This document shows, piece after piece, positions 1 to 64,000 of a stretch of 64,000 nucleotides of DNA (positions are counted from its first letter, which is position 1; every line of letters begins with the position of its first letter). Below the pieces are notes generated by a model. The model saw only the letters and a list, made by a program, of their open reading frames with translations. It was not told where the DNA came from and did no database searches. Origin of the DNA: Natrialbaceae archaeon AArc-T1-2 (GTDB taxonomy: Archaea > Halobacteriota > Halobacteria > Halobacteriales > Natrialbaceae); assembly GCF_030273315.1 (NCBI RefSeq), contig NZ_CP127174.1, positions 124,001 through 188,000 on the forward strand. The letters run 5' to 3'. The position numbers and the translations under genes were made by a program.

Positions 1-465
1 GTCGGTGCGATCATCGTCGCGATGGGGGTTCACTACCTCGCAGGACGCGGCGTGCTCGGTGGTTCGGTCGGAATCCCGGTTGTCGGATCGGCCGTCGGAC
101 GACTGCAGAGCTGGTTGCTCGCCCGGGTCGACGGCTGGGTCGGCGGCCCCCGGATCGCCGGACTCGGTGCGGCCCACGGTCTGCTTCCCTGCCCCCTGCT
201 GTATCCGGCCTTCCTCTATGCGTTCGTTCAGGGCTCTGCGGTCGGTGGCGCGCTCTCGCTTGCCGCCCTCGGCGTCGGGACGATCCCGTCGCTGTTTCTG
301 TACGGCACGCTGTTTCAGTCGGTCAGCGTCGAGACGCGCCTGCGGCTCCATCGCGTACTCGGTGTCGCCTTCATCGCGCTTGGCTACATCCCGCTGCAAC
401 ACGGGCTCGCGGTTATGGGGATCACGCTTCCGCACCCGCCGATTCCGTACTACCAGCCGATCTGA
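1..465 (+). CDS. TauE/SafE or UreH-like transmembrane protein, C-terminal part
   Basis: The reading frame is open from the first base of the window, so the N-terminus lies outside; 154 residues are visible. The sequence is strongly hydrophobic with about four membrane spans and contains a GLLPCPLLYPA motif, which resembles the conserved LPCG motif of the UreH-like/DsbD_2 branch of the sulfite exporter TauE/SafE superfamily. Members of that family sit in the cytoplasmic membrane and are linked to metal, thiol or cytochrome maturation; the exact substrate here cannot be told. The TGA stop at 463-465 lies inside the start of a palindromic repeat. Confidence 0.7.
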   Translation, partial: VGAIIVAMGVHYLAGRGVLGGSVGIPVVGSAVGRLQSWLLARVDGWVGGPRIAGLGAAHGLLPCPLLYPAFLYAFVQGSAVGGALSLAALGVGTIPSLFLYGTLFQSVSVETRLRLHRVLGVAFIALGYIPLQHGLAVMGITLPHPPIPYYQPI

Positions 466-510
466 TACGGATCGTTGTAACGTGGTACCGGTGATCGCTG
501 CCCCGTTCGA
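462..510 (+). repeat. Truncated copy of TGATAC palindromic element (copy 1)
   Basis: These 49 bases are identical, by my reading, to the reverse complement of 43426-43474, the left half of the complete element at 43391-43474. The copy starts with CTGATACGGA and its TGA is the stop codon of the preceding membrane-protein gene. The matching right arm is not recognisable after about 515, so this looks like a half element or a decayed one. Confidence 0.8.
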
Positions 511-584
511 GCGATACTGGAGTGAGGCTCGGCGGATGCGCGAACGACACGATCCCGACGACGCCGTGTGAGTCCGGTAGCCGC

Positions 585-1691
585 CTACAGTGCCTCGAGG
601 ACGGCGTCGACGTCCTCGGGGGTGTTGAACGCGTGAACCGACACGCGGACCGCCTCCGGAAACGGCAGCGATCTGACGACGATCCCCTCCTCGGCGAGCC
701 GGGAAACGGTCGCCTCGGGATCGTCGGCGGCGATCGTCACGAGCCCCGACTCGTACTCTCTGGGGCTCAGGAGCCGGTCGTCGTCGAGGCCGGCTTTGAG
801 CCGGTCGGTGAGCGTCGCGATCCGCTCTTCGACCGTCTCGACCCCGACGTCGCCGAACAGCTCGATCGCAGCCTCGAGGCCGGCGGCGAGAGCGGGGCTG
901 GTCGTGCCGGCCTCGAATCGACCCGCACCCGGACTGTACTCGTATGGGTCGGCGTAGGGGTCTTCGACGCTTCGGTAGCCAATCGCGCTCGGGGCGAGGT
1001 CCCGTTCGACACCGTCGCGGACGTAGAGAAAGCCGGCTCCGAACGGGCCGAGCAGCCACTTGTGGCCGGCGGCGGCGACGAAGTCCGCACCCCACTCGTG
1101 GACGTCTATGGCGGTCTGACCGACGGACTGGACGGCGTCGACCAGCACGTACGCGCCCGCCTCGTGGGCGGTCTCGACCACCTCGGAGACCGGAAGCTGC
1201 GTCCCGTGACTCCAGGTGAGCGAACTCAGACAGAACAGCGTCGCCTCGCCAGCGACCGCTTTCGTCGCCTCGAGGTCGAGCCGGCCGCCTTCGGTCTCGA
1301 GGACGCGGACGTCGACGCCGCGTTCGCGCTCGAGTCGACGCCACGGGAGGATACCCGCGGCGTGTTCGAGGTCAGTCCGGACGACGACGTCTGTCTCGTC
1401 CCAGTCGATCGCACCCGCGACGCGGTTGATGCCGTCGGTCGTACTCTGGGTCAGCGCGATCTCGGTCGGCGAGGCCCCGAGCAGAGCTGCGACGGACGTC
1501 CGAGCCGTGTCGTCCGCGTCGGCGGTCGCCTCGTACGGTCCTTTCCCGGCGTGAGCGTCGTACTCGTGGTACTCGAGGGTCGACCCGATCGCGTCGACGA
1601 CGCGACGCGGGCTGGGACCGCTTGCCCCCGTATTGAGATAGATCGCCTCCTCGAGAGCAGGGATGTCAGCACGAAGCTCGGTCGGGTTCAT
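585..1691 (-). CDS. Class V aminotransferase (cysteine desulfurase-like fold)
   Basis: A 368-residue PLP enzyme of the class V aminotransferase family, which includes cysteine desulfurases and isopenicillin epimerase-like proteins. The PLP lysine is clear in AAGHKW (about K211), preceded by the VDAVQSVGQ motif that contacts the cofactor (D185, Q188). No conserved cysteine loop of a SufS-type desulfurase is evident near the C-terminus, so the substrate stays open. The gene has the ATG at 1691 with no rival start, and lies 87 bp downstream of thioredoxin on the same strand. Known of the family: fold type I, cytoplasmic. Inference: amino acid or sulfur metabolism. Confidence 0.85.
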   Translation of the reverse strand: MNPTELRADIPALEEAIYLNTGASGPSPRRVVDAIGSTLEYHEYDAHAGKGPYEATADADDTARTSVAALLGASPTEIALTQSTTDGINRVAGAIDWDETDVVVRTDLEHAAGILPWRRLERERGVDVRVLETEGGRLDLEATKAVAGEATLFCLSSLTWSHGTQLPVSEVVETAHEAGAYVLVDAVQSVGQTAIDVHEWGADFVAAAGHKWLLGPFGAGFLYVRDGVERDLAPSAIGYRSVEDPYADPYEYSPGAGRFEAGTTSPALAAGLEAAIELFGDVGVETVEERIATLTDRLKAGLDDDRLLSPREYESGLVTIAADDPEATVSRLAEEGIVVRSLPFPEAVRVSVHAFNTPEDVDAVLEAL

Positions 1692-1778
1692 GGGATCACT
1701 GTTGCCGACCAGTCAGTAGAGACTACCGGTCGAGAAGCACCGATCGAACGCGCCGACTCGATCGCGGCGTCGACGACG

Positions 1779-2114
1779 TTACGTGTAGTTCTCGATCATA
1801 CTGCGGAGCTGGTCGGCCGGCTTCGCGCCGACGTGCTGTTCGGCCTGCTCGCCGTCTGCGAACAGTACGAGCGTCGGGACGCCCCGGACGCCGTAGGTGG
1901 CAGCGAGCCCCTGGAGTCGGTCGACGTCGACTTTCGCGACGGCGGCGTCGGTCTCGCTCGCGAGTGCCTCGACGACGGGCTCGAGCATCTGACACGGGCC
2001 ACACCAGTCGGCGTAGAAGTCGACGAGCACGACGTCGTACTCGGCGACGACGTCGTCGAGGTGTGATTCGTCGTCGATGACGATCGGTTCGTCGGGAAGT
2101 TCGGTCTGTGACAT
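1779..2114 (-). CDS. Thioredoxin
   Basis: A 111-residue single-domain thioredoxin with the canonical WCGPC redox site (C38, C41), and the cis-proline motif GVPT further on. It reduces disulfides in cytoplasmic proteins and would be recharged by a thioredoxin reductase such as the one at 18230-19297. The ATG at 2114 is preferred over an upstream in-frame codon at 2168, because it gives the normal family N-terminus and an AT-rich TATA-like stretch (TTTAACAATTTT on the plus strand, 2141-2152) lies about 30 bases upstream of it. Confidence 0.93.
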   Translation of the reverse strand: MSQTELPDEPIVIDDESHLDDVVAEYDVVLVDFYADWCGPCQMLEPVVEALASETDAAVAKVDVDRLQGLAATYGVRGVPTLVLFADGEQAEQHVGAKPADQLRSMIENYT

Positions 2115-2278
2115 CGTACGCCTACCTACGGACCAGGACGGTTTAACAATTTTGGATAGTAGATACAATACCGATGACGAGGTATTGGTTCGAACGCGGG
2201 TTTCCGGCGGTCGATCGGAGCGTATCTGATGCGGTGTTGGTATATCCCCGAAATACCGAAGCGGTGGCCCGACGGCCG

Positions 2279-2680
2279 TCAGCTCTCGACGGTGACGGGT
2301 TCGACGCGTTCGTCGTACTTGTCTTCGAACTCCTGGATGAGCTGGCCCATCTTCGCGTACCAGTCGTTGAGCATCCGTTGCATGTCGTCTGCGATCTGTT
2401 CCGGATCGGTCGGATAGTACACGTGGTAGTATCCTCCCTGGTCGTAGTTGACCTGCTCTTTCTGGATGAACCCCGTCTGGAGCAGTCGCTGGATCGATCG
2501 GTAGGCGGTCGATCGCTCGCGGTCGACCCGGTCGGCCACTTCGTCGATCGTCAGCGGTTCCTCACTCTCGACGAGAACGCGGAAACACTCTCTGTCGAGC
2601 TGTTTGAGACCGTGAATGCACTCCAGCAGACCCTCACACTCCATGTCTTGCTGGAGGTATTCGGACATCGAACTTGCCAT
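2279..2680 (-). CDS. Winged-helix transcriptional regulator, TrmB/MarR-like
   Basis: A 133-residue protein with a helix-turn-helix in the middle: residues 35-75 read ECFRVLVES, then DEVADRVDRERSTAYRSIQRL, the typical layout of a winged helix of TrmB or MarR type. The C-terminal third is a helix likely used for dimerisation. There is no sugar-binding domain as in full-length TrmB. On the minus strand a CCCTTTTACC stretch lies about 30 bases before the ATG at 2680, which fits a leaderless promoter. It faces away from hemE, with only 174 bp between the two starts, so it might control hemE or itself; this is inference. Confidence 0.75.
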   Translation of the reverse strand: MASSMSEYLQQDMECEGLLECIHGLKQLDRECFRVLVESEEPLTIDEVADRVDRERSTAYRSIQRLLQTGFIQKEQVNYDQGGYYHVYYPTDPEQIADDMQRMLNDWYAKMGQLIQEFEDKYDERVEPVTVES

Positions 2681-2825
2681 TGGCTCGGTCTAGCGTAGAC
2701 GGTCCGACGGTAAAAGGGCTTTGTGTATCGTGTGCAATGCCGCCGGGAACGAGTCTCTGTGACTGGGGTCCTGTCACGAGTGAACCGATCCCCGATCGAT
2801 GAACGGGAGACCGAGAGCGACCGAC

Positions 2826-2832
2826 TTATCTA
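2826..2832 (+). promoter_or_regulatory. TATA box of hemE
   Basis: TTATCTA is centred 26 bases before the ATG at 2855. This is the spacing expected for a leaderless haloarchaeal transcript and supports choosing 2855 rather than the upstream in-frame codon at 2723. Confidence 0.65.
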
Positions 2833-2854
2833 CGCCCCCGCCGGTGACGGAGAT

Positions 2855-3865
2855 ATGAGAGACCTCTTCGTCCGTGCAACACGGGGCGAACGAACCGAGC
2901 GCCCTCCGGTGTGGCTGATGCGCCAGGCCGGCCGGTACATCCCGGAGTACCGGGAGATCCGCTCCGAGTACACCTTCTACGAAGCGATCACGACGCCCGA
3001 GGTGGCCGAACGCGTCACCATGCTACCCTGGAAGCTGTTCGAGCCCGACGGGATCGTGATGTACTCGGATATCCTCACCGCGCTCGAGCCGCTCGGATTC
3101 TCCTATCACATCGAATCCGGCGTCGGACCCGTTATCGAGAACCCGGTCGACGGCCCCGACGATGTCGATCGGGATCGCCGACCCATCGACGAGACGCTTC
3201 CCTACGTCGGTGAGCTGCTCGAGCGCCTCCAGGAGCGACTCGAGGGCCGGGCAGCCCTCATCGGCTTCGCCGGCGGCCCCTTCACGCTCGCAGCCTACGC
3301 CGCCCAGGGCGAGCCCTCCCGGAACTACGTCGCCCTGCGACGACTCCGGGCGGCCCACCCGGAAGCGTTCCGGACGCTGCTCGAGCAGTTCGCCGACGTC
3401 GTCGCCGAGTACCTGACCTACCAGGTCGACCACGGCGCGGACGTCGTGAAGCTGTTCGACACCTACGCGGGGTTGCTCGGACCCGCGGACTACCGGGAAT
3501 TTCTCTTGCCGCTACACCGACGCATTCTCGAGTCGGTCGACGTCCCGACGGTGATCTTCGCACGGAACATGGGCGGCCGACTCGACTTGCTCGCCGACAG
3601 CGGCGCGGACGTGGTCGCACTCGACTGGACGGTCGAGATGGCCGACGCACGCGCCCAGCTCGGCGATCGACCGGTCCAGGGGAACCTCGACCCCGCGGTC
3701 TTACTCGGCGACGAAGAGACGGTCCGAAAGCGGACCCGCCAGATCATCGAAGCGGCCGGCCCGTCGGGACACGTCTTGAATCTCGGACACGGCGTCGACA
3801 AAGACACGCCGGTCGAAAACGTACGCGCGTTCGTCGAGACCGCGAAGTCGATCGATCGCGGGTGA
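2855..3865 (+). CDS. hemE: Uroporphyrinogen III decarboxylase
   Basis: A 336-residue HemE. It removes the four acetate carboxyl groups of uroporphyrinogen III to give coproporphyrinogen III in tetrapyrrole synthesis. The N-terminal signature PVWLMRQAGRY with the conserved arginine, the GFAGGPFTLA segment, and the C-terminal GNLDP and NLGHGV motifs are all present and in the right order. The length is normal for the family. The ATG at 2855 is supported by the TATA box 26 bases upstream. No other haem genes are next to it. Confidence 0.95.
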   Translation: MRDLFVRATRGERTERPPVWLMRQAGRYIPEYREIRSEYTFYEAITTPEVAERVTMLPWKLFEPDGIVMYSDILTALEPLGFSYHIESGVGPVIENPVDGPDDVDRDRRPIDETLPYVGELLERLQERLEGRAALIGFAGGPFTLAAYAAQGEPSRNYVALRRLRAAHPEAFRTLLEQFADVVAEYLTYQVDHGADVVKLFDTYAGLLGPADYREFLLPLHRRILESVDVPTVIFARNMGGRLDLLADSGADVVALDWTVEMADARAQLGDRPVQGNLDPAVLLGDEETVRKRTRQIIEAAGPSGHVLNLGHGVDKDTPVENVRAFVETAKSIDRG

Positions 3866-4100
3866 GGCTGCCGGCTACGGGCCTGTTATCTGGCGCGTGA
3901 GGATTCGTTCGCATCGAACTCGCACACCTCGAAGGCGATGGTGACGAAAGGGAGATGAGGGGTGCGGACGAGGTGTGTGGATCCACGTGGACGTGGCGGC
4001 CGGAGACGCGTTGCCGGTCGCGACGTGAAAAGCGCCGTCTCCCGGCGGTGTACCGTTGGAGGTCAGCGAACTAAAACCCTCGGATGCCGACGACGGGTCG

Positions 4101-4946
4101 CTACGACCGCCGATCCTGGAGGGCGGGAAACTCCTCGCGAACCGATTCGACCCGACTCGGCTCGATCGTCGTCGTCACGATCGTCGGTTCGTCACCGCTC
4201 GAGGCGACCGCTACGCCCCAGGGATCGTAGACGCTCGAGCGACCGAGTAACGTAGCGTCTGCGAACGATCCGGAGCCGTTTATCGTCGCGACGTAACACT
4301 GGTTCTCGATCGCTCGCGCCCGCGAGAGCGTCTCCCAGTGTTCGATCCGCGGGTAGGGCCAGGCACTCGGCACGCAGATCAACTCGGCACCGGCGTCGAC
4401 CAGCTCGCGGTACAGTTCCGGAAACCGGAGATCGTAACAGGTCGTCACGCCGACGGTGAACCCGCCGACGTCGGCAGTCTCGAGGCGTTCGCCCGGAACC
4501 AACAGCTCGCGTTCGGCCGACTCGTAGCCGAAGAGGTGGTGTTTGCGATAGACGAGTTCGAGTTCGCCGCTCGAGTCGAACAACGCGGCCGTGTTCGCGA
4601 GCCCCTCCTCGGCCGGCGTCGGAACGGCCTCGGTCGCGGCCAGATCCTCGACGATACTGCCCGCGAGGACGGCGACGTCGTGGTCGGCCGCTGCCTCGCG
4701 CAGGCGCGTGAACGTCTCTCCTGCGAACGGCTCGGCGTGTCGTTCGTACAGGTCGAACGCGAAGTAGCCAACGGTAAACAGCTCCGGCAGGGCGACGAGA
4801 TCCACGCCGCGGTCGGCCGCCCGGGAAATCGCCGCCAGTGCCCGATCGACGTTGCCGGGGACGTCACCCGCCTCGATCTCGAGTTGAGCCAGGGCGATCG
4901 TCACCTCGTCTTCCGATGGCCTCCGTTCGGTCCGTTCGCCGGTCAT
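4101..4946 (-). CDS. Carbon-nitrogen hydrolase (nitrilase superfamily amidase)
   Basis: A 281-residue nitrilase-fold enzyme with the complete catalytic triad: E55 in ALPELF, K135 in YRKHHLF and C170 in TTCYDLRFPEL. The RFPEL motif and the general shape resemble omega-amidase/Nit2-like members, which hydrolyse small amides such as alpha-ketoglutaramate; the substrate here is not certain. Its start codon overlaps the stop of the SRPBCC gene upstream by ATGA (4943-4946), so the two are translationally coupled. Confidence 0.88.
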   Translation of the reverse strand: MTGERTERRPSEDEVTIALAQLEIEAGDVPGNVDRALAAISRAADRGVDLVALPELFTVGYFAFDLYERHAEPFAGETFTRLREAAADHDVAVLAGSIVEDLAATEAVPTPAEEGLANTAALFDSSGELELVYRKHHLFGYESAERELLVPGERLETADVGGFTVGVTTCYDLRFPELYRELVDAGAELICVPSAWPYPRIEHWETLSRARAIENQCYVATINGSGSFADATLLGRSSVYDPWGVAVASSGDEPTIVTTTIEPSRVESVREEFPALQDRRS

Positions 4947-5377
4947 GAGTCTCGCCGCGCATCACGCTCTAAGGCACGACGCAGGTTCTCGAGTTCACCA
5001 TCGAGGTTGCGTTTGAAGAACTTCTCGACGCCGGGAACTTTGCCGTCGACGACGAAGCTGTTCACGAGTCGGCTCCCGCCGTTTGTCGACTCGATCTCGT
5101 GTTCGCCGGTGACGTCCATCACCTTCGATCGGCCGACGAACTTCACGAACGTCGGCGGGTCCCGGGTGACGTCTTCGGTCTCGACAGTGATCGTCCGTCG
5201 GACGAGCGGGATCGGAAGCTCGACGTGCCAGGTGATGTGGGTTCCGGTCCGACTGTCGACGTCGTAATCCGCGACGACGCTAATCGCCCGAGCGCGGTTT
5301 TCGGGCACGGCGATGAACTCCCAGACGCGGTCGGGTGCGATCGAGAGTTCGAACGTGCGTTCGACCCGAACGGTCAT
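4943..5377 (-). CDS. SRPBCC (START-like) family protein
   Basis: A 144-residue protein with the SRPBCC pattern: an initial strand MTVRVERTFELS, then PDRVWEFIAVPENRAR, then several strands and a long C-terminal amphipathic helix. Such helix-grip proteins bind hydrophobic ligands or act as polyketide-cyclase-like proteins; no ligand can be named. I chose the ATG at 5377 because the extension upstream to 5482 does not look like this fold. It is the first gene of a two-gene unit with the nitrilase homologue (ATGA overlap). Confidence 0.78.
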   Translation of the reverse strand: MTVRVERTFELSIAPDRVWEFIAVPENRARAISVVADYDVDSRTGTHITWHVELPIPLVRRTITVETEDVTRDPPTFVKFVGRSKVMDVTGEHEIESTNGGSRLVNSFVVDGKVPGVEKFFKRNLDGELENLRRALERDARRDS

Positions 5378-5511
5378 GTCACTACGTGCGGGACTCGCGG
5401 GTAAAAAGACGGTGAAAGCGGCCCCGACCGCCTCATCACAGCGACTGGAACAGCTCTCCCGGAGATTTGCGGGCGTTTGCAACCTTCCGCGATCGACTGT
5501 CGCCGATGATA

Positions 5512-5736
5512 TCAGCTAAGTGTTACCTTCCACGTCGTCGATCGAGCGCGGCCCCACTTCTCGATATCGACGTCGTCCGATTTCTCCGCGAGGTGGGGAA
5601 GTCTCGCCCCGACCTGTTTCGACGAGAGTCCGATCGCATCCGCTATGTTTTTCGCCCGGAAGTACTGCTCGCCACGGGCGGCACTCTCGCGGAGGTACGA
5701 GAGAATCCGCTGTTCTTCGTCGGAGTAGTCGGTCAT
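5512..5736 (-). CDS. Small helix-turn-helix haloarchaeal protein (DUF7123-like)
   Basis: A 74-residue protein that resembles, from memory, the haloarchaeal family labelled DUF7123. The segment YFRAKNIADAIGLSSKQVG followed by RLPHLAEK is a good helix-turn-helix, and the end (RARSTTWKVT) looks like the wing. A DNA-binding regulator is therefore likely, but the targets are unknown. The ATG at 5736 is chosen over the GTG at 5745, which would add only three residues. Confidence 0.72.
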   Translation of the reverse strand: MTDYSDEEQRILSYLRESAARGEQYFRAKNIADAIGLSSKQVGARLPHLAEKSDDVDIEKWGRARSTTWKVTLS

Positions 5737-5872
5737 CGTCGTCACGTTCGACTAGCGTGTCTGTCGTCTTAACTCTTACAGACGACGGTAACGCGAAACG
5801 CTACCGAGACGCGAACGTCCCGTGGTTCGACAACCGGAACGCTCTCTGATACTGTCGGCTGGAACACCGTCG

Positions 5873-6055
5873 TCAGTAGAGGTGGATCGCGACGACTGCA
5901 AGCGTGCTAAACACCATCGCGGCGGCAAAGCCCCACGCCGCTTCGATCTCCGGTGCGCCGACGAACATGCCGACCGCACCGGCGGCAGCGATGAAACCGA
6001 GAATCAGTGCGAGTCCTAGTTCCTTGTCGGTCGTCGACTCAGTTGCGTTGGCCAT
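5873..6055 (-). CDS. Small two-span membrane protein (DUF7525-like)
   Basis: A 60-residue protein with a short polar N-terminus (MANATESTTDKE) and two hydrophobic segments, about residues 13-32 and 40-58, separated by GAPEIEAA. It resembles, from memory, the haloarchaeal family labelled DUF7525. The function is unknown. The ATG at 6055 is preferred, since the upstream extension to 6202 is basic and cysteine-containing and unlike the rest. Confidence 0.68.
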   Translation of the reverse strand: MANATESTTDKELGLALILGFIAAAGAVGMFVGAPEIEAAWGFAAAMVFSTLAVVAIHLY

Positions 6056-6232
6056 GTGTCGCCGTTGTAGCGGGGGTTTCTTAATTGCATCTTTTCGACG
6101 CGACGGGCGTACTGACCGCTGTACGTCATTGCCGGCGAAACCACAGACAGGGATGGTTTTGCCGGAAATCGGTACAGCAGACCGTAGACCCTCCAGACTC
6201 ATGCCGGTGCGCGTGGTTCGTTGTCCGAACCG

Positions 6233-7192
6233 ATGAGGGAGATCGCTGCGACGGTCGTCGGCAGCTCGCCCCGCACGCTAGGGATAGTCGTCCTCGTCGC
6301 CGCTGTCGCGGTCGGCGGGGTCGCCCTCGCGCTCGTCGCCACGCCGTCGGTCGAGCGCATCGACGCCGAGTTCGGCACGGTCAACGACACTCACACGGAG
6401 ATTCGGGCCGATCTCCTCGTCGACGCTCCCGTCGGAACGGGACCGGTAGACGGCTCTGCCGACTACACCGTCGCGATGAACGACGTCGTCGTCGCCGGCG
6501 GGGACGAAGACGGCGTCTCACTCGAGCCCGGCCAGTCGTCTGTCTCGACGAGCACACACATGTCGAACGACCGGGTTCCCGCGTGGTGGGTCACCCACAT
6601 CGACAACGACGAGCGAACCGACGTCGTCGTCGACGCGACGATCACGACTCCGGTGCCCGGGTGGGACGCGGCGGTGAGCGACCACCGGACGGTCGAGACG
6701 GACGTTCTCGGGTCGCTCGAGTCGAACGAGACGCGACCGATCGACGCCGACCTCGCTCTGGTCGACGATCCCGTCCTGTACGTCACCGCAACGCGGGCGG
6801 AGTGGGGCGCGGTCGACGAGAACCGGACCGAACTCGAGGTCGACGCCGACGCGTACAACCCGACGGCGTTCGACGCGTCGGTGAGAGAACTCTCGTACAC
6901 CGTCCGGCTGAACGACGTCGTCGTCGGCGACGGCGAGACGTCGCGCAACGACACTCTCGAGGCCGAGAACGAGACGACGCTCGATGCGACCGTCGACGTC
7001 GAGAACGACGCTCTCGGAGAATGGTGGGTAACTCACCTCGAGAACGATCAGGTTTCGACGCTCGAAATCGTCTTCGAGGTACGGATCGAATTACCGACGG
7101 GCGGGACGGTTACAGTCGACGTCGAACCGTTCCCCGACGCGACGATCGAAACCGATCTCTTCGACGACGAGTCCGACGACGGCGACGGCTGA
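6233..7192 (+). CDS. LEA type 2 (WHy domain) membrane-anchored protein
   Basis: A 319-residue protein with one N-terminal membrane helix (about residues 13-36, TLGIVVLVAAVAVGG region) and two repeated beta-rich modules outside, each ending in a WWVTH motif (once near residue 118 and again near 265). The module pattern, with N-x-T/V-AF-D type turns, fits the LEA14/WHy fold, linked to desiccation and stress tolerance in other organisms. The bulk is probably extracellular. ATG 6233 is chosen over TTG 6221. The TGA stop coincides with the start of a palindromic repeat. Confidence 0.72.
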   Translation: MREIAATVVGSSPRTLGIVVLVAAVAVGGVALALVATPSVERIDAEFGTVNDTHTEIRADLLVDAPVGTGPVDGSADYTVAMNDVVVAGGDEDGVSLEPGQSSVSTSTHMSNDRVPAWWVTHIDNDERTDVVVDATITTPVPGWDAAVSDHRTVETDVLGSLESNETRPIDADLALVDDPVLYVTATRAEWGAVDENRTELEVDADAYNPTAFDASVRELSYTVRLNDVVVGDGETSRNDTLEAENETTLDATVDVENDALGEWWVTHLENDQVSTLEIVFEVRIELPTGGTVTVDVEPFPDATIETDLFDDESDDGDG

Positions 7193-7276
7193 TACGGAGT
7201 GCTGTACCGATGTCCCGGGGCACCCGCAGAACGGTCGCGGGTGCGCCGGGACAGACGGACAACGGTCCGTATGAAC
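7189..7276 (+). repeat. TGATAC...GTATGAAC palindromic element (copy 2)
   Basis: The left arm starts CTGATACGGA and the right arm ends GTCCGTATGAAC. The inner stem pairs GTCCCGGGGCACCCGC with GCGGGTGCGCCGGGAC, one mismatch, around a nine-base loop at 7229-7237. The TGA at 7190-7192 is the stop codon of the preceding LEA-type gene. The element lies between convergent genes (LEA plus strand, sufD minus strand). Confidence 0.82.
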
Positions 7277-7369
7277 ACGTGGGGTCGAACGCACAGAATC
7301 GACCGGCAAAACGGCGGTCGAACGGGTTGACAGACGGTGGGAATCGAACGAAGGCGGTGACAGCAGGTA

Positions 7370-8581
7370 TCAGCCTTGCAGTCGAGCCTCGATCAGGTCC
7401 GCGACGTCCTCGCGGAGTTCGTCGACCTCGATCTCCTCTAAGACGGGCACGAAGAATCCTTCCACGAGCATGTTCCGGGCACGCTCGGGGTCGACACCGC
7501 GGGAGGTCATGTACAGCAGGTCCTCCTCGTCGATCTGGCCGACCGTCGCGGAGTGGCTGGCCTCGGTGTCGTGGTTGTTGATGATGAGCTTCGGCGAGGC
7601 GTCGGCTTCGCTCTCGTCACTAAGCATCAGCGTGTTCTCGCGCTGATACGAACTCGTGTCCCAGGCGTCGCGGCCGACGTCCTGGACGCCTTCGTAGACC
7701 GATCGGGCGGTGTCGTCGGTGACGCCGCGGGTGACCAGATCGGCGGTCGTGTGCTCGGCCTGGTGCCAGACCTTGACGTCCAGGTCGAAGTGCTGGTCGT
7801 CGTGACCGAAGAACGCGCCGACGATCTGCGTCTCCGAGGAGTCGCCGTTGAGTTCGGTCGAGGTCTCCGTCTTGGTCAGCTGCGTGCCGAAGTTACCCTC
7901 GATCCAGTCGACCGTCGCGTAGGTGCCGGCGTCGGCGCGCTTCGTGGTGAAACAGTAGGCGTCCTCCGCGAGATTCTGGAGGCTGCCGTACTGGACGTAG
8001 CTGTTCTCGCCGGCGGCGATCTCGACGATCCCGCTGTAGTACTGCTCGTCTTGCTTCTCGCCCGTCGACTGACGTTCCAGGATGGTAACCGACGACGACT
8101 CCTCGGTGATCACGAGCGTGTAGTTGAACAGCGACCGGGAGTTCTGTTCGGTCCGGATCGTCACGTCCTCGGCGTCGACACCCTCGGGGACGTAGATGAC
8201 GGTCCCGGTCGAGAAAAGCGCCGTCGACAGCGCGGTGAGGTAGTTCTCCTGGGGGGGAACGACCGAACCGAACTGCTCACGGACGAGGTCCTCGTGCTCG
8301 GCGATGGCCTCGGCCCACGGCAGGACCTCGACCTCGTCTGGGCCGACCTGGTCTTTGTCCTCCGCTGCGTTCAGCGGATCCACGAGCGTCTCGTAATCGA
8401 GCTCGTGGAGGTTCGTCCAGTCCCGACCCGGCGTCCGGATGACGTCTGGCATCTCGAGGTCTGCGAGCGCATCGAGCGCCTCGAGACGTGTCTCGAGCAT
8501 CCACTCGGGCTCGTCGAGTTCGCCCGAAATCTGTCGTACCTGTTCTTCCGTGAGGTTTGCGTGTACCTGCGTCGTACTCAT
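7370..8581 (-). CDS. sufD: SufD, Fe-S cluster scaffold component
   Basis: A 403-residue SufB/SufD family protein with the right-handed beta-helix core (middle) and the conserved C-terminal segment ASHSATVGQIDEEDLLYMTSRG, which carries the family's histidine. SufD with SufB and the ATPase SufC forms the SufBC2D complex that builds [Fe-S] clusters in the cytoplasm. It is shorter than SufB next door and lacks the SufB cysteine-rich points, so I assign SufD. It is the last gene of sufC-sufB-sufD, one base after the sufB stop. Confidence 0.9.
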   Translation of the reverse strand: MSTTQVHANLTEEQVRQISGELDEPEWMLETRLEALDALADLEMPDVIRTPGRDWTNLHELDYETLVDPLNAAEDKDQVGPDEVEVLPWAEAIAEHEDLVREQFGSVVPPQENYLTALSTALFSTGTVIYVPEGVDAEDVTIRTEQNSRSLFNYTLVITEESSSVTILERQSTGEKQDEQYYSGIVEIAAGENSYVQYGSLQNLAEDAYCFTTKRADAGTYATVDWIEGNFGTQLTKTETSTELNGDSSETQIVGAFFGHDDQHFDLDVKVWHQAEHTTADLVTRGVTDDTARSVYEGVQDVGRDAWDTSSYQRENTLMLSDESEADASPKLIINNHDTEASHSATVGQIDEEDLLYMTSRGVDPERARNMLVEGFFVPVLEEIEVDELREDVADLIEARLQG

Positions 8582-8582
8582 A

Positions 8583-10013
8583 TTATCCGAGGCTACCCTC
8601 CATCTCGAGTTCGATGAGGCGGTTGAGTTCGACCGCGTATTCGATCGGCAGTTCCTCCGTGATCGGCTCGATGAAGCCGGCGACGATCATCTTCTTGGCG
8701 TCGTCGTCGTCCAGTCCACGCGACTGCAGGTAGAAGATATCCTCGTCGCCGATTTTCCCAACTGTGGCCTCGTGGGCGACATCGACTTTCGACTCCTCGA
8801 TCTCCATGTACGGCATCGTGTCCGACGTCGACTCGTTGTCGAACATCAAGGCGTCACACTCCACCGCAGTCGAGGAGTTCTCGGCACCGTCGGCGATGTG
8901 GACGAGGCCACGGTAGTTGGTGCGGCCGCCGTCTTTCGCGATCGATTTGGACTCGATCGTCGACTTCGTGTCGGGCGCGTTGTGGTAGACCTTCGCACCG
9001 GTGTCGATGTCCTGACCCTCGCCGGCGAAGGCGATGGTGATGTGGGTGTCGGTCGCGCCCCGCCCTTTGAGGATCGAACACGGGTAGAGCATGGTGGCTT
9101 TCGAGCCCATGCTGCCCGAGATCCACTCCATCGTGCCGTTCTCCTCGACGATGGCGCGTTTGGTGTTGAGGTTGAACGTGTTCTTCGACCAGTTCTGGAC
9201 CGTCGAGTACTGGACGTGGGCGTCTTCTTTGACGAAGACTTCCACGCCACCGCTGTGGAGGTTGTGGGCACCGTACTTCGGTGCGGAACAGCCCTCGATG
9301 TAGTGCACTTCCGAGCCGGGTTCGGCCACGATGAGCGTGTGCTCGAACTGGCCCATCCCCTCGGAGTTCATCCGGAAGTACGCCTGGACGGGCATCTCGA
9401 CGGTGACGTCCTCTGGGACGTAAACGAACGAGCCGCCCGACCAGACCGCACCGTGGAGTGCGGCGAACTTGTTGTCGCTCGGGGGCACGCACGTCGTCAT
9501 GAAGTGTTCTCTGACGAGGTCGGGGTGTTCCTGGACCGCGCGGTCCATGTTCATGAAGACGACACCCTTCTCCTCCCACTGATCTTGCATGTTCTGGTAG
9601 ACGACCTCGGACTCGTACTGTGCGCCGACACCGGAGAGGGCGTTCTTCTCGGCTTCCGGGATGCCCAGCTTGTCGAAGGTGTCTTTGATCTCGTCGGGCA
9701 GCTCCGTCCAGTCGTCGACGCCTTCGCGCTCGTCGACGTCGGGGCGGATGTAGGGAACGATCTCTTCGACGTCGAGCTCGGAGAGATCCGGCTGGCCGGG
9801 CCAGTCCGTCGGCATCGGCATGTTCTGGTACTGCTCGAGGGCGCGAAGCCGTCGCTCGAGCATCCAGTCGGGCTCGTCTTTGTCCTCGGAGATCATGCGG
9901 ATGACCTCCTCTGTCAGTCCTTTCTCGGACTTGACGGCGGCGTTCTGTTCTTTCTTGAACTCGAAGCGCGCCTCGGTGTCTGTCTCTTTGAGGTGATCTT
10001 GTTCGGAACTCAT
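8583..10013 (-). CDS. sufB: SufB, Fe-S cluster scaffold
   Basis: A 476-residue SufB. Family hallmarks are visible: VFMNMDRAVQEHPDLV, the ALHGAVWSGGSFVYVP segment, EGCSAP with its cysteine, and the C-terminal VAHEATVGKIGDEDIFYLQSRG. It is the main scaffold on which the Fe-S cluster is assembled, acting with SufC and SufD. The gene sits 61 bp downstream of sufC and one base upstream of sufD. Confidence 0.95.
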   Translation of the reverse strand: MSSEQDHLKETDTEARFEFKKEQNAAVKSEKGLTEEVIRMISEDKDEPDWMLERRLRALEQYQNMPMPTDWPGQPDLSELDVEEIVPYIRPDVDEREGVDDWTELPDEIKDTFDKLGIPEAEKNALSGVGAQYESEVVYQNMQDQWEEKGVVFMNMDRAVQEHPDLVREHFMTTCVPPSDNKFAALHGAVWSGGSFVYVPEDVTVEMPVQAYFRMNSEGMGQFEHTLIVAEPGSEVHYIEGCSAPKYGAHNLHSGGVEVFVKEDAHVQYSTVQNWSKNTFNLNTKRAIVEENGTMEWISGSMGSKATMLYPCSILKGRGATDTHITIAFAGEGQDIDTGAKVYHNAPDTKSTIESKSIAKDGGRTNYRGLVHIADGAENSSTAVECDALMFDNESTSDTMPYMEIEESKVDVAHEATVGKIGDEDIFYLQSRGLDDDDAKKMIVAGFIEPITEELPIEYAVELNRLIELEMEGSLG

Positions 10014-10074
10014 GATGTTTCGTTATTCTGGTTTACGGCTGTAGGGTCTTTAGGGTTTGTCTAGCCGAATGCAG

Positions 10075-10986
10075 TTACGCGGTCTCGTAGACCTCTTCGC
10101 GCACCCAGTCGTATCCTTTCTCCTCGAGTTCTTCGGCGAGTTTGGCGTCGCCGCTTTTGACGACCTGTCCGTCGAGCATGATGTGGACGCGATCGGGCTC
10201 GACGTAGTCGAGGATGCGCTGGTAGTGGGTGATCTGGAGAATGCCGGTCCCCTGCTCGTCGCGAAGGGCGTTGATGCCGTTGGAGACGTCCTGCAGGCGA
10301 TCGATGTCCAGCCCGGAGTCGATCTCGTCGAGGACGGCAACCGACGGTTCGAGGATGGCTGCCTGGAGCACCTCGTTCTGTTTTTTCTCCCCACCGGAGA
10401 AGCCAGCGTTGAGGTACCGGCGGGCGAACTTCTCGTCCATGTCGAGCTGTTCCATCTTTGCTGTGAGGATCTCCTGGAACGTGGCGACGTCGATCTCGCC
10501 TTCGTCTTCGGGACCTTCCATCGGCGAGGTCTCGAAGCCGGCGTCTTCCGCTTCGGCTTCGTCGTCTTCGTCGTCTTCCTCGAACAGCTCCTCGCGCTCT
10601 TCGAGTTTGGCGTTCAGGGCCGTCCGGAGGAAGTTAGACATCGTGACCCCTTCGATCTCGGCAGGGTACTGGAAGCCGAGGAAGATGCCGAGTGCGGCCC
10701 GTTCGTTCGGTTCGAGCTCGAGCAGATTCCAGGTCCGCTGGTCCTCGTCGATCTCGACCTCGTCACCGAATTCGTCTTCCTCGAGGTGGAGCAAGACTTC
10801 CCCATCGGTGACGTCGTAGGCCGGGTGGCCGGCGACGACTTTCGCCGTCGTCGACTTCCCGGAGCCATTCGGTCCCATCAGGGCGTGGATCTCACCCGAC
10901 TCGACCTCGAGGTCGAGTCCGCGAAGTATCTTCTCGTCGCCGTCTGCTACTTCTGCGTGTACGTTGTTGAGTTCAAGGCGTGCCAT
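10075..10986 (-). CDS. sufC: SufC, Fe-S assembly ATPase
   Basis: A 303-residue ABC-type ATPase that powers the SufBCD complex. Walker A GPNGSGKST is near residue 40, the signature is FSGGEKK, and Walker B ends in LDEIDSGLDID. It is longer than bacterial SufC (about 250) because of a very acidic insert of roughly 40 residues (from EEREELFEEDD to EDEGEID), a haloarchaeal adaptation as far as I recall. It is the first gene of the suf operon, with a 480-base intergenic region upstream. Confidence 0.96.
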   Translation of the reverse strand: MARLELNNVHAEVADGDEKILRGLDLEVESGEIHALMGPNGSGKSTTAKVVAGHPAYDVTDGEVLLHLEEDEFGDEVEIDEDQRTWNLLELEPNERAALGIFLGFQYPAEIEGVTMSNFLRTALNAKLEEREELFEEDDEDDEAEAEDAGFETSPMEGPEDEGEIDVATFQEILTAKMEQLDMDEKFARRYLNAGFSGGEKKQNEVLQAAILEPSVAVLDEIDSGLDIDRLQDVSNGINALRDEQGTGILQITHYQRILDYVEPDRVHIMLDGQVVKSGDAKLAEELEEKGYDWVREEVYETA

Positions 10987-11468
10987 AAATTCGATTACCT
11001 CTATCGTTCACATCGAGGGCCGTGAGACTCATAACGGTTTCGTATCCCGTTGTGCTTGCTAACGACAGAGAAAAATCGATTCCAATATGAGAAACTCTTA
11101 TTCTTATATTGTGAACAACAGTTGTCCAGCTCACCAGCTCTCGTGGTTCGTATCAGTACTGATACCCGGTTAGTGACTGTCCCTAATGCCCGTATTCGCC
11201 ATCTTCCTACTTCCTTATCTATGGAACTTATCCTCTGGAGCATTTGTTAACCATTTCTGGTTACTCTTGCGGTCGACAGACCGGAAACGAGAGAAAACCG
11301 AATCAAACCGCCGTTCTCGACACCAGAGAGCGGCATCTGTTTCCCATCGCAGGGCTCGCTCTCGAGGTCGGCGATCTCGTTCGAGCCTGTATCGATATAT
11401 TTTGTATAGCCACATATGATATATCAGTCGCGAAGCGGACGGTCGAGTCCGTGTCGACCCTCCGGTCA
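10987..11468. other. Intergenic region upstream of sufC, AT-rich
   Basis: No convincing gene is seen in these 482 bases. They lie between the suf operon start and the end of a recombinase gene on the same strand. The part from 11060 to 11250 is markedly AT-rich. It holds a perfect 16-base palindrome at 11150-11165, and a second AT-rich imperfect dyad (GATATATTTTG...CATATGATATATC) near 11394-11428. A TATA-like ATAACGG (plus strand, 11031-11037) could serve sufC with a short leader. Confidence 0.6.
11150..11165. promoter_or_regulatory. Perfect 16-bp palindrome, possible operator
   Basis: GTATCAGTACTGATAC reads the same on both strands. It lies 164 bases upstream of the sufC start in otherwise AT-rich intergenic DNA. 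It could be the binding site of a dimeric regulator; this is inference from symmetry alone. Confidence 0.45.
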
Positions 11469-12515
11469 TCACTCTCGGAGCAACGAATACACGTGGCGTT
11501 CGTAGACGGTTCGGACCCGATCACCCCAGTTGTGGGTGTAGGTGTCGATGACGTCGCTTGCGACGTCGCCGCGGAGATACTTGACGATCCCGCGCTCGCC
11601 CGTTCGATCCCGCAGATGCGTCGTAAAGAAGTGCCGAAAGTAATGAGGTGTCACGTTCTCTGTCGCTCCGCCGCCGGTTCGATACCAGCCGTGTCGGCTC
11701 GCGTGACGTCGGACGACGTATCGAACCTCGGACGGCTGCAAACGCGTTCCCCACGATTCGCCAGTGTCGAGAAAGAGCGGCTCGGCCGGTGACACCGGAT
11801 CGGGACGGACCGCCAGCCACTCACAAAGCGTCCGCCGCAGTTCGTCGTCGACTGGTATGACCGTCGATCGTTTTCGCTTGTTCGAGGCCGTCCGACGTTC
11901 CCCGTTTATCGTTGTGCCGCGTGCCGGCTCGTCGCCGACGTACAGCGACTGGGGTCGCCCCTCGAGTTCGGCCCGCGGATCGGACTCGAACGTCAGGCCC
12001 TCGAACGAGACGTTGAGATCCCGCCTGTCGAGATTACACAGCTCACCGACGCGCATCCCCGTCTTGAGCAGCGTGACGACGACGGCGCGCTCGAGGGGAT
12101 GGCCGATGGTCGCGACGAACGTTCGCATCTCCGCGACGGAAAGCTCCCGTCGCGTCGGATCGGTATCGATCGATTCGTCCATCTCCTCGACGACGAGCGC
12201 CATCGGGTTCGACTCGAAGACGCCGATTTGGACCATGTAGTCATAAAAGCGGTGAACGTAAGAGGCATACGTTGCGACCGTACTCTCGGCGTGGTCGCCA
12301 CGCAAGGAGTGAACCCAGGCCATACAGTCCCGACGTCCGACGTCAGCGGGCACGACGGTTCCACCCCCACGCTCGTGAAGAAACGTCTCGAACGATCTGA
12401 GGACGCGCTCGTATGCCTCGACTGTCCGGTCGCTACGGCCGTGGTAGCGCTGGTCTTCGAGGAAGTATCCGATCGGGTCGTCGGTCGCGTCGTCCGACCT
12501 GGTGTCACTCGCCAT
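11469..12515 (-). CDS. Tyrosine recombinase/integrase, XerC/D-like
   Basis: A 348-residue site-specific recombinase. The N-terminal SAM-like core-binding domain spans about residues 15-110; the catalytic domain follows with R155 (TGMRVGEL), H291-x-x-R294 (TPHYFRHFF) and the nucleophile Y326 (DVIDTYTHNW). The usual GH before the tyrosine is RGD here, so the second histidine is missing. ATG 12515 is chosen over GTG 12545; it overlaps the stop of the upstream small gene by 11 bases, so the pair is coupled. No transposon ends or att sites are visible. Confidence 0.85.
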   Translation of the reverse strand: MASDTRSDDATDDPIGYFLEDQRYHGRSDRTVEAYERVLRSFETFLHERGGGTVVPADVGRRDCMAWVHSLRGDHAESTVATYASYVHRFYDYMVQIGVFESNPMALVVEEMDESIDTDPTRRELSVAEMRTFVATIGHPLERAVVVTLLKTGMRVGELCNLDRRDLNVSFEGLTFESDPRAELEGRPQSLYVGDEPARGTTINGERRTASNKRKRSTVIPVDDELRRTLCEWLAVRPDPVSPAEPLFLDTGESWGTRLQPSEVRYVVRRHASRHGWYRTGGGATENVTPHYFRHFFTTHLRDRTGERGIVKYLRGDVASDVIDTYTHNWGDRVRTVYERHVYSLLRE

Positions 12516-12909
12516 CCGACTCACCACCGACGACCGTGTATCCACCGTGGCGACCGCTGTATCGAACCCGGTTTCGTGCCTGGAGCTCCTCGAGCGTGTC
12601 GTCCAATCGAGACTCGACGTCGTTTGTCACTGCTTCGAGCAGTTCCTCCCAGGAGTACGTCTCATCCGAGAGTAACTCGAGAACCTGCGTCTCGAGGCCG
12701 TCACCCCTAGGGGGAACGTCCTCAGAGTTGGACTCCTCGGCACTGGCGTCGGCCGGTTCGAACCCGCGTCGTCCCGCTTGTACCATCGTCCGAACGAACT
12801 CGCTTTGGCTCATCTCGAGTTCGTCGGCGTGGTGTTTCCACTCCGCTTTCTGGTAGGCAGGGACGTACGTCTTGACAGTTGACTTGGATGTGTCACGCGG
12901 CTCGTCCAT
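12505..12909 (-). CDS. RHH/winged-helix partner of the recombinase (DUF5805-like)
   Basis: A 134-residue protein resembling, from memory, the haloarchaeal family DUF5805. The first 45 residues (STVKTYVPAYQKAEWKHHA, then ELEMSQSEFVRTMVQAG) look like a ribbon-helix-helix DNA-binding unit. After an acidic linker, residues 70-130 (TQVLELLSDE, then DTLEELQARNRVRY and a GGYTVV wing) look like a winged helix. It overlaps the recombinase start by 11 bases, so it likely helps or controls the recombinase. The same layout recurs at 61073-62852. Confidence 0.75.
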   Translation of the reverse strand: MDEPRDTSKSTVKTYVPAYQKAEWKHHADELEMSQSEFVRTMVQAGRRGFEPADASAEESNSEDVPPRGDGLETQVLELLSDETYSWEELLEAVTNDVESRLDDTLEELQARNRVRYSGRHGGYTVVGGESDGE

Positions 12910-13162
12910 ACCGAACGTCTCTCATTGCGTGACCTTCAGTGTATCCCCTCATTCAGGATAAGAATTTTTATCCATTCTGCAGGGTACACTTCTGATGAGA
13001 TAATAGTGCTTCAAATCAACATTCCATCGTCTCTAGTACTGCCAATTCGGATATTATACATACAGGGATAGTCCCGCAGATCGATATCTATATCTGGTGG
13101 TGAGGTAGGTAACATACAGCCGACGTCGGTTGATGTCACAGTCCGGCGTCGGACAGTCCGGC

Positions 13163-13573
13163 TCACGAAACGATATCGAGCGTGAACGGGTACTCGTACA
13201 CCTCGTCATTGCTCGCTCGGATGATTGCGATAATAATCAGGACGAACCACGCAAGCGCTAGAATCGGAAGCAAGACCAATCCGATGACGACGACGATAGA
13301 TACTGCGGCGACGAACAACAGGATCGTCCACGTAATCTGGAAGTTCAGCGCTTGTTTTCCGTTTTCGTCGACAAACCGGCTTTCGTCTTTCTTGATAGCC
13401 CAGACGAGAAGCGGTCCCAGAACGTTACCAAAGGGGATGAGAAATCCCGCGAACGCCGCCGCGTGGGTGAGAATGCCCCACGTCCGATCGTCACTAGTTA
13501 CGTCGTACTCGAGTGTCGTCCTATCGCCGATCGTCTCGTGTGGTTCATCCCTGCCGTCCGGGTCTGTTCCCAT
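13163..13573 (-). CDS. DUF4870 family membrane protein
   Basis: A 136-residue membrane protein of the DUF4870 type. The N-terminus is polar; the core has the family features WGILTHAAAFAGFLIPFGN, then GPLLVWAIKKDES, then ENGKQALNFQITW, followed by two long hydrophobic helices. These proteins have three to four membrane spans and unknown function. The ATG at 13573 is chosen because the upstream extension to 13633 is not like the family. It seems to stand alone, with a 250-base gap on its 3' side (12910-13162). Confidence 0.85.
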   Translation of the reverse strand: MGTDPDGRDEPHETIGDRTTLEYDVTSDDRTWGILTHAAAFAGFLIPFGNVLGPLLVWAIKKDESRFVDENGKQALNFQITWTILLFVAAVSIVVVIGLVLLPILALAWFVLIIIAIIRASNDEVYEYPFTLDIVS

Positions 13574-13658
13574 ATCCGGTGGCTCGTTCGCCCGGTACAA
13601 AAACCCGGTCGAAGCGACACGAAGGAACGTCACAGGTACAGTGGTTTCGAAACCGTTG

Positions 13659-13773
13659 TGATACTGTCGGTCATGGACCGGTGAACTGGTGTCCGGTTGA
13701 TCCGGCCGTTGAACGTGTGTCTGGCCGTTCTGTCACCAGCCGTGTTCACATAGTTATGACCGACAGTATGAAC
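13659..13773 (+). repeat. TGATAC...GTATGAAC palindromic element (copy 3)
   Basis: The outer arms ATACTGTCGGTCAT (13661-13674) and ATGACCGACAGTAT (13756-13769) are perfect 14-base inverted repeats, and the right end reads AGTATGAAC as in copies 2 and 5. The inside is an imperfect palindrome (GTGAAC and TGGTG on the left against CACCAG and GTTCAC on the right). The first 64 bases match copy 4 at 55 positions by my count. Confidence 0.8.
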
Positions 13774-14066
13774 GTCGGCGTTTCGATCCAGAAGCGTCGC
13801 CCTGCTCGGCCTGACGACCTCAACGAGGATGGGGGCTTTCTGGTTCCAAGATGTTTACAGAAACTGAATCGGTTCCCGTAAGGAATCCAGTCTCCGCAGG
13901 CGTCGGTTCGGGATGAACCATCTACTTCTGCGAGAGCTTTCATTACTCGATTCCTCGGAGAAATCGGGGTTTCGACGGCAGTCCGTCGGGGTCGTGGACG
14001 TACTTCTGGATCACACGTCGGTCCCGACACACGTCTCGGGATTCCCGGGCTTGGCGGTGTGTCGTT

Positions 14067-14175
14067 CTCATACTGTCGATCATGAACCGGTGACGTGGCG
14101 TCCGGGTGAGCCGGCCGGTGAACGTCTGTCTGGTGTCGCTCGTCGCGTTCACGTCTGTATGACCGATAGTATCAG
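14067..14175 (-). repeat. Palindromic element related to copy 3 (copy 4)
   Basis: The left arm is CATACTGTCGATCATG and the right arm TATGACCGATAGTATCAG. The CTGATAC end is on the right here, so the element can be read as inverted, though its interior aligns directly with copy 3. Arms are less perfect than those of copy 3, with two mismatches in the outer 14 bases. Confidence 0.75.
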
Positions 14176-14201
14176 TTTCGAGTCCCGAGATAGCGAAACG
14201 C

Positions 14202-14478
14202 TCACCCGCGTTCCTGCTTCGTGACGACCTCTTTGATCGTCGCGTTGTTGGGAATCTCGCATGAGGTTATCACCGATCTTTGAACGAAGGAGTCCAGTCC
14301 AGGCCCGAACGAGCCTCTGCGTCGGTGAAAACTGGTTGATCGCCCCGCCCGGACGAGCTACGTACGTTCGATAGTATTCGATTGGCAAGGTGTCTGCGTT
14401 CTTGACCGTCCGTTTCTGAACACGTATATCACATACTGCTATATAGAATCTTGGCGTCGCTGTTCGGTTCCGCAGTGA
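14202..14478 (-). pseudogene. Possible remnant of an unidentified gene
   Basis: The minus strand reads ADTLPIEYYRTYVARP, then GLLRSKIGDNLM, in one frame and continues after a +/-1 shift as EIPNNATIKEVVTKQERG and a stop at 14202-14204. The wording looks protein-like, has no start codon and needs a frameshift. I cannot name the family. It could also be chance open frame. Confidence 0.3.
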
Positions 14479-14588
14479 TCACTCTCGCAGGAACGCCGGA
14501 TCGAAGCCTCGCGCGGTGCCCACCACCGTCGTTGTCGATGAATCTTTGCCCGCTGTCGCGAGGTATCCACCCAGCCGGCCCGTCCCGA

Positions 14589-15512
14589 TCACTCGAGAGC
14601 CAGTGCCGTTTCCGCTTTGCCGTCGGCGAGAAGCGACCTGACGCTCTCGACGGTAGCCGTTCGTTCGGCCGTGTTCTCCATCAGAACGGTCTCACTGGGA
14701 AAGAGCCGGTCGCCAAGAAGGAGCCCGTGTTCACGCGCCGTCGAACCGGTGACCGTCAGGTAGACGCCAAGTCCCGTCTCCGCGATCGCAGCTTCCTCCT
14801 CGACGCCCGTCGACGGGTACTGAAACGTCACGTTCTCGAGCGTCTTCGCTCCGAGCACGGCCTGAACGAGACGCTCGTACCGGGGAACGATACACAGCGG
14901 GCCGGCGTAGGACTCGAGGAAGTCCCGATCGATCGCCTCCGAGGGCGGAGCGACCTCGGGCGTCGCCATCAGCGTGTGATAGACCGTATCCCCGAGCCCG
15001 GTCACGACGCGGACGTCCGTCTCGACCGGATCGATCCGCGCGTTGAGGTCGGCGATTCGATCCAGCGGTTCAGGACGGAGTTCGACGACCTCCTCGAGAA
15101 TCAGATCGGCGCTGTCGAACGCGAGCGCGAACTCGTGGGTGCGCAACGCACGGAACGGTTCCTCCCGTCCAACGAGTTGGAGGTCGATGTCGTCGGGGAC
15201 GCTGTCGACGTCCTCGAGCGGGATCGTCACGCTGTCGAAGACGATCCGTCGGGGTTTGCCGGCGCGATCGTCCCGGAGGAGGGTGTACTCCGGTGCTGTC
15301 GGATCGTCGACGGTGCTGTAGTCGGCGAGACGGGTATAGACGCTCCCGTTCACCGGGTCGACGTCGCCTTTCGTGACCGCTTTCTCGTGTCGCAGCGTCG
15401 AGATGACGTCATCCGCAAGTGCAGACACGTCGAGTCGGCGCGCGAGGCGGTCGAGTACGGACTCGAGAGGACGGCCCTTCCGCGGGACGGCTACCGGAAT
15501 CGTCTCGCCCAT
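14589..15512 (-). CDS. HisG-like protein (ATP phosphoribosyltransferase paralogue)
   Basis: A 307-residue protein that resembles ATP phosphoribosyltransferase HisG but is not a normal one. The start (IPVAVPRKGRPLESVLDRL) matches the HisG opening IAVPNKGR. Near residues 237-275 the stretch STGVEEEAAIAETGLGVYL, then TVTGSTAREHGL, matches the HisG PRPP-binding region with its D-x-x-x-TGxTLRxNGL motif, and ETVLMENTA matches the following ESSAVLIAN strand. The acidic residue before TGST is replaced. No histidine genes are nearby. Role unknown; a PRPP- or nucleotide-binding enzyme or regulator is plausible. Confidence 0.6.
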   Translation of the reverse strand: MGETIPVAVPRKGRPLESVLDRLARRLDVSALADDVISTLRHEKAVTKGDVDPVNGSVYTRLADYSTVDDPTAPEYTLLRDDRAGKPRRIVFDSVTIPLEDVDSVPDDIDLQLVGREEPFRALRTHEFALAFDSADLILEEVVELRPEPLDRIADLNARIDPVETDVRVVTGLGDTVYHTLMATPEVAPPSEAIDRDFLESYAGPLCIVPRYERLVQAVLGAKTLENVTFQYPSTGVEEEAAIAETGLGVYLTVTGSTAREHGLLLGDRLFPSETVLMENTAERTATVESVRSLLADGKAETALALE

Positions 15513-15565
15513 CGATCGAAAATCGACTACGTACGCGTAAACGGGTTACGTTTCGACGCTCCGTC

Positions 15566-17248
15566 TTAGTCGTCGGTCGCGAACATCGAACCGAGCTGAT
15601 CGCGCCACTCGACGATGTCGGTGACGTCCTCGCGAACCTCCTCGAGGCCGGATTCGACGCGCTCGAGGTCGTCGTCGAGGTCGTCGACGTCTTCTTCGAT
15701 CGCGGCCACGTCGTCGGTAACGTCTTCGAGATCGCTCGTGACCTCGTCGACGTCCTCGTCGAGGCTCATGAGATCCTCGTCGATGTAATCGACCCGCTCG
15801 TCGGTCGCCTCGAGATCGGAGGCGAGGTCGTCGACGAGCCCTTCCGTTCCCTCGAGGCGCTCGTAGACGTCCTCGATATCCGATTCGAACGACGAGAGGT
15901 CGTCTCTGAACTCCTGGATGAGCTGTTCGCCGGTACCGTTCTCGTCGAGGAACCGTTCGACCGCACCGGTGTAGGCGGCGACCTCCTCGACGCGGGACTG
16001 GAGGTGGTCGATCTTCGCGACGTCACTCGGCGACGGACCGAGGTCGAGTTCGGATCGAAGCACCTCGAGGTCGTCGTCGTCGAGGTGACCGTTACGGAGC
16101 TCCGTGGCGAGCTGGGCTCCGATCGACGCTGCGGACGCAGACGGTGCCGTCCCATGTCTCTCCGTTTCGTCTTCGGCGTCGTCAGCTTCGCCGTCGTCGA
16201 CTTTGGGCTCGCAGTCGGTCGTTTCGGCGGGTTCCGCCTTCCCGTCATCGGCGTCTGACTCGAGGTCCGGTTCGTCGGCGGCTCCCTCGTCGATCGCGTC
16301 GTCGTCCGCTTCGACGTCCGGTTCGTCGGTCGCGTCGTCGTCGACAGGTTGTTCGTCGAGATCGATTTCGGACTCGTCGTCCGTTTCGGGATCGGCGTCG
16401 AGGTCTTCCGACTCGGTCGGTTCTACGTCGTCGGATTCCGTCTCGAGGTCCGGTTCGTCGGCGGTATCTTCCGTCTCACCATCATCGTCGACGTCGAGAT
16501 CGAGTTCGGACTCGTCGTCCGTTTCGGGATCGGCATCGTCCGTTTCCTCGCGGTCGGGTTCCGATTCGTGTTCGCCGTCGAGCGTTTCGTCGTCTTCGAA
16601 TCCGAGTTCGATGTCGGGAACGTCTTCGTCTCCGGCGTCGTCTGTGTCTTCGTCATCCCCGTCGGCTGCGAGCGCGTCGGGATCGACGTCGTCGAGATCG
16701 AGATCGAGGTCGGCTCCGTCGTCAGCGTCGTCCGTTTCGTCGTCGGCCTCGAGTCCGGGAACCGTCTCCGACTCGCCGGAGATCATGTCCTTGACGACCT
16801 GGTTTCGATCGTCGGCGACGATTCCCTCGAGCGCCGCATCGTCGGGTTCGTCCGTACTCGAGTCGTCCGACGGACCGGCGTCGTCGACGCGAACGTCTTC
16901 GATGGTCGGGTCGACGAGGAACGCACTCGCCTGCTCGTCGTCGTCGACGCGGATGCCGTAGACGGTCACCAACGCGTCGTCCGGCTCGACCGTCCCCACG
17001 AACTCGACGTGGTTGTCCTTGTAGGCCGTCCACTGGTCGCTGTGATACTCCGGGTGGAATCCGACGTTGTCCATCGGGAACGACGTCGGGATCTGATCGG
17101 AGAGTCGAAACGATACCGGAGCGTCGTGTTCGGATTCAATTTCGAAGCGAACGGCGGGAACTGGAAACTCCTCCGCCGCGAACGTCTTCCGGACTGTCAG
17201 CCCACCCGAGCTGACCTCGATTACGTCGTCTACGTCGGCGGTGCTCAT
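15566..17248 (-). CDS. Large acidic coiled-coil protein with internal repeats
   Basis: A 560-residue protein in three parts. Residues 1-120 form a globular domain (motifs VRKTFAAEEFPVPAVRFEI and HVEFVGTVEPDDALVTVYGI). Residues about 120-385 are an extremely Asp/Glu-rich linker with degenerate repeats, such as DPETDDESELDLD and DPETDDESEIDLD, and ADEPDLE twice with a related TDEPDVE. Residues about 400-550 are a long coiled coil with heptad-like spacing (DDLASDLEATDERVDYIDED and onward). No transmembrane segment is seen. I do not recognise a function; a cytoplasmic scaffold or structural role is a guess. The N-terminal domain may recur in other haloarchaeal proteins. Confidence 0.75.
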   Translation of the reverse strand: MSTADVDDVIEVSSGGLTVRKTFAAEEFPVPAVRFEIESEHDAPVSFRLSDQIPTSFPMDNVGFHPEYHSDQWTAYKDNHVEFVGTVEPDDALVTVYGIRVDDDEQASAFLVDPTIEDVRVDDAGPSDDSSTDEPDDAALEGIVADDRNQVVKDMISGESETVPGLEADDETDDADDGADLDLDLDDVDPDALAADGDDEDTDDAGDEDVPDIELGFEDDETLDGEHESEPDREETDDADPETDDESELDLDVDDDGETEDTADEPDLETESDDVEPTESEDLDADPETDDESEIDLDEQPVDDDATDEPDVEADDDAIDEGAADEPDLESDADDGKAEPAETTDCEPKVDDGEADDAEDETERHGTAPSASAASIGAQLATELRNGHLDDDDLEVLRSELDLGPSPSDVAKIDHLQSRVEEVAAYTGAVERFLDENGTGEQLIQEFRDDLSSFESDIEDVYERLEGTEGLVDDLASDLEATDERVDYIDEDLMSLDEDVDEVTSDLEDVTDDVAAIEEDVDDLDDDLERVESGLEEVREDVTDIVEWRDQLGSMFATDD

Positions 17249-17333
17249 GAGGCAGACATTCAGAGAGCATTACCATAAATGAACCGGGGAGTATCCGTCT
17301 CGATACGTCTCCGGTTCGCTGTGAACGCTCCGT

Positions 17334-18179
17334 CTATCGGCTACCGGCAGCGAGGTCGACCCGATCGCCGATCTCGACGAGTTCGAGCCGGCGGGGATAC
17401 GGAAAGCTCGCTGCGTGATGGTGAAGCGTCGTCGGATCCGCGGTCAGGCCGCGCCACATGTCCCAGTGACTCGGCAGGAGTCGGTCGACCTCGAGTGACG
17501 CGGCGGCTTCGACGATCTGATTCTCGTCGTTGTACCACCGCGTTCGCTTCGGTTCGCGGGTCTCTTTGTCCGGGATCATGCCGACGGTGCCGAACGCAAG
17601 GATGCCGAGGTCGATGTCGTACTCCTTGCCGATCCGGTCGAACTCCTCGGATGGCTTCGTATCGCCGCCGTGGAACACGGTCCCTGCATCGTGTTCGAGG
17701 ACGTAACTCACGGGATGGGTCGCGTCGGGATCGTAGGCGTCCTCGACGTGAACGGTGAACTCGCCGATCTCGAGGCGGTCGCCCTCGGTGACCGTCTCGA
17801 ACTGATCGTCCTCGAGGTCCCACTCGTCGGTCCAGCCTTCCTCGCGGGTAACGGCGACGCTGTCGTCGGGGCCGTAAAACGTCGTCCCGGTGCCCTCGAG
17901 AATTGGGGCCTGGCTCTCCCCGTGGACGTGGTCGGTGTGTTCGTGGGTCGCGAGGAGGGCGTCGGCGTCGGCGACGTCTTCGGGGTCGAACGGGACGGGG
18001 ATCATCCGGACGGTCCGGGGTGGATCGCCGAGCCCGAGGTAGGGATCGATAAAGATCGTCGTCCCGTCGCTGCCTTTCAGGACGAAGCCGTTACAGCCGA
18101 GATACCAGACGGCGACACCGTCGGGATCGGCGTCTTCGATCGCTCGCGGGAGCCAGTCGTCCCAGTCGCTCGTGATCAT
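17334..18179 (-). CDS. Metallo-beta-lactamase-fold hydrolase (UlaG-like)
   Basis: A 281-residue metal-dependent hydrolase of the UlaG-like branch. The metal site motif ATHEHTDHVHG, the HGGDTK motif and the C-terminal PSHWDMW are all present. UlaG itself is an ascorbate-6-phosphate lactonase, but many archaeal members are of unknown substrate. Soluble, with no signal peptide. The start at 18179 (MITSDWDDW) lies 50 bp from trxB's stop on the same strand. Confidence 0.85.
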   Translation of the reverse strand: MITSDWDDWLPRAIEDADPDGVAVWYLGCNGFVLKGSDGTTIFIDPYLGLGDPPRTVRMIPVPFDPEDVADADALLATHEHTDHVHGESQAPILEGTGTTFYGPDDSVAVTREEGWTDEWDLEDDQFETVTEGDRLEIGEFTVHVEDAYDPDATHPVSYVLEHDAGTVFHGGDTKPSEEFDRIGKEYDIDLGILAFGTVGMIPDKETREPKRTRWYNDENQIVEAAASLEVDRLLPSHWDMWRGLTADPTTLHHHAASFPYPRRLELVEIGDRVDLAAGSR

Positions 18180-18229
18180 ACGCGGGCGTGTGCGCGGCTG
18201 GTGGGTAAGTGTTGCCGTTCGTCGGTGGA

Positions 18230-19297
18230 TCAGTCGTCGGCGACGGCCTCGCCGGTTCCTTCGGAGGCAGCGGTAGCGTTGTCTTCGAGGTAGGCGTCGG
18301 CGTCTAAGGCGGCTTTGACGCCCATCCCGGCTGCGGTCGCGGCCTGCTGGTAGTGGTAGTCGACGACGTCACCGGCACCGAAGATACCGGGCACGTCGGT
18401 CGCAGTCTGACCGCCGCCGTCGCCACCTTTCGTCACGAGATAGCCCTCCTCGTCGGTCTCGACGTCGGTGTCCGCGAGGTACTCCGTGTTCGGCGTGTGG
18501 CCGATCGCGAGGAAGACGGCTCCGACGTCGAACTCGAACTGTTCGGTCTCGGGCTCGTCGAGTTTCTCCGAGGGATAGCCCTCTTCGTTCCGGGCGAGGG
18601 TGACGTGGTCGACGCCGTCTTCGGGCGAGCCGTGAATCTCGAGCAGTTCGGTGTTTTTCATGATCTCGATCTCGCCCTCGTCGACTTTGGCCTGAACGCG
18701 GTCGATCCAGTACTCCTCGGCGCGGAAGTTCTCGCGGCGGTGGGCGACGTAGACGGTGTCGGCGAACTTGGTGAGGAAGTGAGCTTCCTCCATGGCGGCG
18801 TCGCCGCCGCCGACGACGAGCATGTCCTCGTCGCGGAAGAACGCGCCGTCACAGGTGGCACACGTCGAGACGCCGTAGCCCATCAGTTCGTCCTCGCCGG
18901 GGACGTCAAGGGTGCGGGCGCTTGCCCCCGAAGCGGCGATGATCGCGTCGGCGGTGTAGACGTCTCCGGTTGCCATCTCGACGCGAAACGGCCGCGAGGA
19001 AGCGTCGACGCTCTCGATGACGCCGTTTTCGACGTCGGCTCCGAACGTCCTCGCTTGCTCTTTCATGTTGTTTACGAGCTCCGGACCGCTGATTCCTTCG
19101 GGAAACCCAGGGTAGTTCTCGACGTCGGTCGTCAGCGTGAGCTGGCCACCTGGCTCGTCGCCCTCTAAGACTAGCGGTTCGTGGTTCGACCGTGCCGCGT
19201 AGATCGCTGCGCTCAGGCCGGCGATACCCGAGCCAGCGACGATGAGATTCCGATGTTCGACCACAGCCGCCGATTGATCGGCTGGTTCGTCCGACAT
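18230..19297 (-). CDS. trxB: Thioredoxin reductase
   Basis: A 355-residue FAD/NAD(P)H-dependent thioredoxin-disulfide reductase. It has the N-terminal FAD motif VAGSGIAGLSAAIYAAR, the redox pair CATC (C146, C149), the second nucleotide-binding motif VVGGGDAAMEEA and the C-terminal FAD contact GIFGAGDV. The NADP motif HRRENFRAEEY suggests nucleotide preference may be relaxed. It would keep thioredoxins such as the one at 1779-2114 reduced. The C-terminal 20 residues are a polar haloarchaeal extension. Confidence 0.93.
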   Translation of the reverse strand: MSDEPADQSAAVVEHRNLIVAGSGIAGLSAAIYAARSNHEPLVLEGDEPGGQLTLTTDVENYPGFPEGISGPELVNNMKEQARTFGADVENGVIESVDASSRPFRVEMATGDVYTADAIIAASGASARTLDVPGEDELMGYGVSTCATCDGAFFRDEDMLVVGGGDAAMEEAHFLTKFADTVYVAHRRENFRAEEYWIDRVQAKVDEGEIEIMKNTELLEIHGSPEDGVDHVTLARNEEGYPSEKLDEPETEQFEFDVGAVFLAIGHTPNTEYLADTDVETDEEGYLVTKGGDGGGQTATDVPGIFGAGDVVDYHYQQAATAAGMGVKAALDADAYLEDNATAASEGTGEAVADD

Positions 19298-19362
19298 ACT
19301 CGTGTCTACCCGACTGAGACGTATAATCGAACTGGTTTCGAACGTGACCGAGTACCAGGGAG

Positions 19363-20412
19363 CTACCAGGTGCCGTGGAAGGTATCAAACGAGAGGTTCT
19401 CGAGCGGTTCGTTCCCGACGGCGATCTCGTACTCGCCAGGAGTCAGCATGGGTTTGTGAAACTGTGGCCCGTCGTCGGTCGTGATCCGTGGACAGCCGGT
19501 GTTGACGAACGCGTCCATGTCGAAGTTTCGCAGGCGATCGGGCGTGACCTCGTCCATCGTGATGAGGTAGGCGTCGTCGTTGTCCGCTAAGATCTCCTGG
19601 GCTTGCTCCCAGCGACCCTGCCCGATCTTGGTACAGTAGATGACGCCCCACGTCTGGGCATCCATCGCCTTGTGGACGGCGGCGTAGCGCTGTTTCAGGA
19701 ACGTCTCCGTGTCGGCGACGGTGACGACGTTGTTGACGGGGTCGGCGATGACGACGTGTTTCTCGGGGTGTTCCATCGCCAGCCCGAGCGGGTGGAACTT
19801 ACCGCCGCCGACGTACAGCACCTGATCTGCCGGCACGTCTGCGCTCGCGTAGTTACAGCCGAGCACCTGGCCCTCGTGGGTGAGTCGTTCGTCGCCACGG
19901 CGGCTATGCACCTCGTAGCCCTGCTCCTCGAGGAACGCCCGCATCTCCTCGTAGCGGTTCATGTGCTGGGCCGTGGTGACGAGGCCGACGTCGGGCGTCT
20001 CGTCGGGACTCTCGAGCGTCTCGAGGGCGTTTTCCATGATCGGGAGCACCTCGACGTTCGAGAACAGCGGGACGTAGATCACCTTCTCCGTGTTCTTCAT
20101 CGGCGAGTGGCCGAAGTGAACGAAGACGTCGGTGCGTTTCATCAGGTACGTGTCGAGGTCGCAGGCTCCGTAACACGGCTGGCCGGAGAGCATGAACGTC
20201 ACGCCGTCGCCGGTCCGTTCGCGCAGGTCATCTGCGACCTGTGGGCCGCGACGTTTGAGACCCTCGGGGAACTGCAGCCCGACTTTCGTCGCGTCGCGTG
20301 CGTCGATCGCGTCGACGATGCGCTCGAGCTCGTAGTCCCACTCGCGGTCGTGTTTCAGGGCCATCCCGGTGTTTCGGAGGTCACCGTCGCTGTACTCCGG
20401 CTCCTGGCTCAT
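19363..20412 (-). CDS. dph2: Diphthamide synthesis enzyme Dph2
   Basis: A 349-residue archaeal Dph2, the radical enzyme that transfers the 3-amino-3-carboxypropyl group of S-adenosylmethionine to the histidine of elongation factor 2, first step of diphthamide formation. The three cysteines expected to bind the unusual [4Fe-4S] cluster are visible in QPCYGACD, LGCNY and NTGCPR. Length is normal for archaea. The gene ends 65 bp upstream of trxB; a shared transcript is possible. Confidence 0.93.
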   Translation of the reverse strand: MSQEPEYSDGDLRNTGMALKHDREWDYELERIVDAIDARDATKVGLQFPEGLKRRGPQVADDLRERTGDGVTFMLSGQPCYGACDLDTYLMKRTDVFVHFGHSPMKNTEKVIYVPLFSNVEVLPIMENALETLESPDETPDVGLVTTAQHMNRYEEMRAFLEEQGYEVHSRRGDERLTHEGQVLGCNYASADVPADQVLYVGGGKFHPLGLAMEHPEKHVVIADPVNNVVTVADTETFLKQRYAAVHKAMDAQTWGVIYCTKIGQGRWEQAQEILADNDDAYLITMDEVTPDRLRNFDMDAFVNTGCPRITTDDGPQFHKPMLTPGEYEIAVGNEPLENLSFDTFHGTW

Positions 20413-20625
20413 TGTCAGTCGTTACGGCCACGGACGTAAAACGGCGACGCTTCGTGGCTTGCGCTACAGTCGACGTGCGCGGCCGGTTTCACGTCGCGTG
20501 ACGCGATGTGATCTCGCCTGTCGATGTCCCGACTTCCCGTATCGACCGCCGTCGTCAAGAGTGACTGTTCGGTGACTGGTATTCTAGCCCAAAAGTCATG
20601 GTACTGGAGGGTAAAGGAGCGATCG

Positions 20626-21549
20626 ATGGAAGCGGAAGGGGCCACCGATGGATACCTGTTCGATCTCTACCGACGATACGTCGGCGAGCCGGAAGATCGA
20701 ACCGACGTCTACGTCGGTTTCGGACTGTTCCTTGGCGGGATCGCCTTCGCGGTCGTGGCGTTTCTGCTCTTTCTTCTGAGTACGACCCTCGAGCGACCCA
20801 GCGACGTCTACTGGACCGTCGCCCAGATCGCCTACGCGGTCGGGATGATCTCGCTTCCGGTCGCAATGGTCGGAATCGTCGTCCTCCTGCCGTCGGAGCG
20901 ACGCGTCCTCGTGACGTCGGTGGCCGGCGTCGCCGTGGCGACACTGGCGGTCGGTGGATTCGTCTGGTCGTACCCGAGCGACTGGAACTTCCACGGTGAC
21001 AACTACACCGCACACGTCGTCGCCGCCTACGCGATCGGGCTCGCCGGCATCGTCGCCTCGACGGGGGCTGCGCTCATCGCACACTACCTCGACCTCGCGA
21101 AAACGACCGACGCGACCACGGCGTCGACGCCCGAAGAGCCCGAACACTACTCCGACGAGGAGATCCAACGCGACATCGACGAGGCGATGGACGGCGTCGA
21201 ACTCTCCTGGGGCGGGGTCGAGAAAAGCGAGAACACGCAACTGAGCTTTACGGACCACGACTTCGACAGCGTCGACCTCGAGGGCGGGACGAAGACAGTT
21301 CGGTCAAGCGGCGTCGACGATCAGGTGTCCGGGCTCAAGGGTCTGAAAGGTGGCGAGAAAGAGACGGCGACCTCGAGTTCGACCGTCGACGACCAGACGG
21401 CGAAACTGACTGAACTGCGTGAGAAACAGCGAACCGACGAAGCGCCGAAACCGACGGGAGACGACGGGTTGCTCGCGAGAGTGAAACGGCTTTTCGCGGG
21501 GATCAAACGCCGTCTCGGTGACGACGAGGACGCAACCGGCCGCCCTTAG
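20626..21549 (+). CDS. Membrane protein with acidic cytoplasmic tail (DUF7139-like)
   Basis: A 307-residue protein resembling, from memory, the haloarchaeal family labelled DUF7139. The first 30 residues are polar ([18 protein letters not shown]), then four hydrophobic segments follow to about residue 165, and the last 140 residues are polar with [18 protein letters not shown] and a basic end ([14 protein letters not shown]). The soluble tail is presumably cytoplasmic. Function unknown. ATG 20626 is selected; the upstream extension is rich in cysteine and tryptophan and unlike the rest. It is divergent from dph2. Confidence 0.75.
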
Positions 21550-21631
21550 TTTCTGCCAGCTACCGCTTAATCTACGTCCGATCGGAGAGACACATTGTTA
21601 CGAATACTGTTTTGATGTATCAAATTCACAT

Positions 21632-21641
21632 AGATTTATGA
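21632..21641 (+). promoter_or_regulatory. TATA box of the actin-like gene
   Basis: AGATTTATGA lies about 28 bases before the ATG at 21665, at leaderless spacing. Between it and the start is the palindrome CTTGGCCAAG (21653-21662) and the repeated word TGGCCAAG, which might bind a regulator. Confidence 0.5.
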
Positions 21642-21664
21642 GCCGTCGGCCGCCTTGGCCAAGC

Positions 21665-22690
21665 ATGGCCAAGGGCCTAGACGTTGGGACGATGAACATC
21701 CTGTCGGCACAACAGGATGGAACCGATACGGTATTCGTACAGCAGCGTAACTCGTTCGTGGAGATCGAGTACTCGGATATGGCCGAGCAGATGCTCTCGC
21801 GGAGCGAAGTGCTTCACATCCGCAAAGACGACAAGGTCTATGTCGTCGGCGACGACGCCTTGAACTTCGCGAACATCTTCAACAAGGAGACCCGTCGTCC
21901 GATGAAACACGGCATCCTCTCGTCGGACGAAAAGAGCGCGATTCCGATGATGAAGCTCATCATCGAGCAGGTCGTCGGCGAACCCGCCTATCCGGACGAA
22001 AAGCTCTACTTCTCGACGCCGGCGGATCCGATCGACTCCGACCTCTCGACGCTGTATCACCAGAAGACGATCGAGTCGTTCCTAAACGACGTCGGCTACG
22101 ACGCCGAACCGATCAACGAGGGGATGGCCGTCATCTACAGCGAACTCGCCGAGAACAACTTCACGGGTCTCGGGATCAGCTTCGGTGCCGGGATGACGAA
22201 CGTCTGTCTGTCCTACTACGCGGTACCCGTCATGAAGTTCTCCGTCGCTCGAGGCGGCGACTGGGTCGACGAGCAGGCCGCCCAGGCGACGGGCACACCC
22301 GTCGACAAAGTGACCTCGATCAAAGAAGACGACTTCGAGCTCGACTTCCAGACCGACGTCGGCGGCGTCGAAGGTGCGCTGTCTATCTACTACGAGAACC
22401 TGCTCGATTACGTCGTCGGCCAGATCGTCACGGAGGTCGACGAGGAAGACGTCGAAGAGGGACTCGACGTTCCCGTCGTCGTCACCGGCGGCACCTCGAG
22501 TCCGGACGGGTTCGAAGCACTGTTTCGCGACCACCTGGAAGACGCCAACATTCCGTTCTCGATCAGCGGCGTCTCCCACGCCGACGAGCCGCTCTACAGC
22601 GTCGCTCGCGGTGGTCTCGTCGCGGCCCGGTCCGACGAGGACGTCGACAACGACGACGCCGAGACGGAAGCCGCAACCGCGACCGAGTAG
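21665..22690 (+). CDS. Actin/MreB-like filament protein (salactin/volactin type)
   Basis: A 341-residue protein of the actin-ATPase fold. The opening [12 protein letters not shown] matches the phosphate-1 loop DxGT, the middle [18 protein letters not shown] matches phosphate-2, and [14 protein letters not shown] matches the adenosine motif near the C-terminus. From memory this is the conserved haloarchaeal actin called salactin in Halobacterium and volactin in Haloferax, a dynamic cytoplasmic filament linked to cell shape. The start at 21665 fits the TATA box; an upstream ATG at 21638 would place the box inside the gene. The last 25 residues are an acidic tail. Confidence 0.75.
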
Positions 22691-22693
22691 CTG

Positions 22694-22882
22694 TTACTCG
22701 GTCGATCCGGCCGCCCCATCGTAAAACCGCTCGAGGGCATCCTGCCAGGACTCGAAATCGCGTCCCTCGCTGTCGTGTTCGACTGGGATGTCCGCGTACC
22801 CACAGCGGCCACAGGCGACGGTCGAGACCTCGCCGAGTGACAGCCGCTCGAGCGACGCGCCACACCGTGGACACTCCTCCAT
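22694..22882 (-). CDS. Small zinc-ribbon protein
   Basis: A 62-residue protein with two CxxC knuckles, CPRCG at residues 4-8 and CGRCG at 24-28, a classic zinc ribbon, followed by an acidic helical tail (ESWQDALERFYDG). Such tiny haloarchaeal zinc fingers are common; they may bind nucleic acid or protein. The function is unknown. It is convergent with the actin-like gene, whose stop is three bases away. Confidence 0.78.
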   Translation of the reverse strand: MEECPRCGASLERLSLGEVSTVACGRCGYADIPVEHDSEGRDFESWQDALERFYDGAAGSTE

Positions 22883-23023
22883 ACGTTGGCGTGTGTCGGT
22901 GCGGTCTTAACTTTATCTTCGGCCCCGATCCGGGTCGGGGAACTCGAAAGCGCCAATTGCGTCTCGGGCACGGAGCCGGCCCAGAAGGTAACGCTTTTGC
23001 GGTGACCGGCCACACCACCGAGT

Positions 23024-23344
23024 ATGGACTGGCCACACGATCCCGACGGCGAGGCGGGGAGCGAGGGCATGCGCAAGTACGGTATGGCGATCATCGCCAA
23101 GAAGGTCGACGAGGACGACGACTTCCCACTCGAACGCGACGAGTTCGTCGCCGAGTACGGTGACGATCCGATACGGATCAACTACGAGAAGGTCGTCGCA
23201 CTCCGGGACATCTTCGAGTACGTCGAGGGGTCGGAGTTCGAGACGATCGTCGACATGCACAAGGCCGTCGGCGAGGCGATGCGCGCGGGCGAGTTCTGGG
23301 AGTACCACCCAAAAGGGAAGAACCCGGAGAAGAAATCGGCCTGA
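23024..23344 (+). CDS. DUF5785 family haloarchaeal protein
   Basis: A 106-residue soluble protein of the haloarchaeal family I recall as DUF5785 (opening MDWPHDPDGEAGSEGMRKYGM region, split by GMAIIAKKVDEDDDFPL). The function is unknown. It is mainly alpha/beta by eye, acidic, with a basic end. Its TGA stop (23342-23344) coincides with the first bases of a palindromic repeat, as for the genes ending at 465 and 7192. Confidence 0.8.
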   Translation: MDWPHDPDGEAGSEGMRKYGMAIIAKKVDEDDDFPLERDEFVAEYGDDPIRINYEKVVALRDIFEYVEGSEFETIVDMHKAVGEAMRAGEFWEYHPKGKNPEKKSA

Positions 23345-23430
23345 TACGGATTGCTGTAACTATGTACCGGGGCAACCGCAAGACGAGGCGCGGTTGTCCC
23401 CGGTACGGACGTACAGCAGTCAGTATGAAC
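23341..23430 (+). repeat. TGATAC...GTATGAAC palindromic element (copy 5)
   Basis: The left end is CTGATACGGATTGCTGTA and the right end is TACAGCAGTCAGTATGAAC. The inner stem pairs GTACCGGGGCAACCGC with GCGGTTGTCCCCGGTAC (one bulged base) around an eight-base loop. The outer parts are like copy 2, but the inner stem differs in sequence while still pairing. It lies between co-oriented genes. Confidence 0.83.
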
Positions 23431-23506
23431 GCGACGAGTTCACGACGGGTGAGCGGAGACGTTCCTCACTCCGAGCCGGCCCGTAACGAATCTGGATTAC
23501 GTATCA

Positions 23507-23513
23507 CTTATAC
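23507..23513 (+). promoter_or_regulatory. TATA box of arfA
   Basis: CTTATAC lies about 30 bases upstream of the GTG at 23540, fitting a leaderless or near-leaderless transcript and supporting the GTG start. Confidence 0.55.
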
Positions 23514-23539
23514 GAGGCGGGTCGGAACGTGCAGGTACA

Positions 23540-24301
23540 GTGACGAACACGCAGGTCACGCTCTTACAGATCGACAACTACGGCCCCTGGACTGTGACTC
23601 CGGAACCGCGTCGCGAAGCCGATCTACAGACGTTGCAGTCGCGGCTGTACGCCGACGTCTCACAGTTCGTCGGGAATCGGGACGGCTACGTCTTCTTTAC
23701 CCGGTTCGACAACATGATCGCCGTCACCAACGGTCTCGACGTCGACGATCACGCGCTGCTTCAGGAGTCGGTCGGAAACCGCTATCCCGTCACGCTTAGT
23801 CTCGCCGTTGCGACCGGCACGACGCCGGTTCGGGCGCTCGCCGACGCTACGGAACGACTGCAGGCGGCGGGTAGCGCACAGGATAAACACCGCCGCGAAA
23901 TTCTCGAGGGACGCGTCATCGAGGCCGGCCACCGGACCGACGACGACGTCCAGATCGCACACTTCGACGTCGTCAACGCGACCGGCCAGTACACGGACGA
24001 GCTCAACGCCTTCGACAGCTTCATCGAGATCGAACAGGGCTATGCCGCGCTGATGAAACACATGCGCCACGCCCACGGCAGCCTCTCGTTTTTCGTCGGC
24101 GGCGACAACGTCATCGTCGTCTGTCCCGACCTCGAGCGAGCCGACTACGAGGACGCGATCGGCCACGTCCAGGCCGAAGCTGACGTCACGCTCCAGGTCG
24201 GCGTCGGACGTGGAGAGAGCGCCCACGCCGCCGGTATGTCGGCCAAACACGCCCTCGAGCGTTGTCGCGCCGAGGAGACTCGAGTCGCCTTCGACCGGTA
24301 G
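23540..24301 (+). CDS. arfA: GTP cyclohydrolase III (IIa)
   Basis: A 253-residue archaeal GTP cyclohydrolase III. It converts GTP to the formylaminopyrimidine nucleotide that begins the archaeal riboflavin and F420 pathways. Family motifs are clear: the start TNTQVTLLQIDNYGPWT, the FTRFDNMIAVTNG segment of the first cyclase-like half, and FVGGDNVIVVCP plus VGVGRGESAHAAGMSAKHALE in the second. The length is typical. The start codon is GTG, at leaderless distance from a TATA box. No other flavin genes are nearby. Confidence 0.92.
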   Translation: MTNTQVTLLQIDNYGPWTVTPEPRREADLQTLQSRLYADVSQFVGNRDGYVFFTRFDNMIAVTNGLDVDDHALLQESVGNRYPVTLSLAVATGTTPVRALADATERLQAAGSAQDKHRREILEGRVIEAGHRTDDDVQIAHFDVVNATGQYTDELNAFDSFIEIEQGYAALMKHMRHAHGSLSFFVGGDNVIVVCPDLERADYEDAIGHVQAEADVTLQVGVGRGESAHAAGMSAKHALERCRAEETRVAFDR

Positions 24302-24380
24302 ATTCCCGTCGAGACCGTCCCGACCTAGTGTCTTCGGCCGCCGTGTGAATAAGTGTGCCGGGGGTAGCTTTTAGACCGTC

Positions 24381-24399
24381 TGTGTGTACTGTTCACACA
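24381..24399 (+). promoter_or_regulatory. Near-palindrome between TATA box and start of the CBS gene
   Basis: TGTGTGTACTGTTCACACA is a near-perfect 19-base palindrome that ends at the A of the ATG (24399). A TATA-like GCTTTTAGA sits at 24367-24375, so the dyad lies where the transcription start would be. A regulator bound there would block transcription; inference from symmetry and position. Confidence 0.45.
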
Positions 24400-24974
24400 T
24401 GGAATCGGAACTGTCGGTCAGGGATGTCCTGACGAAAGAGTACGTCGGCGTGAGCGAATCCGATACCGTACTCGATGCGATCCATCTTATGCGAACGGAG
24501 CGGACGGGCTGTGTGTTGGTTCTTCGTGGCTCCGACCCAGTCGGGATCCTGACCGAGTGGGACGCCCTCGGTCTCGTCGCGGACGAGGACGACCCGTCCG
24601 AAACGACTGCCGACGACGTCATGTCGACGCCGGTGCTGACGATCGGTGCGGATCGATCACTTACTGCTGCTGCGGACACGATGACACGAGAAAACGTCCG
24701 CAACCTCGCCGTCGAGGAAGACGACGACCTCCTCGGCGTCGTTACACAGCGTGACGTAATCGCCGCGGTCGGTTCGTTCGGGGCAGCGACGCCGTCGCGA
24801 ACCGACGAGCCGTCACTGTCAACACCAGCACGTTCTAGCACCCAGGAGGAGCCGCTCCCGAACGGCGGCGACGAGTACACGACACAGAGCGTCTGTGAAG
24901 CCTGTGGCTCGCTCGCCGAGTCCCTGTGGGAGTCGAACGGACAGTTACTCTGTTCGGACTGTCGTACCGTGTGA
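24399..24974 (+). CDS. CBS-pair protein with C-terminal zinc ribbon
   Basis: A 191-residue protein with a CBS pair: the first domain (residues 5-62, VRDVLTKEYVGVSESDTVLD and GILTEWDAL) and the second (70-125, ADDVMSTPVLTIGADRSLTA and GVVTQRDVI). After a Ser/Thr/Pro-rich linker, residues 165-190 form a zinc ribbon CEACG...CSDC. CBS pairs sense adenosine ligands; the ribbon may contact nucleic acid or protein. ATG 24399 is chosen over the upstream ATG at 24384 because of the TATA box and the dyad just before it. Confidence 0.85.
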   Translation: MESELSVRDVLTKEYVGVSESDTVLDAIHLMRTERTGCVLVLRGSDPVGILTEWDALGLVADEDDPSETTADDVMSTPVLTIGADRSLTAAADTMTRENVRNLAVEEDDDLLGVVTQRDVIAAVGSFGAATPSRTDEPSLSTPARSSTQEEPLPNGGDEYTTQSVCEACGSLAESLWESNGQLLCSDCRTV

Positions 24975-25122
24975 CGTTCCTTTCGCCCTGCAAGAGGAGG
25001 GTTTCCGAACGGTGGAATAGCGCAGCACTGCGTGAGGGTTTCACACGACTCGTGTCGACTGATACCACGACGGAACTCTTCGATGGAAAGACCTTTCGGT
25101 CGTGGCGATGGAGGAGCCGGTA

Positions 25123-26343
25123 ATGATCGCAACCCTCGACGACCTCGACGTCTCCGGGACGACCGTCGGGGTCCGGGTCGACGTCAACAGCCCGATCGCC
25201 GACGACGGGACGCTTGCCGACGACGCCCGGTTGCGTGCACACGTCGACACGCTCTCGGAACTGCTCGAGCGCGGGGGACGGGTCGCCGTACTCGCTCACC
25301 AGGGTCGTCCCGGCGGCGACGACTTCTGTGGGCTCGAGCCCCACGCGAACCGCCTGGGCGAACTGCTCGGTCGCCCGGTCGAGTACGTCGACGCGACGTT
25401 CAGCGCCGCCGCGAGGGAGGCCGTCTCGGAACTCGATGACGGCGACTGCGTCGTCCTCGAGAACACTCGGTTCTACAGCGAGGAGTACATGGAGTTCGAG
25501 CCGGAACGGGCCGCCGAGACCCACCTCGTCGAGCGACTCGCACCCGTCCTCGACGTCTACGTCAACGACGCCTTCGCTGCGGCCCACCGATCACAGCCGT
25601 CGCTCGTCGGCCTCCCGACCGTTCTACCGAGCTACGCCGGCCGCGTGATAGAGCGAGAACTCGAGGTGCTCGGCAATATCGAGGAGACGCCCGAACCCCG
25701 CGTCTACGTCCTCGGCGGCGCGAAGGTGCCGGACTCGGTCGATGTCGCCTGGAGCGTCCTCGAGAAGGGGCTGGCCGATCGCGTACTCACCACCGGCGTC
25801 GTCGGCAACGTCTTCCTCATCGCCGATGGCGTCGACCTCGGCGATACGAGTTCCGATTTCATCTACGATCAGGGCTACTGGGACGAGATCGACCGCGCCG
25901 CCGATCTCCTCGACGCCTACGGTGACAGAATCGCGTTGCCGCGAGACGTCGCCGTCGAGCGAGACGGAACCCGCCACGAACTCGGCGTCAACGCCTTGCC
26001 GCCAAGAGACGGCGAGGCAGCCATGGACATCGGCGAATCGACGCTCGCGTACTACGGACGTCTCATCGAGGACGCCGGCACCGTCATTCTCAACGGCCCC
26101 GCAGGCGTCTTCGAGGACGACAACTTCGAGACGGGGACACGTCGGCTGTTCGATACGGCGACCGACGCCAAGACGAGCATCGTCGGCGGCGGCGATACGG
26201 CTTCTGCGTTGCGCCACCTCGGCGTCGATGGCTTTACCCACGTCAGCACCGGTGGCGGCGCGGCCCTGCGGATGCTCACCGCCGAATCGCTGCCCGCCGT
26301 CACCGCACTCGAAAATGCCCCCGAACGCACAGCCCAGGATTGA
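25123..26343 (+). CDS. pgk: Phosphoglycerate kinase
   Basis: A 406-residue PGK, interconverting 1,3-bisphosphoglycerate and 3-phosphoglycerate with ATP. The opening GVRVDVNSPI matches the substrate-binding VRVDxNVP motif, LAHQGRPGG the second, and the C-terminal IVGGGDTASAL and VSTGGGAAL the nucleotide-binding glycine motifs. The length suits an archaeal PGK. Starts at 25102 (GTG), 25108 and 25123 are possible; 25123 gives the usual N-terminus. The end overlaps the next gene by 29 bases. Confidence 0.95.
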   Translation: MIATLDDLDVSGTTVGVRVDVNSPIADDGTLADDARLRAHVDTLSELLERGGRVAVLAHQGRPGGDDFCGLEPHANRLGELLGRPVEYVDATFSAAAREAVSELDDGDCVVLENTRFYSEEYMEFEPERAAETHLVERLAPVLDVYVNDAFAAAHRSQPSLVGLPTVLPSYAGRVIERELEVLGNIEETPEPRVYVLGGAKVPDSVDVAWSVLEKGLADRVLTTGVVGNVFLIADGVDLGDTSSDFIYDQGYWDEIDRAADLLDAYGDRIALPRDVAVERDGTRHELGVNALPPRDGEAAMDIGESTLAYYGRLIEDAGTVILNGPAGVFEDDNFETGTRRLFDTATDAKTSIVGGGDTASALRHLGVDGFTHVSTGGGAALRMLTAESLPAVTALENAPERTAQD

Positions 26344-26821
26344 ACCGGCGGCCGAGACCGACCTCGAGGCCGTCACAGACCTGTGGGTACGACTCGCACG
26401 CGAACAGCGCGATCACGACTCACACGTCCGTCCGGCCGAGAACCGAGCGACGATCCGCGAGACGCTTTCTGCACACCGGGTCGGCGACGGACTACTCGTC
26501 GCACGGCTGGACGGCGAGGTCGTTGGCTTCGCCTCGTTTACCGTCGAACACGGCACGTTCGAACTCGACGTCACCCGGGGGCTGCTCTCGAACCTGTACG
26601 TGACCCCGTCCCGACGCGGAGAGGGGATCGGTACGGCGTTGCTCGAGGCCGTCGAGGACGCTCTCGCCGAGCGCGGCGTCGACGTCGTCACGCTCGAGGC
26701 GATGGCCGACAACGAGGCCGCACGGCGTTTTTACCGTCGTAACGGCTACGACGCTCATCGGGTCGCGATGGAACGGAACCTCGAGACGAAAAACGATACA
26801 CCTTCAAAGGACGAGCGATAA
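26315..26821 (+). CDS. GNAT family N-acetyltransferase
   Basis: A 168-residue GCN5-type acetyltransferase. The acetyl-CoA-binding motif A is clear at LSNLYVTPSRRGEGIGTALL (Q/R-x-x-G-x-G/A is RRGEGIG), followed by LEAMADNEAARRFYRRNGY, typical of motif B. Substrate unknown. The ATG at 26315 lies inside the end of pgk in another frame, so translation is probably coupled; long upstream openness of this frame is a shadow of pgk. Confidence 0.85.
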   Translation: MPPNAQPRIEPAAETDLEAVTDLWVRLAREQRDHDSHVRPAENRATIRETLSAHRVGDGLLVARLDGEVVGFASFTVEHGTFELDVTRGLLSNLYVTPSRRGEGIGTALLEAVEDALAERGVDVVTLEAMADNEAARRFYRRNGYDAHRVAMERNLETKNDTPSKDER

Positions 26822-26833
26822 GTCACGGACCGC

Positions 26834-26907
26834 GCCAGGGGAGCATGGGCGGTTCATGCACTCGACTTGTAATCGAGACTTCCGGGGTTCAAATCCCCGC
26901 CCTGGCT
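26834..26907 (+). tRNA. tRNA-Thr (anticodon TGT)
   Basis: The acceptor arms GCCAGGG (26834-26840) and CCCTGGC (26900-26906) pair perfectly, with the discriminator T at 26907. The D stem GCAT/ATGC, the anticodon stem CTCGA/TCGAG with loop CTTGTAA (anticodon TGT at 26868-26870) and the T stem CGGGG/CCCCG with loop TTCAAAT are complete. There is no intron and no encoded CCA. Confidence 0.95.
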
Positions 26908-26915
26908 TTTCTTTT
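26907..26915 (+). terminator. T-rich terminator after tRNA-Thr
   Basis: TTTTCTTTT follows directly on the acceptor stem. Archaeal transcription ends in such T tracts, so this probably terminates the tRNA transcript. Confidence 0.55.
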
Positions 26916-26951
26916 CGTCCGGCCTCTCACCCCTCCCCCTTCAGGTCACCC

Positions 26952-27563
26952 TCACTCGCTCGAGTACCACCGCTCGTTCGTCGTAAGCCCGTAGAACCCG
27001 GCCGAGTCGGCCAGCTTCCATGACGTCGCGGCGAGAACCACGCCGACGACGAGCAGACCGAGTCCGGCGGGGGGATCACCAACGACGAGTCCGAGGACGA
27101 CGCCGGCGAGCGCCATCACGACGCCGACTACCAGTCCGAGAACACCGGCTCCGGTGGCAACGAATGCGAGCGGTCCGGACGGACCGTCGGACGTCTCGAG
27201 GTCGGTTCGCTCGAGGTCGTTTTCGTCGGCGATCGTCTCGACGACCGCGTCCGCACCGCGGACGCCGGTGATCGTGTAGGTGTCCCCGGAGGCGTACTCG
27301 AACTCGAGGGTCTCGAAGAGCAGTCCGGTCCGTCTGATCTCGCGGATGCCGCCGAGCTCGAGGACGAATCCGTCCCAGTCGTCCTCCCCGGGGAGTGTAC
27401 GACCCGGCTTCGCCCCGGCGATGACCCGTTCCGAAGTCACGACGACGGCCCCGTTATGTCCGAGTACGTTCCCGACGCGGGCGCTCGCGTGTGCGAGAAC
27501 GTGTTCGTTCGGACGCGACCGTGGCGGTGATTTGAGCAGGCTGTCGATCGACGACGCTCCCAT
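26952..27563 (-). CDS. PH/GRAM-like domain membrane protein
   Basis: A 203-residue protein. Residues 20-120 form a PH-like domain (NEHVLAHASARVGNVLGHNG, GAVVVTSERVIAG, then VLELGGIREIRRTG), similar to bacterial PH or GRAM domains. Two hydrophobic segments follow near residues 133-160 and 166-185, and a short polar end. Such proteins are membrane-attached and of unknown function. The ATG at 27563 is preferred over an upstream one at 27590. It is divergent from the HalOD1 gene. Confidence 0.65.
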   Translation of the reverse strand: MGASSIDSLLKSPPRSRPNEHVLAHASARVGNVLGHNGAVVVTSERVIAGAKPGRTLPGEDDWDGFVLELGGIREIRRTGLLFETLEFEYASGDTYTITGVRGADAVVETIADENDLERTDLETSDGPSGPLAFVATGAGVLGLVVGVVMALAGVVLGLVVGDPPAGLGLLVVGVVLAATSWKLADSAGFYGLTTNERWYSSE

Positions 27564-27774
27564 GCCCGGATCTTTCGACCACGATGGCAAAAGCGCGACT
27601 ACTCGTGGTCGCCGTTCCCACCGCCGGGTCGTTCGATCGTCTCCGGCACGGATCTATCGTCGACGGCGAGAGTGAGAGAGTTATACACCTTTTGGCCTCC
27701 AAATAATACGCTCGTGTACAACCGTGTACGATACCGTACTAAAAATTTCATCAATATTCGCCCTCGGCCACAGG

Positions 27775-27782
27775 GTTTATAC
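27775..27782 (+). promoter_or_regulatory. TATA box of the HalOD1 gene
   Basis: GTTTATAC lies about 28 bases before the ATG at 27807, at leaderless distance. Confidence 0.55.
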
Positions 27783-27806
27783 TGGTTGGAGTGAAGCCAG
27801 TGACCA

Positions 27807-28076
27807 ATGCTACTGTCAGTCGAGCAGTCGGACGAGGACCGACCTCTTAGCTTCGCGGTCATCGATGCGATCGCCGAACGCGAAGGCGTCGATGCGACCG
27901 AGATCGAACCGCCCGAGTACGAAGCACTGTACGAGGTTCTCAATCCGGAAGCGCTCGATGCGCTCTTTGCCCCGCGAGAGGACGGAACACCCCGGAGTAA
28001 CGGTCAGGTGAAGTTCACGTACTGTGGGTACGACGTCGTCGTCGACAGCGATGGGGACGTAACCGTCCGCGAGTAA
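27807..28076 (+). CDS. HalOD1 output domain protein
   Basis: An 89-residue stand-alone HalOD1 domain, the small output domain found at the end of many haloarchaeal response regulators and also alone. Typical wording is seen: SFAVIDAIAEREGVDATEIEPP, LYEVLNPEALDALF and the C-terminal VKFTYCGYDVVVDSDGDVTV. It probably takes part in signalling, but no receiver or sensor gene is next to it. Confidence 0.88.
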   Translation: MLLSVEQSDEDRPLSFAVIDAIAEREGVDATEIEPPEYEALYEVLNPEALDALFAPREDGTPRSNGQVKFTYCGYDVVVDSDGDVTVRE

Positions 28077-28110
28077 CCGTTACCTCGTTTCCGTCATCGA
28101 ACCCTCACGC

Positions 28111-28857
28111 TCACTCTACGACGGATCCGAAGACGTCCGCGTGGAGTCGACTAGTCACGTGGTCCATCAGCGTCTCGAGGTTTCGCGTGTCCGCCCGGTT
28201 GTACGAGACGAGCGTCTCGAGGGCGTCGTCGTCGCCGCGTTCGTACTCCCGCCAGAGCCGAACCGCGTCGCGACCCGAGAGATCGGGTCGGTCGCGGCCG
28301 ATACCGACCTCGCGTTCGATTCGTTTCAGTCCGCCGGAGAGGCCGAGTGTCCGACAGGGATACATGAGATCGACGTGTGGGACCGAAACGTCGACGTCGT
28401 AGCAGGTCTCGAGGAAGGGGACGTCGAACTGCGCTCCGTTGAACGTGACCAGAAGCGACGCGGCCTCAAGTTCCGTCTGGAGCCTCTCGGCAGTGAGGTC
28501 GTCACCGCGGACGTACGTCGTCGTCTCGCCGCCCCGGTGGACGCTGACAGTCGTCACGTCGTGACAGCTCGCGTCGAGACCGGTCGTCTCGATATCCAGG
28601 AAACAGGCTTCGTCGTGGGCGTTCTCGTACAGTCGCCAGCGACTCGAGGCAGGCATCGACTCGGCGAAGTAACCGAGATCGCCCGCTTCGAGTCGCGTCC
28701 AGGCGTCGTCGATGAACGATTCGATCCGGTCTGCAAGCGTCGGCCCGACGACGCGGCCGTCGAACTCCTCCCAGTGTGTGACCCCGTGTTCCCAGAGTTT
28801 CCGTTCGGTCGCCTCACCGACACCCCGGACCGGGATGAAACTGTTCTCGATTCGCAC
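28111..28857 (-). CDS. RNase H-like (DEDD) exonuclease domain protein with HhH start
   Basis: A 248-residue protein. Residues 5-45 (FIPVRGVGEATERKLWEHGV) look like a helix-hairpin-helix; the rest is a YprB-type RNase H-like domain with the acidic motifs CFLDIETTGLD (exo I), LVTFNGAQFDVPFLE (exo II) and VSYNRADTRNLETL (exo III). A 3'-5' exonuclease acting on DNA or RNA is likely. The GTG start at 28857 (VRIENSF) is chosen: a TATA-like stretch (GCGTTTTTGCG on the minus strand, about 28885-28875) lies upstream, and the longer reading to 28998 would overlap the divergent neighbour. Confidence 0.82.
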   Translation of the reverse strand: MRIENSFIPVRGVGEATERKLWEHGVTHWEEFDGRVVGPTLADRIESFIDDAWTRLEAGDLGYFAESMPASSRWRLYENAHDEACFLDIETTGLDASCHDVTTVSVHRGGETTTYVRGDDLTAERLQTELEAASLLVTFNGAQFDVPFLETCYDVDVSVPHVDLMYPCRTLGLSGGLKRIEREVGIGRDRPDLSGRDAVRLWREYERGDDDALETLVSYNRADTRNLETLMDHVTSRLHADVFGSVVE

Positions 28858-28939
28858 GTTCGAGTGCGGGCACCGGGAACGCAAAAACGCTTGGGTCGGC
28901 CACGACCGACTTTTGAGGCCGTAACACGTAGAGCGAGCT

Positions 28940-29605
28940 ATGGACCGAGACGACGAACTCGCCGAGGCCATCGACGAGCTCACGGCGACGCTTCGCACGC
29001 TTCGGGAGGAACTCGAGCCGCGTCGGCGTTCGCGGCTCCGGCCGCCGACGCCCGACGAACTGCTTCGGTTTTCCGACGAGGTCGCCCTGCCGGCGCTCGT
29101 CGCGATCCTCGAGGCGAACCTGCGAGCGCTCGAGGCGTTCCAGCGCGGACTTCAGCTCTTCCGTCGCGAACGCGAGATTCGAGACGGCGCCGATCGAGCC
29201 GTCGAGTCGACGCGCACGCAGGCGACCGAGCTCCGACGGACGACGCTCGACCAGCTCGACGGCGCACTCACCGAACTCCAGCGTGCAGCAGGCGACGGAA
29301 CGCTCCCTCGCGATCGACGGGCACGCGAGCTGATCGAACAGGCTCGAGACCTGCGCGAGGAGGTCGACCGACGGCTCCGTGAGGCCGGCGCGGACGTCGA
29401 GACCGCCGAACCGACGGGTAAGCGAATCGAGATAGACGACGGGATCGACGACGAGACCACCGACGACCCCGGGGCTGACGTCGACGTCGACGCCGAACTC
29501 GAGACGCTACGGGATCGGTACGCCGACGAAAGCGACGATGAGCACGACGCTCCGGGTGGTGGCGGGGACGACGAAAACGGAGACAACGGCGATGACGACA
29601 GCTGA
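28940..29605 (+). CDS. Helical acidic haloarchaeal protein (DUF7547-like)
   Basis: A 221-residue protein resembling, from memory, the haloarchaeal family labelled DUF7547. It is mostly helical: an opening coiled coil (LAEAIDELTATLRTLREEL), the conserved PPTPDELLRFSDEVALPALV followed by ILEANLRALEAFQRGL, another helical hairpin, then a very acidic disordered tail ending in Gly/Asp repeats. It has no clear membrane span. The function is unknown. Divergent from the RNase H-like gene, convergent with the OB-fold gene. Confidence 0.75.
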   Translation: MDRDDELAEAIDELTATLRTLREELEPRRRSRLRPPTPDELLRFSDEVALPALVAILEANLRALEAFQRGLQLFRREREIRDGADRAVESTRTQATELRRTTLDQLDGALTELQRAAGDGTLPRDRRARELIEQARDLREEVDRRLREAGADVETAEPTGKRIEIDDGIDDETTDDPGADVDVDAELETLRDRYADESDDEHDAPGGGGDDENGDNGDDDS

Positions 29606-29965
29606 TCAGACCGGCTCGAATCGGTAGCCGCCCCACTCCTGGCTCTCCGGTTCCCGAATGCCGGCACCGGGTTCTCGAAGCTCTTCGTCGTAGACCGGCC
29701 GAACCTCGTCGCCGGTCTCGACCTCGCCGGTCGTCAGCTGTCCGATCGCTCGGACCGACTCGCCCTCGACGTCGAACTCGACGATCGCGATGTGGTTCGG
29801 TTCCCGGACGCCGGGTGGTGTCGCCGTGCTGGTCGTCCAGGTGACGATCTCGGCGGTGTACTCGCTCAGGTCGATCGTCTCGACCGGCTCGGCACCGTTC
29901 GGCCCGACCGGATGGCCGGGAAAGCTAATCGATCCGTCCTCGTAGCGGGTCGCTTCCATCGTCAT
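29606..29965 (-). CDS. OB-fold protein, thiolase partner (DUF35 type)
   Basis: A 119-residue protein of the DUF35/OB-fold family that pairs with archaeal thiolases and helps channel acyl-CoA substrates. The usual N-terminal rubredoxin-like zinc ribbon has no CxxC here, so only the OB part remains. Motifs: GPNGAEPVETIDLSEYTAEIV, IAIVEFDVEGESVRAIGQL, and GDEVRPVYDE. It overlaps the thiolase stop by ATGA (29962-29965), consistent with an obligate pair. Confidence 0.8.
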   Translation of the reverse strand: MTMEATRYEDGSISFPGHPVGPNGAEPVETIDLSEYTAEIVTWTTSTATPPGVREPNHIAIVEFDVEGESVRAIGQLTTGEVETGDEVRPVYDEELREPGAGIREPESQEWGGYRFEPV

Positions 29966-31119
29966 TGTGCAGCCTCCATGATCGTGGTGATGACGCAGTT
30001 GCCAAAGCCGCCGACGTTACAGGTCAGACCGACGTCGGCCTCGACCTGTCGCGGGCCAGCCTCGCCGACGAGCTGTTCGTAGATCTCGACGGCCTGTGCG
30101 ACGCCGCTTGCGCCGAGTGGATGGCCCTTCGATTTGAGCCCGCCGGAGGTGTTGATCGGCAGCTCGCCGGTGTCACGCTCCGTATAGCCCTCCTCGACAA
30201 GCTGCCAGGCCTCGCCGTGCTCGGCAAATCCGAGCCCCTCCATCTGAAGGAACTCGAGGATCGTGAACATGTCGTGCAGTTCCGCGACATCGACGTCCGC
30301 CGGTCCGTAGCCGCTCATCTCGTAGGCGCCGTCGCCGCTCTCGACGACGCCACCCATTACTGTGGGGTCCTCGCGTTCGTGGACGACGTGGGTGTCCGTG
30401 GCTCCGTCGATCCCCGAGATGACGACGTACTCGTCGGTGTACTCTTTGGCCACCGACTCCGGACAGAGCATAAGCGCCGCCGAGCCGTCCGTGATCGGGC
30501 AGAAGTCATACAGCCGTAGCGGGTCGGCGACGACCGGCGACGCCATCGCCGTCTCGAGGTCGATCTCTTTCTGGAACTGGGCCTTCGGGTTGTCGACACC
30601 GTTTTTGTGGTTCTTGACCGCGACCCTCGCGAGGCTCTCCCGGGGCGCGTCGAAGCACTCTAAGTAGTGTCGAGCGGTCAGTCCCGCGAACGAGGGCAGG
30701 GTCAGTCCGTGTTTGTACTCGACCGGATGGGTCAGCGACGCGATGACGTCGGTCGCCTCGGCGGTCGTGCGGTGTGTCATCTTCTCGCCGCCGACGAGCA
30801 GCGTCATTTCGCTCGCCCCGCTCGCAACCGACTGCCAGGCGGCGTAGATGCCCGCGCCTCCGCTCGAGCTCGTCTGGTCGATGCGCTGGGTGTATGCAGG
30901 CATTGCGTCGAGGTCGTGCACCAACGCGTTGACGACGCCGGATTGACCCTCGAACTCCCCACTCGCCATATTCGAGACGTACAGGTGTTCGATTTCGCCG
31001 GTGTCAACGCCAGCGTCCTCGAGACACGCCACCCCAGCCTCCACGAGCAACTCGCGGATCCACTCGTCGCGCTGTCCGAACTGGGTCATCGACGCCCCGA
31101 TTATCGCGACACGTTCCAT
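29962..31119 (-). CDS. Thiolase-like protein lacking the nucleophilic cysteine
   Basis: A 385-residue archaeal thiolase of the acetyl-CoA acetyltransferase/SCP2 type, paired with the OB-fold partner. The C-terminal GHPLGASG (catalytic His) and CNVGGFGNC (second Cys region) are present. At the place of the first catalytic cysteine (normally ACASG or similar), the sequence is DQTSSSGGAG, so Ser or Thr replaces Cys. It may act on other CoA substrates or not as a true thiolase. Starts at 31119, downstream of hflX with an 84-base gap. Confidence 0.85.
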   Translation of the reverse strand: MERVAIIGASMTQFGQRDEWIRELLVEAGVACLEDAGVDTGEIEHLYVSNMASGEFEGQSGVVNALVHDLDAMPAYTQRIDQTSSSGGAGIYAAWQSVASGASEMTLLVGGEKMTHRTTAEATDVIASLTHPVEYKHGLTLPSFAGLTARHYLECFDAPRESLARVAVKNHKNGVDNPKAQFQKEIDLETAMASPVVADPLRLYDFCPITDGSAALMLCPESVAKEYTDEYVVISGIDGATDTHVVHEREDPTVMGGVVESGDGAYEMSGYGPADVDVAELHDMFTILEFLQMEGLGFAEHGEAWQLVEEGYTERDTGELPINTSGGLKSKGHPLGASGVAQAVEIYEQLVGEAGPRQVEADVGLTCNVGGFGNCVITTIMEAAQ

Positions 31120-31203
31120 AGGCTCACTGACTCCAGTCAGCGATTTATAGTTACGGAACTGGTCGTATTGTGTGATAGATTACCAATGTGAACAAAACGC
31201 GAT

Positions 31204-32505
31204 CTACGCCGACTCGGCAGTCGCCGTCTCGAGTTCGCTCGCTCGCGACCTGGCGCGAGAGACGACGGCCGGCCGCGCCTCGAAGGAGACGTGGACGTCG
31301 TCGTCGCCGTACGTGACGTCTTCGACGTTGGCGTTGTCGTGGATCCACGAGACCAGACTCATCGTTTCGTCGGTCATCGGTAACACCAGTCGCTCGCGTT
31401 CCCAGTCGGGCAGTTCGCGGTCGATGCGATCGCGCAAGGCGTCGACGTTCGTTCCGTCCGCCGCGCTGACGGCAACGGGGTTCGGTGCGAGTGCCGAGAG
31501 TGCGTTTCGTTTTTCGGCGAGTTCCTCCTCGCTCACCTCATCGATCTTGTTCAACACGGTGACGATGGGGGCTTCGTTGCGCTCGTAGAGGGTGTCGTGG
31601 CTGGTGACGAGCTTCTCGTGGATGTCCTCGACCGGCTCGCTGACGTCGACGACGAGCAAGACGAGATCGGCGCGATAGACCGAATCGAGCGTCGACTTGA
31701 ACGACTCGACGAGCCAGTGTGGCAGGTTGCTGATAAACCCGACCGTGTCGGTGAGCAAGATCTCGCGCGGTCCGACCTCGGCTCGGCGGGTCGTCGTCCC
31801 GAGCGTCGTAAACAGCCGGTCTTCCGACTCCGCGGTCGCGTCGAGATCCGGATGAAGCTGTTCGTTCTCGTCGATCTCGAGGTCTTCCGCGAGCCGGCGA
31901 AGCAGCGTCGACTTCCCGGCGTTCGTGTAGCCGGCGAGCGCGACGAGGTCGAACCCGGAGGCACGCCGGCGCTCGCGGCGGTGTTCTTCGGTCTGTTCGA
32001 TGCGCTCGAGTTCGTCTTTGATCCGACTGATCTGGTCTTTGATGTCCTGCTCGCGGCTCTCGTCGTACTCGCCCAGGCCCATGAAGCCGGGGTGTTCGTC
32101 TCGCTTTGCGAGGCTCGTCTTGGCCTCGGCGCGAGGGAGTTCGTAACGCAGCTCTGCGAGCTCGACCTGTAGCTGTGCCTTGCGGGTCTGGGCGCGCTGG
32201 CCGAAGATCTCGAGGATCAGCGTGAACCGGTCGATGACCTCGACGCCCTCCGGGAGGAGTTGACCGAGGTTGTACGTCTGGTAGGGTCCGAGCCGATTGT
32301 CGAAGATGACCGTCGTGACGTCGGCTAGCTCGACTTTCTGGGCGAGTTCGTTTGCCTTCCCCTCACCGAGTTGCAACGCCGGATCGGCTTTCCGGGTCTG
32401 GGTCACCTCGCCGACGATGTCGTAGCCTGCGGCCGCAGCGAGGTCGCAGATCTCTTCCGTATCGGGCGTACCTGAGTCGACTCGTTTCGCGATTATCGCT
32501 CTCAT
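31204..32505 (-). CDS. hflX: HflX GTPase
   Basis: A 433-residue HflX-type GTPase that binds the large ribosomal subunit and can split stalled ribosomes. The N-terminal HflX domain has the QLGEGKANEL and IFDNRLGPYQTYNLGQ motifs, then a coiled coil of charged residues (KDQISRIKDELERI), then the G domain with G1 GYTNAGKST, G3 DTVGF and G4 NKID. Length is normal. Confidence 0.93.
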   Translation of the reverse strand: MRAIIAKRVDSGTPDTEEICDLAAAAGYDIVGEVTQTRKADPALQLGEGKANELAQKVELADVTTVIFDNRLGPYQTYNLGQLLPEGVEVIDRFTLILEIFGQRAQTRKAQLQVELAELRYELPRAEAKTSLAKRDEHPGFMGLGEYDESREQDIKDQISRIKDELERIEQTEEHRRERRRASGFDLVALAGYTNAGKSTLLRRLAEDLEIDENEQLHPDLDATAESEDRLFTTLGTTTRRAEVGPREILLTDTVGFISNLPHWLVESFKSTLDSVYRADLVLLVVDVSEPVEDIHEKLVTSHDTLYERNEAPIVTVLNKIDEVSEEELAEKRNALSALAPNPVAVSAADGTNVDALRDRIDRELPDWERERLVLPMTDETMSLVSWIHDNANVEDVTYGDDDVHVSFEARPAVVSRARSRASELETATAESA

Positions 32506-32854
32506 GCAGGTGAATGTGGTGGATGTCGGTCGTCGATCACACGCGAGTCGAACCGCTCTCCGCTCGCGTGACTTTGCGAGTGGGATCGAACCAGGGCGGG
32601 CGACGACCGACGCCGAACCATCTTAGCGACGCCGGTCGACCACCTCCGTTGGAACGTGACCACTCATACGTTGGGATACGAGCCGAGTCGCCTTGAATCC
32701 CGTGGCGGAGCGAAAAGACCTACCGTCGGTCCCGGATTCGTCGAACACGCCGAGACGGCGTCGTCTTGCAAGGCGGCGTTCGATCGGTGGCGAAGTGGGT
32801 CGGCGACGACGTCGCCGAGGGGTGGCCCGTATAACCGCAGCGGAATCGACCGTC
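32506..32854. other. Intergenic region between sbds end and hflX start
   Basis: About 350 bases hold no gene that I can support on either strand. A short inverted repeat, CACGCGAG (32540-32547) against CTCGCGTG (32563-32570), lies just upstream of hflX and may be a regulatory or terminator hairpin; nothing else stands out. Confidence 0.55.
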
Positions 32855-33580
32855 CTACTGCGTTCGCAGTTCGTCTTTGTCTTTGATGATCCGCGTTTCG
32901 GCCTCGCCGCTTGTAATCTCGTTAACCAGGTCGTAGAAGTCGTTTTGCATGCCGGCTGGGAACGTGAGGACGCCGACCCACGAGCCGTCGGGTTGCCACT
33001 CCTCGCGTTCTAACTCGCCGTACTGGCGAATCTTCGCCTGGGCGCTGCCGGCGTAGTCGGCCGGGACCTGAACCGCGACGGTCACCTCCTCGAACCGGAT
33101 CGGGATGATCGGCCGCAACGCGTCCAGGGCGTCGTCGACCTGTTGCTCGACGGGTTCCATCGGCTCGACCGTAAACCCCGCCTCCTCGAGTGCACTCTCG
33201 ATGCGCTCGGGCGGGTGAGGTGCGTCGTCCATCTGGGGGTTGATCGCGTTTCGCGCGATCGTGTCGATCAGCTGTTTGCGTTTCTGTTCTTGCATCTCGC
33301 GGCGCTGTTCGGCCGTGATCTGGATCTCCCCGCGTGTGATGACCTCGGGAATGATCTCCAGTGGATCCGTCGTGTCGAAGACTTTCTCGAGGTCGTTCTC
33401 GGCGGGGCGGTCCCCTCGCGAGGCGTCCTCGAAGACGTCCTCAGCGGCGATGACGTCCTCGAGCTCGCCCTCGAACTCGTCGCGTTTGATCGCGAGTGCC
33501 GCATCCGGATCTACGAGCACCTCGAAGCGTGCCCCGTGTGACTCGAGACGCGCCGTCACCGCCTCGTCGAGTGATATCAT
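32855..33580 (-). CDS. SBDS ribosome maturation protein
   Basis: A 241-residue SBDS-family protein, acting in the release of the anti-association factor from the 50S/60S subunit. The N-terminal FYSH domain ([22 protein letters not shown], then [20 protein letters not shown]) and the downstream domains with [19 protein letters not shown] and [17 protein letters not shown] are typical. The start at 33580 gives the standard N-terminus; upstream reading frame is only a shadow of psmA. It is the last gene of the rnp3-rnp2-psmA-sbds block. Confidence 0.92.
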
Positions 33581-33635
33581 ACCAGCGAGTAGTCCTGCCC
33601 GAGTAAAAGAGCTTTTCCCGCCGTCGGCTGGACGG

Positions 33636-34388
33636 TTACTCGTCTTCTTCTTCTTCTTCGGCCAGCAGTTCGTTCTCGACGAGGTACTCCTCGATTCGGT
33701 CACGATCGAACTGCTCGAAGGATTCGGTCTCCGCATCGACCGTCGCCAGGCCCACTTCTTCGGGCAATAGCGACTCCTCGTTGACCGATGCGAGGGCATC
33801 GAGAGCGAGAGCGATTCCGCCGTCTAAGTCCGCTCCTTCCTCGTAGTTGTCCTCGAGGTAGTTCTGGAGTTCGCCGCGGTCGGCACCGACGGCGAGCGCC
33901 TTCCACTCGTAGGGCGTCCCCGACGGATCAGTCTCGAACAGACGCGGCTCGCCGTTCTCGATGCCGCCGACGATCAGCGCGACGCCGAACGGCCGCGCCC
34001 CGCCAACCTGGGTGTACTGCTGGATGTGGTCGGTGACGTTTTTCGTCAGCGTCTCGACGCCGATCGGCTCGCCGTAGCGAAGCTGGTTGACCTGTGCCTG
34101 TCGTCGCGCGAAGTCGATCAGCTGGCGAGCGTCGGCGACGTGGCCCGCGCTCGCGATGCCGATGTGATCGTCCGCCTTGTGAATCTTCTCGACGCTCGAG
34201 TCCTCGAGCAGCGGCGATGGGACGCGTTTGTCGACTGCGAGGACGACTCCACCGGCGGTTCGAATCCCGATACTGGCAGTCCCGCGTTTGACCGCCTCGC
34301 GGGCGTACTCCACCTGGTAGAGTCGACCGTCAGGTGAGAAGATCGTGATGCCGCGGTCGTACGCCTGCTGTTGGGCTTGTCCCTGCAT
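33636..34388 (-). CDS. psmA: Proteasome alpha subunit
   Basis: A 250-residue 20S proteasome alpha subunit. The N-terminal helix signature [20 protein letters not shown], the [11 protein letters not shown] strand pair and [14 protein letters not shown] are characteristic. It forms the outer rings and gate of the 20S particle. The C-terminus is an acidic stretch (LAEEEEEDE) rather than a HbYX-type end. It lies four bases after rnp2 in the conserved RNase P/proteasome/SBDS block. Confidence 0.95.
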
Positions 34389-34392
34389 AGTA

Positions 34393-34872
34393 TCACGTTA
34401 AATCGAGGTCTGTCGCGCCCGCGAACGTATCATCGAGTCGCACATCTGCGGATCCAGCGCGCACGACTGCGACTCGGTCCTCGTTCCCGAACACGACGTT
34501 TCTCTCCTCTGGGACTTGCCCGCCCCGTCCTAAATACTTTTCTTCAGCGGCACGGATCGTGCCACTGATACCGCGGACGACGAGTCCAACGGGATCGCCG
34601 TCTACCTCGTCGACGCAGGCGATCGCTGCCCGTGCAGCCTCGGTCTCCCCGCGGCGGACCCGTACGAGCGCCTCGCCGACGCCGTCTGCAAACGCGAAGT
34701 CGACGACGCGAAGATCCGCGTCGGCGCTTCCCGGATCGCCCAGCAGGTTCTGGCCAGCGTACCAGAGTTCCCGCTGGAACGATCGCCGATCGAGGTCGGC
34801 GTCCGGCCACGCCTCGATCCCGACCGCGAGATAGCGCCACCGCGGCCGGAGGTGTTTCGGCAAGTGTTTCAT
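34393..34872 (-). CDS. rnp2: RNase P protein component 2 (Pop5)
   Basis: A 159-residue archaeal Pop5/Rpp14-type subunit of RNase P, which trims the 5' leader of tRNA precursors. The opening MKHLPKHLRPRWRYLAVGI and the middle strand pair VDFAFADGVGEALVRVRRGE fit the family; the C-terminal third (EERNVVFGNEDRVA onward) is a haloarchaeal extension. It lies 78 bases downstream of rnp3 and four before psmA. Confidence 0.92.
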   Translation of the reverse strand: MKHLPKHLRPRWRYLAVGIEAWPDADLDRRSFQRELWYAGQNLLGDPGSADADLRVVDFAFADGVGEALVRVRRGETEAARAAIACVDEVDGDPVGLVVRGISGTIRAAEEKYLGRGGQVPEERNVVFGNEDRVAVVRAGSADVRLDDTFAGATDLDLT

Positions 34873-34950
34873 CCGTCGGTCGTGACCGCGTATCTCGAGC
34901 TGTCGGACTCGGTGTCAGTATCTGTCTCGTCGAAGCAGACTGTCCCTCTC

Positions 34951-35661
34951 TTACCGTTTCTTTTCATGTCGACCACGTTCGACCCCGGGCTCAATGAACG
35001 ACTCGGAGTGGACGTGACGATTGCGTTCGGCGAGCCGTCCCCACTCGGTCAATCCCCGCTCGACCCACTCACTCGAGAAACCGATCTGCTCGCCGAGTGC
35101 ACGAAGCTCCCGTGGGGCGCGAAGTTCGAGGTGAGAACGCGGTCTGGCGCTGACGACGTACGGCGCGTCGTAGTAGTCGACGATCTCGGCGAGCTTGCGA
35201 AGCGACTGCAGGGCGCGTACGCGTCGACCACCGCTTTCACGCAGAACGGACGAGAGATCGAACTCGATCCGAACGCCGTTCGCTACCGCAGATTTTGCCA
35301 GCACGTGGTTGAAATCGCCCTCGCCGGCCATCGGTCGTGCGAGCACGTCGACCTTGTCGTTTTCGACGGCAAACCGATTCACCGCCGCCGTGTCGCCCCG
35401 GACGGCGACGATCGTCCGCGAGCTCCGGACGTTGCCGACCGACCCGCCTGCCGTCCGGGGATCGGTGGCGCAAATCTCGACGCCGTCGACGACGTCGACG
35501 TCGTAGGTATCACGGACATCCTCGCCGGTCGGGCCGTCGCCGTCGGTCGCGTCCGCGCCGTTCCGGACGACCACGCCATCGAACCCGTACTCGGCCGCCG
35601 TCTTCGCGAGTCTCGCGACCGTACTCTCTCCGTCAGGGTGGGCGTGGACGCCCTCGTACAT
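34951..35661 (-). CDS. rnp3: RNase P protein component 3 (Rpp30)
   Basis: A 236-residue Rpp30 homologue with the PHP-like TIM-barrel fold: MYEGVHAHPDGEST at the start, VNRFAVENDKVDVLARPM in the middle and the end of the barrel at DAPYVVSARPRSHLELRAPRE (split for length). It binds the RNase P RNA specificity region together with Rpp21. It is the first gene in the rnp3-rnp2-psmA-sbds block. Confidence 0.9.
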   Translation of the reverse strand: MYEGVHAHPDGESTVARLAKTAAEYGFDGVVVRNGADATDGDGPTGEDVRDTYDVDVVDGVEICATDPRTAGGSVGNVRSSRTIVAVRGDTAAVNRFAVENDKVDVLARPMAGEGDFNHVLAKSAVANGVRIEFDLSSVLRESGGRRVRALQSLRKLAEIVDYYDAPYVVSARPRSHLELRAPRELRALGEQIGFSSEWVERGLTEWGRLAERNRHVHSESFIEPGVERGRHEKKR

Positions 35662-35724
35662 ACGCGACCGGTGGTGGTGTCGAAACTTGGTGGTTGCGAC
35701 TCGAACTCGTCTTGCTGACGTCGA

Positions 35725-36543
35725 TCAGTTCAGAATCGATTGCGCGACGGTTGCGAGCTGGCTGTTGTCGGCGTCGCGAAGCCGTTCGTCGCCGATCTTC
35801 AGGCGGAGTCGCGGCCGACCGACGTCGATCGGGACCTTCTCGGTATCGAGCAGCCCCATGTCCTCGAGTTTGGTCTTGGTCCGAGAGAACGTCGCCTTGC
35901 TGGCGATCCCGACGTCTTCACCCCACTTGCTGATATCGTACAGCAACGCTTCGTTTTTCGCGGCGACGAGCAGCGAGATGGTGACTTCGTCGAGGCCCTC
36001 GCCGTCGCCGCGAGCGGTCTCGAGCGAACTCAGGATTGCGGTGAAGTCGTCCTCGGCCTCGCCGCTGATCTCCGTTGCGAGCGTTTCCTGGACCCGAGAG
36101 ATCGGCGGTGTCCGGAGATTGAACGACGCCGCGTCCTCCCAGCGATGTTCGTAGGTATCGTAGGCGGCGTCGACGAACCCCTCGTCGTCCGTGGCGAGAC
36201 CGCCGACGCGGTCGCCGGCGTGGACGACGGCGACGACGTTCGACTCGGTAACCAGAAGCGAGTTTTCGGGCGCTTCCTCGAGCGTCCGAAGCGAGAGCGT
36301 GCCGTCGGCGATGAGATCGGCGGCGTTGCTGGCGACGATGAAATCGGCCATGACGTCTTTGATCGTACGCTCGTCTGCGAGCATGTGTACCGTCGGAAGC
36401 TCGCCGTCGAACTCGGTCGCGACGCTGACGAACTCCTCGATAGCGTCCCACGACGGATTCACCATGTACACGTCACCAGCCGCCTCCTCGAGTACTGACT
36501 CGAGTATATCGTCAATCTGGTGATTTAGTAAATTCGAGTCCAT
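35725..36543 (-). CDS. TbsP-like transcriptional regulator (DUF5821 type)
   Basis: A 272-residue protein that resembles, from memory, the haloarchaeal regulator TbsP/DUF5821 linked to glycolytic gene control. Residues 1-115 are an alpha/beta domain (DVYMVNPSWDAIEEFV; ADFIVASNAADLIADGTLSL), and residues about 190-250 are a winged helix (ISLLVAAKNEALLYDISKW, then GIASKATFSRTKTKLEDMGL). Its upstream region has an AT-rich palindrome, TATACGTATA, at 36564-36573, where a leaderless TATA/operator would be. The targets are unknown here. Confidence 0.7.
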   Translation of the reverse strand: MDSNLLNHQIDDILESVLEEAAGDVYMVNPSWDAIEEFVSVATEFDGELPTVHMLADERTIKDVMADFIVASNAADLIADGTLSLRTLEEAPENSLLVTESNVVAVVHAGDRVGGLATDDEGFVDAAYDTYEHRWEDAASFNLRTPPISRVQETLATEISGEAEDDFTAILSSLETARGDGEGLDEVTISLLVAAKNEALLYDISKWGEDVGIASKATFSRTKTKLEDMGLLDTEKVPIDVGRPRLRLKIGDERLRDADNSQLATVAQSILN

Positions 36544-36977
36544 CTATCTACAGAAGTAAACGATATACGTATACTTAATTTTGTTGGCCGGCACCGTTCC
36601 GGAACTTCGAATCGGGATCGATCAGACGTGATTTAATCGACTGTGTCACAATATAACAATACCGATCGTCACAATCGAAGTAGTGTTCCACTTGAATACT
36701 TCTCCTATCGCAATATTTTCTCTTCAACCCGTACTAATTACTGCTCGTATAGATATGGAAATAGTTATCAGTTCGAACTTTCAACACTATCCCGAATGAG
36801 AACTAATCACGGCCGATCCGTGAACTACCGGATGAGGCTGCACCGTCTCGCTCTCAGATCGAGCGAATCGGCGACCAGCGCGAAGGGTGTAAGCTCCTAC
36901 AGCGGTCCGTAGCGGCGGATACTCGAGAGCGGTCAGACGTCCCGAAGTACCGGCCGAGAAGTGAAACCAGCGTGCCA
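36544..36977. other. AT-rich intergenic region with the TbsP-like gene promoter
   Basis: About 430 bases without a credible gene. The half near 36544-36780 is AT-rich, unlike the flanks, and includes the palindrome TATACGTATA (36564-36573) about 25 bases from the TbsP-like start. The remainder (36790-36977) has no recognisable feature. Confidence 0.6.
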
Positions 36978-39032
36978 CTAGAGGCGATGACACAGCACCG
37001 TCGACCAGTATAGCTCGCCGTCGTAGACGACCGGAAGCTTCGTCTCCTCGAGAAACGCCACGAGCTGGTCGCGATCGAGGGTGAATCGGGAGGGAGTCCC
37101 ACAGAGATATGCGTCACGGTTCGGTTCGATATGCGGGAAGTAGTACTCGCCTGTGGTGCGAGTCGAATAACACTCGAGCGTGAGCTCGAACCGGTCGTCC
37201 GCGAGCCGGGTTACGCGACCGGTCGTGGGGAGACGGGTGTCGCCCTGTATGAGCGAGTGGGTGCCGTCGCCGACGACGGTGTAGTCCTTTCCCATCAGGA
37301 TGCGTCTGCGCGCCAGCCCGAGTGCGCGTTCGATGCTAAAGCCGTGAACCAGGAGCTTGGCGAACGTCGAGCCGACCGTCAGAGCGTGATCGTCGAGCAC
37401 CGGTGCGACCGTCACCGCACCGGCGACGCTTCCCTTCTCGACGAGGCGTAGGCCCTCGTAAAACGACCCGCAGGCGTTGAGGAAGAACGTCTGGGCGGTA
37501 CACTCCGCGAGACTGCTCGTCGACAGGTAGCCGTCCGGACAGCGCAGTCCGTCGGCCTCGCAGTGACCGACGTAGTGAACGAAGTCGTACTCGGATTCGA
37601 ATACGCGCGCGAGCGCGGCCGTATCGAGCGACTCCTCGACGGTCAGTTCGATCGATCGTTCGCAGGCCCGTTTTCGGCAGGTCGAGACGACGTCTCTGTG
37701 TTCCGGGGCCATCTCCGGCTCGTTCAACACCGCACAGATCGACGTCGCGTCGGTCGTCCGCTCAAGGTACGCAAAGCGGTTGTGATACGACGTCACCGAC
37801 GCCTTGAAGACGTCGATCGGAACGCCGTCTGCGAGCCAGCCGTGTACCCGTCCCGTCTTGAGGTCGGGATCGACGACGTCGACGGACGGAACGCGTCCGG
37901 TACCGGTCTGTCGTCCCCGGTAATGAGCCTCGATAGATCGATCGACCAGGTCTCGCCCGTCGAGCCTGGACGTCCGCGGCGTGAACACGAGGCTCAGTCG
38001 GTCGAGCAGAAACGGCAACGCCTCGACGGTCGCAGGTTCGGGCGCGACGTACGTCGAGAGATGCCACTCCGGAAGGTGAGACGCGATCGATTCGAGCGGC
38101 GTCTCGAGGTAGGCGTCGAGACGCTCCGCCGGCGACGCCGTGTAGAGAGCATCGGCGTCGAGGTCGTGACTCTCGAGCAACGCCACTTCCGCAAGGCGCG
38201 TACCGTACGGCCCCGCGTTGCGAACGAGGCAGTCGAGTCCGAAGACGACCCGGAGCAACCGCTCGATGTCTCCCTCGAGCGACGGCATCGACGACAGCCG
38301 GCACTCGAGTCCTACAGCAGGGGCCCGAAGCGTCGGAGTGGTTCCTGGGTCGGTTCGGACCGACGCCCCGAGATAGTACGCAAGCGGTGCGATGACGAAC
38401 AGCGGTTCATACGCGGGTGGGACGATCAGCTCGATTCCCGTCTCGGCAGTCTCTGTCCGGATCCGATCGGGAACGTCGAGAGCGTCGCCGGGTTCAAACA
38501 GCGGTGGATGCCCTCGAAGTGTCGGATAGCTCCGATCCGGACCGTCGGTCTTGTGTGCCGCCCCGCTGTGTGTGATCGCCGTCGCTAGAGCTGCGGGATC
38601 GGGCGGGACGACGATTGCCCCGGTAGGTGACCGCTGGCGGCTACGAAAACCGATCGTCGTTCGTCGCCGCTCGGGAAACGAGACGACGACGCTGTCGAAG
38701 CCGTCGGTCTTCCGGACGGTCGCCGCGCCGGTGAACCGGAGGTACGTCTTGATCCCGGTGTCGACGTCGACGACGTACTCGTCGGACGGCAGCGACAGCG
38801 GCTCCCCGCCCGGATCTAGCTCGTACTGCCGGTCGCGCGCGAACGAGCTGGCGTAGACGACAGTGTGTGGAAACCGAAGCTCGCTTGTGGTCACCGTGAC
38901 GGCGTCGTCGACCGGCCGTCCGACGTCCGAGTCGGTGTCGTCGACGACGAGCTCGTCACCCCGAACGTGTAGCTCCGCGTTGTCGGCGTCGACGACACGA
39001 AGCTGATCACCCCGTAGCTCCCACTCGATCAT
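36978..39032 (-). CDS. CHAT-domain (caspase-like) protein
   Basis: A 684-residue protein with a CHAT-type protease domain at the C-terminal side (about residues 400-600). The dyad is visible: His in FVHYVGHCEADG (about H490) and Cys in FFLNACGSFYEG (about C521), followed by AVTVAPVLDDHALTVGSTFAKLL and ERALGLARRRILMG, typical of CHAT/caspase-like C-terminal helices. The first 400 residues form a large unassigned region, and the end a beta-rich tail. No TPR repeats are seen. ATG 39032 is preferred over GTG 39053, as an AT-rich TTAACATA sits about 27 bases upstream. Confidence 0.75.
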   Translation of the reverse strand: MIEWELRGDQLRVVDADNAELHVRGDELVVDDTDSDVGRPVDDAVTVTTSELRFPHTVVYASSFARDRQYELDPGGEPLSLPSDEYVVDVDTGIKTYLRFTGAATVRKTDGFDSVVVSFPERRRTTIGFRSRQRSPTGAIVVPPDPAALATAITHSGAAHKTDGPDRSYPTLRGHPPLFEPGDALDVPDRIRTETAETGIELIVPPAYEPLFVIAPLAYYLGASVRTDPGTTPTLRAPAVGLECRLSSMPSLEGDIERLLRVVFGLDCLVRNAGPYGTRLAEVALLESHDLDADALYTASPAERLDAYLETPLESIASHLPEWHLSTYVAPEPATVEALPFLLDRLSLVFTPRTSRLDGRDLVDRSIEAHYRGRQTGTGRVPSVDVVDPDLKTGRVHGWLADGVPIDVFKASVTSYHNRFAYLERTTDATSICAVLNEPEMAPEHRDVVSTCRKRACERSIELTVEESLDTAALARVFESEYDFVHYVGHCEADGLRCPDGYLSTSSLAECTAQTFFLNACGSFYEGLRLVEKGSVAGAVTVAPVLDDHALTVGSTFAKLLVHGFSIERALGLARRRILMGKDYTVVGDGTHSLIQGDTRLPTTGRVTRLADDRFELTLECYSTRTTGEYYFPHIEPNRDAYLCGTPSRFTLDRDQLVAFLEETKLPVVYDGELYWSTVLCHRL

Positions 39033-39222
39033 GTGATTACCGGGAGATACCACTGTATGTTAATTCTACTGGTAATTGTCTAAAACATACCGCACAGCGT
39101 TCCGTACTGACGAGACGGACTATCGGCTCGCCGAGTTCGTCGTGGCGTCTCTAGTCGGACGACTGAATCGCGTGTCGACGCTCTGTGGCCTCGATCGTCC
39201 TGGTTTGTCGTGGAAAGGTACA

Positions 39223-39230
39223 CTTATACT
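39223..39230 (+). promoter_or_regulatory. TATA box of glyA
   Basis: CTTATACT lies 26 bases before the ATG at 39253 and supports that start over an upstream in-frame codon at 39076. Confidence 0.6.
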
Positions 39231-39252
39231 TCGCCCTGACCCCACGTCGAAC

Positions 39253-40497
39253 ATGGAACACGAGCACGTCCGGGAGGTCGACCCGGCAGTCGCCGATGCA
39301 CTAGAGGGCGAGGTAGACCGACAGCGCGAGACGCTCCAGATGATCGCAAGCGAGAACCACGTCAGCCGTGCCGTTCTCGATGCACAGGGCAGCGCCCTGA
39401 CGAACAAGTACGCCGAGGGGTATCCCGGCGAACGCTACTACGGCGGCTGCGAATACGCCGACGACGTCGAACAGCTCGCGATCGACCGCGCGACAGAGCT
39501 GTTCGGTGCCGAACACGTCAACGTCCAGCCTCACTCGGGGACGCAGGCGAACCAGGCGGTCTACTTCGCTATGCTCGAGCCCGGCGATAAGATCCTCTCG
39601 CTCGATCTGAACCACGGCGGCCATCTCAGCCACGGTCATCCGGCGAACTTCACGGGTCAGCTCTACGAGGTCGAACAGTACGAGGTCGACCCAGAGACGG
39701 GCTATCTCGACTACGACGGCCTCGCCGACCACGCCGCCGAGTTCGATCCCGACATCATCGTCTCGGGCTACTCCGCGTATCCACGTGAGATCGAGTGGGA
39801 GCGCATCCAGGCAGCCGCCGACGACGTCGATGCCTTACACCTCGCGGACATCGCCCACATCACCGGCCTCGTCGCTGCGGACGTCCACCCCTCGCCCGTC
39901 GGCGTCGCCGACTTCGTCACTGGCAGCACGCACAAGACGATTCGTGCCGGCCGCGGTGGCATCGTCATGACGAGCGAGGAGTACGCCGACGACGTCGACG
40001 CGGCGGTGTTCCCCGGCGGACAGGGCGGCCCGCTCATGCACAACATCGCCGGCAAAGCGGTCGGCTTCAAGGAGGCCCTCGAGCCCGACTTTACCGAGTA
40101 CGCCGAACAGACCGTCGAGAACGCGAAAGCCCTGGGTGAGACGCTTTCCGACCACGGCCTCTCGCTCGTCTCCGACGGCACCGACAACCACCTCGTGCTG
40201 GTCGACCTTCGGGAGTCCCACCCCGACACGAGCGGTGGCGACGCGGAAGTCGCGCTCGAGGAGGCCGGTATCGTTCTCAACGCCAACACGGTCCCCGGCG
40301 AGACGCGCAGTCCGTTCGACCCGAGTGGCATCCGCGCCGGCACGCCCGCACTGACGACCCGTGGCTTCGATGAGGACGCGATCCGGACGGTCGGAGACTG
40401 TATCGCACGCGTCATCGACGCGCCCGACGACGAGGACGTGAAATCGGACGTCGGCGAGACGGTGTCGGAGCTGTGCCAGGAGTTCCCGCTGTACTGA
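39253..40497 (+). CDS. glyA: Serine hydroxymethyltransferase
   Basis: A 414-residue SHMT. It interconverts serine and glycine with transfer of a one-carbon unit to the folate/pterin carrier. Clear motifs are the QTLQMIASENHVSRAV opening region, NKYAEGYPGERYYGGCEY, the PLP lysine in VTGSTHKTIRAGRGG and GGPLMHN. The length is standard. It lies just upstream of a membrane-protein gene and folD, forming a one-carbon neighbourhood. Confidence 0.96.
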   Translation: MEHEHVREVDPAVADALEGEVDRQRETLQMIASENHVSRAVLDAQGSALTNKYAEGYPGERYYGGCEYADDVEQLAIDRATELFGAEHVNVQPHSGTQANQAVYFAMLEPGDKILSLDLNHGGHLSHGHPANFTGQLYEVEQYEVDPETGYLDYDGLADHAAEFDPDIIVSGYSAYPREIEWERIQAAADDVDALHLADIAHITGLVAADVHPSPVGVADFVTGSTHKTIRAGRGGIVMTSEEYADDVDAAVFPGGQGGPLMHNIAGKAVGFKEALEPDFTEYAEQTVENAKALGETLSDHGLSLVSDGTDNHLVLVDLRESHPDTSGGDAEVALEEAGIVLNANTVPGETRSPFDPSGIRAGTPALTTRGFDEDAIRTVGDCIARVIDAPDDEDVKSDVGETVSELCQEFPLY

Positions 40498-40699
40498 CCG
40501 AACCGGACGTCACGCCGTTTCGCGTCCACTCACGGCGGCCGGTCGAGGCGTCGACGCCACCGGAACCTCTCGTTACGACCGCCCGACTCGAGACGGACCG
40601 TCGCTACGATCGACTTCCGAAATACGGGGAGAACGCACGTCGGCAGGCGTAACGGTTATTGACCAGCCAATCGATGGTAAGAATTGTCACACCATTCCG

Positions 40700-41611
40700 A
40701 TGACGACGTACTACTCACGACGCTCGCCGCGGTTCGATTCCGACCTCGCATGCACCGGAATCGAGTGCTCGTTTACGAGCGCGGTCGACTATCTGTTGGT
40801 ACTTCTGTGGATCGGCGCGATCGGGTTCGTGCTCGCGACGTTGCTTTACCTTCCTCGCGCGCGTTCGGTCTGTGAGGAAGAACGCGAACGGACCGAAGAG
40901 GAAGCCCGGGCCTTCGGACGGTTCGTCGGTCGAGTCGCCGAGATCGACGCTACGCCGACGCCGAACGGGCCGGCACAAGCGACAGCCGGTACTGTCGCCA
41001 CGTCGTTCGCCCAACGCGGCGACGACCAGGGACTGCGCGAGATCCGACGCGCCTACCGGGAGACGGTCATGTCCGTCTCCCACTACGATCAGGAGTACGG
41101 CGAATCGCTCACCAAGAACGTAACCGAGGAGTTCGACCCTGAGGTCGCAACGGTCGTCACGAACGGCGATCGGGTAACGCCACAGCTGAAGGATGCGATC
41201 GTCGATCGGGCGATCGATGCACGGGACCGTCGCGAGGACTTTCTCGGCGTGTTATCGCGCGAAGCCAGCGCACTCGAGGACGCCCGTCGTTCGCTCGAGG
41301 ACGTCGATTCGACGCTGGAACGGCTCGACGAACGTCCCTTGCCCGATCGCTCCTACGACGACCTCGAGGCGACCTGGCACCAGTTGTGCGACCTCGAGCG
41401 TCGTCTCGAGACGCTGCTTGCCGACCGCCAGGAGCGACTCCGCTCGAGCGGCGGAAGCGGTCTTCGCTTTGCCGACTCGATCGCGATGTACGCCTACCTG
41501 TATCAGCCGCTGTCGGTCGACTATCCGGTACTCGCCGACGGGACACGCCTGCTCGAGGACGTGACGACGGCGCAACGTCGCGTCGCCCGGTCGCTTTCGT
41601 GTCGGGCCTGA
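40700..41611 (+). CDS. One-span membrane protein with coiled coil (DUF7260-like)
   Basis: A 303-residue protein resembling, from memory, the haloarchaeal family labelled DUF7260. A single membrane helix (residues 29-50, YLLVLLWIGAIGFVLATLLY) follows a short outside start; the rest is cytoplasmic and helical, with coiled-coil segments (RARSVCEEERERTEEEARAF; SREASALEDARRSLEDVDST). Function unknown. It lies between glyA and folD in the same direction. Confidence 0.72.
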   Translation: MTTYYSRRSPRFDSDLACTGIECSFTSAVDYLLVLLWIGAIGFVLATLLYLPRARSVCEEERERTEEEARAFGRFVGRVAEIDATPTPNGPAQATAGTVATSFAQRGDDQGLREIRRAYRETVMSVSHYDQEYGESLTKNVTEEFDPEVATVVTNGDRVTPQLKDAIVDRAIDARDRREDFLGVLSREASALEDARRSLEDVDSTLERLDERPLPDRSYDDLEATWHQLCDLERRLETLLADRQERLRSSGGSGLRFADSIAMYAYLYQPLSVDYPVLADGTRLLEDVTTAQRRVARSLSCRA

Positions 41612-41693
41612 ACCGGGTCCGGCGCACTCGAGTGACCACGTTCGTGCATACTGAGCCTGCTCCCGAGACGAATCTATACACGAATCCGCGGCG

Positions 41694-41700
41694 CTTAAGG
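41694..41700 (+). promoter_or_regulatory. TATA-like box of folD
   Basis: CTTAAGG lies about 27 bases before the ATG at 41724. A second AT-rich word, ATCTATAC (41672-41679), is further upstream. Confidence 0.5.
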
Positions 41701-41723
41701 GAGTCGCAGCCGCCCGTTCGACC

Positions 41724-42617
41724 ATGACCGAGATCATCGACGGGAACGCAGTCGCCGGCGACATCCGTGACGAGCTCACGGACGCGATCGAGACGCTCGC
41801 CGACGCGGGCGCACGCCCGGGACTCGCCACGGTGCTCATGGGTGACGACCCCGCGAGCCAGACGTACGTGAACATGAAACAGCGCGATTGCGAGGAGGTC
41901 GGCATCGAGAGCCACCACGTCGACGTCGACGGCGACGCCGATCCCGAGGTGCTGTACGACGCCATCGAGGAGCTCAACGACGATCCCGCCATCCACGGCT
42001 ACATCGTCCAGGCCCCCGTCCCGGACCACGTCGACTACCGCGAGGTCATCCGCCGGGTCGACCCGCTGAAAGACGTCGACGGCTTCCACCCCGAGAACGT
42101 CGGCCGGCTCGTCGCCGGCGAGGCCCGCTTCCGGCCCTGTACCCCACACGGCGTCCAGAAGCTGCTCGAGGCCGCAGACGTCGCAACCGAGGGCGCGGAC
42201 GTGACGATCGTCGGCCGGTCGAACATCGTCGGCAAGCCGCTTGCCAACCTCCTCCTCCAGAAGGCCGACGACGGCAACGCCACGGTGACGGTCTGTCACT
42301 CCCGGACCGAGGACCTCGCGACGAAGACCCGCACCGCGGACGTCGTCGTCGCCGCCGCGGGCGTCCCCGAGTTCATCGACGGCTCGATGATCGGCGAGGA
42401 CGCGGTCGTGATCGACGTCGGCGTCAACCGCGTCGACGCGGAGACGGAGAAGGGGTACGAACTCGTCGGCGACGTCGAGTTCGAGAGCGCGAAGGAGACC
42501 GCGAGCGCGATCACCCCCGTCCCCGGCGGCGTCGGTCCGATGACGCGGGCGATGTTGCTCTACAACACCGTCAAGGCCGCCAGCCTCCAGGAGGACGTCG
42601 CCGTCGAGCTACCCTGA
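41724..42617 (+). CDS. folD: Methylenetetrahydrofolate dehydrogenase/cyclohydrolase
   Basis: A 297-residue FolD, with both dehydrogenase and cyclohydrolase activity on methylene/methenyl-tetrahydrofolate. Motifs: HGYIVQAPVP in place of the usual GxxVQxPLP, PCTPHGVQKLLEAA, and the nucleotide-binding VGRSNIVGKPLANLL. The C-terminal PVPGGVGPMTRAMLL is textbook. It overlaps the convergent gene on the other strand by nine bases. Confidence 0.95.
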   Translation: MTEIIDGNAVAGDIRDELTDAIETLADAGARPGLATVLMGDDPASQTYVNMKQRDCEEVGIESHHVDVDGDADPEVLYDAIEELNDDPAIHGYIVQAPVPDHVDYREVIRRVDPLKDVDGFHPENVGRLVAGEARFRPCTPHGVQKLLEAADVATEGADVTIVGRSNIVGKPLANLLLQKADDGNATVTVCHSRTEDLATKTRTADVVVAAAGVPEFIDGSMIGEDAVVIDVGVNRVDAETEKGYELVGDVEFESAKETASAITPVPGGVGPMTRAMLLYNTVKAASLQEDVAVELP

Positions 42618-43340
42618 CGCGTTCTCGTACTCGAGGTCGTCCAGGCGCTCCCGTGCACGCTCGAGTGCATCCTCGTCGTCGCGTTCGAGCCCGGCTGTGA
42701 GTTCTCCGGTCGCCTCGACGAGCGTCTCGGCCGTTCGCGAGGAGACGTCGCCGTCGAGCATCCGGATCCGCTTTACGTGGTCGCCGAGCAACTCGAGCGT
42801 CGCCTGCGCGGTCGACTCGAGGTCGCGGTCGTCGGCCCAGGTGCGGACGTCGCGACGGAACTCGCGGGCGGCGTTTGCGTACGCGAGCCCACGGGCGGCT
42901 CGAAGCGTCTCCGGAACGTCCTCGATCGGCGGACGCTCGCCGCGGTCGGCGTCCCGAAGTAAGGCGAGAAAGTATAGCTCCTCGCGCTCGTCGAGGGTAC
43001 GTGCTCTGGCGACGACGTCTGCGACGTGGAGAAGTTCGATCGCCGCGAGATAGTCGTCCTCGAGCGGTCGAAGCTTCCCACCCCGAACGAATCCTCGCCG
43101 ACGGACGTACTCGCGAGCACTGTCGCGAGCCCGTTCGGCCAGCTCGGCGGTCTCGGTCTCGTCGACGTCAGTACGGATGGACGTGAGGTCGAACTCGACC
43201 TCGAGGTCGGTGTGTTCGGTTCGCTCGTCGAGCCCGACGCTTTGGAGGCTGCCACAGGCCGGACAGCCAACGCTACCGGTCTCGTAGTACGACCAGCGGG
43301 TCCCACACGACGTACACTCCCGTTCGCCGCGGATCTTCAT
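42609..43340 (-). CDS. Zinc-ribbon haloarchaeal protein (DUF7117-like)
   Basis: A 243-residue protein. Residues 1-40 are a TFIIB-like zinc ribbon (CTSCGTRWSYYETGSVGCPACGS); the rest is helical, with REYVRRRGFVRGGKLRPLED and repeated charged helices. It resembles, from memory, the family labelled DUF7117. The function is unknown, perhaps nucleic acid binding. ATG 43340 is chosen over a codon at 43364. Its 3' end overlaps folD. Confidence 0.75.
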   Translation of the reverse strand: MKIRGERECTSCGTRWSYYETGSVGCPACGSLQSVGLDERTEHTDLEVEFDLTSIRTDVDETETAELAERARDSAREYVRRRGFVRGGKLRPLEDDYLAAIELLHVADVVARARTLDEREELYFLALLRDADRGERPPIEDVPETLRAARGLAYANAAREFRRDVRTWADDRDLESTAQATLELLGDHVKRIRMLDGDVSSRTAETLVEATGELTAGLERDDEDALERARERLDDLEYENASG

Positions 43341-43390
43341 GGTGGTACGTACTCGAGCACGCACAAAAGGTCAAGGAAGGTCCAGCGACT

Positions 43391-43474
43391 CATACGGTCT
43401 GTTGTGATTCGGTACCGGTGATCGATCGAACGGGGCAGCGATCACCGGTACCACGTTACAACGATCCGTATCAG
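43391..43474 (-). repeat. Complete TGATAC palindromic element (copy 6)
   Basis: Read on the minus strand, it starts CTGATACGGATCGTTGTAAC and ends ACAGACCGTATG. The inner 14 bases GGTACCGGTGATCG and CGATCACCGGTACC are perfect inverted repeats around a 14-base loop; the outer arms pair with mismatches. The first 49 bases on the minus strand are identical to copy 1 at 462-510. It lies 12 bases from the stop of the downstream minus-strand gene. Confidence 0.85.
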
Positions 43475-43484
43475 CCACCTCGGA

Positions 43485-44489
43485 TCAGGTGTGAGCGAGG
43501 ACGCCGATCGAAGCGAGTCCGCCGACGGCGATCGTGAGCCAGTACGTACAGAGTCGAAAGATGAGCGCGATCGTCAACGCCGCCGCGCCCGACAAACCGC
43601 CGAACGCGACCAATCCTCCCGTAACCATCGCCTCGACACCGCCGACACCGCCCGGAGACGGGACGACGAACCCGAGCTTGCCGAGTGCCACGACGAGAGC
43701 GACGATCGGGAGGCCGATCTCGTACCCGAGTCCGACCGCGGCGATGTAGACGGGAAGCATGAGAAACGCCATCCCGAGGTGAGCGTAGAGGACCGACACC
43801 GCGAGCGTCTTCCGGTCGCGAGTGATAGTGCCGACGGCGTCGTAAAACCCGTCCAGGCGGTCGGTCACGGCCGCACGCGAGAGGACATCGTCGAACCGAT
43901 CGGTTACCCGTCCGAGGAGACTGCGAGCGATCCCGGTCGCGGTGAGGACGATCCAGTAGACGATACCGGGACGTTGCAAGACGAGAACTGCAAGCGCGAC
44001 GACGACGACGAACAGACCACCGAACGCGAACAGCTGGGCGACCATGTCGTTTATCGCGCCGCCAGCAGCGATCGCGGCGATCGCTACGAATCCGAACGTG
44101 TAGTACGGGATGTAGTTGAGGAGATCGGCCGAGACGATCCCCGCGAATCCGTCCTCGTAAGCCATCTCTTCGTCGTACGAAACGAGGTACGCGACGAACG
44201 GCTCCGTCGCGAGCTGTCCGTACGGCGTGACGTACTTGAGGAACATCGCCGTAAGAAAGAGACTGCCGATCCGACGGCGGGACACTCCTTCGGCGACCGT
44301 CGAGATCGATCGAATCCAGACGAGACCCCGGAATATCAACGCGAGCAGTCCCGACACGAGCCCGAGTGCGAGAATGCGGTAGTTCGCCGCCGCGAGCTCC
44401 GACAGAACGTCCTGGCGGCCGACGAAGCTCACCAGGGCGACGAGAAGGAGGGCTGCCAGACCAAATCCCAGGACGATCTGTCGTTTCAC
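43485..44489 (-). CDS. Lysylphosphatidylglycerol synthase-like membrane protein (UPF0104/AglD type)
   Basis: A 334-residue protein with about eight membrane spans of the lysylphosphatidylglycerol synthase TM region/UPF0104 flippase-like family. The start MKRQIVLGFGLAALLLVALV is the first span; MFLKYVTPYGQLATEPFVAY, and the C-terminal VVPSPGGVGGVEAMV (the P-x-PGG-x-G-x-x-E motif) are family marks. In haloarchaea AglD-type relatives work in lipid-linked glycan transfer; no glycosyltransferase domain is here, so a lipid flippase role is a guess. Confidence 0.85.
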   Translation of the reverse strand: MKRQIVLGFGLAALLLVALVSFVGRQDVLSELAAANYRILALGLVSGLLALIFRGLVWIRSISTVAEGVSRRRIGSLFLTAMFLKYVTPYGQLATEPFVAYLVSYDEEMAYEDGFAGIVSADLLNYIPYYTFGFVAIAAIAAGGAINDMVAQLFAFGGLFVVVVALAVLVLQRPGIVYWIVLTATGIARSLLGRVTDRFDDVLSRAAVTDRLDGFYDAVGTITRDRKTLAVSVLYAHLGMAFLMLPVYIAAVGLGYEIGLPIVALVVALGKLGFVVPSPGGVGGVEAMVTGGLVAFGGLSGAAALTIALIFRLCTYWLTIAVGGLASIGVLAHT

Positions 44490-44693
44490 GAACGAACCAA
44501 CGCGTGGAACAATACAATTATCTTCTGAACGTGACTTTGTAGTGAGGGATACACCGCCGACATCGGCCGACGTCGCGAGGAACGTGCGTCTGGCTGCCGT
44601 TCGCTGCCAGCTCGTCGAACGTCGTTTCGAGCGCTTCTACTCCGACAGTGGCCCAACCGACACGCACTTCCATCGAAGACACCCAGACGTGGC

Positions 44694-45056
44694 ATGGAGA
44701 CGTACACGGTCGAGCTGGAAGTGCCGGACGACGCCGACGTCGACGCTGCGGGTGAGACTGTCACGTTCGAGGTGGGTCCGGACGAATATCTTCTCCCTGC
44801 AGCACGGGCGGAAGGCGTCTGGCTCGAGGCCGACTGCCAGCAGGGGTGGTGCACCCGGTGTGCAGCTCGGCTGCTCGAAGGCGACGTCGACCAGGGAGAT
44901 GCCAAACGATACTACGACGTCGACGAGGCGGAAGGCTTCGTGCTCACCTGCAGGGCAAAGCCCCGGTCAGATCTGCGGCTTCGGGCGTTCAAGTACGACG
45001 AGATCCTCGAGCACCGAGCAGCACACGATCTTCCGCCAGGACGGTCGAAACGGTAA
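44694..45056 (+). CDS. 2Fe-2S ferredoxin
   Basis: A 120-residue [2Fe-2S] ferredoxin of plant type. The cluster ligands are C48, C53 and C56 in DCQQGWCTRC and C86 in VLTCRAKP. It is shorter than the common haloarchaeal ferredoxin and lacks its acidic N-terminal insertion, so it is probably a second, specialised electron carrier. The ATG at 44694 gives the standard N-terminal strand. It follows a divergent intergenic stretch of about 200 bases. Confidence 0.88.
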   Translation: METYTVELEVPDDADVDAAGETVTFEVGPDEYLLPAARAEGVWLEADCQQGWCTRCAARLLEGDVDQGDAKRYYDVDEAEGFVLTCRAKPRSDLRLRAFKYDEILEHRAAHDLPPGRSKR

Positions 45057-45196
45057 CACGGAGTGAAATCGTGGCAGGTGACACGAACGTATACGTATCT
45101 GTACAGTCTCCATCTGACATAGTTTATTTGACAGGGTATTAATATGCGGCAGCTGCAGGCCGCACTGCAACGTATCGAAGCGTGATACCTCGAGAT

Positions 45197-45550
45197 ATGT
45201 CACGCCGACGACTCAGTCGACGTAAGCTCATAGCCGCGGCCGGAACAACGAGTGCCCTCTTCATCGCCGGGTGTGTCGACGACGACGACGAACCCGACGA
45301 CGAGGAGCCCGAACCAGAGCCCGACGACGAGGAGCCCGAACCAGAGCCCGACGACGAGGACGACGAAATAGACGACGAAGACGACGAGATAGACGACGAA
45401 GACGACGAGGATGACGAGATGGTCGACGACGAGGACGATGAGGACGACGAAGATGACGAGATGGTCGACGACGAAGACGATGAGGACGACGAAGACGATG
45501 AGGACGACGAAGACGACGAGGACGACGAAGACGACGAAGACGACATGTAA
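45197..45550 (+). CDS. Tat-exported lipoprotein made almost wholly of Asp/Glu
   Basis: A 117-residue protein. Residues 1-25 are a twin-arginine signal (SRRRLSRRKLIAAAG) ending in a lipobox, FIAGC, so the mature protein would be lipid-anchored at a cysteine on the outer face. The mature part of about 92 residues is close to 90 per cent Asp and Glu, in repeats such as DDEEPEPEP (twice), DDEDDEI (twice) and MVDDEDDEDDEDDE (twice). Function unknown; a polyanion that binds cations or modulates the surface is a guess. ATG 45197 is chosen over GTG 45182. Confidence 0.7.
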   Translation: MSRRRLSRRKLIAAAGTTSALFIAGCVDDDDEPDDEEPEPEPDDEEPEPEPDDEDDEIDDEDDEIDDEDDEDDEMVDDEDDEDDEDDEMVDDEDDEDDEDDEDDEDDEDDEDDEDDM

Positions 45551-45793
45551 CAGCTGCTACCAGCAGCACCGAAGTCGCTAACGACGACACCGTGGCGATA
45601 CTCCTCGGTTGACGTGGTCGTCGCGATTAGGCACGTCAGCCACTTCCGATAGCGGGTAGAGCCCGTGTCCATCCGTTTTCGACCGACTGAACCGAGTAGC
45701 CACACCTTCGAGACGAACGACGCCTCGTCGACCAAGTGGTTTACACCACCTTCGCCGGGCGGTTTTTTGAACTTCGGACGGGTAACCTCGACT

Positions 45794-45940
45794 ATGCGAG
45801 ACGAACAGGAGATCCGCGAGCAGTACGAGTTTCTCAAAGAACAGCTCGAGAGCGAAGAGATGACCCACGACGGTGTCGAGCGGATGTTCACGTACTACAA
45901 ACGTGCGCTCGGGTGGGTGCTCGAGGAAGAACACATTTGA
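45794..45940 (+). CDS. Small acidic helical protein
   Basis: A 48-residue protein, one long helical stretch (DEQEIREQYEFLKEQLESEE, then GVERMFTYYKRALGWVL), found as a small conserved type in haloarchaea as far as I recall. A T-rich box GGTTTTTTGAA (45761-45771) sits about 28 bases upstream of the ATG at 45794. The function is unknown. It is convergent with tRNA-Gly. Confidence 0.6.
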   Translation: MRDEQEIREQYEFLKEQLESEEMTHDGVERMFTYYKRALGWVLEEEHI

Positions 45941-45953
45941 CCGCTCGGAGAAG

Positions 45954-46024
45954 TGCGCTGGCTGGGATTTGAACCCAGGTTGTGACCATGGCAAGGTCAC
46001 GTGATACCACTACACTACCAGCGC
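45954..46024 (-). tRNA. tRNA-Gly (anticodon GCC)
   Basis: On the minus strand the acceptor arms GCGCTGG and CCAGCGC pair perfectly; the anticodon stem TGACC/GGTCA has loop TTGCCAT with anticodon GCC (45990-45992 on the plus strand), and the T arm CTGGG/CCCAG has loop TTCAAAT. The length is 71 bases without an encoded CCA; there is no intron. Confidence 0.95.
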
Positions 46025-46139
46025 CCTGTTGCACTTTCAACTACACCGGGAAGGGTGTATAAGGGTTGCGAATCGAGCGCGCCGTGGCGGACGAAACCGT
46101 AACACATCTCCGGGGCCGGACACGACTCACGTGACTCCG

Positions 46140-46505
46140 TTATTCTGCCGTCACGCCCACGTCGCACTCGGGACGGGCGTCGCGATCGACGGTTCTCGAG
46201 GCCCGACTGGGCGTCGGGGAGGCAGCGACACGCCCGTGTCCCCGGCGGGTGAGCGCCAGCACGACGAGAAAGCCGCCCTATCGACGACGCCGAGCCAGTC
46301 GAGGGGGTGGTGCTCGCGGCGCTCGCGAACGTCGGCCGAAAGCGGCGCCTCGGCGCGGTCGACGCAGGGTGCGGCGAGGGTGATGGCCACAGTAGCCGTG
46401 TCGGTCGGTGGCGTGCAAGGCCACTGGAGTTTCCGCCGGGTAGGTATCGCGATCGGCCGCCTCCGCTACCGGTCGACTCCGAGTGACCGTGCCTACGAGT
46501 GTCAC
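46140..46505 (-). pseudogene. Possible frameshifted gene remnant
   Basis: On the minus strand a protein-like reading starts from GTG at 46505 (VTRSRPVAEAADRDTYPAE region) and continues only by changing frame twice, through REHHPLDWLGVVDRA and then GFLVVLALTRRGHGRVAAS, to a TAA at 46140-46142. Each piece has GC-rich third positions. I do not know the family. The alternative is chance open frames in high-GC DNA. Confidence 0.3.
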
Positions 46506-46513
46506 GAATTTGG

Positions 46514-46534
46514 GGCTGTGAACGGCTCACAGCC
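46514..46534 (+). promoter_or_regulatory. Hairpin upstream of the ribosomal operon promoter
   Basis: GGCTGTGA and TCACAGCC are a perfect 8-base inverted repeat around the loop ACGGC, ending 19 bases before the TATA-like box at 46553. It may be an operator, or the end signal of a former upstream gene. Confidence 0.45.
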
Positions 46535-46552
46535 GGGATCGGAATCCGCTAT

Positions 46553-46562
46553 CCTTTTAAGA
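46553..46562 (+). promoter_or_regulatory. Putative promoter of the S10/spc operon
   Basis: CCTTTTAAGA is a good archaeal TATA box. A start about 26 bases on would leave a leader of roughly 30 bases before the ATG at 46618. It is the only clear promoter seen before the long co-oriented run of ribosomal genes. Confidence 0.5.
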
Positions 46563-46617
46563 TCCGGTCAGCAAAACATCGCTACAGTCTAGTGACGAGG
46601 CACCGAAGCGTCACGGC

Positions 46618-47475
46618 ATGACCGTCAGCGTGCTCGTGCCGTCGTCGCTCGCCCGTGAAGCCGAGGACAAACGCGAGGCAACTCGCAAACTCGGATACGT
46701 CGCCCGCGCGGCGACGATCTTCCGGGCAGATCGCCTGATCGTCTTCCCCGATCGGGACGGCGAACGGCGATACGACGGCGGGTTCGTAAGCATCGTACTT
46801 CGGTACGCCGCGACGCCGCCGTACCTCCGAAAGGAGGTGTGGGGCAAACGCGACGAACTGGAGTACGCGGGCGTCTTGCCGCCGCTCCGTGCCACGTCAC
46901 AGACCGGCTCCGAATCGAACGGTTCGGGGTCGTTAAGACAAGGGATCGTGACCGAGGTCGGACCTGATCGGCGCGTCCGGGTCAATTGCGGACTGCAACA
47001 CCCGATCTCTCTCACCGTGCCGCCGAAAACGGCGCTCGAGGAGGGAGAGCGCGTGACCGTCAGGATCTCTTCGCGACGACCGGTCCGGGCGAAGCTCGAA
47101 GACGTGCCCCCACCGGGGTATCGAGTCGAGCAGACGGACCTTTCAGCAGCACTCGGCCGTGAGGACGCCGGCGTCTGCATCGCAGCCTCCCGGTTCGGTG
47201 AGGAACTCACCGTGGGACGGCTCGAGACGCTGGCCGGACGCATCGCCAACGACGGGATGACCGTCGCCTTCGGTGCGCCCGAGCGAGGGCTGCCTGACAT
47301 CCTCGGAATCGAGGCGTCGACCGTGTCGAATACGGACGACGAGACAGACGTCGAACCCACCGCGGATCCGGGGTTCGACCTCTGGGTGAACACGGTTCCG
47401 AACCAGGGAAGTGAGGTCGTGCGAACGGAAGAAGCGATGTTCGCCACCCTCGCTCCCCTCTCACTGAGAGCGTGA
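46618..47475 (+). CDS. SPOUT-type RNA methyltransferase (COG2106-like)
   Basis: A 285-residue protein of the SPOUT superfamily, in the branch called putative RNA uridine-N3 methyltransferase, with an OB-type insert. The opening SVLVPSSLAREAEDKREATR and RKLGYVARAATIFRADRLIV, the insert with VTEVGPDRRVRVNCGLQ, and the knot part VAFGAPERGLPDILG and LWVNTVPNQGSEVVRTEEAM are all as expected. It starts the ribosomal operon, as in other haloarchaea, five bases before rpl3. Confidence 0.82.
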   Translation: MTVSVLVPSSLAREAEDKREATRKLGYVARAATIFRADRLIVFPDRDGERRYDGGFVSIVLRYAATPPYLRKEVWGKRDELEYAGVLPPLRATSQTGSESNGSGSLRQGIVTEVGPDRRVRVNCGLQHPISLTVPPKTALEEGERVTVRISSRRPVRAKLEDVPPPGYRVEQTDLSAALGREDAGVCIAASRFGEELTVGRLETLAGRIANDGMTVAFGAPERGLPDILGIEASTVSNTDDETDVEPTADPGFDLWVNTVPNQGSEVVRTEEAMFATLAPLSLRA

Positions 47476-47479
47476 TAGA

Positions 47480-48499
47480 ATGCCACAACAACACGCACCA
47501 CGCAAAGGCTCACTCGGGTTCGGCCCACGAAAGCGGGCGACAAGCGAGACTCCCCGCTTCAACTCGTGGCCGGACGACGACGGACAGCCGACGCTCCAGG
47601 GTTTCGCGGGCTACAAGGCCGGCATGACCCACGTGGTGATGATCGACGACGCGGCTAACTCGCCGACTGAAGGGATGGAACAGACCGTCCCCGTCACCAT
47701 CGTGGAGACGCCGCCAATGCGCGCCGTTTCCCTGCGTGCGTACGAAGACACACCGTACGGAATGAAGCCGCTCACCGAGGTCTGGACCGACGAGTTCGTT
47801 CCCGAACTCGATCGCGTGCTCGACCTCCCTGGTGAGGACTACGACGTCGAGGCCGCCGAAGACGAGCTTCGGGGCTACCTCGAGGAGGGTCGCGTCGCCG
47901 ACGTGCGCGCGATCACCCACACCGTCCCCGGCGACGTTCCGTCGGTGCCAAAGAAGAAACCCGACGTCATGGAGACCCGGATCGGCGGCGGTTCCACCGA
48001 GGAACGCGTCGACTTCGGGCTCGAGTTGCTCACCGACGGCGGCGAGCACACCATGACTGACGTCTTCCGCGCCGGGGAGTACCTCGACGCGAGTGGCGTC
48101 ACCAAGGGCAAAGGGACCCAGGGTCCCGTCAAGCGATGGGGCGTCCAGAAACGCAAGGGCAAACACGCCCGGCAGGGCTGGCGTCGCCGCATCGGCAACC
48201 TCGGCCCCTGGAACCCATCCCGCGTCCGCTCGACGGTCCCCCAGCAGGGTCAGACCGGCTACCACCAGCGGACGGAACTGAACAAGCGCCTCGTCGACGT
48301 CGGCGACGGCGCGGACGCAACGGTCGACGGCGGCTTCGTCAACTACGGCGAGGTCGACGGCCCGCACGCGTTGATCAAGGGATCGCTCCCCGGGCCCGAG
48401 AAGCGCCTCGTGCGCTTCCGCCCGGCGATCCGACCCGGAGACCAGCCGCGCCTCGACCCCGAGGTCCGGTACGTCTCCACCGCATCCAACCAGGGATAA
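47480..48499 (+). CDS. rpl3: Ribosomal protein uL3
   Basis: A 339-residue archaeal uL3, a large-subunit protein that reaches to the peptidyl-transferase centre. Start PRKGSLGFGPRKRA and the later GVTKGKGTQGPVKRWGVQ and GNLGPWNPSRV motifs are standard. It follows the SPOUT gene by four bases and precedes rpl4 by three. Confidence 0.97.
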   Translation: MPQQHAPRKGSLGFGPRKRATSETPRFNSWPDDDGQPTLQGFAGYKAGMTHVVMIDDAANSPTEGMEQTVPVTIVETPPMRAVSLRAYEDTPYGMKPLTEVWTDEFVPELDRVLDLPGEDYDVEAAEDELRGYLEEGRVADVRAITHTVPGDVPSVPKKKPDVMETRIGGGSTEERVDFGLELLTDGGEHTMTDVFRAGEYLDASGVTKGKGTQGPVKRWGVQKRKGKHARQGWRRRIGNLGPWNPSRVRSTVPQQGQTGYHQRTELNKRLVDVGDGADATVDGGFVNYGEVDGPHALIKGSLPGPEKRLVRFRPAIRPGDQPRLDPEVRYVSTASNQG

Positions 48500-48502
48500 C
48501 CC

Positions 48503-49255
48503 ATGCAGGCAACAGTACGTGACCTGGACGGCAGCGAGGCAGGGGAGCTCGAGCTCCCGGCGGTCTTCGAGACACAGTACCGCCCGGATCTCATCGCCCG
48601 TGCCGTACGCGTCGCCCAGGCCAACCGAAAACAGGACTACGGTGCCGACGAGTTCGCCGGCCTTCGGACGCCGGCGGAGTCGTTCGGGAGCGGTCGCGGC
48701 CAGGCACACGTCCCCCGACAGAACGGACGCGGTCGACGCGTCCCACAGACGGTCGGTGGACGCAAGGCCCACCCCCCGAAAGCCGAGAAGGACTGGACGG
48801 AATCGCTCAACGACAAAGAGAAGAAACTGGCCGTCCGCAGCGCCATCGCTGCGACGACCGACGCGTCCCTCGTCGCAGAGCGCGGCCACGAGTTCGACGA
48901 GGACACGGAGCTCCCACTCGTCGTCGCAGACGAGTTCGAAGAGCTCGAGAAGACCAAAGAGGTCGTCGCGTTTCTCGAGGACGTCGGCGTCCACGCGGAC
49001 ATCGAACGGGCAGACGAGGGCCGAAACGTCCGCTCGGGTCGCGGCAAGACCCGCGGACGCAAGTACCAGACGCCCACGTCGATCCTGTTCGTGACCTCGA
49101 GCGAGGCCGGCCCGTCGCGAGCGGCCCGGAACCTCGCCGGCGCAGACGTCACGACGAGTGCCGAGGTCAACGCGGAAGACCTCGCACCCGGCGCACAGCC
49201 CGGACGGCTGACGATCTGGACCGAAAGCGCACTCGAGGAGGTGGCTGACCGATGA
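48503..49255 (+). CDS. rpl4: Ribosomal protein uL4
   Basis: A 250-residue archaeal uL4, whose extended loop lines the exit tunnel. The GRGQAHVPRQNGRGRRVPQ stretch and the RSGRGKTRGRKYQTP motif mark the loop and core. Its stop overlaps the rpl23 start (ATGA at 49252-49255). Confidence 0.97.
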   Translation: MQATVRDLDGSEAGELELPAVFETQYRPDLIARAVRVAQANRKQDYGADEFAGLRTPAESFGSGRGQAHVPRQNGRGRRVPQTVGGRKAHPPKAEKDWTESLNDKEKKLAVRSAIAATTDASLVAERGHEFDEDTELPLVVADEFEELEKTKEVVAFLEDVGVHADIERADEGRNVRSGRGKTRGRKYQTPTSILFVTSSEAGPSRAARNLAGADVTTSAEVNAEDLAPGAQPGRLTIWTESALEEVADR

Positions 49256-49506
49256 GTTCGATCATCGAGCATCCGCTCGTGACCGAGAAGGCGATGGACG
49301 ACATGGACTTCGAGAACAAGCTCCAGTTCGTCGTCAACGTCGATGCCACCAAACCCGAGATCGCCGACGAAGTCGAGCAGCGTTTCGACGTCGAGGTCGT
49401 CAAGATCAACACACAGGTAACGATGGAAGGGAAGAAGAAAGCAACCGTCACGCTGTCCGCCGAGAACGACGCACAGGAAGTCGCCTCGCGAATCGGGGTG
49501 TTCTGA
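49252..49506 (+). CDS. rpl23: Ribosomal protein uL23
   Basis: An 84-residue archaeal uL23 located at the exit of the tunnel, where it binds SRP and SecY. The opening IEHPLVTEKAMDDMDFENKL and DEVEQRFDVEVVKINTQ are typical; the archaeal form lacks the long bacterial loop. Coupled by ATGA to rpl4. Confidence 0.97.
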   Translation: MSSIIEHPLVTEKAMDDMDFENKLQFVVNVDATKPEIADEVEQRFDVEVVKINTQVTMEGKKKATVTLSAENDAQEVASRIGVF

Positions 49507-49508
49507 CG

Positions 49509-50231
49509 ATGGGACGGCGAATCCACGGACAACGACGTGGCCGCGGGACGCCCACCTTCCGGGCCCCGAGCCACCGCTACAAGGCCAAGCTCGATCACAA
49601 AAAGGCAGAGGACGACGATGTCGTCCGCGGCGAGGTCGTCGACATCGAACACGACCCCGCGCGGTCGGCGCCGGTCGCCGCGATCGAGTTCGAAGACGGC
49701 GAGCAGCGGCTCGTCCTCGCACCCGAAGGGGTCGCGGTCGGCGACGAGATTCAAGTCGGCATCAGCGCGGAGATCGAACCGGGCAACACGCTACCGCTCG
49801 CGGAGATCCCCGAAGGTGTGCCGGTCTGTAACGTCGAGGCGAACCCGGGCGACGGCGGCAAATTCGCTCGCGCCTCCGGCGTCAACGCGGACCTGATCAC
49901 CCACGATCGCGATGCCGCGGTCGTCCAGCTGCCAAGCGGCGAGGTCAAACGCCTCGACCCGCAGTGTCGGGCGACGATCGGCGTCGTCGCAGGCGGTGGA
50001 CGAACGGAGAAGCCGTTCGTCAAAGCCGGCAACAAGCATCACAAGATGAAAGCGCGCGGCACGACGTGGCCGCGCGTTCGTGGGGTCGCGATGAACGCCG
50101 TCGACCACCCATTCGGTGGCGGCGGCCGACAACACCCTGGTCGCCCCAAATCCGTTTCGCGGGACGCCCCGCCGGGACGGAAGGTGGGCGACATCTCCTC
50201 CCGGCGTACCGGCCGGGGTGGTAACAAATGA
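49509..50231 (+). CDS. rpl2: Ribosomal protein uL2
   Basis: A 240-residue archaeal uL2 near the peptidyl-transferase centre. The motifs [20 protein letters not shown] at the start, and [15 protein letters not shown] with its conserved histidine near the C-terminus, are clear. It overlaps rps19 by four bases. Confidence 0.97.
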
Positions 50232-50653
50232 GCCAGGAGTACCGAACCGGCCGCGAGGGTGATGAGTTTACCTACCGTGGCCACACGCTCGAGGAGTTGC
50301 AGGACCTAGAGCTCGAGGAGGTCGCGGAACTGCTTCCCGCTCGCCAGCGGCGAACTATCGAACGCGGACTCTCCGTCGAACACCGGAAGCTGCTCGAGGA
50401 GGCCCGCGAGAAAGACGAACAGGAGACGGCCAACGCGCCGATCCGCACGCACCTGCGTGACATGCCGGTGGTGCCGGAGTTCGTCGGACTGACGTTCGAG
50501 GTCCACACCGGTCAGTCCTTCGAGCGCGTCCGGGTAGAGCCGGAGATGATCGGTCACTACCTCGGCGAGTTCCAGCTGACCCGGACGTCCGTCGAACACG
50601 GTCAGGCCGGCATCGGCGCGACCCGCTCGTCGAAGTTCGTCCCACTGAAGTGA
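50228..50653 (+). CDS. rps19: Ribosomal protein uS19
   Basis: A 141-residue archaeal uS19 in the small-subunit head. The core contains [20 protein letters not shown] and [18 protein letters not shown]; a long N-terminal helical extension ([19 protein letters not shown]) is normal for archaea. ATGA-coupled to rpl2. Confidence 0.96.
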
Positions 50654-50660
50654 TCCACGC

Positions 50661-51131
50661 ATGGGAATCAACTACTCGGTCGACGCGGACCCGGATTCCA
50701 CCGCGAAAGCGATGCTCCGGGAGCGTCCCATGAGTCACAAGCACAGCAAGGAAATCGCCCGCGAAATAAAGGGAAAGACCGTCACCGAGGCCCGGGAGTA
50801 CCTCGAGGCCGTCCTCGCCGAAGAGGAGTCGGTTCCGCTGAAGTCTCACAACACCGGTGCCGGGCACCGTTCGGACATCGATGGCTGGGACGCCGGCGGC
50901 TACCCCGAGAAGGCCTCGAACGAGTTTCTCGATCTCCTCGAGAACGTCGAGGCGAACGCGGACCACCAGGGCTTCGACGGCTCGTCGATGGAGATCGCCC
51001 ACGTCGCCGCCCACAAGGTCGGCGAACGGGTCGGTCGCAAGCCCCGGGCGATGGGTCGAGCAACGGCGTGGAACACGCCGGAAGTCGACGTCGAGATCGT
51101 CGTCGAGGAACCACAGGAGGATGATACGTAA
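50661..51131 (+). CDS. rpl22: Ribosomal protein uL22
   Basis: A 156-residue archaeal uL22 with a beta hairpin that lines the exit tunnel. Motifs: [36 protein letters not shown] and [16 protein letters not shown]. It ends by overlapping rps3 by one base. Confidence 0.96.
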
Positions 51132-52081
51132 TGGCTGACGAACACCAGTTCATCGAGGATGGCCTGCAACGCTCGCAGATAGACGAGTTCTTCCAGGAAG
51201 AGCTCGGCCGTGCAGGCTACGGCGGTATGGACGTCGCCAAGACCCCGATGGGGACCCAGATCGTCCTCAAAGCGGAGAAGCCGGGGATGGTCATCGGCAA
51301 AGGCGGCGAGAACATTCGGAAGGTCACGACGGCACTCGAGGAGAAGTTCGACCTCGAGGACCCCCAGATCGACGTCCAGGAGGTCGACGAACCCGACCTC
51401 AACGCACGGATCGTCGCCGACCGACTGGCGAACGCCCTAGAGCGTGGCTGGTACTTCCGGAAGGCCGGCCACACCACCCTCGAGCGGATCATGGACGCCG
51501 GTGCGCTGGGCGCGGAGATCGTCCTCTCCGGGAAGGTCACGGGTGCCCGCTCACGGGTCGAGAAGTTCAACGCCGGCTACATCAAACACAACGGCGAACC
51601 CGCCGAGTCGATCGTCGACGAGGGCCAAGGCGTCGCCGTCATGAAACTCGGGACGATCGGCGTGACGGTGAAGATCATCCCGCCGGGTGCCGAGCTGCCA
51701 GACGACTTCCGCATCGAGGAAGACGTCGACCCCGAAGAGCTCGTCCCCGAGGCCGTCGAGGCAAACGAGGGCGTCGAGGAACTGCTCGAGGGCGAACCCG
51801 AGGAAGCCGAGGCGGCTGCCGAGGAACTCGAGGAGCCGGCTGAGGAGGCCGAGCCCGCCGAGGAAGACGTCGTCGACGAGGAGGTCGTCGAGGAAGTCAT
51901 CGAAGAGGACGTCACAGAAGACGCCGACGAGGAGTTCGAGGAAGTCGAGGTCCCCGGCGACGACGACGTCGAGGACGAACTCGAGGAGCTCGAAGAAGAC
52001 GTCGAGGCCGAAGCCGAAGAGCTGATGGCCGAGATGGACGAGGACGAGAGCACGGACGACGACGAGGGAGGTGATGCCTGA
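51131..52081 (+). CDS. rps3: Ribosomal protein uS3 with long acidic tail
   Basis: A 316-residue uS3. The KH domain ([20 protein letters not shown]) is near residue 55 and the C-terminal [10 protein letters not shown]-like region follows ([15 protein letters not shown]). The last 100 residues are a strongly Glu/Asp-rich tail, longer than the usual archaeal end and a haloarchaeal trait. Overlaps rpl29 by one base. Confidence 0.96.
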
Positions 52082-52287
52082 TGGCGATCCTGCACGTCGA
52101 GGAGATCCGTGACATGACCCCTGCCGAACGGCAGGCCGAACTCGAGGAACTCGAAACGGAACTGCTCAACGCCAAGGCAGTGCTGGCCGCCGGTGGTGCC
52201 CCGGAGAACCCGGGCGAGATCGGCGAGCTGAAACGGACCATCGCGCGGATCAAGACGATTCAGCGCGAGGAGGGCGATCTCGAATGA
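52081..52287 (+). CDS. rpl29: Ribosomal protein uL29
   Basis: A 68-residue uL29 near the exit tunnel. The two-helix pattern is standard ([20 protein letters not shown] and [17 protein letters not shown]). The C-terminal words REEGDLE and stop recur shortly downstream as REEGDLDEE and stop, see the tiny frame at 52284-52343. Confidence 0.95.
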
Positions 52288-52343
52288 GATCGAACATCCG
52301 AACGGGCGACGCCCGTGAAGAAGGCGATCTCGACGAGGAGTAA
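52284..52343 (+). CDS. Tiny 19-codon frame, likely duplicated rpl29 end
   Basis: The ATG overlaps the rpl29 stop (ATGA) and the frame reads [19 protein letters not shown] to a TAA at 52341-52343. Its last part repeats the end of rpl29 (GGCGATCTCGA twice, 56 bases apart). It may be translated by coupling, but more likely it is the trace of a small insertion or duplication that moved the rpl29 stop forward. Confidence 0.3.
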
Positions 52344-52347
52344 CGAA

Positions 52348-52704
52348 ATGGCACTGACACCCGAGACGTTGCCGCGACACGAACTCAACGGCCTCCCGGT
52401 ACGGGTCGTCGACAGTGACGATCCCGGAACGGTTGGCCTCGAGGGACGCGTCGTCGTCGAGACGACGAACACCCTCCAGATAGCGGTGTGCGAGAACGGC
52501 AGCTCTCGGGTCGTCCAGGTGCCGAAATCGGGCTCGACGTTCGAGTTCGCGATCACAGATGACGCCGCCGACTACCGCGAGGAGTTGGGGACCGCGTCCG
52601 AACTGGCCGGCGAGGACGTGGCCTACGTTACGGTCGATGGATCGCGACTGCTCTCACGACCCGCCCGACGTACGGAAACGAGTGGTGATTCACCATGGCA
52701 ATAG
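52348..52704 (+). CDS. rnp1: RNase P protein component 1 (Rpp29/Pop4)
   Basis: A 118-residue archaeal Rnp1, a Sm-like barrel subunit of RNase P. Motifs include LPRHELNGLPVRVVDSDDPG, GLEGRVVVETTNTLQI and VVQVPKSGSTFEF. It lies in the ribosomal cluster as in other archaea. ATG 52348 is chosen. It overlaps rps17 by ten bases. Confidence 0.9.
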   Translation: MALTPETLPRHELNGLPVRVVDSDDPGTVGLEGRVVVETTNTLQIAVCENGSSRVVQVPKSGSTFEFAITDDAADYREELGTASELAGEDVAYVTVDGSRLLSRPARRTETSGDSPWQ

Positions 52705-53150
52705 GATTAGATGTTGAAACCCCTCCGGAACCAGAAAACCCGGGGGAGTACGACTACGAGAAGTGTCCGTTCTACGGCGAGCTCTCGGTTCGAGGTCAGA
52801 TCCTCGAGGGCACCGTCGTCTCGACGGACATGGAAAAGACCGTAGTCGTCGAACGAGAGTACGACGTCGCGGTTCCGAAGTATGACCGCAAGATGAAACG
52901 TCGCTCGCGCATCCCGGCGCACGTACCGGGCGTGCTCGAGCCGCTCTCGGTCGGTGACACGGTCAAGATCGCAGAGACCCGACCACTGTCGAAGACCAAA
53001 TCGCACGTGGTCGTCGAAGTAACCGAAGAAGCGACCGCCGAGGACGTTGCCGAGCTCACCCGTCAGGCCGAGCCTGAACAGGAGATCTCGGACGAGGACC
53101 TCGTTGCGGGCGAACCCGAAGCGGAAGACGAAAACGAGGGTGATCAGTGA
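52695..53150 (+). CDS. rps17: Ribosomal protein uS17
   Basis: A 151-residue uS17, an OB-fold 16S-binding protein. Core motifs are [20 protein letters not shown] and [20 protein letters not shown]; the end is an acidic haloarchaeal tail of about 40 residues. The start overlaps the end of rnp1. Confidence 0.95.
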
Positions 53151-53548
53151 TGGAGGCGATGAAAGCAGACGTCACGCAGGGCCTGAAGAAGGGCTCGCTG
53201 GTCACGTGTGCCGACAACACCGGCGCGCGTGAGCTGAAGGTCATCAGCGTCTCGGGCTATCACGGTACCAAGAACCGCCAGCCGAAGGCGGGGATCGGTG
53301 ACAAGGTGACCGTCTCGGTCACGAAGGGAACTCCCGAGATGCGCCGTCAGGTCTTAGAGGCCGTCGTCGTCCGTCAGCGGCAATCGATCCGCCGGCCCGA
53401 CGGCACGCGCCTGAAGTTCGAGGACAACGCGGCGGTCATCATCGACGAGAACGAAGAGCCACGCGGCACCGAGATCAAGGGCCCGATCGCCCGCGAGGTC
53501 GCAGAGCGCTTCGGAGCAATCGCGAGTACAGCTACGATGATCGTTTAG
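53150..53548 (+). CDS. rpl14: Ribosomal protein uL14
   Basis: A 132-residue archaeal uL14. The [20 protein letters not shown] motif and the KRGTP-like end ([20 protein letters not shown]) are standard. ATG 53150 gives a one-base overlap with the rps17 stop (TGATG); GTG 53147 is possible too. Confidence 0.96.
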
Positions 53549-53549
53549 C

Positions 53550-53906
53550 ATGAGCAAACAACCACGCAAACAGCGAAACGAAACTGAGCGTGCCCCGCTG
53601 CACAAGCGACAGACGCAGCTTCGTGCGACGCTCTCTGAGGAACTCCGTGAGGAGTACGGCCGACGTCGGGCCCGCGTCAACGCGGGCGACACCGTCGAGG
53701 TCATGCGTGGCGACCACGCCGGCGAGGAAGGCGAGGTCGTCCAGGCAATCCTCAAAGACGGCGTCATCCACGTCGAAGACGTCACGGTCGAGACGGCCGA
53801 CGGCGAGGAGGTCCCACGACCGCTCGAGCCGTCGAACGTCCGGATCATGGAGCTTGACCTCTCCGACGAGCGTCGCGAGGCACGCCTCGAAGGTGATAAC
53901 GAATGA
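53550..53906 (+). CDS. rpl24: Ribosomal protein uL24
   Basis: A 118-residue archaeal uL24 with the KOW motif ([20 protein letters not shown]) that binds 23S rRNA. The basic start ([20 protein letters not shown]) is normal. The stop overlaps the rps4e start by ATGA. Confidence 0.96.
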
Positions 53907-54640
53907 CGAACCACCAGAAGCGACTCTCGGTACCGAAATCTTGGCCGGTCGAACGCAAGACCGACACCTTCACCGTCAAGGCCGGCGCTGGCCCTCACGG
54001 TGAGGACGGCGTTCCGCTGCTAATCTTGCTGCGGGACGTCCTCGGATACGTCGACTCCCGGAAGGAAGCCCGCTACGCGCTGTCGGAAGACGGCGTCCTC
54101 GTCAACGGCGATGCCGTAAGCGACGAGGAGCGACCGATCGGGATGTTCGATATCCTGGCGTTCCCGGCCCGCGAAGAGTACTTCCGTGTCTTCCCCGACG
54201 AGGGCGGTCGGCTCTCGCTGACGCCGATCGACGAGGACGCGGCAGAGAGCCGCCTCGGAAAGGTCGAGGACAAACGCCAGGTCCCCGGCGGCGACACGCA
54301 GCTGTCGCTGCACGACGGGACGAACGTCGTCGTCGACGAGGAGGACTACAGCCCGAACGACTCCATCGTCATCGACAACGACGACAAGTCGATCGTCGCA
54401 CACTTCCCCTACGAGGACGGTGCACTCGTCACTGCCGTCCGTGGCAACCACGCCGGCAAGATCGGCGAGGTCGACTCGATCGACGTCACGAAAGGCAGCG
54501 GCTCGAACATCGTCCACGTCAGCGACGGGGACGAGGAGTTCGAGACCGTCGAGGAGTACGTCGTCGTCATCGACGAGAACTTCACGGACGACGATTCGTC
54601 CGACGACACCGTGACCACGACGGGTGATGACGATGAGTGA
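53903..54640 (+). CDS. rps4e: Ribosomal protein eS4
   Basis: A 245-residue archaeal eS4 with the S4 RNA-binding part ([20 protein letters not shown]), the conserved [18 protein letters not shown] region, and a C-terminal KOW-like segment ([17 protein letters not shown]). The last 25 residues are an acidic tail. Its 3' end overlaps rpl5. Confidence 0.95.
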
Positions 54641-55157
54641 CGCCGAAACCGAGTTCCACGAGATGCGCGAACCTCGCGTCGAGAAGGTCGTCGTCCACAT
54701 GGGCGTCGGTCAGGGCGGTCGCGAACTCGGGACGGCCGAAGAGATTATCGAGGCAATCACCGACCAACAGAGCGTCCGCACCCAGGCGAAAAAGACCGAA
54801 CCCGACTTCGGCATCCGCCAGGGCGATCCGATCGGCACGAAGGTCACGCTCCGTGGCGAGGACGCCCACGAGTTCCTCGAGACTGCGCTCCCGCTTGCGG
54901 ACCTCTCGGCGAGCCAGTTCGACGACACGGGCAACTTCAGCTTCGGGGTCGAGGAACACACCGACTTCCCGAGCCAGGAGTACGATCCGAACGTCGGAAT
55001 CTACGGGCTGGACGTCACCGTCAACCTGGTGCGTCCCGGCTACCGCGTCGCGAAACGCGACAAGGCCACCCGACCGATTCCCTCGCGGCACCGACTGTCG
55101 CCCGAGGACGCGATTCGCTTCCTCGAGGCGAACTTCGACGTGGAGGTCACAGCATGA
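54633..55157 (+). CDS. rpl5: Ribosomal protein uL5
   Basis: A 174-residue archaeal uL5 that binds 5S rRNA. Motifs include [19 protein letters not shown] and [19 protein letters not shown]. Three in-frame start codons (GTG 54624, ATG 54627 and ATG 54633) are near; the last gives the usual haloarchaeal N-terminus. ATGA-coupled to rps14. Confidence 0.95.
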
Positions 55158-55336
55158 GCGAAAGCGAAACCGAGAACGAACGAACGGGCGAACACGCCAG
55201 CAAGCGCACGGGCCAGGAGGAAGCGTGCCCGCGCTGCGGTCGAAAGCAGGGACTCGTCGGAAAGTACGACATCAACCTCTGCCGACAGTGTTTCCGCGAG
55301 ATCGCCCGCGACATGGGATTCAGGAAGTACAGATGA
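55154..55336 (+). CDS. rps14: Ribosomal protein uS14 (zinc type)
   Basis: A 60-residue uS14 of the four-cysteine zinc type: [22 protein letters not shown]. The N-terminal half ([16 protein letters not shown]) is a polar haloarchaeal extension. ATGA overlaps link it to rpl5 and rps8. Confidence 0.96.
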
Positions 55337-55725
55337 CAGGGAACGACCCACTTAGCAACGCGCTCTCGGGACTCGCAAACGCCGAGAGTGTCGGCCACCT
55401 AAGCCACGAGGTACAGCCCGCCTCGAACGAGATCGGACAGGTGCTCGAGGTCTTCTACGACCGCGGGTACATCGACGGCTTCGAGTACGTCGACGACGGC
55501 AAAGCCGGTCGGTTCGAGGTCGAACTGAAAGGAGCGATCAACGAGTGTGGCCCCGTCAAGCCCCGCTACAGTGCCAGTGCCGACGAGTTCGAGACGTGGG
55601 AGAAGCGCTTTCTCCCCGCTCGGGACTTCGGCGCGCTCGTCGTCACGACGAGTCACGGCATCATGAGCCACTACGAGGCTCGCGAACAGGGTATCGGGGG
55701 CCAGGTGATCGCGTACGTCTACTAA
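55333..55725 (+). CDS. rps8: Ribosomal protein uS8
   Basis: A 130-residue archaeal uS8 with [20 protein letters not shown], a central part with [14 protein letters not shown], and the C-terminal [20 protein letters not shown]. The ATG at 55333 overlaps the rps14 stop (ATGA); the frame's long upstream openness is a shadow of rpl5. Confidence 0.96.
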
Positions 55726-55728
55726 GCT

Positions 55729-56262
55729 ATGCGAGTCGAACTGGAAATCCCCGACGACGTAACCGCCGAGGTAGACCATCTCGACCTGACCGTCGAGGGA
55801 CCGGAAGGAGCCGTGACGCGGCGTCTCTGGTACCCCGACGTTTCGGTCGAGGTCGAAGACGACCACGTGGTCATCGAGAGCGAATCCGGCGACGCAAAGA
55901 CCGCGTCGACGGTCGGAACCTTCGAGAGCCACATCGAGAACGCCTTCCACGGCGTGACCGAGGGCTGGGAGTACGAGATGGAAGTCTTCTACTCTCACTT
56001 CCCGATGCAGGTCCGTGCGGAAGGCGAGGAGGTCGTTATCGAGAACTTCCTCGGTGAGAAAGCACCGCGACGAACGACTATCCACGGTGATACGGACGTC
56101 TCCGTCGACGGAGAGACAGTCGTTCTCTCCGGTCCCGACAAGGAAAACGTTGGACAGACTGCCGCCGACATCGAGCAACTGACGAAAGTCAGCGGCAAGG
56201 ACACCCGCGTCTTCCAGGACGGCGTCTACATCACCCAGAAGCCGGAGAAAGGAGGTGTCTGA
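55729..56262 (+). CDS. rpl6: Ribosomal protein uL6
   Basis: A 177-residue archaeal uL6 with two related alpha/beta halves (VEGPEGAVTRRLWYPDVSVE and NVGQTAADIEQLTKVSGKDT). Located by the factor-binding site of the large subunit. Next gene starts four bases downstream. Confidence 0.96.
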   Translation: MRVELEIPDDVTAEVDHLDLTVEGPEGAVTRRLWYPDVSVEVEDDHVVIESESGDAKTASTVGTFESHIENAFHGVTEGWEYEMEVFYSHFPMQVRAEGEEVVIENFLGEKAPRRTTIHGDTDVSVDGETVVLSGPDKENVGQTAADIEQLTKVSGKDTRVFQDGVYITQKPEKGGV

Positions 56263-56265
56263 TAG

Positions 56266-56988
56266 ATGACAGACGAAGATACCGACGAACCACAGGAACT
56301 CGAGGACATAAGCGGCGTCGGTGCGAGCAAAGCCGACGCGCTTCGTGAGGCCGGCTTCGAGTCCATCGAGGACGTCAAGGAGGCCTCCCAAGACGATCTG
56401 GCCGAGGCCGACGGCATCGGCAACGCGCTCGCTGCGCGTATCAAAGCCGACGTCGGCGACCTCGAGGTCGAAGAGGAAACCGAAGCCGAGATCGAAGACG
56501 AGGCCGTCGAAGCCGACGAAGAGCCGGACGAAGACGTCGAGACCGAACTGCAGCCCCGCGGGCTGACCGAGAAGACGCCCGAACTCACCGACGAGGAAGA
56601 GACACTGCTGGCCCGTCGGAAACGCGAGGGCAAGCCGCAGTTCAACCGACAGGACTACCACATGAAAAAGCGGACGCCGGAGTCCTGGCGTCGTCCCCGC
56701 GGCCAGCTGTCGAAACAGCGCCGTGGCGTCAAGGGCAAGGGGCCGACCGTCGAGGCCGGCTTCCGTACGCCCAAAGCCGTCCGTGGGAAACACCCGAGCG
56801 GCTTCGAGGAGGTCTACGTCGAGAACGCAGACGACTTAGAAGGCGTCGACGGCTCCCGCGAGGCTGTCCGGATCGGCTCCTCGGTCGGTGCTCGCAAGCG
56901 CGAGCGTATCGAAGAGGTTGCAGAAGAGGAGGGCATTCGCGTCCTGAACCCGACCTACGAGGAAGTCGAGGTGGCATCCAATGACTGA
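56266..56988 (+). CDS. rpl32e: Ribosomal protein eL32 with helix-hairpin-helix extension
   Basis: A 240-residue protein. The C-terminal half is eL32 ([40 protein letters not shown]). The first 65 residues form a helix-hairpin-helix domain ([37 protein letters not shown]), followed by an acidic linker, an addition typical of haloarchaea and some other Euryarchaeota. Overlaps rpl19e by eight bases. Confidence 0.95.
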
Positions 56989-57430
56989 TCTGAGTGCACA
57001 GAAACGACTCGCGGCCGACGTCCTCGACGTCGGCGAGAACAAGATCTGGCTCGATCCGGACGCCCAGGGCGAGATCGCCGAAGCGATCACGCGCGAGGAG
57101 GTCCGTGACCTCGTCGACGACGGCCTCATCCAGGCCGAAGAGGCCCGGGGCAACTCGCGTGGCCGTGCCCGCGAGCGCAACGCAAAACGCGCCTACGGAC
57201 ACCAGAAAGGCCCGGGCAAACGCAAGGGCAAGAAAGGCGCACGCCAGAACGAGAAAGACGACTGGCAGAACAAGATTCGCGCGCAGCGCCGGAAACTGCG
57301 TGAACTCCGAGACAAAGGCGAGCTGACGCCCGCCCAGTACCGCGAGCTCTACAAGAAGGCTGGCGGTGGGGAGTTCCGTAGCGTCCGGTACCTGCTGAAC
57401 TACATCGACGACAACTACGGTGACGACTAA
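56981..57430 (+). CDS. rpl19e: Ribosomal protein eL19
   Basis: A 149-residue eL19, forming part of an inter-subunit bridge. Motifs: [20 protein letters not shown], the basic patch [20 protein letters not shown], and [18 protein letters not shown]. The final base of its stop is the first base of the rpl18 ATG. Confidence 0.96.
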
Positions 57431-57978
57431 TGGCGACAGGACCACGATACAAGGTGCCGATGCGGCGTCGCCGCGAGGTCCGGACGGACTACCACCAGAG
57501 GTTGCGCCTGCTGAAATCGGGCAAGCCCCGGCTGGTCGCTCGCAAGAGCAACCGACACACTACGGCGCAGCTGATCACTCCGGGCCCGCAGGGCGATGAG
57601 ACACTCGCGAGCGCACACTCGAGCGACTTAGAGGAGTTCGGCTGGGACGCCCCAACGGGCAACCTCCCGGCTGCGTACCTCACCGGCCTGCTGGCCGGCA
57701 AACGAGCGCTCGAGGCAGGCGTCGAGGAGGCCGTGCTCGATATCGGCCTCAACACGGCGACGCCTGGCAACAAGGTGTTCGCTGTACAGGAAGGGGCGAT
57801 CGACGCTGGCCTCGAGATCCCACACAACGACAGCGTCCTCGCGGACTGGTCGCGTACGCGTGGCGAGCACATCGCCGAGTACGCCGAACAGCTCGAGGAG
57901 CCGCTGTACAGCGGTGATTTCGACGCCACCGAACTACCCGAACACTTCGATGAGGTACGAGAGGCGATCCTAGAATGA
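57430..57978 (+). CDS. rpl18: Ribosomal protein uL18
   Basis: A 182-residue archaeal uL18, a 5S rRNA-binding protein. Motifs: [40 protein letters not shown], and [24 protein letters not shown]-coupled to rps5. Confidence 0.96.
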
Positions 57979-58613
57979 GTGGAAACGACTACGACGACGG
58001 CTGGCAGCCTGTCACCCGTCTCGGAACGAAAGTACAGGAGGGCGAGATCGACACGATGGAAGATGCCCTCAACTCGGGGCTCCCACTGAAAGAGCCCGAG
58101 ATCGTCGATCAGCTCCTGCCGGGGCTCGACGACGAGGTGCTCGACATCAACATGGTCCAGCGGATGACCGACTCCGGACGCCGGGTCAAGTTCCGCTGTG
58201 TCGTCTCCGTCGGCAACCGCGACGGCTTCGTCGGCTACGCCGAGGGACGCGACGATCAGGTCGGGGCTGCCATCCAGAAAGCGATCGGTATCGCCAAGCT
58301 GAACATGATCCAGGTGCCACGCGGCTCCGGCTCCTGGGAGGACCGCTCTGACCGACCACACTCGCTGACCCACCGAACGACCGGCAAGGCCGGATCGGTC
58401 GAGGTCGAGGTCGTCCCCGCCCCCGAAGGGCTCGGACTGGCCGCAAGCGACACCGTTCGAGCAGTGCTCGAACTCGCTGGCATCGAAAACGCCTGGACCA
58501 AAAGCCACGGCAACACCCGGACGACGGTGAACCTCGCGAAAGCGACGTTCAACGCCTTAGAGAACGCATCCCAGTCGCGACAGCCACGCAGCCGTGAGGT
58601 GGTCGAACGATGA
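57975..58613 (+). CDS. rps5: Ribosomal protein uS5
   Basis: A 212-residue archaeal uS5 with the double-stranded RNA-binding-like core ([39 protein letters not shown]) and the C-terminal domain [23 protein letters not shown]-coupled to rpl30. Confidence 0.96.
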
Positions 58614-59077
58614 AGGCGATCGTCCAGCTTCGCGGTGAAGTCGATCGGTCAGATGCCGTCGACGACACCCTCGAGATGCTGAACATCCCGAAAGTCAACC
58701 ACGCGACCGTCGTCCCGGACACCGACGCCTACCGCGGCATGATCACGAAGGTCAACGACTACGTCGCCTACGGGGAGCCAAGCGAAGCGGTCCTCGAGAC
58801 GCTGCTGTCGAAACGCGCCGAGCCGCTCGAGGGCGACCAGTCCGATGTCGACGAGGAGTGGCTCGCTGAGAACACCGACTACGACGATTTCGAGGCGCTG
58901 ACGGAGGCACTGCTCGACGAGGAGACGACGCTTCGCGAGCAGGGGCTGTCACCGACGCTACGACTGCACCCGCCCCGTGGTGGCCACGACGGCGTCAAAC
59001 ACCCCACGGTCGAGGGCGGGCAACTCGGAAAACATACAACGGAGGAAATCAACGCCCTCCTAGAATCGATGCGATAA
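58610..59077 (+). CDS. rpl30: Ribosomal protein uL30
   Basis: A 155-residue archaeal uL30 with the opening [20 protein letters not shown] and the C-terminal [20 protein letters not shown]; longer than the bacterial form, as usual in archaea. It starts within the rps5 stop. Confidence 0.95.
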
Positions 59078-59079
59078 CA

Positions 59080-59565
59080 ATGACGAGCAAGAAACGACGC
59101 CAGCGCGGCTCGCGAACACACAGTGGCGGGAGCCACAAGAACCGCCGCGGTGCAGGCCACCGTGGCGGTCGCGGCCGTGCCGGGCGGAGCAAACACGAGT
59201 TCCACAACTACGAACCGAAGCAGAAACACGGCTTCAAGCGTCCACAGGACATCCGCGAGGAGGTCCTCGAGGTGGAGGTCAAGAAACTCGACGAGGACGC
59301 GATCCTCTACGCCGCAGAGGGCGTCGCCGAAGAGACCGACGACGGCTACCGGATCGACGCTCGCGACGTCGTCGAGGACGGCCACGAGACGGACGTCGTG
59401 AAGGTACTTGGCAACGGCCAGGTCCGCAACAGCCTCGAGGTCGTCGCGGACGCCTTCAGCGAGACGGCACGCGAGAAACTCGAGGAGGCCGGCGGCGAGG
59501 CCGTCCTCTCAGAGCGTGCCCAAGCGCAGGAAGCCGACGACGAAGACGAAACTGACACCGAGTAA
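59080..59565 (+). CDS. rpl15: Ribosomal protein uL15
   Basis: A 161-residue archaeal uL15 with the glycine-rich basic start (TSKKRRQRGSRTHSGGSHKN; RRGAGHRGGRGRAGRSKHEF) and the ordered C-terminal half (VVKVLGNGQVRNSLEVVAD). It ends two bases before secY. Confidence 0.95.
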   Translation: MTSKKRRQRGSRTHSGGSHKNRRGAGHRGGRGRAGRSKHEFHNYEPKQKHGFKRPQDIREEVLEVEVKKLDEDAILYAAEGVAEETDDGYRIDARDVVEDGHETDVVKVLGNGQVRNSLEVVADAFSETAREKLEEAGGEAVLSERAQAQEADDEDETDTE

Positions 59566-59567
59566 CT

Positions 59568-61028
59568 ATGGGATGGAAGGAAGCCGCCGAACCGGTCTTG
59601 ACGCGGATGCCCGCCGTCCAGCGTCCGGAGGGGCACGTCCCCTTCAAGCGGAAGCTGGCGTGGACGGCCGGCATCCTCGTGTTGTACTTTTTCCTGACGA
59701 ACATCACGCTGCTTGGCCTGCAGGCCGAGGCAGCGACGGACCTCTTCGGCGAGTTCCGTGCGATCCTCGCGGGTGAGCACGGCTCGCTGATGCAGGTCGG
59801 TATCGGCCCGATCGTCACGGCCAGCATCGTCATGCAGCTGCTCGGCGGTGCGAACCTCCTCGGTCTCGACACCGACGACCCGCGGGACCAGGTCCTCTAT
59901 CAGGGCTTGCAGAAGCTGCTGGTTATCGTGATGACGGCGCTGACCGCGCTGCCGATGGTGTTCGCCGGCGGGTTCCTTCCAGCCCAGCCCCAGCTCCAGC
60001 TTGGCGGTCTCACGCTCGGGTTAACCGGCGTCCAGCTGGTGTTGTTCGCCCAGATCTTCGTCGGCGGCATCCTCATCCTCTACATGGACGAGGTCGTAAG
60101 CAAGTGGGGCGTCGGCAGCGGTGTCGGCCTGTTCATCATCGCCGGCGTGAGCCAGATGCTCGTCGCTGGCTTCCTCTCGCTGAGTGAGGAAGGCTTCTTC
60201 TACAGCTGGTATCTCATCCTCAGCGGGCAGGCCGAGATCGGCTCGCTCGTCACCGGCGACGGGCTGTACGCCATCTTCCTCGGTCAGGGGGAGATCATCG
60301 CGCTGTTGACGACGGTCCTGATCTTTGGGATCGTCGTCTACGCGGAGTCGGTTCGGGTCGAGATTCCCCTGAGCCACGCCCGCGTGAAGGGTGCTCGCGG
60401 TCGCTTCCCAGTGAAGCTCATCTACGCGAGCGTCCTGCCGATGATCCTCGTTCGCGCAGTGCAGGCGAACATCCAGTTCATGGGACAGATCCTCGCGACC
60501 CAGTGGCCCGGCATGCCCGGCTGGCTCGGCCAGTACGCCGACGGACAGCCGACCGGCGGGTTCTTCTATTACACCGCACCGATCTACTCGCCGGACGACT
60601 GGATGTGGTGGACTGCCGCCGTCACCCAGGAGTGGTGGCAGGTAATGATCCGCGTGAGCGTCGACCTGACGTTCATGGTCATCGGCGGCGCGATCTTCGC
60701 GATCTTCTGGGTCGAAACGACCAACATGGGTCCGGAAGCCACCGCGAAACAGATCCAAAACTCCGGGATGCAGATCCCCGGCTTCCGACAGAACGTCGGC
60801 GTCGTCGAGAAGGTCATGGAGCGGTACATCCCGCAGGTGACCGTCATCGGCGGTGCCCTGGTCGGCTTGCTCGCCGTCTGGGCGAACATGCTCGGTACTA
60901 TCGGAGCCGTCACGGGAACGGGTCTACTGCTTGCCGTCTCCATTACGTACAAACTGTACGAGGAGATAGCCGAGGAGCAGATGATGGAGATGCATCCGAT
61001 GATGCGCCAGATGTTCGGTAATGACTGA
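59568..61028 (+). CDS. secY: SecY, protein-conducting channel
   Basis: A 486-residue SecY/Sec61-alpha, the channel through which proteins cross or enter the membrane. About ten membrane helices are visible from ILVLYFFLTNITLLGLQAEA onward, and the conserved loop segments RVEIPLSHARVKGARGRFPV and the C-terminal GTGLLLAVSITYKLYEEIAE match the family. It ends the spc operon. In most haloarchaea adk follows; here a lower-GC recombinase pair follows instead. Confidence 0.96.
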   Translation: MGWKEAAEPVLTRMPAVQRPEGHVPFKRKLAWTAGILVLYFFLTNITLLGLQAEAATDLFGEFRAILAGEHGSLMQVGIGPIVTASIVMQLLGGANLLGLDTDDPRDQVLYQGLQKLLVIVMTALTALPMVFAGGFLPAQPQLQLGGLTLGLTGVQLVLFAQIFVGGILILYMDEVVSKWGVGSGVGLFIIAGVSQMLVAGFLSLSEEGFFYSWYLILSGQAEIGSLVTGDGLYAIFLGQGEIIALLTTVLIFGIVVYAESVRVEIPLSHARVKGARGRFPVKLIYASVLPMILVRAVQANIQFMGQILATQWPGMPGWLGQYADGQPTGGFFYYTAPIYSPDDWMWWTAAVTQEWWQVMIRVSVDLTFMVIGGAIFAIFWVETTNMGPEATAKQIQNSGMQIPGFRQNVGVVEKVMERYIPQVTVIGGALVGLLAVWANMLGTIGAVTGTGLLLAVSITYKLYEEIAEEQMMEMHPMMRQMFGND

Positions 61029-61049
61029 ACACAGTGTGAACACTTAATT

Positions 61050-61072
61050 GGGAAGCCCTCTAACGGCTTCCC
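61050..61072 (+). promoter_or_regulatory. Hairpin/operator between TATA box and start of the RHH gene
   Basis: GGGAAGCC (61050-61057) and GGCTTCCC (61065-61072) are perfect inverted repeats with a seven-base loop. The repeat begins just after a TATA-like ACTTAATT (61042-61049) and ends at the base before the ATG at 61073. It could be an operator for autoregulation, or a hairpin at the end of the secY transcript. Confidence 0.5.
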
Positions 61073-61795
61073 ATGCCCCCCGATGAAGAAGACTTAGAGG
61101 ACATTTCTCCACACATCCGAATCAGGATCGACCCTCAAAAAAAGAAGGAGTGGCTCGAATACGCGGAGAAACATCACCATGGTAATCTGACTGGCCTGAT
61201 TAAACACGCCGTCGACAACACGATCGGTGATACGTGGGTGCTAAAAGACAAACATCATTCTGGGACGGAGACCGATACCTCGGAGTTGGAAGAGGGTGTG
61301 ACTGAGATCACCGACAGGCTATCTATAGTTGAGCGGAAGCTTGACGATCTGGCATTGCACTCTAGTGAAGAATCAGATTCAGAGTTCAGTCGAGATGAGC
61401 TAATCAAATTAGCTAATCGCTGCCAAGACTTACTGCCCCGACTTCAAAGCGAGATCCAGTTTCCACCGTTACGACAGGGATTCTCGGTTCAGCTTCGAGA
61501 AGTCCCGGATGATTTCCTACAGGACGGGCCATCGAAGAGTAGTGAAAATAGCTTAGCACGAAGTAGAGCAAAGATTACCGGTCGGGCAGAAGATCTTGCG
61601 GATGCTCTTGACAAACCGTCCCACCAAGTACGGCAGGCACTCGCTTTCCTTGAACAGACCGAGACAGGGGCGGTCGTTGAAAGCACTATTGATGACGGAG
61701 AACGACGATGGTTTATCCGTGATCCGGATGCAGTCCCGGACTTTAGTTTTTTGAAGCAGAACCAGCCAGATCAAGAGACTGATGATCAACATTGA
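61073..61795 (+). CDS. RHH/winged-helix partner of a tyrosine recombinase
   Basis: A 240-residue protein I do not recognise by name. Residues 12-50 (PHIRIRIDPQKKKEWLEYAE; GNLTGLIKHAVDNTI) look like a ribbon-helix-helix DNA-binding unit; a coiled coil follows, and residues about 160-220 (RSRAKITGRAEDLADALDKP; SHQVRQALAFLEQTETGAVV) look like a winged helix. This is the same plan as the protein at 12505-12909. GC content is lower than in the ribosomal operon, a sign of transfer. It lies just upstream of a tyrosine recombinase. Confidence 0.65.
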   Translation: MPPDEEDLEDISPHIRIRIDPQKKKEWLEYAEKHHHGNLTGLIKHAVDNTIGDTWVLKDKHHSGTETDTSELEEGVTEITDRLSIVERKLDDLALHSSEESDSEFSRDELIKLANRCQDLLPRLQSEIQFPPLRQGFSVQLREVPDDFLQDGPSKSSENSLARSRAKITGRAEDLADALDKPSHQVRQALAFLEQTETGAVVESTIDDGERRWFIRDPDAVPDFSFLKQNQPDQETDDQH

Positions 61796-61811
61796 TCACT
61801 AGGTGGTCCAT

Positions 61812-62852
61812 ATGAAAAGAAACGACAAAGCACAGTTCACATCAGAGCGTGAACTTTCTGGGAAGTACAAGGAACTATATGACGATTACAGCGGGTGGAT
61901 AACGGCCACGAGTAAGAAACAGACAACGACGGATCGGTTGAAAGAGGGAGTGAAGGCTTGGCTTTACTGGTGTCTTGAAGAAGATATTGATCCGGCTGCA
62001 GCTGAGAAGAGAACTGTCAACGCATATATTCGAAGAATGATCAGAGATGAGTACGCTGATACAACGATCACTCGTCGGTTCTATTCTGTTTCCAAGTATT
62101 ACCATTTTCTCATCAATGACCCGTCTAGAGAATTTGAGCTTGACAATCCAACAGCTGACATCAGTCTCCCTAAGGATCACAATATAAAGAATGTGAGTGA
62201 GTACCACCGTGTTCTTGATCTCGATGGCCGAAAAGACATCATTGCTCCGTCTTTTGAACAGCTCAAACCGATCTTCGAACACGTGCCCGGTAAGAAGGAT
62301 TTCACGAAAGTCAGGAATGAACTCATCTGTCGTCTTCTTTGGCAGACGGCCGTTCGAAGTGACGAATTGAGTCGGATTCGACTCGATAATATCTCGTGGG
62401 ACGACAGGGATATTGAATTACGATCTGCGAAGCTCAATCGAAGAGATCACCCGGATCTATACTATAGACACGTCTGGTGGGAACCGAACATCGATTATCT
62501 GATGCACAGATGGAGATCGATACGAGAAGGGGAATCCCCGTACCTGTTTATTGGCGAAAGAGGTGACCAGCTTGAGCCGTCCTATATTAGCCGAATCGTG
62601 AAGGAAGCAGCGCACAACGCAGAAATTCAGGAGCCGCTAACTAGAGAGGCTGATGGTAGCGTGAAACAATGGCTATACACGGCACACAGACTCCGACATA
62701 GCCGCATCACGCAATTGGCCAATAAAACCGACATGGATCTGAATTTTATCCGCATGATGGCGGGCCACGCTTCGATGGATACGACACTAAGTTATGTGGA
62801 TCCAGACTGGGATGAGGCTCAGGCAGCATTTCATAAGGCCACAGAGGGTTAG
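61812..62852 (+). CDS. Tyrosine recombinase/integrase
   Basis: A 346-residue site-specific recombinase with all catalytic residues: Arg in QTAVRSDELSRIR, HxxR in YTAHRLRHSRITQL, then GHASMDTTLSYVDPD with the second His and the nucleophile Tyr. The N-terminal SAM-like domain spans about residues 20-110. The lower GC and the non-haloarchaeal-like codon use suggest it belongs to a mobile or degraded element. ATG 61812 is preferred over GTG 61803; a GGTGG word is just upstream. No att repeats were found. Confidence 0.85.
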   Translation: MKRNDKAQFTSERELSGKYKELYDDYSGWITATSKKQTTTDRLKEGVKAWLYWCLEEDIDPAAAEKRTVNAYIRRMIRDEYADTTITRRFYSVSKYYHFLINDPSREFELDNPTADISLPKDHNIKNVSEYHRVLDLDGRKDIIAPSFEQLKPIFEHVPGKKDFTKVRNELICRLLWQTAVRSDELSRIRLDNISWDDRDIELRSAKLNRRDHPDLYYRHVWWEPNIDYLMHRWRSIREGESPYLFIGERGDQLEPSYISRIVKEAAHNAEIQEPLTREADGSVKQWLYTAHRLRHSRITQLANKTDMDLNFIRMMAGHASMDTTLSYVDPDWDEAQAAFHKATEG

Positions 62853-62969
62853 CACTGGTTTCTAAACTCCAACATCTGGCGCACCATACAGAAAATGAGG
62901 GACCTTGGGACTCGTGCGGCTGGAGCGAGCGCCGGCGATGACCGCAACGAAGAACCGGTCTGCTCGCGG

Positions 62970-63302
62970 TTACGCTTCGTCAAGAATCTGTTCCAAGAGT
63001 CCCGGTAGATCGTTGATTCGCTGCCATCCGGCGTCCTCTTCTACGTGTTCTTCAATGATGGAGATCTGCTCGAAGTAGTCGTCCAGAACTTCAGCGCGTT
63101 CCATCGCAAGAGGTGGCGAGCAGTAGTCCTCTTCGATCCAAACGGCTTCATCAGTCTCTGGATCGTACCGAGCCTTCTCCAGCGCCCGTGTCATAGCGCG
63201 ACCAAACGGCTCCATCGCTTCGACCTCGCCGCTGTCGAGGCGTTCGCGGAGCTCTTCCAGTCGCTGGTTATTGGGACGGGCGCGCACGAATCGCTTTGCC
63301 AT
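62970..63302 (-). CDS. Hypothetical acidic protein
   Basis: A 110-residue soluble protein, acidic and mainly helical (AKRFVRARPNNQRLEELRER; EPFGRAMTRALEKARYDPE). The start at 63302 is chosen; the upstream extension to 63332 has no support. I do not recognise the family and no domain is visible. It lies between the recombinase gene, which it faces tail to tail, and the broken sfsA gene. Confidence 0.55.
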   Translation of the reverse strand: MAKRFVRARPNNQRLEELRERLDSGEVEAMEPFGRAMTRALEKARYDPETDEAVWIEEDYCSPPLAMERAEVLDDYFEQISIIEEHVEEDAGWQRINDLPGLLEQILDEA

Positions 63303-63352
63303 AGGCGGATCTTGGTGGCGCTCACTAATCAACCCTCAGCCACAATCCACCG

Positions 63353-64000
63353 TTAGTCGAGGTCAATCGGGAGTTCGTCGTTCTGAAGTCGGTAGTGGGG
63401 TGGTTCGAATGTGGTAGTGATGGCGTGCACCTCTACGCCCGCATCACGCACACGGGAAAGCAAGTCTGCGAAGTCAGGATCTACTTCCCGGTATGGGCGG
63501 AAACGTTCGACATCAGGGCGCTGAACGACGAAGACGACATGGGTTTCGTACCCGTCTTCATGGAGTTTTTCGAGGCTTTGGAGATGACGACGGCCTCGTT
63601 CAGTCTGCCGGTCAGGAAATTTGGCAGTTCCATCTTCGACGTGCGTACAGGATTTGACCTCAACTTACGCAGTGTCACCGTCTGGTGTCGTGAGCCGGAA
63701 ATCTGTTCTCCCGTGATCTGGGAGCGAGGGTTCGCGCTCACGGACTGTGTACTCAGCGAATGCTGGGATGGCATCGCGGCCGAGCGCGCGTTCAAACAGA
63801 TCGTTTGCTAGCGCTGTGCGGACACTCACGTACACATTATCAACGACGACCGCGATCGCGTCGTAATCTGTCGCTCGTTCGGTATCGCTGACGGGCGAGC
63901 AGAGCATCTTGTGTCCCGGCTCAACATTTTCTTTGAGGGCACCGGGATCGCCGAGAAACACGCGTTCGGGTGTGTCACCGAAACGAACGCGAACAACGAA
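63353..64000 (-). pseudogene. sfsA: sfsA with an in-frame stop codon, 5' part outside the window
   Basis: On the minus strand, read from the right edge, the first half (RVFLGDPGALKENVEPG; DYDAIAVVVDNVYVSVRTAL) and second half (VEVKSCTHVEDGTAKFPDRQ; VVFVVQRPDVERFRPY) together match SfsA, a nuclease-like DNA-binding protein family linked to sugar fermentation stimulation. Between them, in the same frame, is a TAA (63665-63667 on the plus strand), where the family would have a residue in ...GDTA-x-VEVKS. So the gene is interrupted by a nonsense change, TAC or TAT to TAA being likely. A sequencing error is the alternative. The N-terminus is beyond the window. Confidence 0.7.

Follow-up and report, generated by a model that had tools for sequence, protein, structure and literature searches.

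A predicted CHAT protease with a conserved catalytic dyad

The gene at positions 36978..39032 (minus strand) of the window, by which we mean the whole 64,000-nucleotide stretch of DNA that was analysed, encodes a predicted haloarchaeal CHAT protease of 684 aa, of type A of its family, as described from its open reading frame, its homologues and AlphaFold2/Foldseek analysis. We propose, with a probability of about 0.5, that this protein is an active cytosolic CHAT protease that carries out regulated proteolysis in endogenous signalling, with the regulator TbsP, encoded by the adjoining gene, as its first candidate partner or target. The reading frame has an ATG start at 39032 and a TAG stop at 36978-36980; the protein begins MIEWELRGD, and the MIEW start is common to most relatives in the consensus. 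Where the public annotation of relatives was seen, it was mostly "hypothetical protein" and occasionally "CHAT domain-containing" or "caspase family".

AlphaFold2 modelling of the whole chain, from an input alignment of 51 window and locus sequences, gave a pLDDT of 87.9 and a pTM of 0.86. The best Foldseek match in the PDB was SAVED-CHAT (8tl0, E 6e-9); gingipain R (1cvr, E 4.5e-7), separase (5fby, E 7.8e-7), caspase-4 (6nry, E 1.8e-3) and caspase-3 (E 3e-3) were also matched, the two caspases with a probability of 1.00 across approximately 200 columns. Whole-chain TM-scores were low because the match was confined to one domain. Judged from the model, the C-terminal half is almost certainly a CHAT/caspase-fold (caspase-hemoglobinase, clan CD) domain, which was placed at residues 426-595 (37248..37757, minus strand) from these matches and from Pfam CHAT hits in relatives. 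A VVGDG motif was located in the alignment at the end of the domain (residues 586-590; 37263..37277, minus strand), and in the model a beta-rich C-terminal tail follows (residues 600-684; 36981..37235, minus strand). Pfam CHAT (PF12770) aligned with residues 458-583 of the window protein at E 0.25 and 11.2 bits, against a gathering cutoff of 24, and matched 25 of 51 family members at E≤1 (best E 1.2e-5). The window protein is thus a divergent CHAT relative by fold and dyad, and not a Pfam member by cutoff.

The dyad was located in the alignments at H490 (codon CAC, 37563-37565), within an HYVGHC motif at 37560..37577, and at C521 (codon TGC, 37470-37472), within an FFLNACGS motif at 37464..37487, both on the minus strand. 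Both residues were invariant in all 72 aligned homologues of the first set; since the mean column identity of the family alignment is 45%, the motif is not a chance match. In a deeper set comprising type A, type B and outgroup sequences, the dyad was kept in 91 of 92 proteins. It was intact in every haloarchaeal copy examined, down to approximately 32% identity with the window protein, and the segments around the two residues are among the most conserved of the family. Judged by this conservation, the protease is very probably catalytically active. The sole exception was an outgroup copy from genome G416 (L169:7040-9106), in which His is replaced by R and Cys by D within a full-length open frame; this double loss suggests, at the level of sequence, that the two residues evolve as a unit. 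The G416 relative is a natural pseudo-protease.

A preliminary description of this gene had proposed a caspase-like CHAT fold with a dyad at precisely these two residues, and had staked that proposal on whole-chain structure prediction and on dyad conservation in homologues. The prediction returned the caspase-hemoglobinase fold, with SAVED-CHAT, gingipain, separase and caspase-4 in agreement, and the dyad was conserved in both sequence sets.

The N-terminal front

The front (residues 1-425), when folded alone with AlphaFold2, gave a pLDDT of 88.4. The model consists of a beta-sandwich of approximately 13 strands (residues 1-143; 38604..39032, minus strand) followed by an alpha/beta module (residues 145-425; 37758..38600, minus strand). 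Within the latter, R173, L217, D267 and R271 were invariant across the 92 deep relatives, which indicates that the front is also under strong constraint.

The preliminary description had recognised nothing in this region and had seen no TPR, and on both points our searches agreed with it. No family other than CHAT was found for the window protein in Pfam, NCBIfam, PADLOC or PDB sequences, a PDB sequence profile search gave no convincing match, and Pfam found no TPR at E≤1 in the window protein or its relatives. Comparison of the front model with PDB folds gave nothing at E<0.001, and its identification as a pseudo-caspase half, a SAVED domain or a TPR domain was rejected on that result. The weak PDB matches to the front were mostly to the N-terminal parts of GH31 glucosidases (E ~4e-3); this similarity of the modelled beta-sandwich is a weak one and is taken as a lead only.

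Distribution of the family

Relatives of type A or type B were present in 365 of 391 Halobacteria genomes. When 20 of the 26 remaining genomes were rechecked with a profile, no credible match was found in any of them. Outside Halobacteria but within the phylum, relatives were found in four genomes, all of one methanogen-like family (f19, tentatively Methanocellaceae), where the gene occupies another conserved locus, close to dnaG. IMG/VR viral contigs contained no relative, and in BFVD there were only two matches at E<0.001, both to the fold; a viral origin was rejected on these grounds. A scan of genome contigs with the single window sequence yielded one named relative.

In a tree of 92 rows with the f19 sequences as outgroup, type A and type B had SH-aLRT support of 99% and 100%, respectively. 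The genome that contains the window holds one of each, type A in the window and, at G000:C1:2159069, a type B copy whose product is 35% identical to the window protein; this second copy was missed by the preliminary description. Relatives were also present on 25 plasmids, at 31-36% identity with the window protein, and the six of these that were placed in the tree were all type B, the copy number of which varies. Haloferax had type B only, and all sampled Haloferax genomes encoded a clan-CD CHAT protease with an intact dyad. Genomes were assigned to this genus by a PCNA 94.7-97.2% identical to that in PDB 3hi8, the H. volcanii protein, compared to 82-84% in other genera; one genome was also tied to Haloferax by the similarity of its plasmid to Haloferax larsenii. 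The best explanation of the distribution is that type A is a vertically inherited haloarchaeal gene rather than a mobile defence gene.

The type A locus

Downstream of the CHAT gene and on the same strand lies tbsP (35725..36543, minus strand), a transcriptional regulator gene identified by NF047393 (416 bits) and by adjacency; divergent from the CHAT gene is glyA (39253..40497, plus strand), encoding serine hydroxymethyltransferase (SHMT), identified by Pfam, NCBIfam and adjacency. Conservation sets the start of the SHMT protein at the ATG at 39253, although its longest reading frame opens at a TTG at 39076; automatic calls may therefore over-extend glyA by 39076-39252. Elsewhere in the window, at 45182-45550, there is a small lipoprotein-like reading frame with a very long Asp/Glu repeat.

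When neighbours in other haloarchaea were listed, as the preliminary description had recommended, 74 loci had TbsP next to CHAT in the same orientation and 72 had a divergent SHMT, counts that include some duplicates of one record. TbsP was the neighbour in nearly every type A locus with a flank long enough to judge, and the SHMT-CHAT-TbsP order spanned taxonomic families; a more extended block, HflX-SBDS-PSMA-POP5-RPP30, appeared in no loci other than those of the window's own family. In genomes without type A, Haloferax included, SHMT mostly lay directly next to TbsP, leaving an empty site.

The CHAT-TbsP synteny may be positional inheritance only, a caution that follows from the gap between the two genes (435 bp here and up to approximately 540 bp elsewhere) and from the persistence of TbsP without type A in many genomes. 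At two other sites, diverged CHAT copies were again adjoined by a TbsP-like gene, here divergent from CHAT (L126:6448-7380 and L129:4465-5286, from the neighbour analysis). This recurrence favours a functional tie between CHAT and TbsP, two cases being few. Two papers, citing earlier work, state that TbsP mutations suppress the lethality of a trmB deletion and that gapII in Haloferax is controlled by TbsP with TrmB (PMC11834397, PMC13286277).

The type B locus

DUF7504 (PF24336) was the adjacent same-strand gene in all sampled Haloferax loci; it also adjoined type B in two other genera of the family to which Haloferax belongs and on plasmids of Halomarina, Halostagnicola, Natronosalvus and Halorussus. 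Crossing of CHAT and DUF7504 positions gave at least 15 adjacencies within 1 kb, all on the same strand, compared to 0.28 expected for the same listed DUF7504 positions; these loci overlap partly with those inspected individually, and the two observations are not fully independent. Response regulators lay beside many of the type B-DUF7504 pairs in varying arrangements, and the Haloferax cassette consists of TrmB, a HalX response regulator, type B CHAT and DUF7504 (L113:6456-11516, genome G077; also L114). Among the neighbours examined, neither DUF7504 nor response regulator partners were found for the type B copy of the window's genome or for the copies of genus g30. On a Halostagnicola larsenii plasmid, the gene preceding type B CHAT (L077:4417-5802) encodes DUF7504 joined to a pair of HalOD1 output domains, an architecture hinting that DUF7504 may be a signalling component. 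Homology between TbsP and DUF7504 was rejected, as profile comparison gave none.

Proposed role and alternatives

The CHAT-TPR protease HetF of Anabaena acts in development and division rather than in defence (PMC8406250, PMC12288457) and cleaves the regulator PatU3 (PMC12288457). It is the nearest functional precedent, and on this basis regulated proteolysis is proposed, with the front as sensor or adaptor and TbsP as candidate partner. The window protein would be a cytosolic cysteine protease of the CHAT family that uses H490 and C521 for catalysis. Its beta-sandwich and alpha/beta front would take the place of TPR or SAVED as the sensing and substrate-presenting unit, and the catalytic domain would cleave an endogenous regulatory protein at a specific site under regulation, as HetF cleaves PatU3. 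The neighbouring TbsP would be the first protein to consider as partner or target. Endogenous regulation rather than defence is probable, given the fixed chromosomal locus, the wide distribution and the absence of defence context; involvement in the TbsP pathway is put forward more tentatively.

The preliminary description had leaned towards defence and death systems, had seen no partner, had suggested that the substrate may lie elsewhere and had rated the gene the best candidate for a new system. Its reading of the protein itself stood, and its reading of the context was not supported: this is a chromosomal core gene at a fixed housekeeping locus, in a family with relatives in most Halobacteria and with conserved neighbours that had been overlooked, TbsP for type A and DUF7504 and response regulators for type B. 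An abortive-infection or programmed-death protease, whose front senses infection and whose substrate is a toxin or pore-former from another locus, would nevertheless accord with the defence function of type III CRISPR CHAT proteases (Craspase and SAVED-CHAT, the latter being the top Foldseek match) and with the plasmid location and variable number of type B copies. We regard it as unlikely for the window protein, since type A occupies one locus among housekeeping genes across families, PADLOC had no match for it, no toxin or gasdermin was present among the neighbours and viral contigs lacked relatives. For the family as a whole, plasmid-borne type B copies may reflect a role in conflict.

About equally doubtful is that the caspase-like activity of haloarchaeal extracts is due to the type A protein, and to its type B relative in the case of Haloferax. 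That activity is constitutive and of LEVDase/VEIDase type; for the very high LEVDase activity of Haloferax extracts, which is sensitive to zVAD, no gene has been assigned, and gene homologues were reported to be lacking (PMC3615174). The intact CHAT protease of all sampled Haloferax genomes and the fold match to caspase-4 and caspase-3 would fit such an enzyme. The probability is kept low because caspase-like activity was also found in Pyrococcus and Sulfolobus, and because the same authors raised proteasome post-acidic sites as an alternative source (PMC3615174). P1 specificity is, moreover, not readable from sequence. Many clan CD relatives prefer a basic P1, which was also counted against this assignment.

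Less likely still is a joint reading, in which the caspase-fold family of haloarchaea and their methanogen-like sister lineage would consist of housekeeping signalling proteases acting on sugar-metabolism regulators and would also be the source of the caspase-like activity; type A would then pair with TbsP, and Haloferax type B with its TrmB, response regulator and DUF7504 neighbourhood. Least likely of all is that the protein is a scaffold, catalytically silent or at least not proteolytic, in which the CHAT fold serves solely to bind partners. The G416 copy offers a precedent for this, but the retention of the dyad and its flanking motifs in haloarchaea is at odds with it.

Archaea were said to be without caspase homologues despite the very strong caspase-like activity of haloarchaeal extracts (PMC3615174). 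A near-universal caspase-fold protease with an intact dyad in Halobacteria makes this question testable, and endogenous regulation, as preferred here, suggests a regulatory, non-defence use of CHAT proteases in Archaea. In the portion of the literature that was searched, no work on haloarchaeal CHAT proteins was found. The novelty lies in a CHAT family whose front and whose partner family (DUF7504) had not been described before and whose context is not one of defence.

Comparison with known systems

The window protein was not placed with the TPR-CHAT proteins (Csx29/Craspase, HetF), as it has no detectable TPR, or with anti-phage defence systems, given its fixed core locus and the lack of a PADLOC match. 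HetF is likewise a CHAT protease but has TPR and transmembrane parts, and the front of the window protein differs from these. SAVED-CHAT similarly couples a caspase-like CHAT domain to a sensing module; the front of the window protein, however, was not identified as SAVED by any search, and its gene lies at a fixed core locus where the neighbours examined included neither CRISPR nor cOA genes. Separase and gingipain R share the caspase-hemoglobinase fold and a long front preceding the catalytic domain, but are only 11-12% identical to the window protein, in which no secretion domain was seen; the link to separase is one of structural similarity by Foldseek only. Caspase-4 and caspase-3 differ from the window protein, which is a single 684-aa chain matched at an E of only 1.8e-3 by caspase-4, but they resemble it in fold and in an xAC catalytic motif, which is QACRG in caspases and NACGS here.
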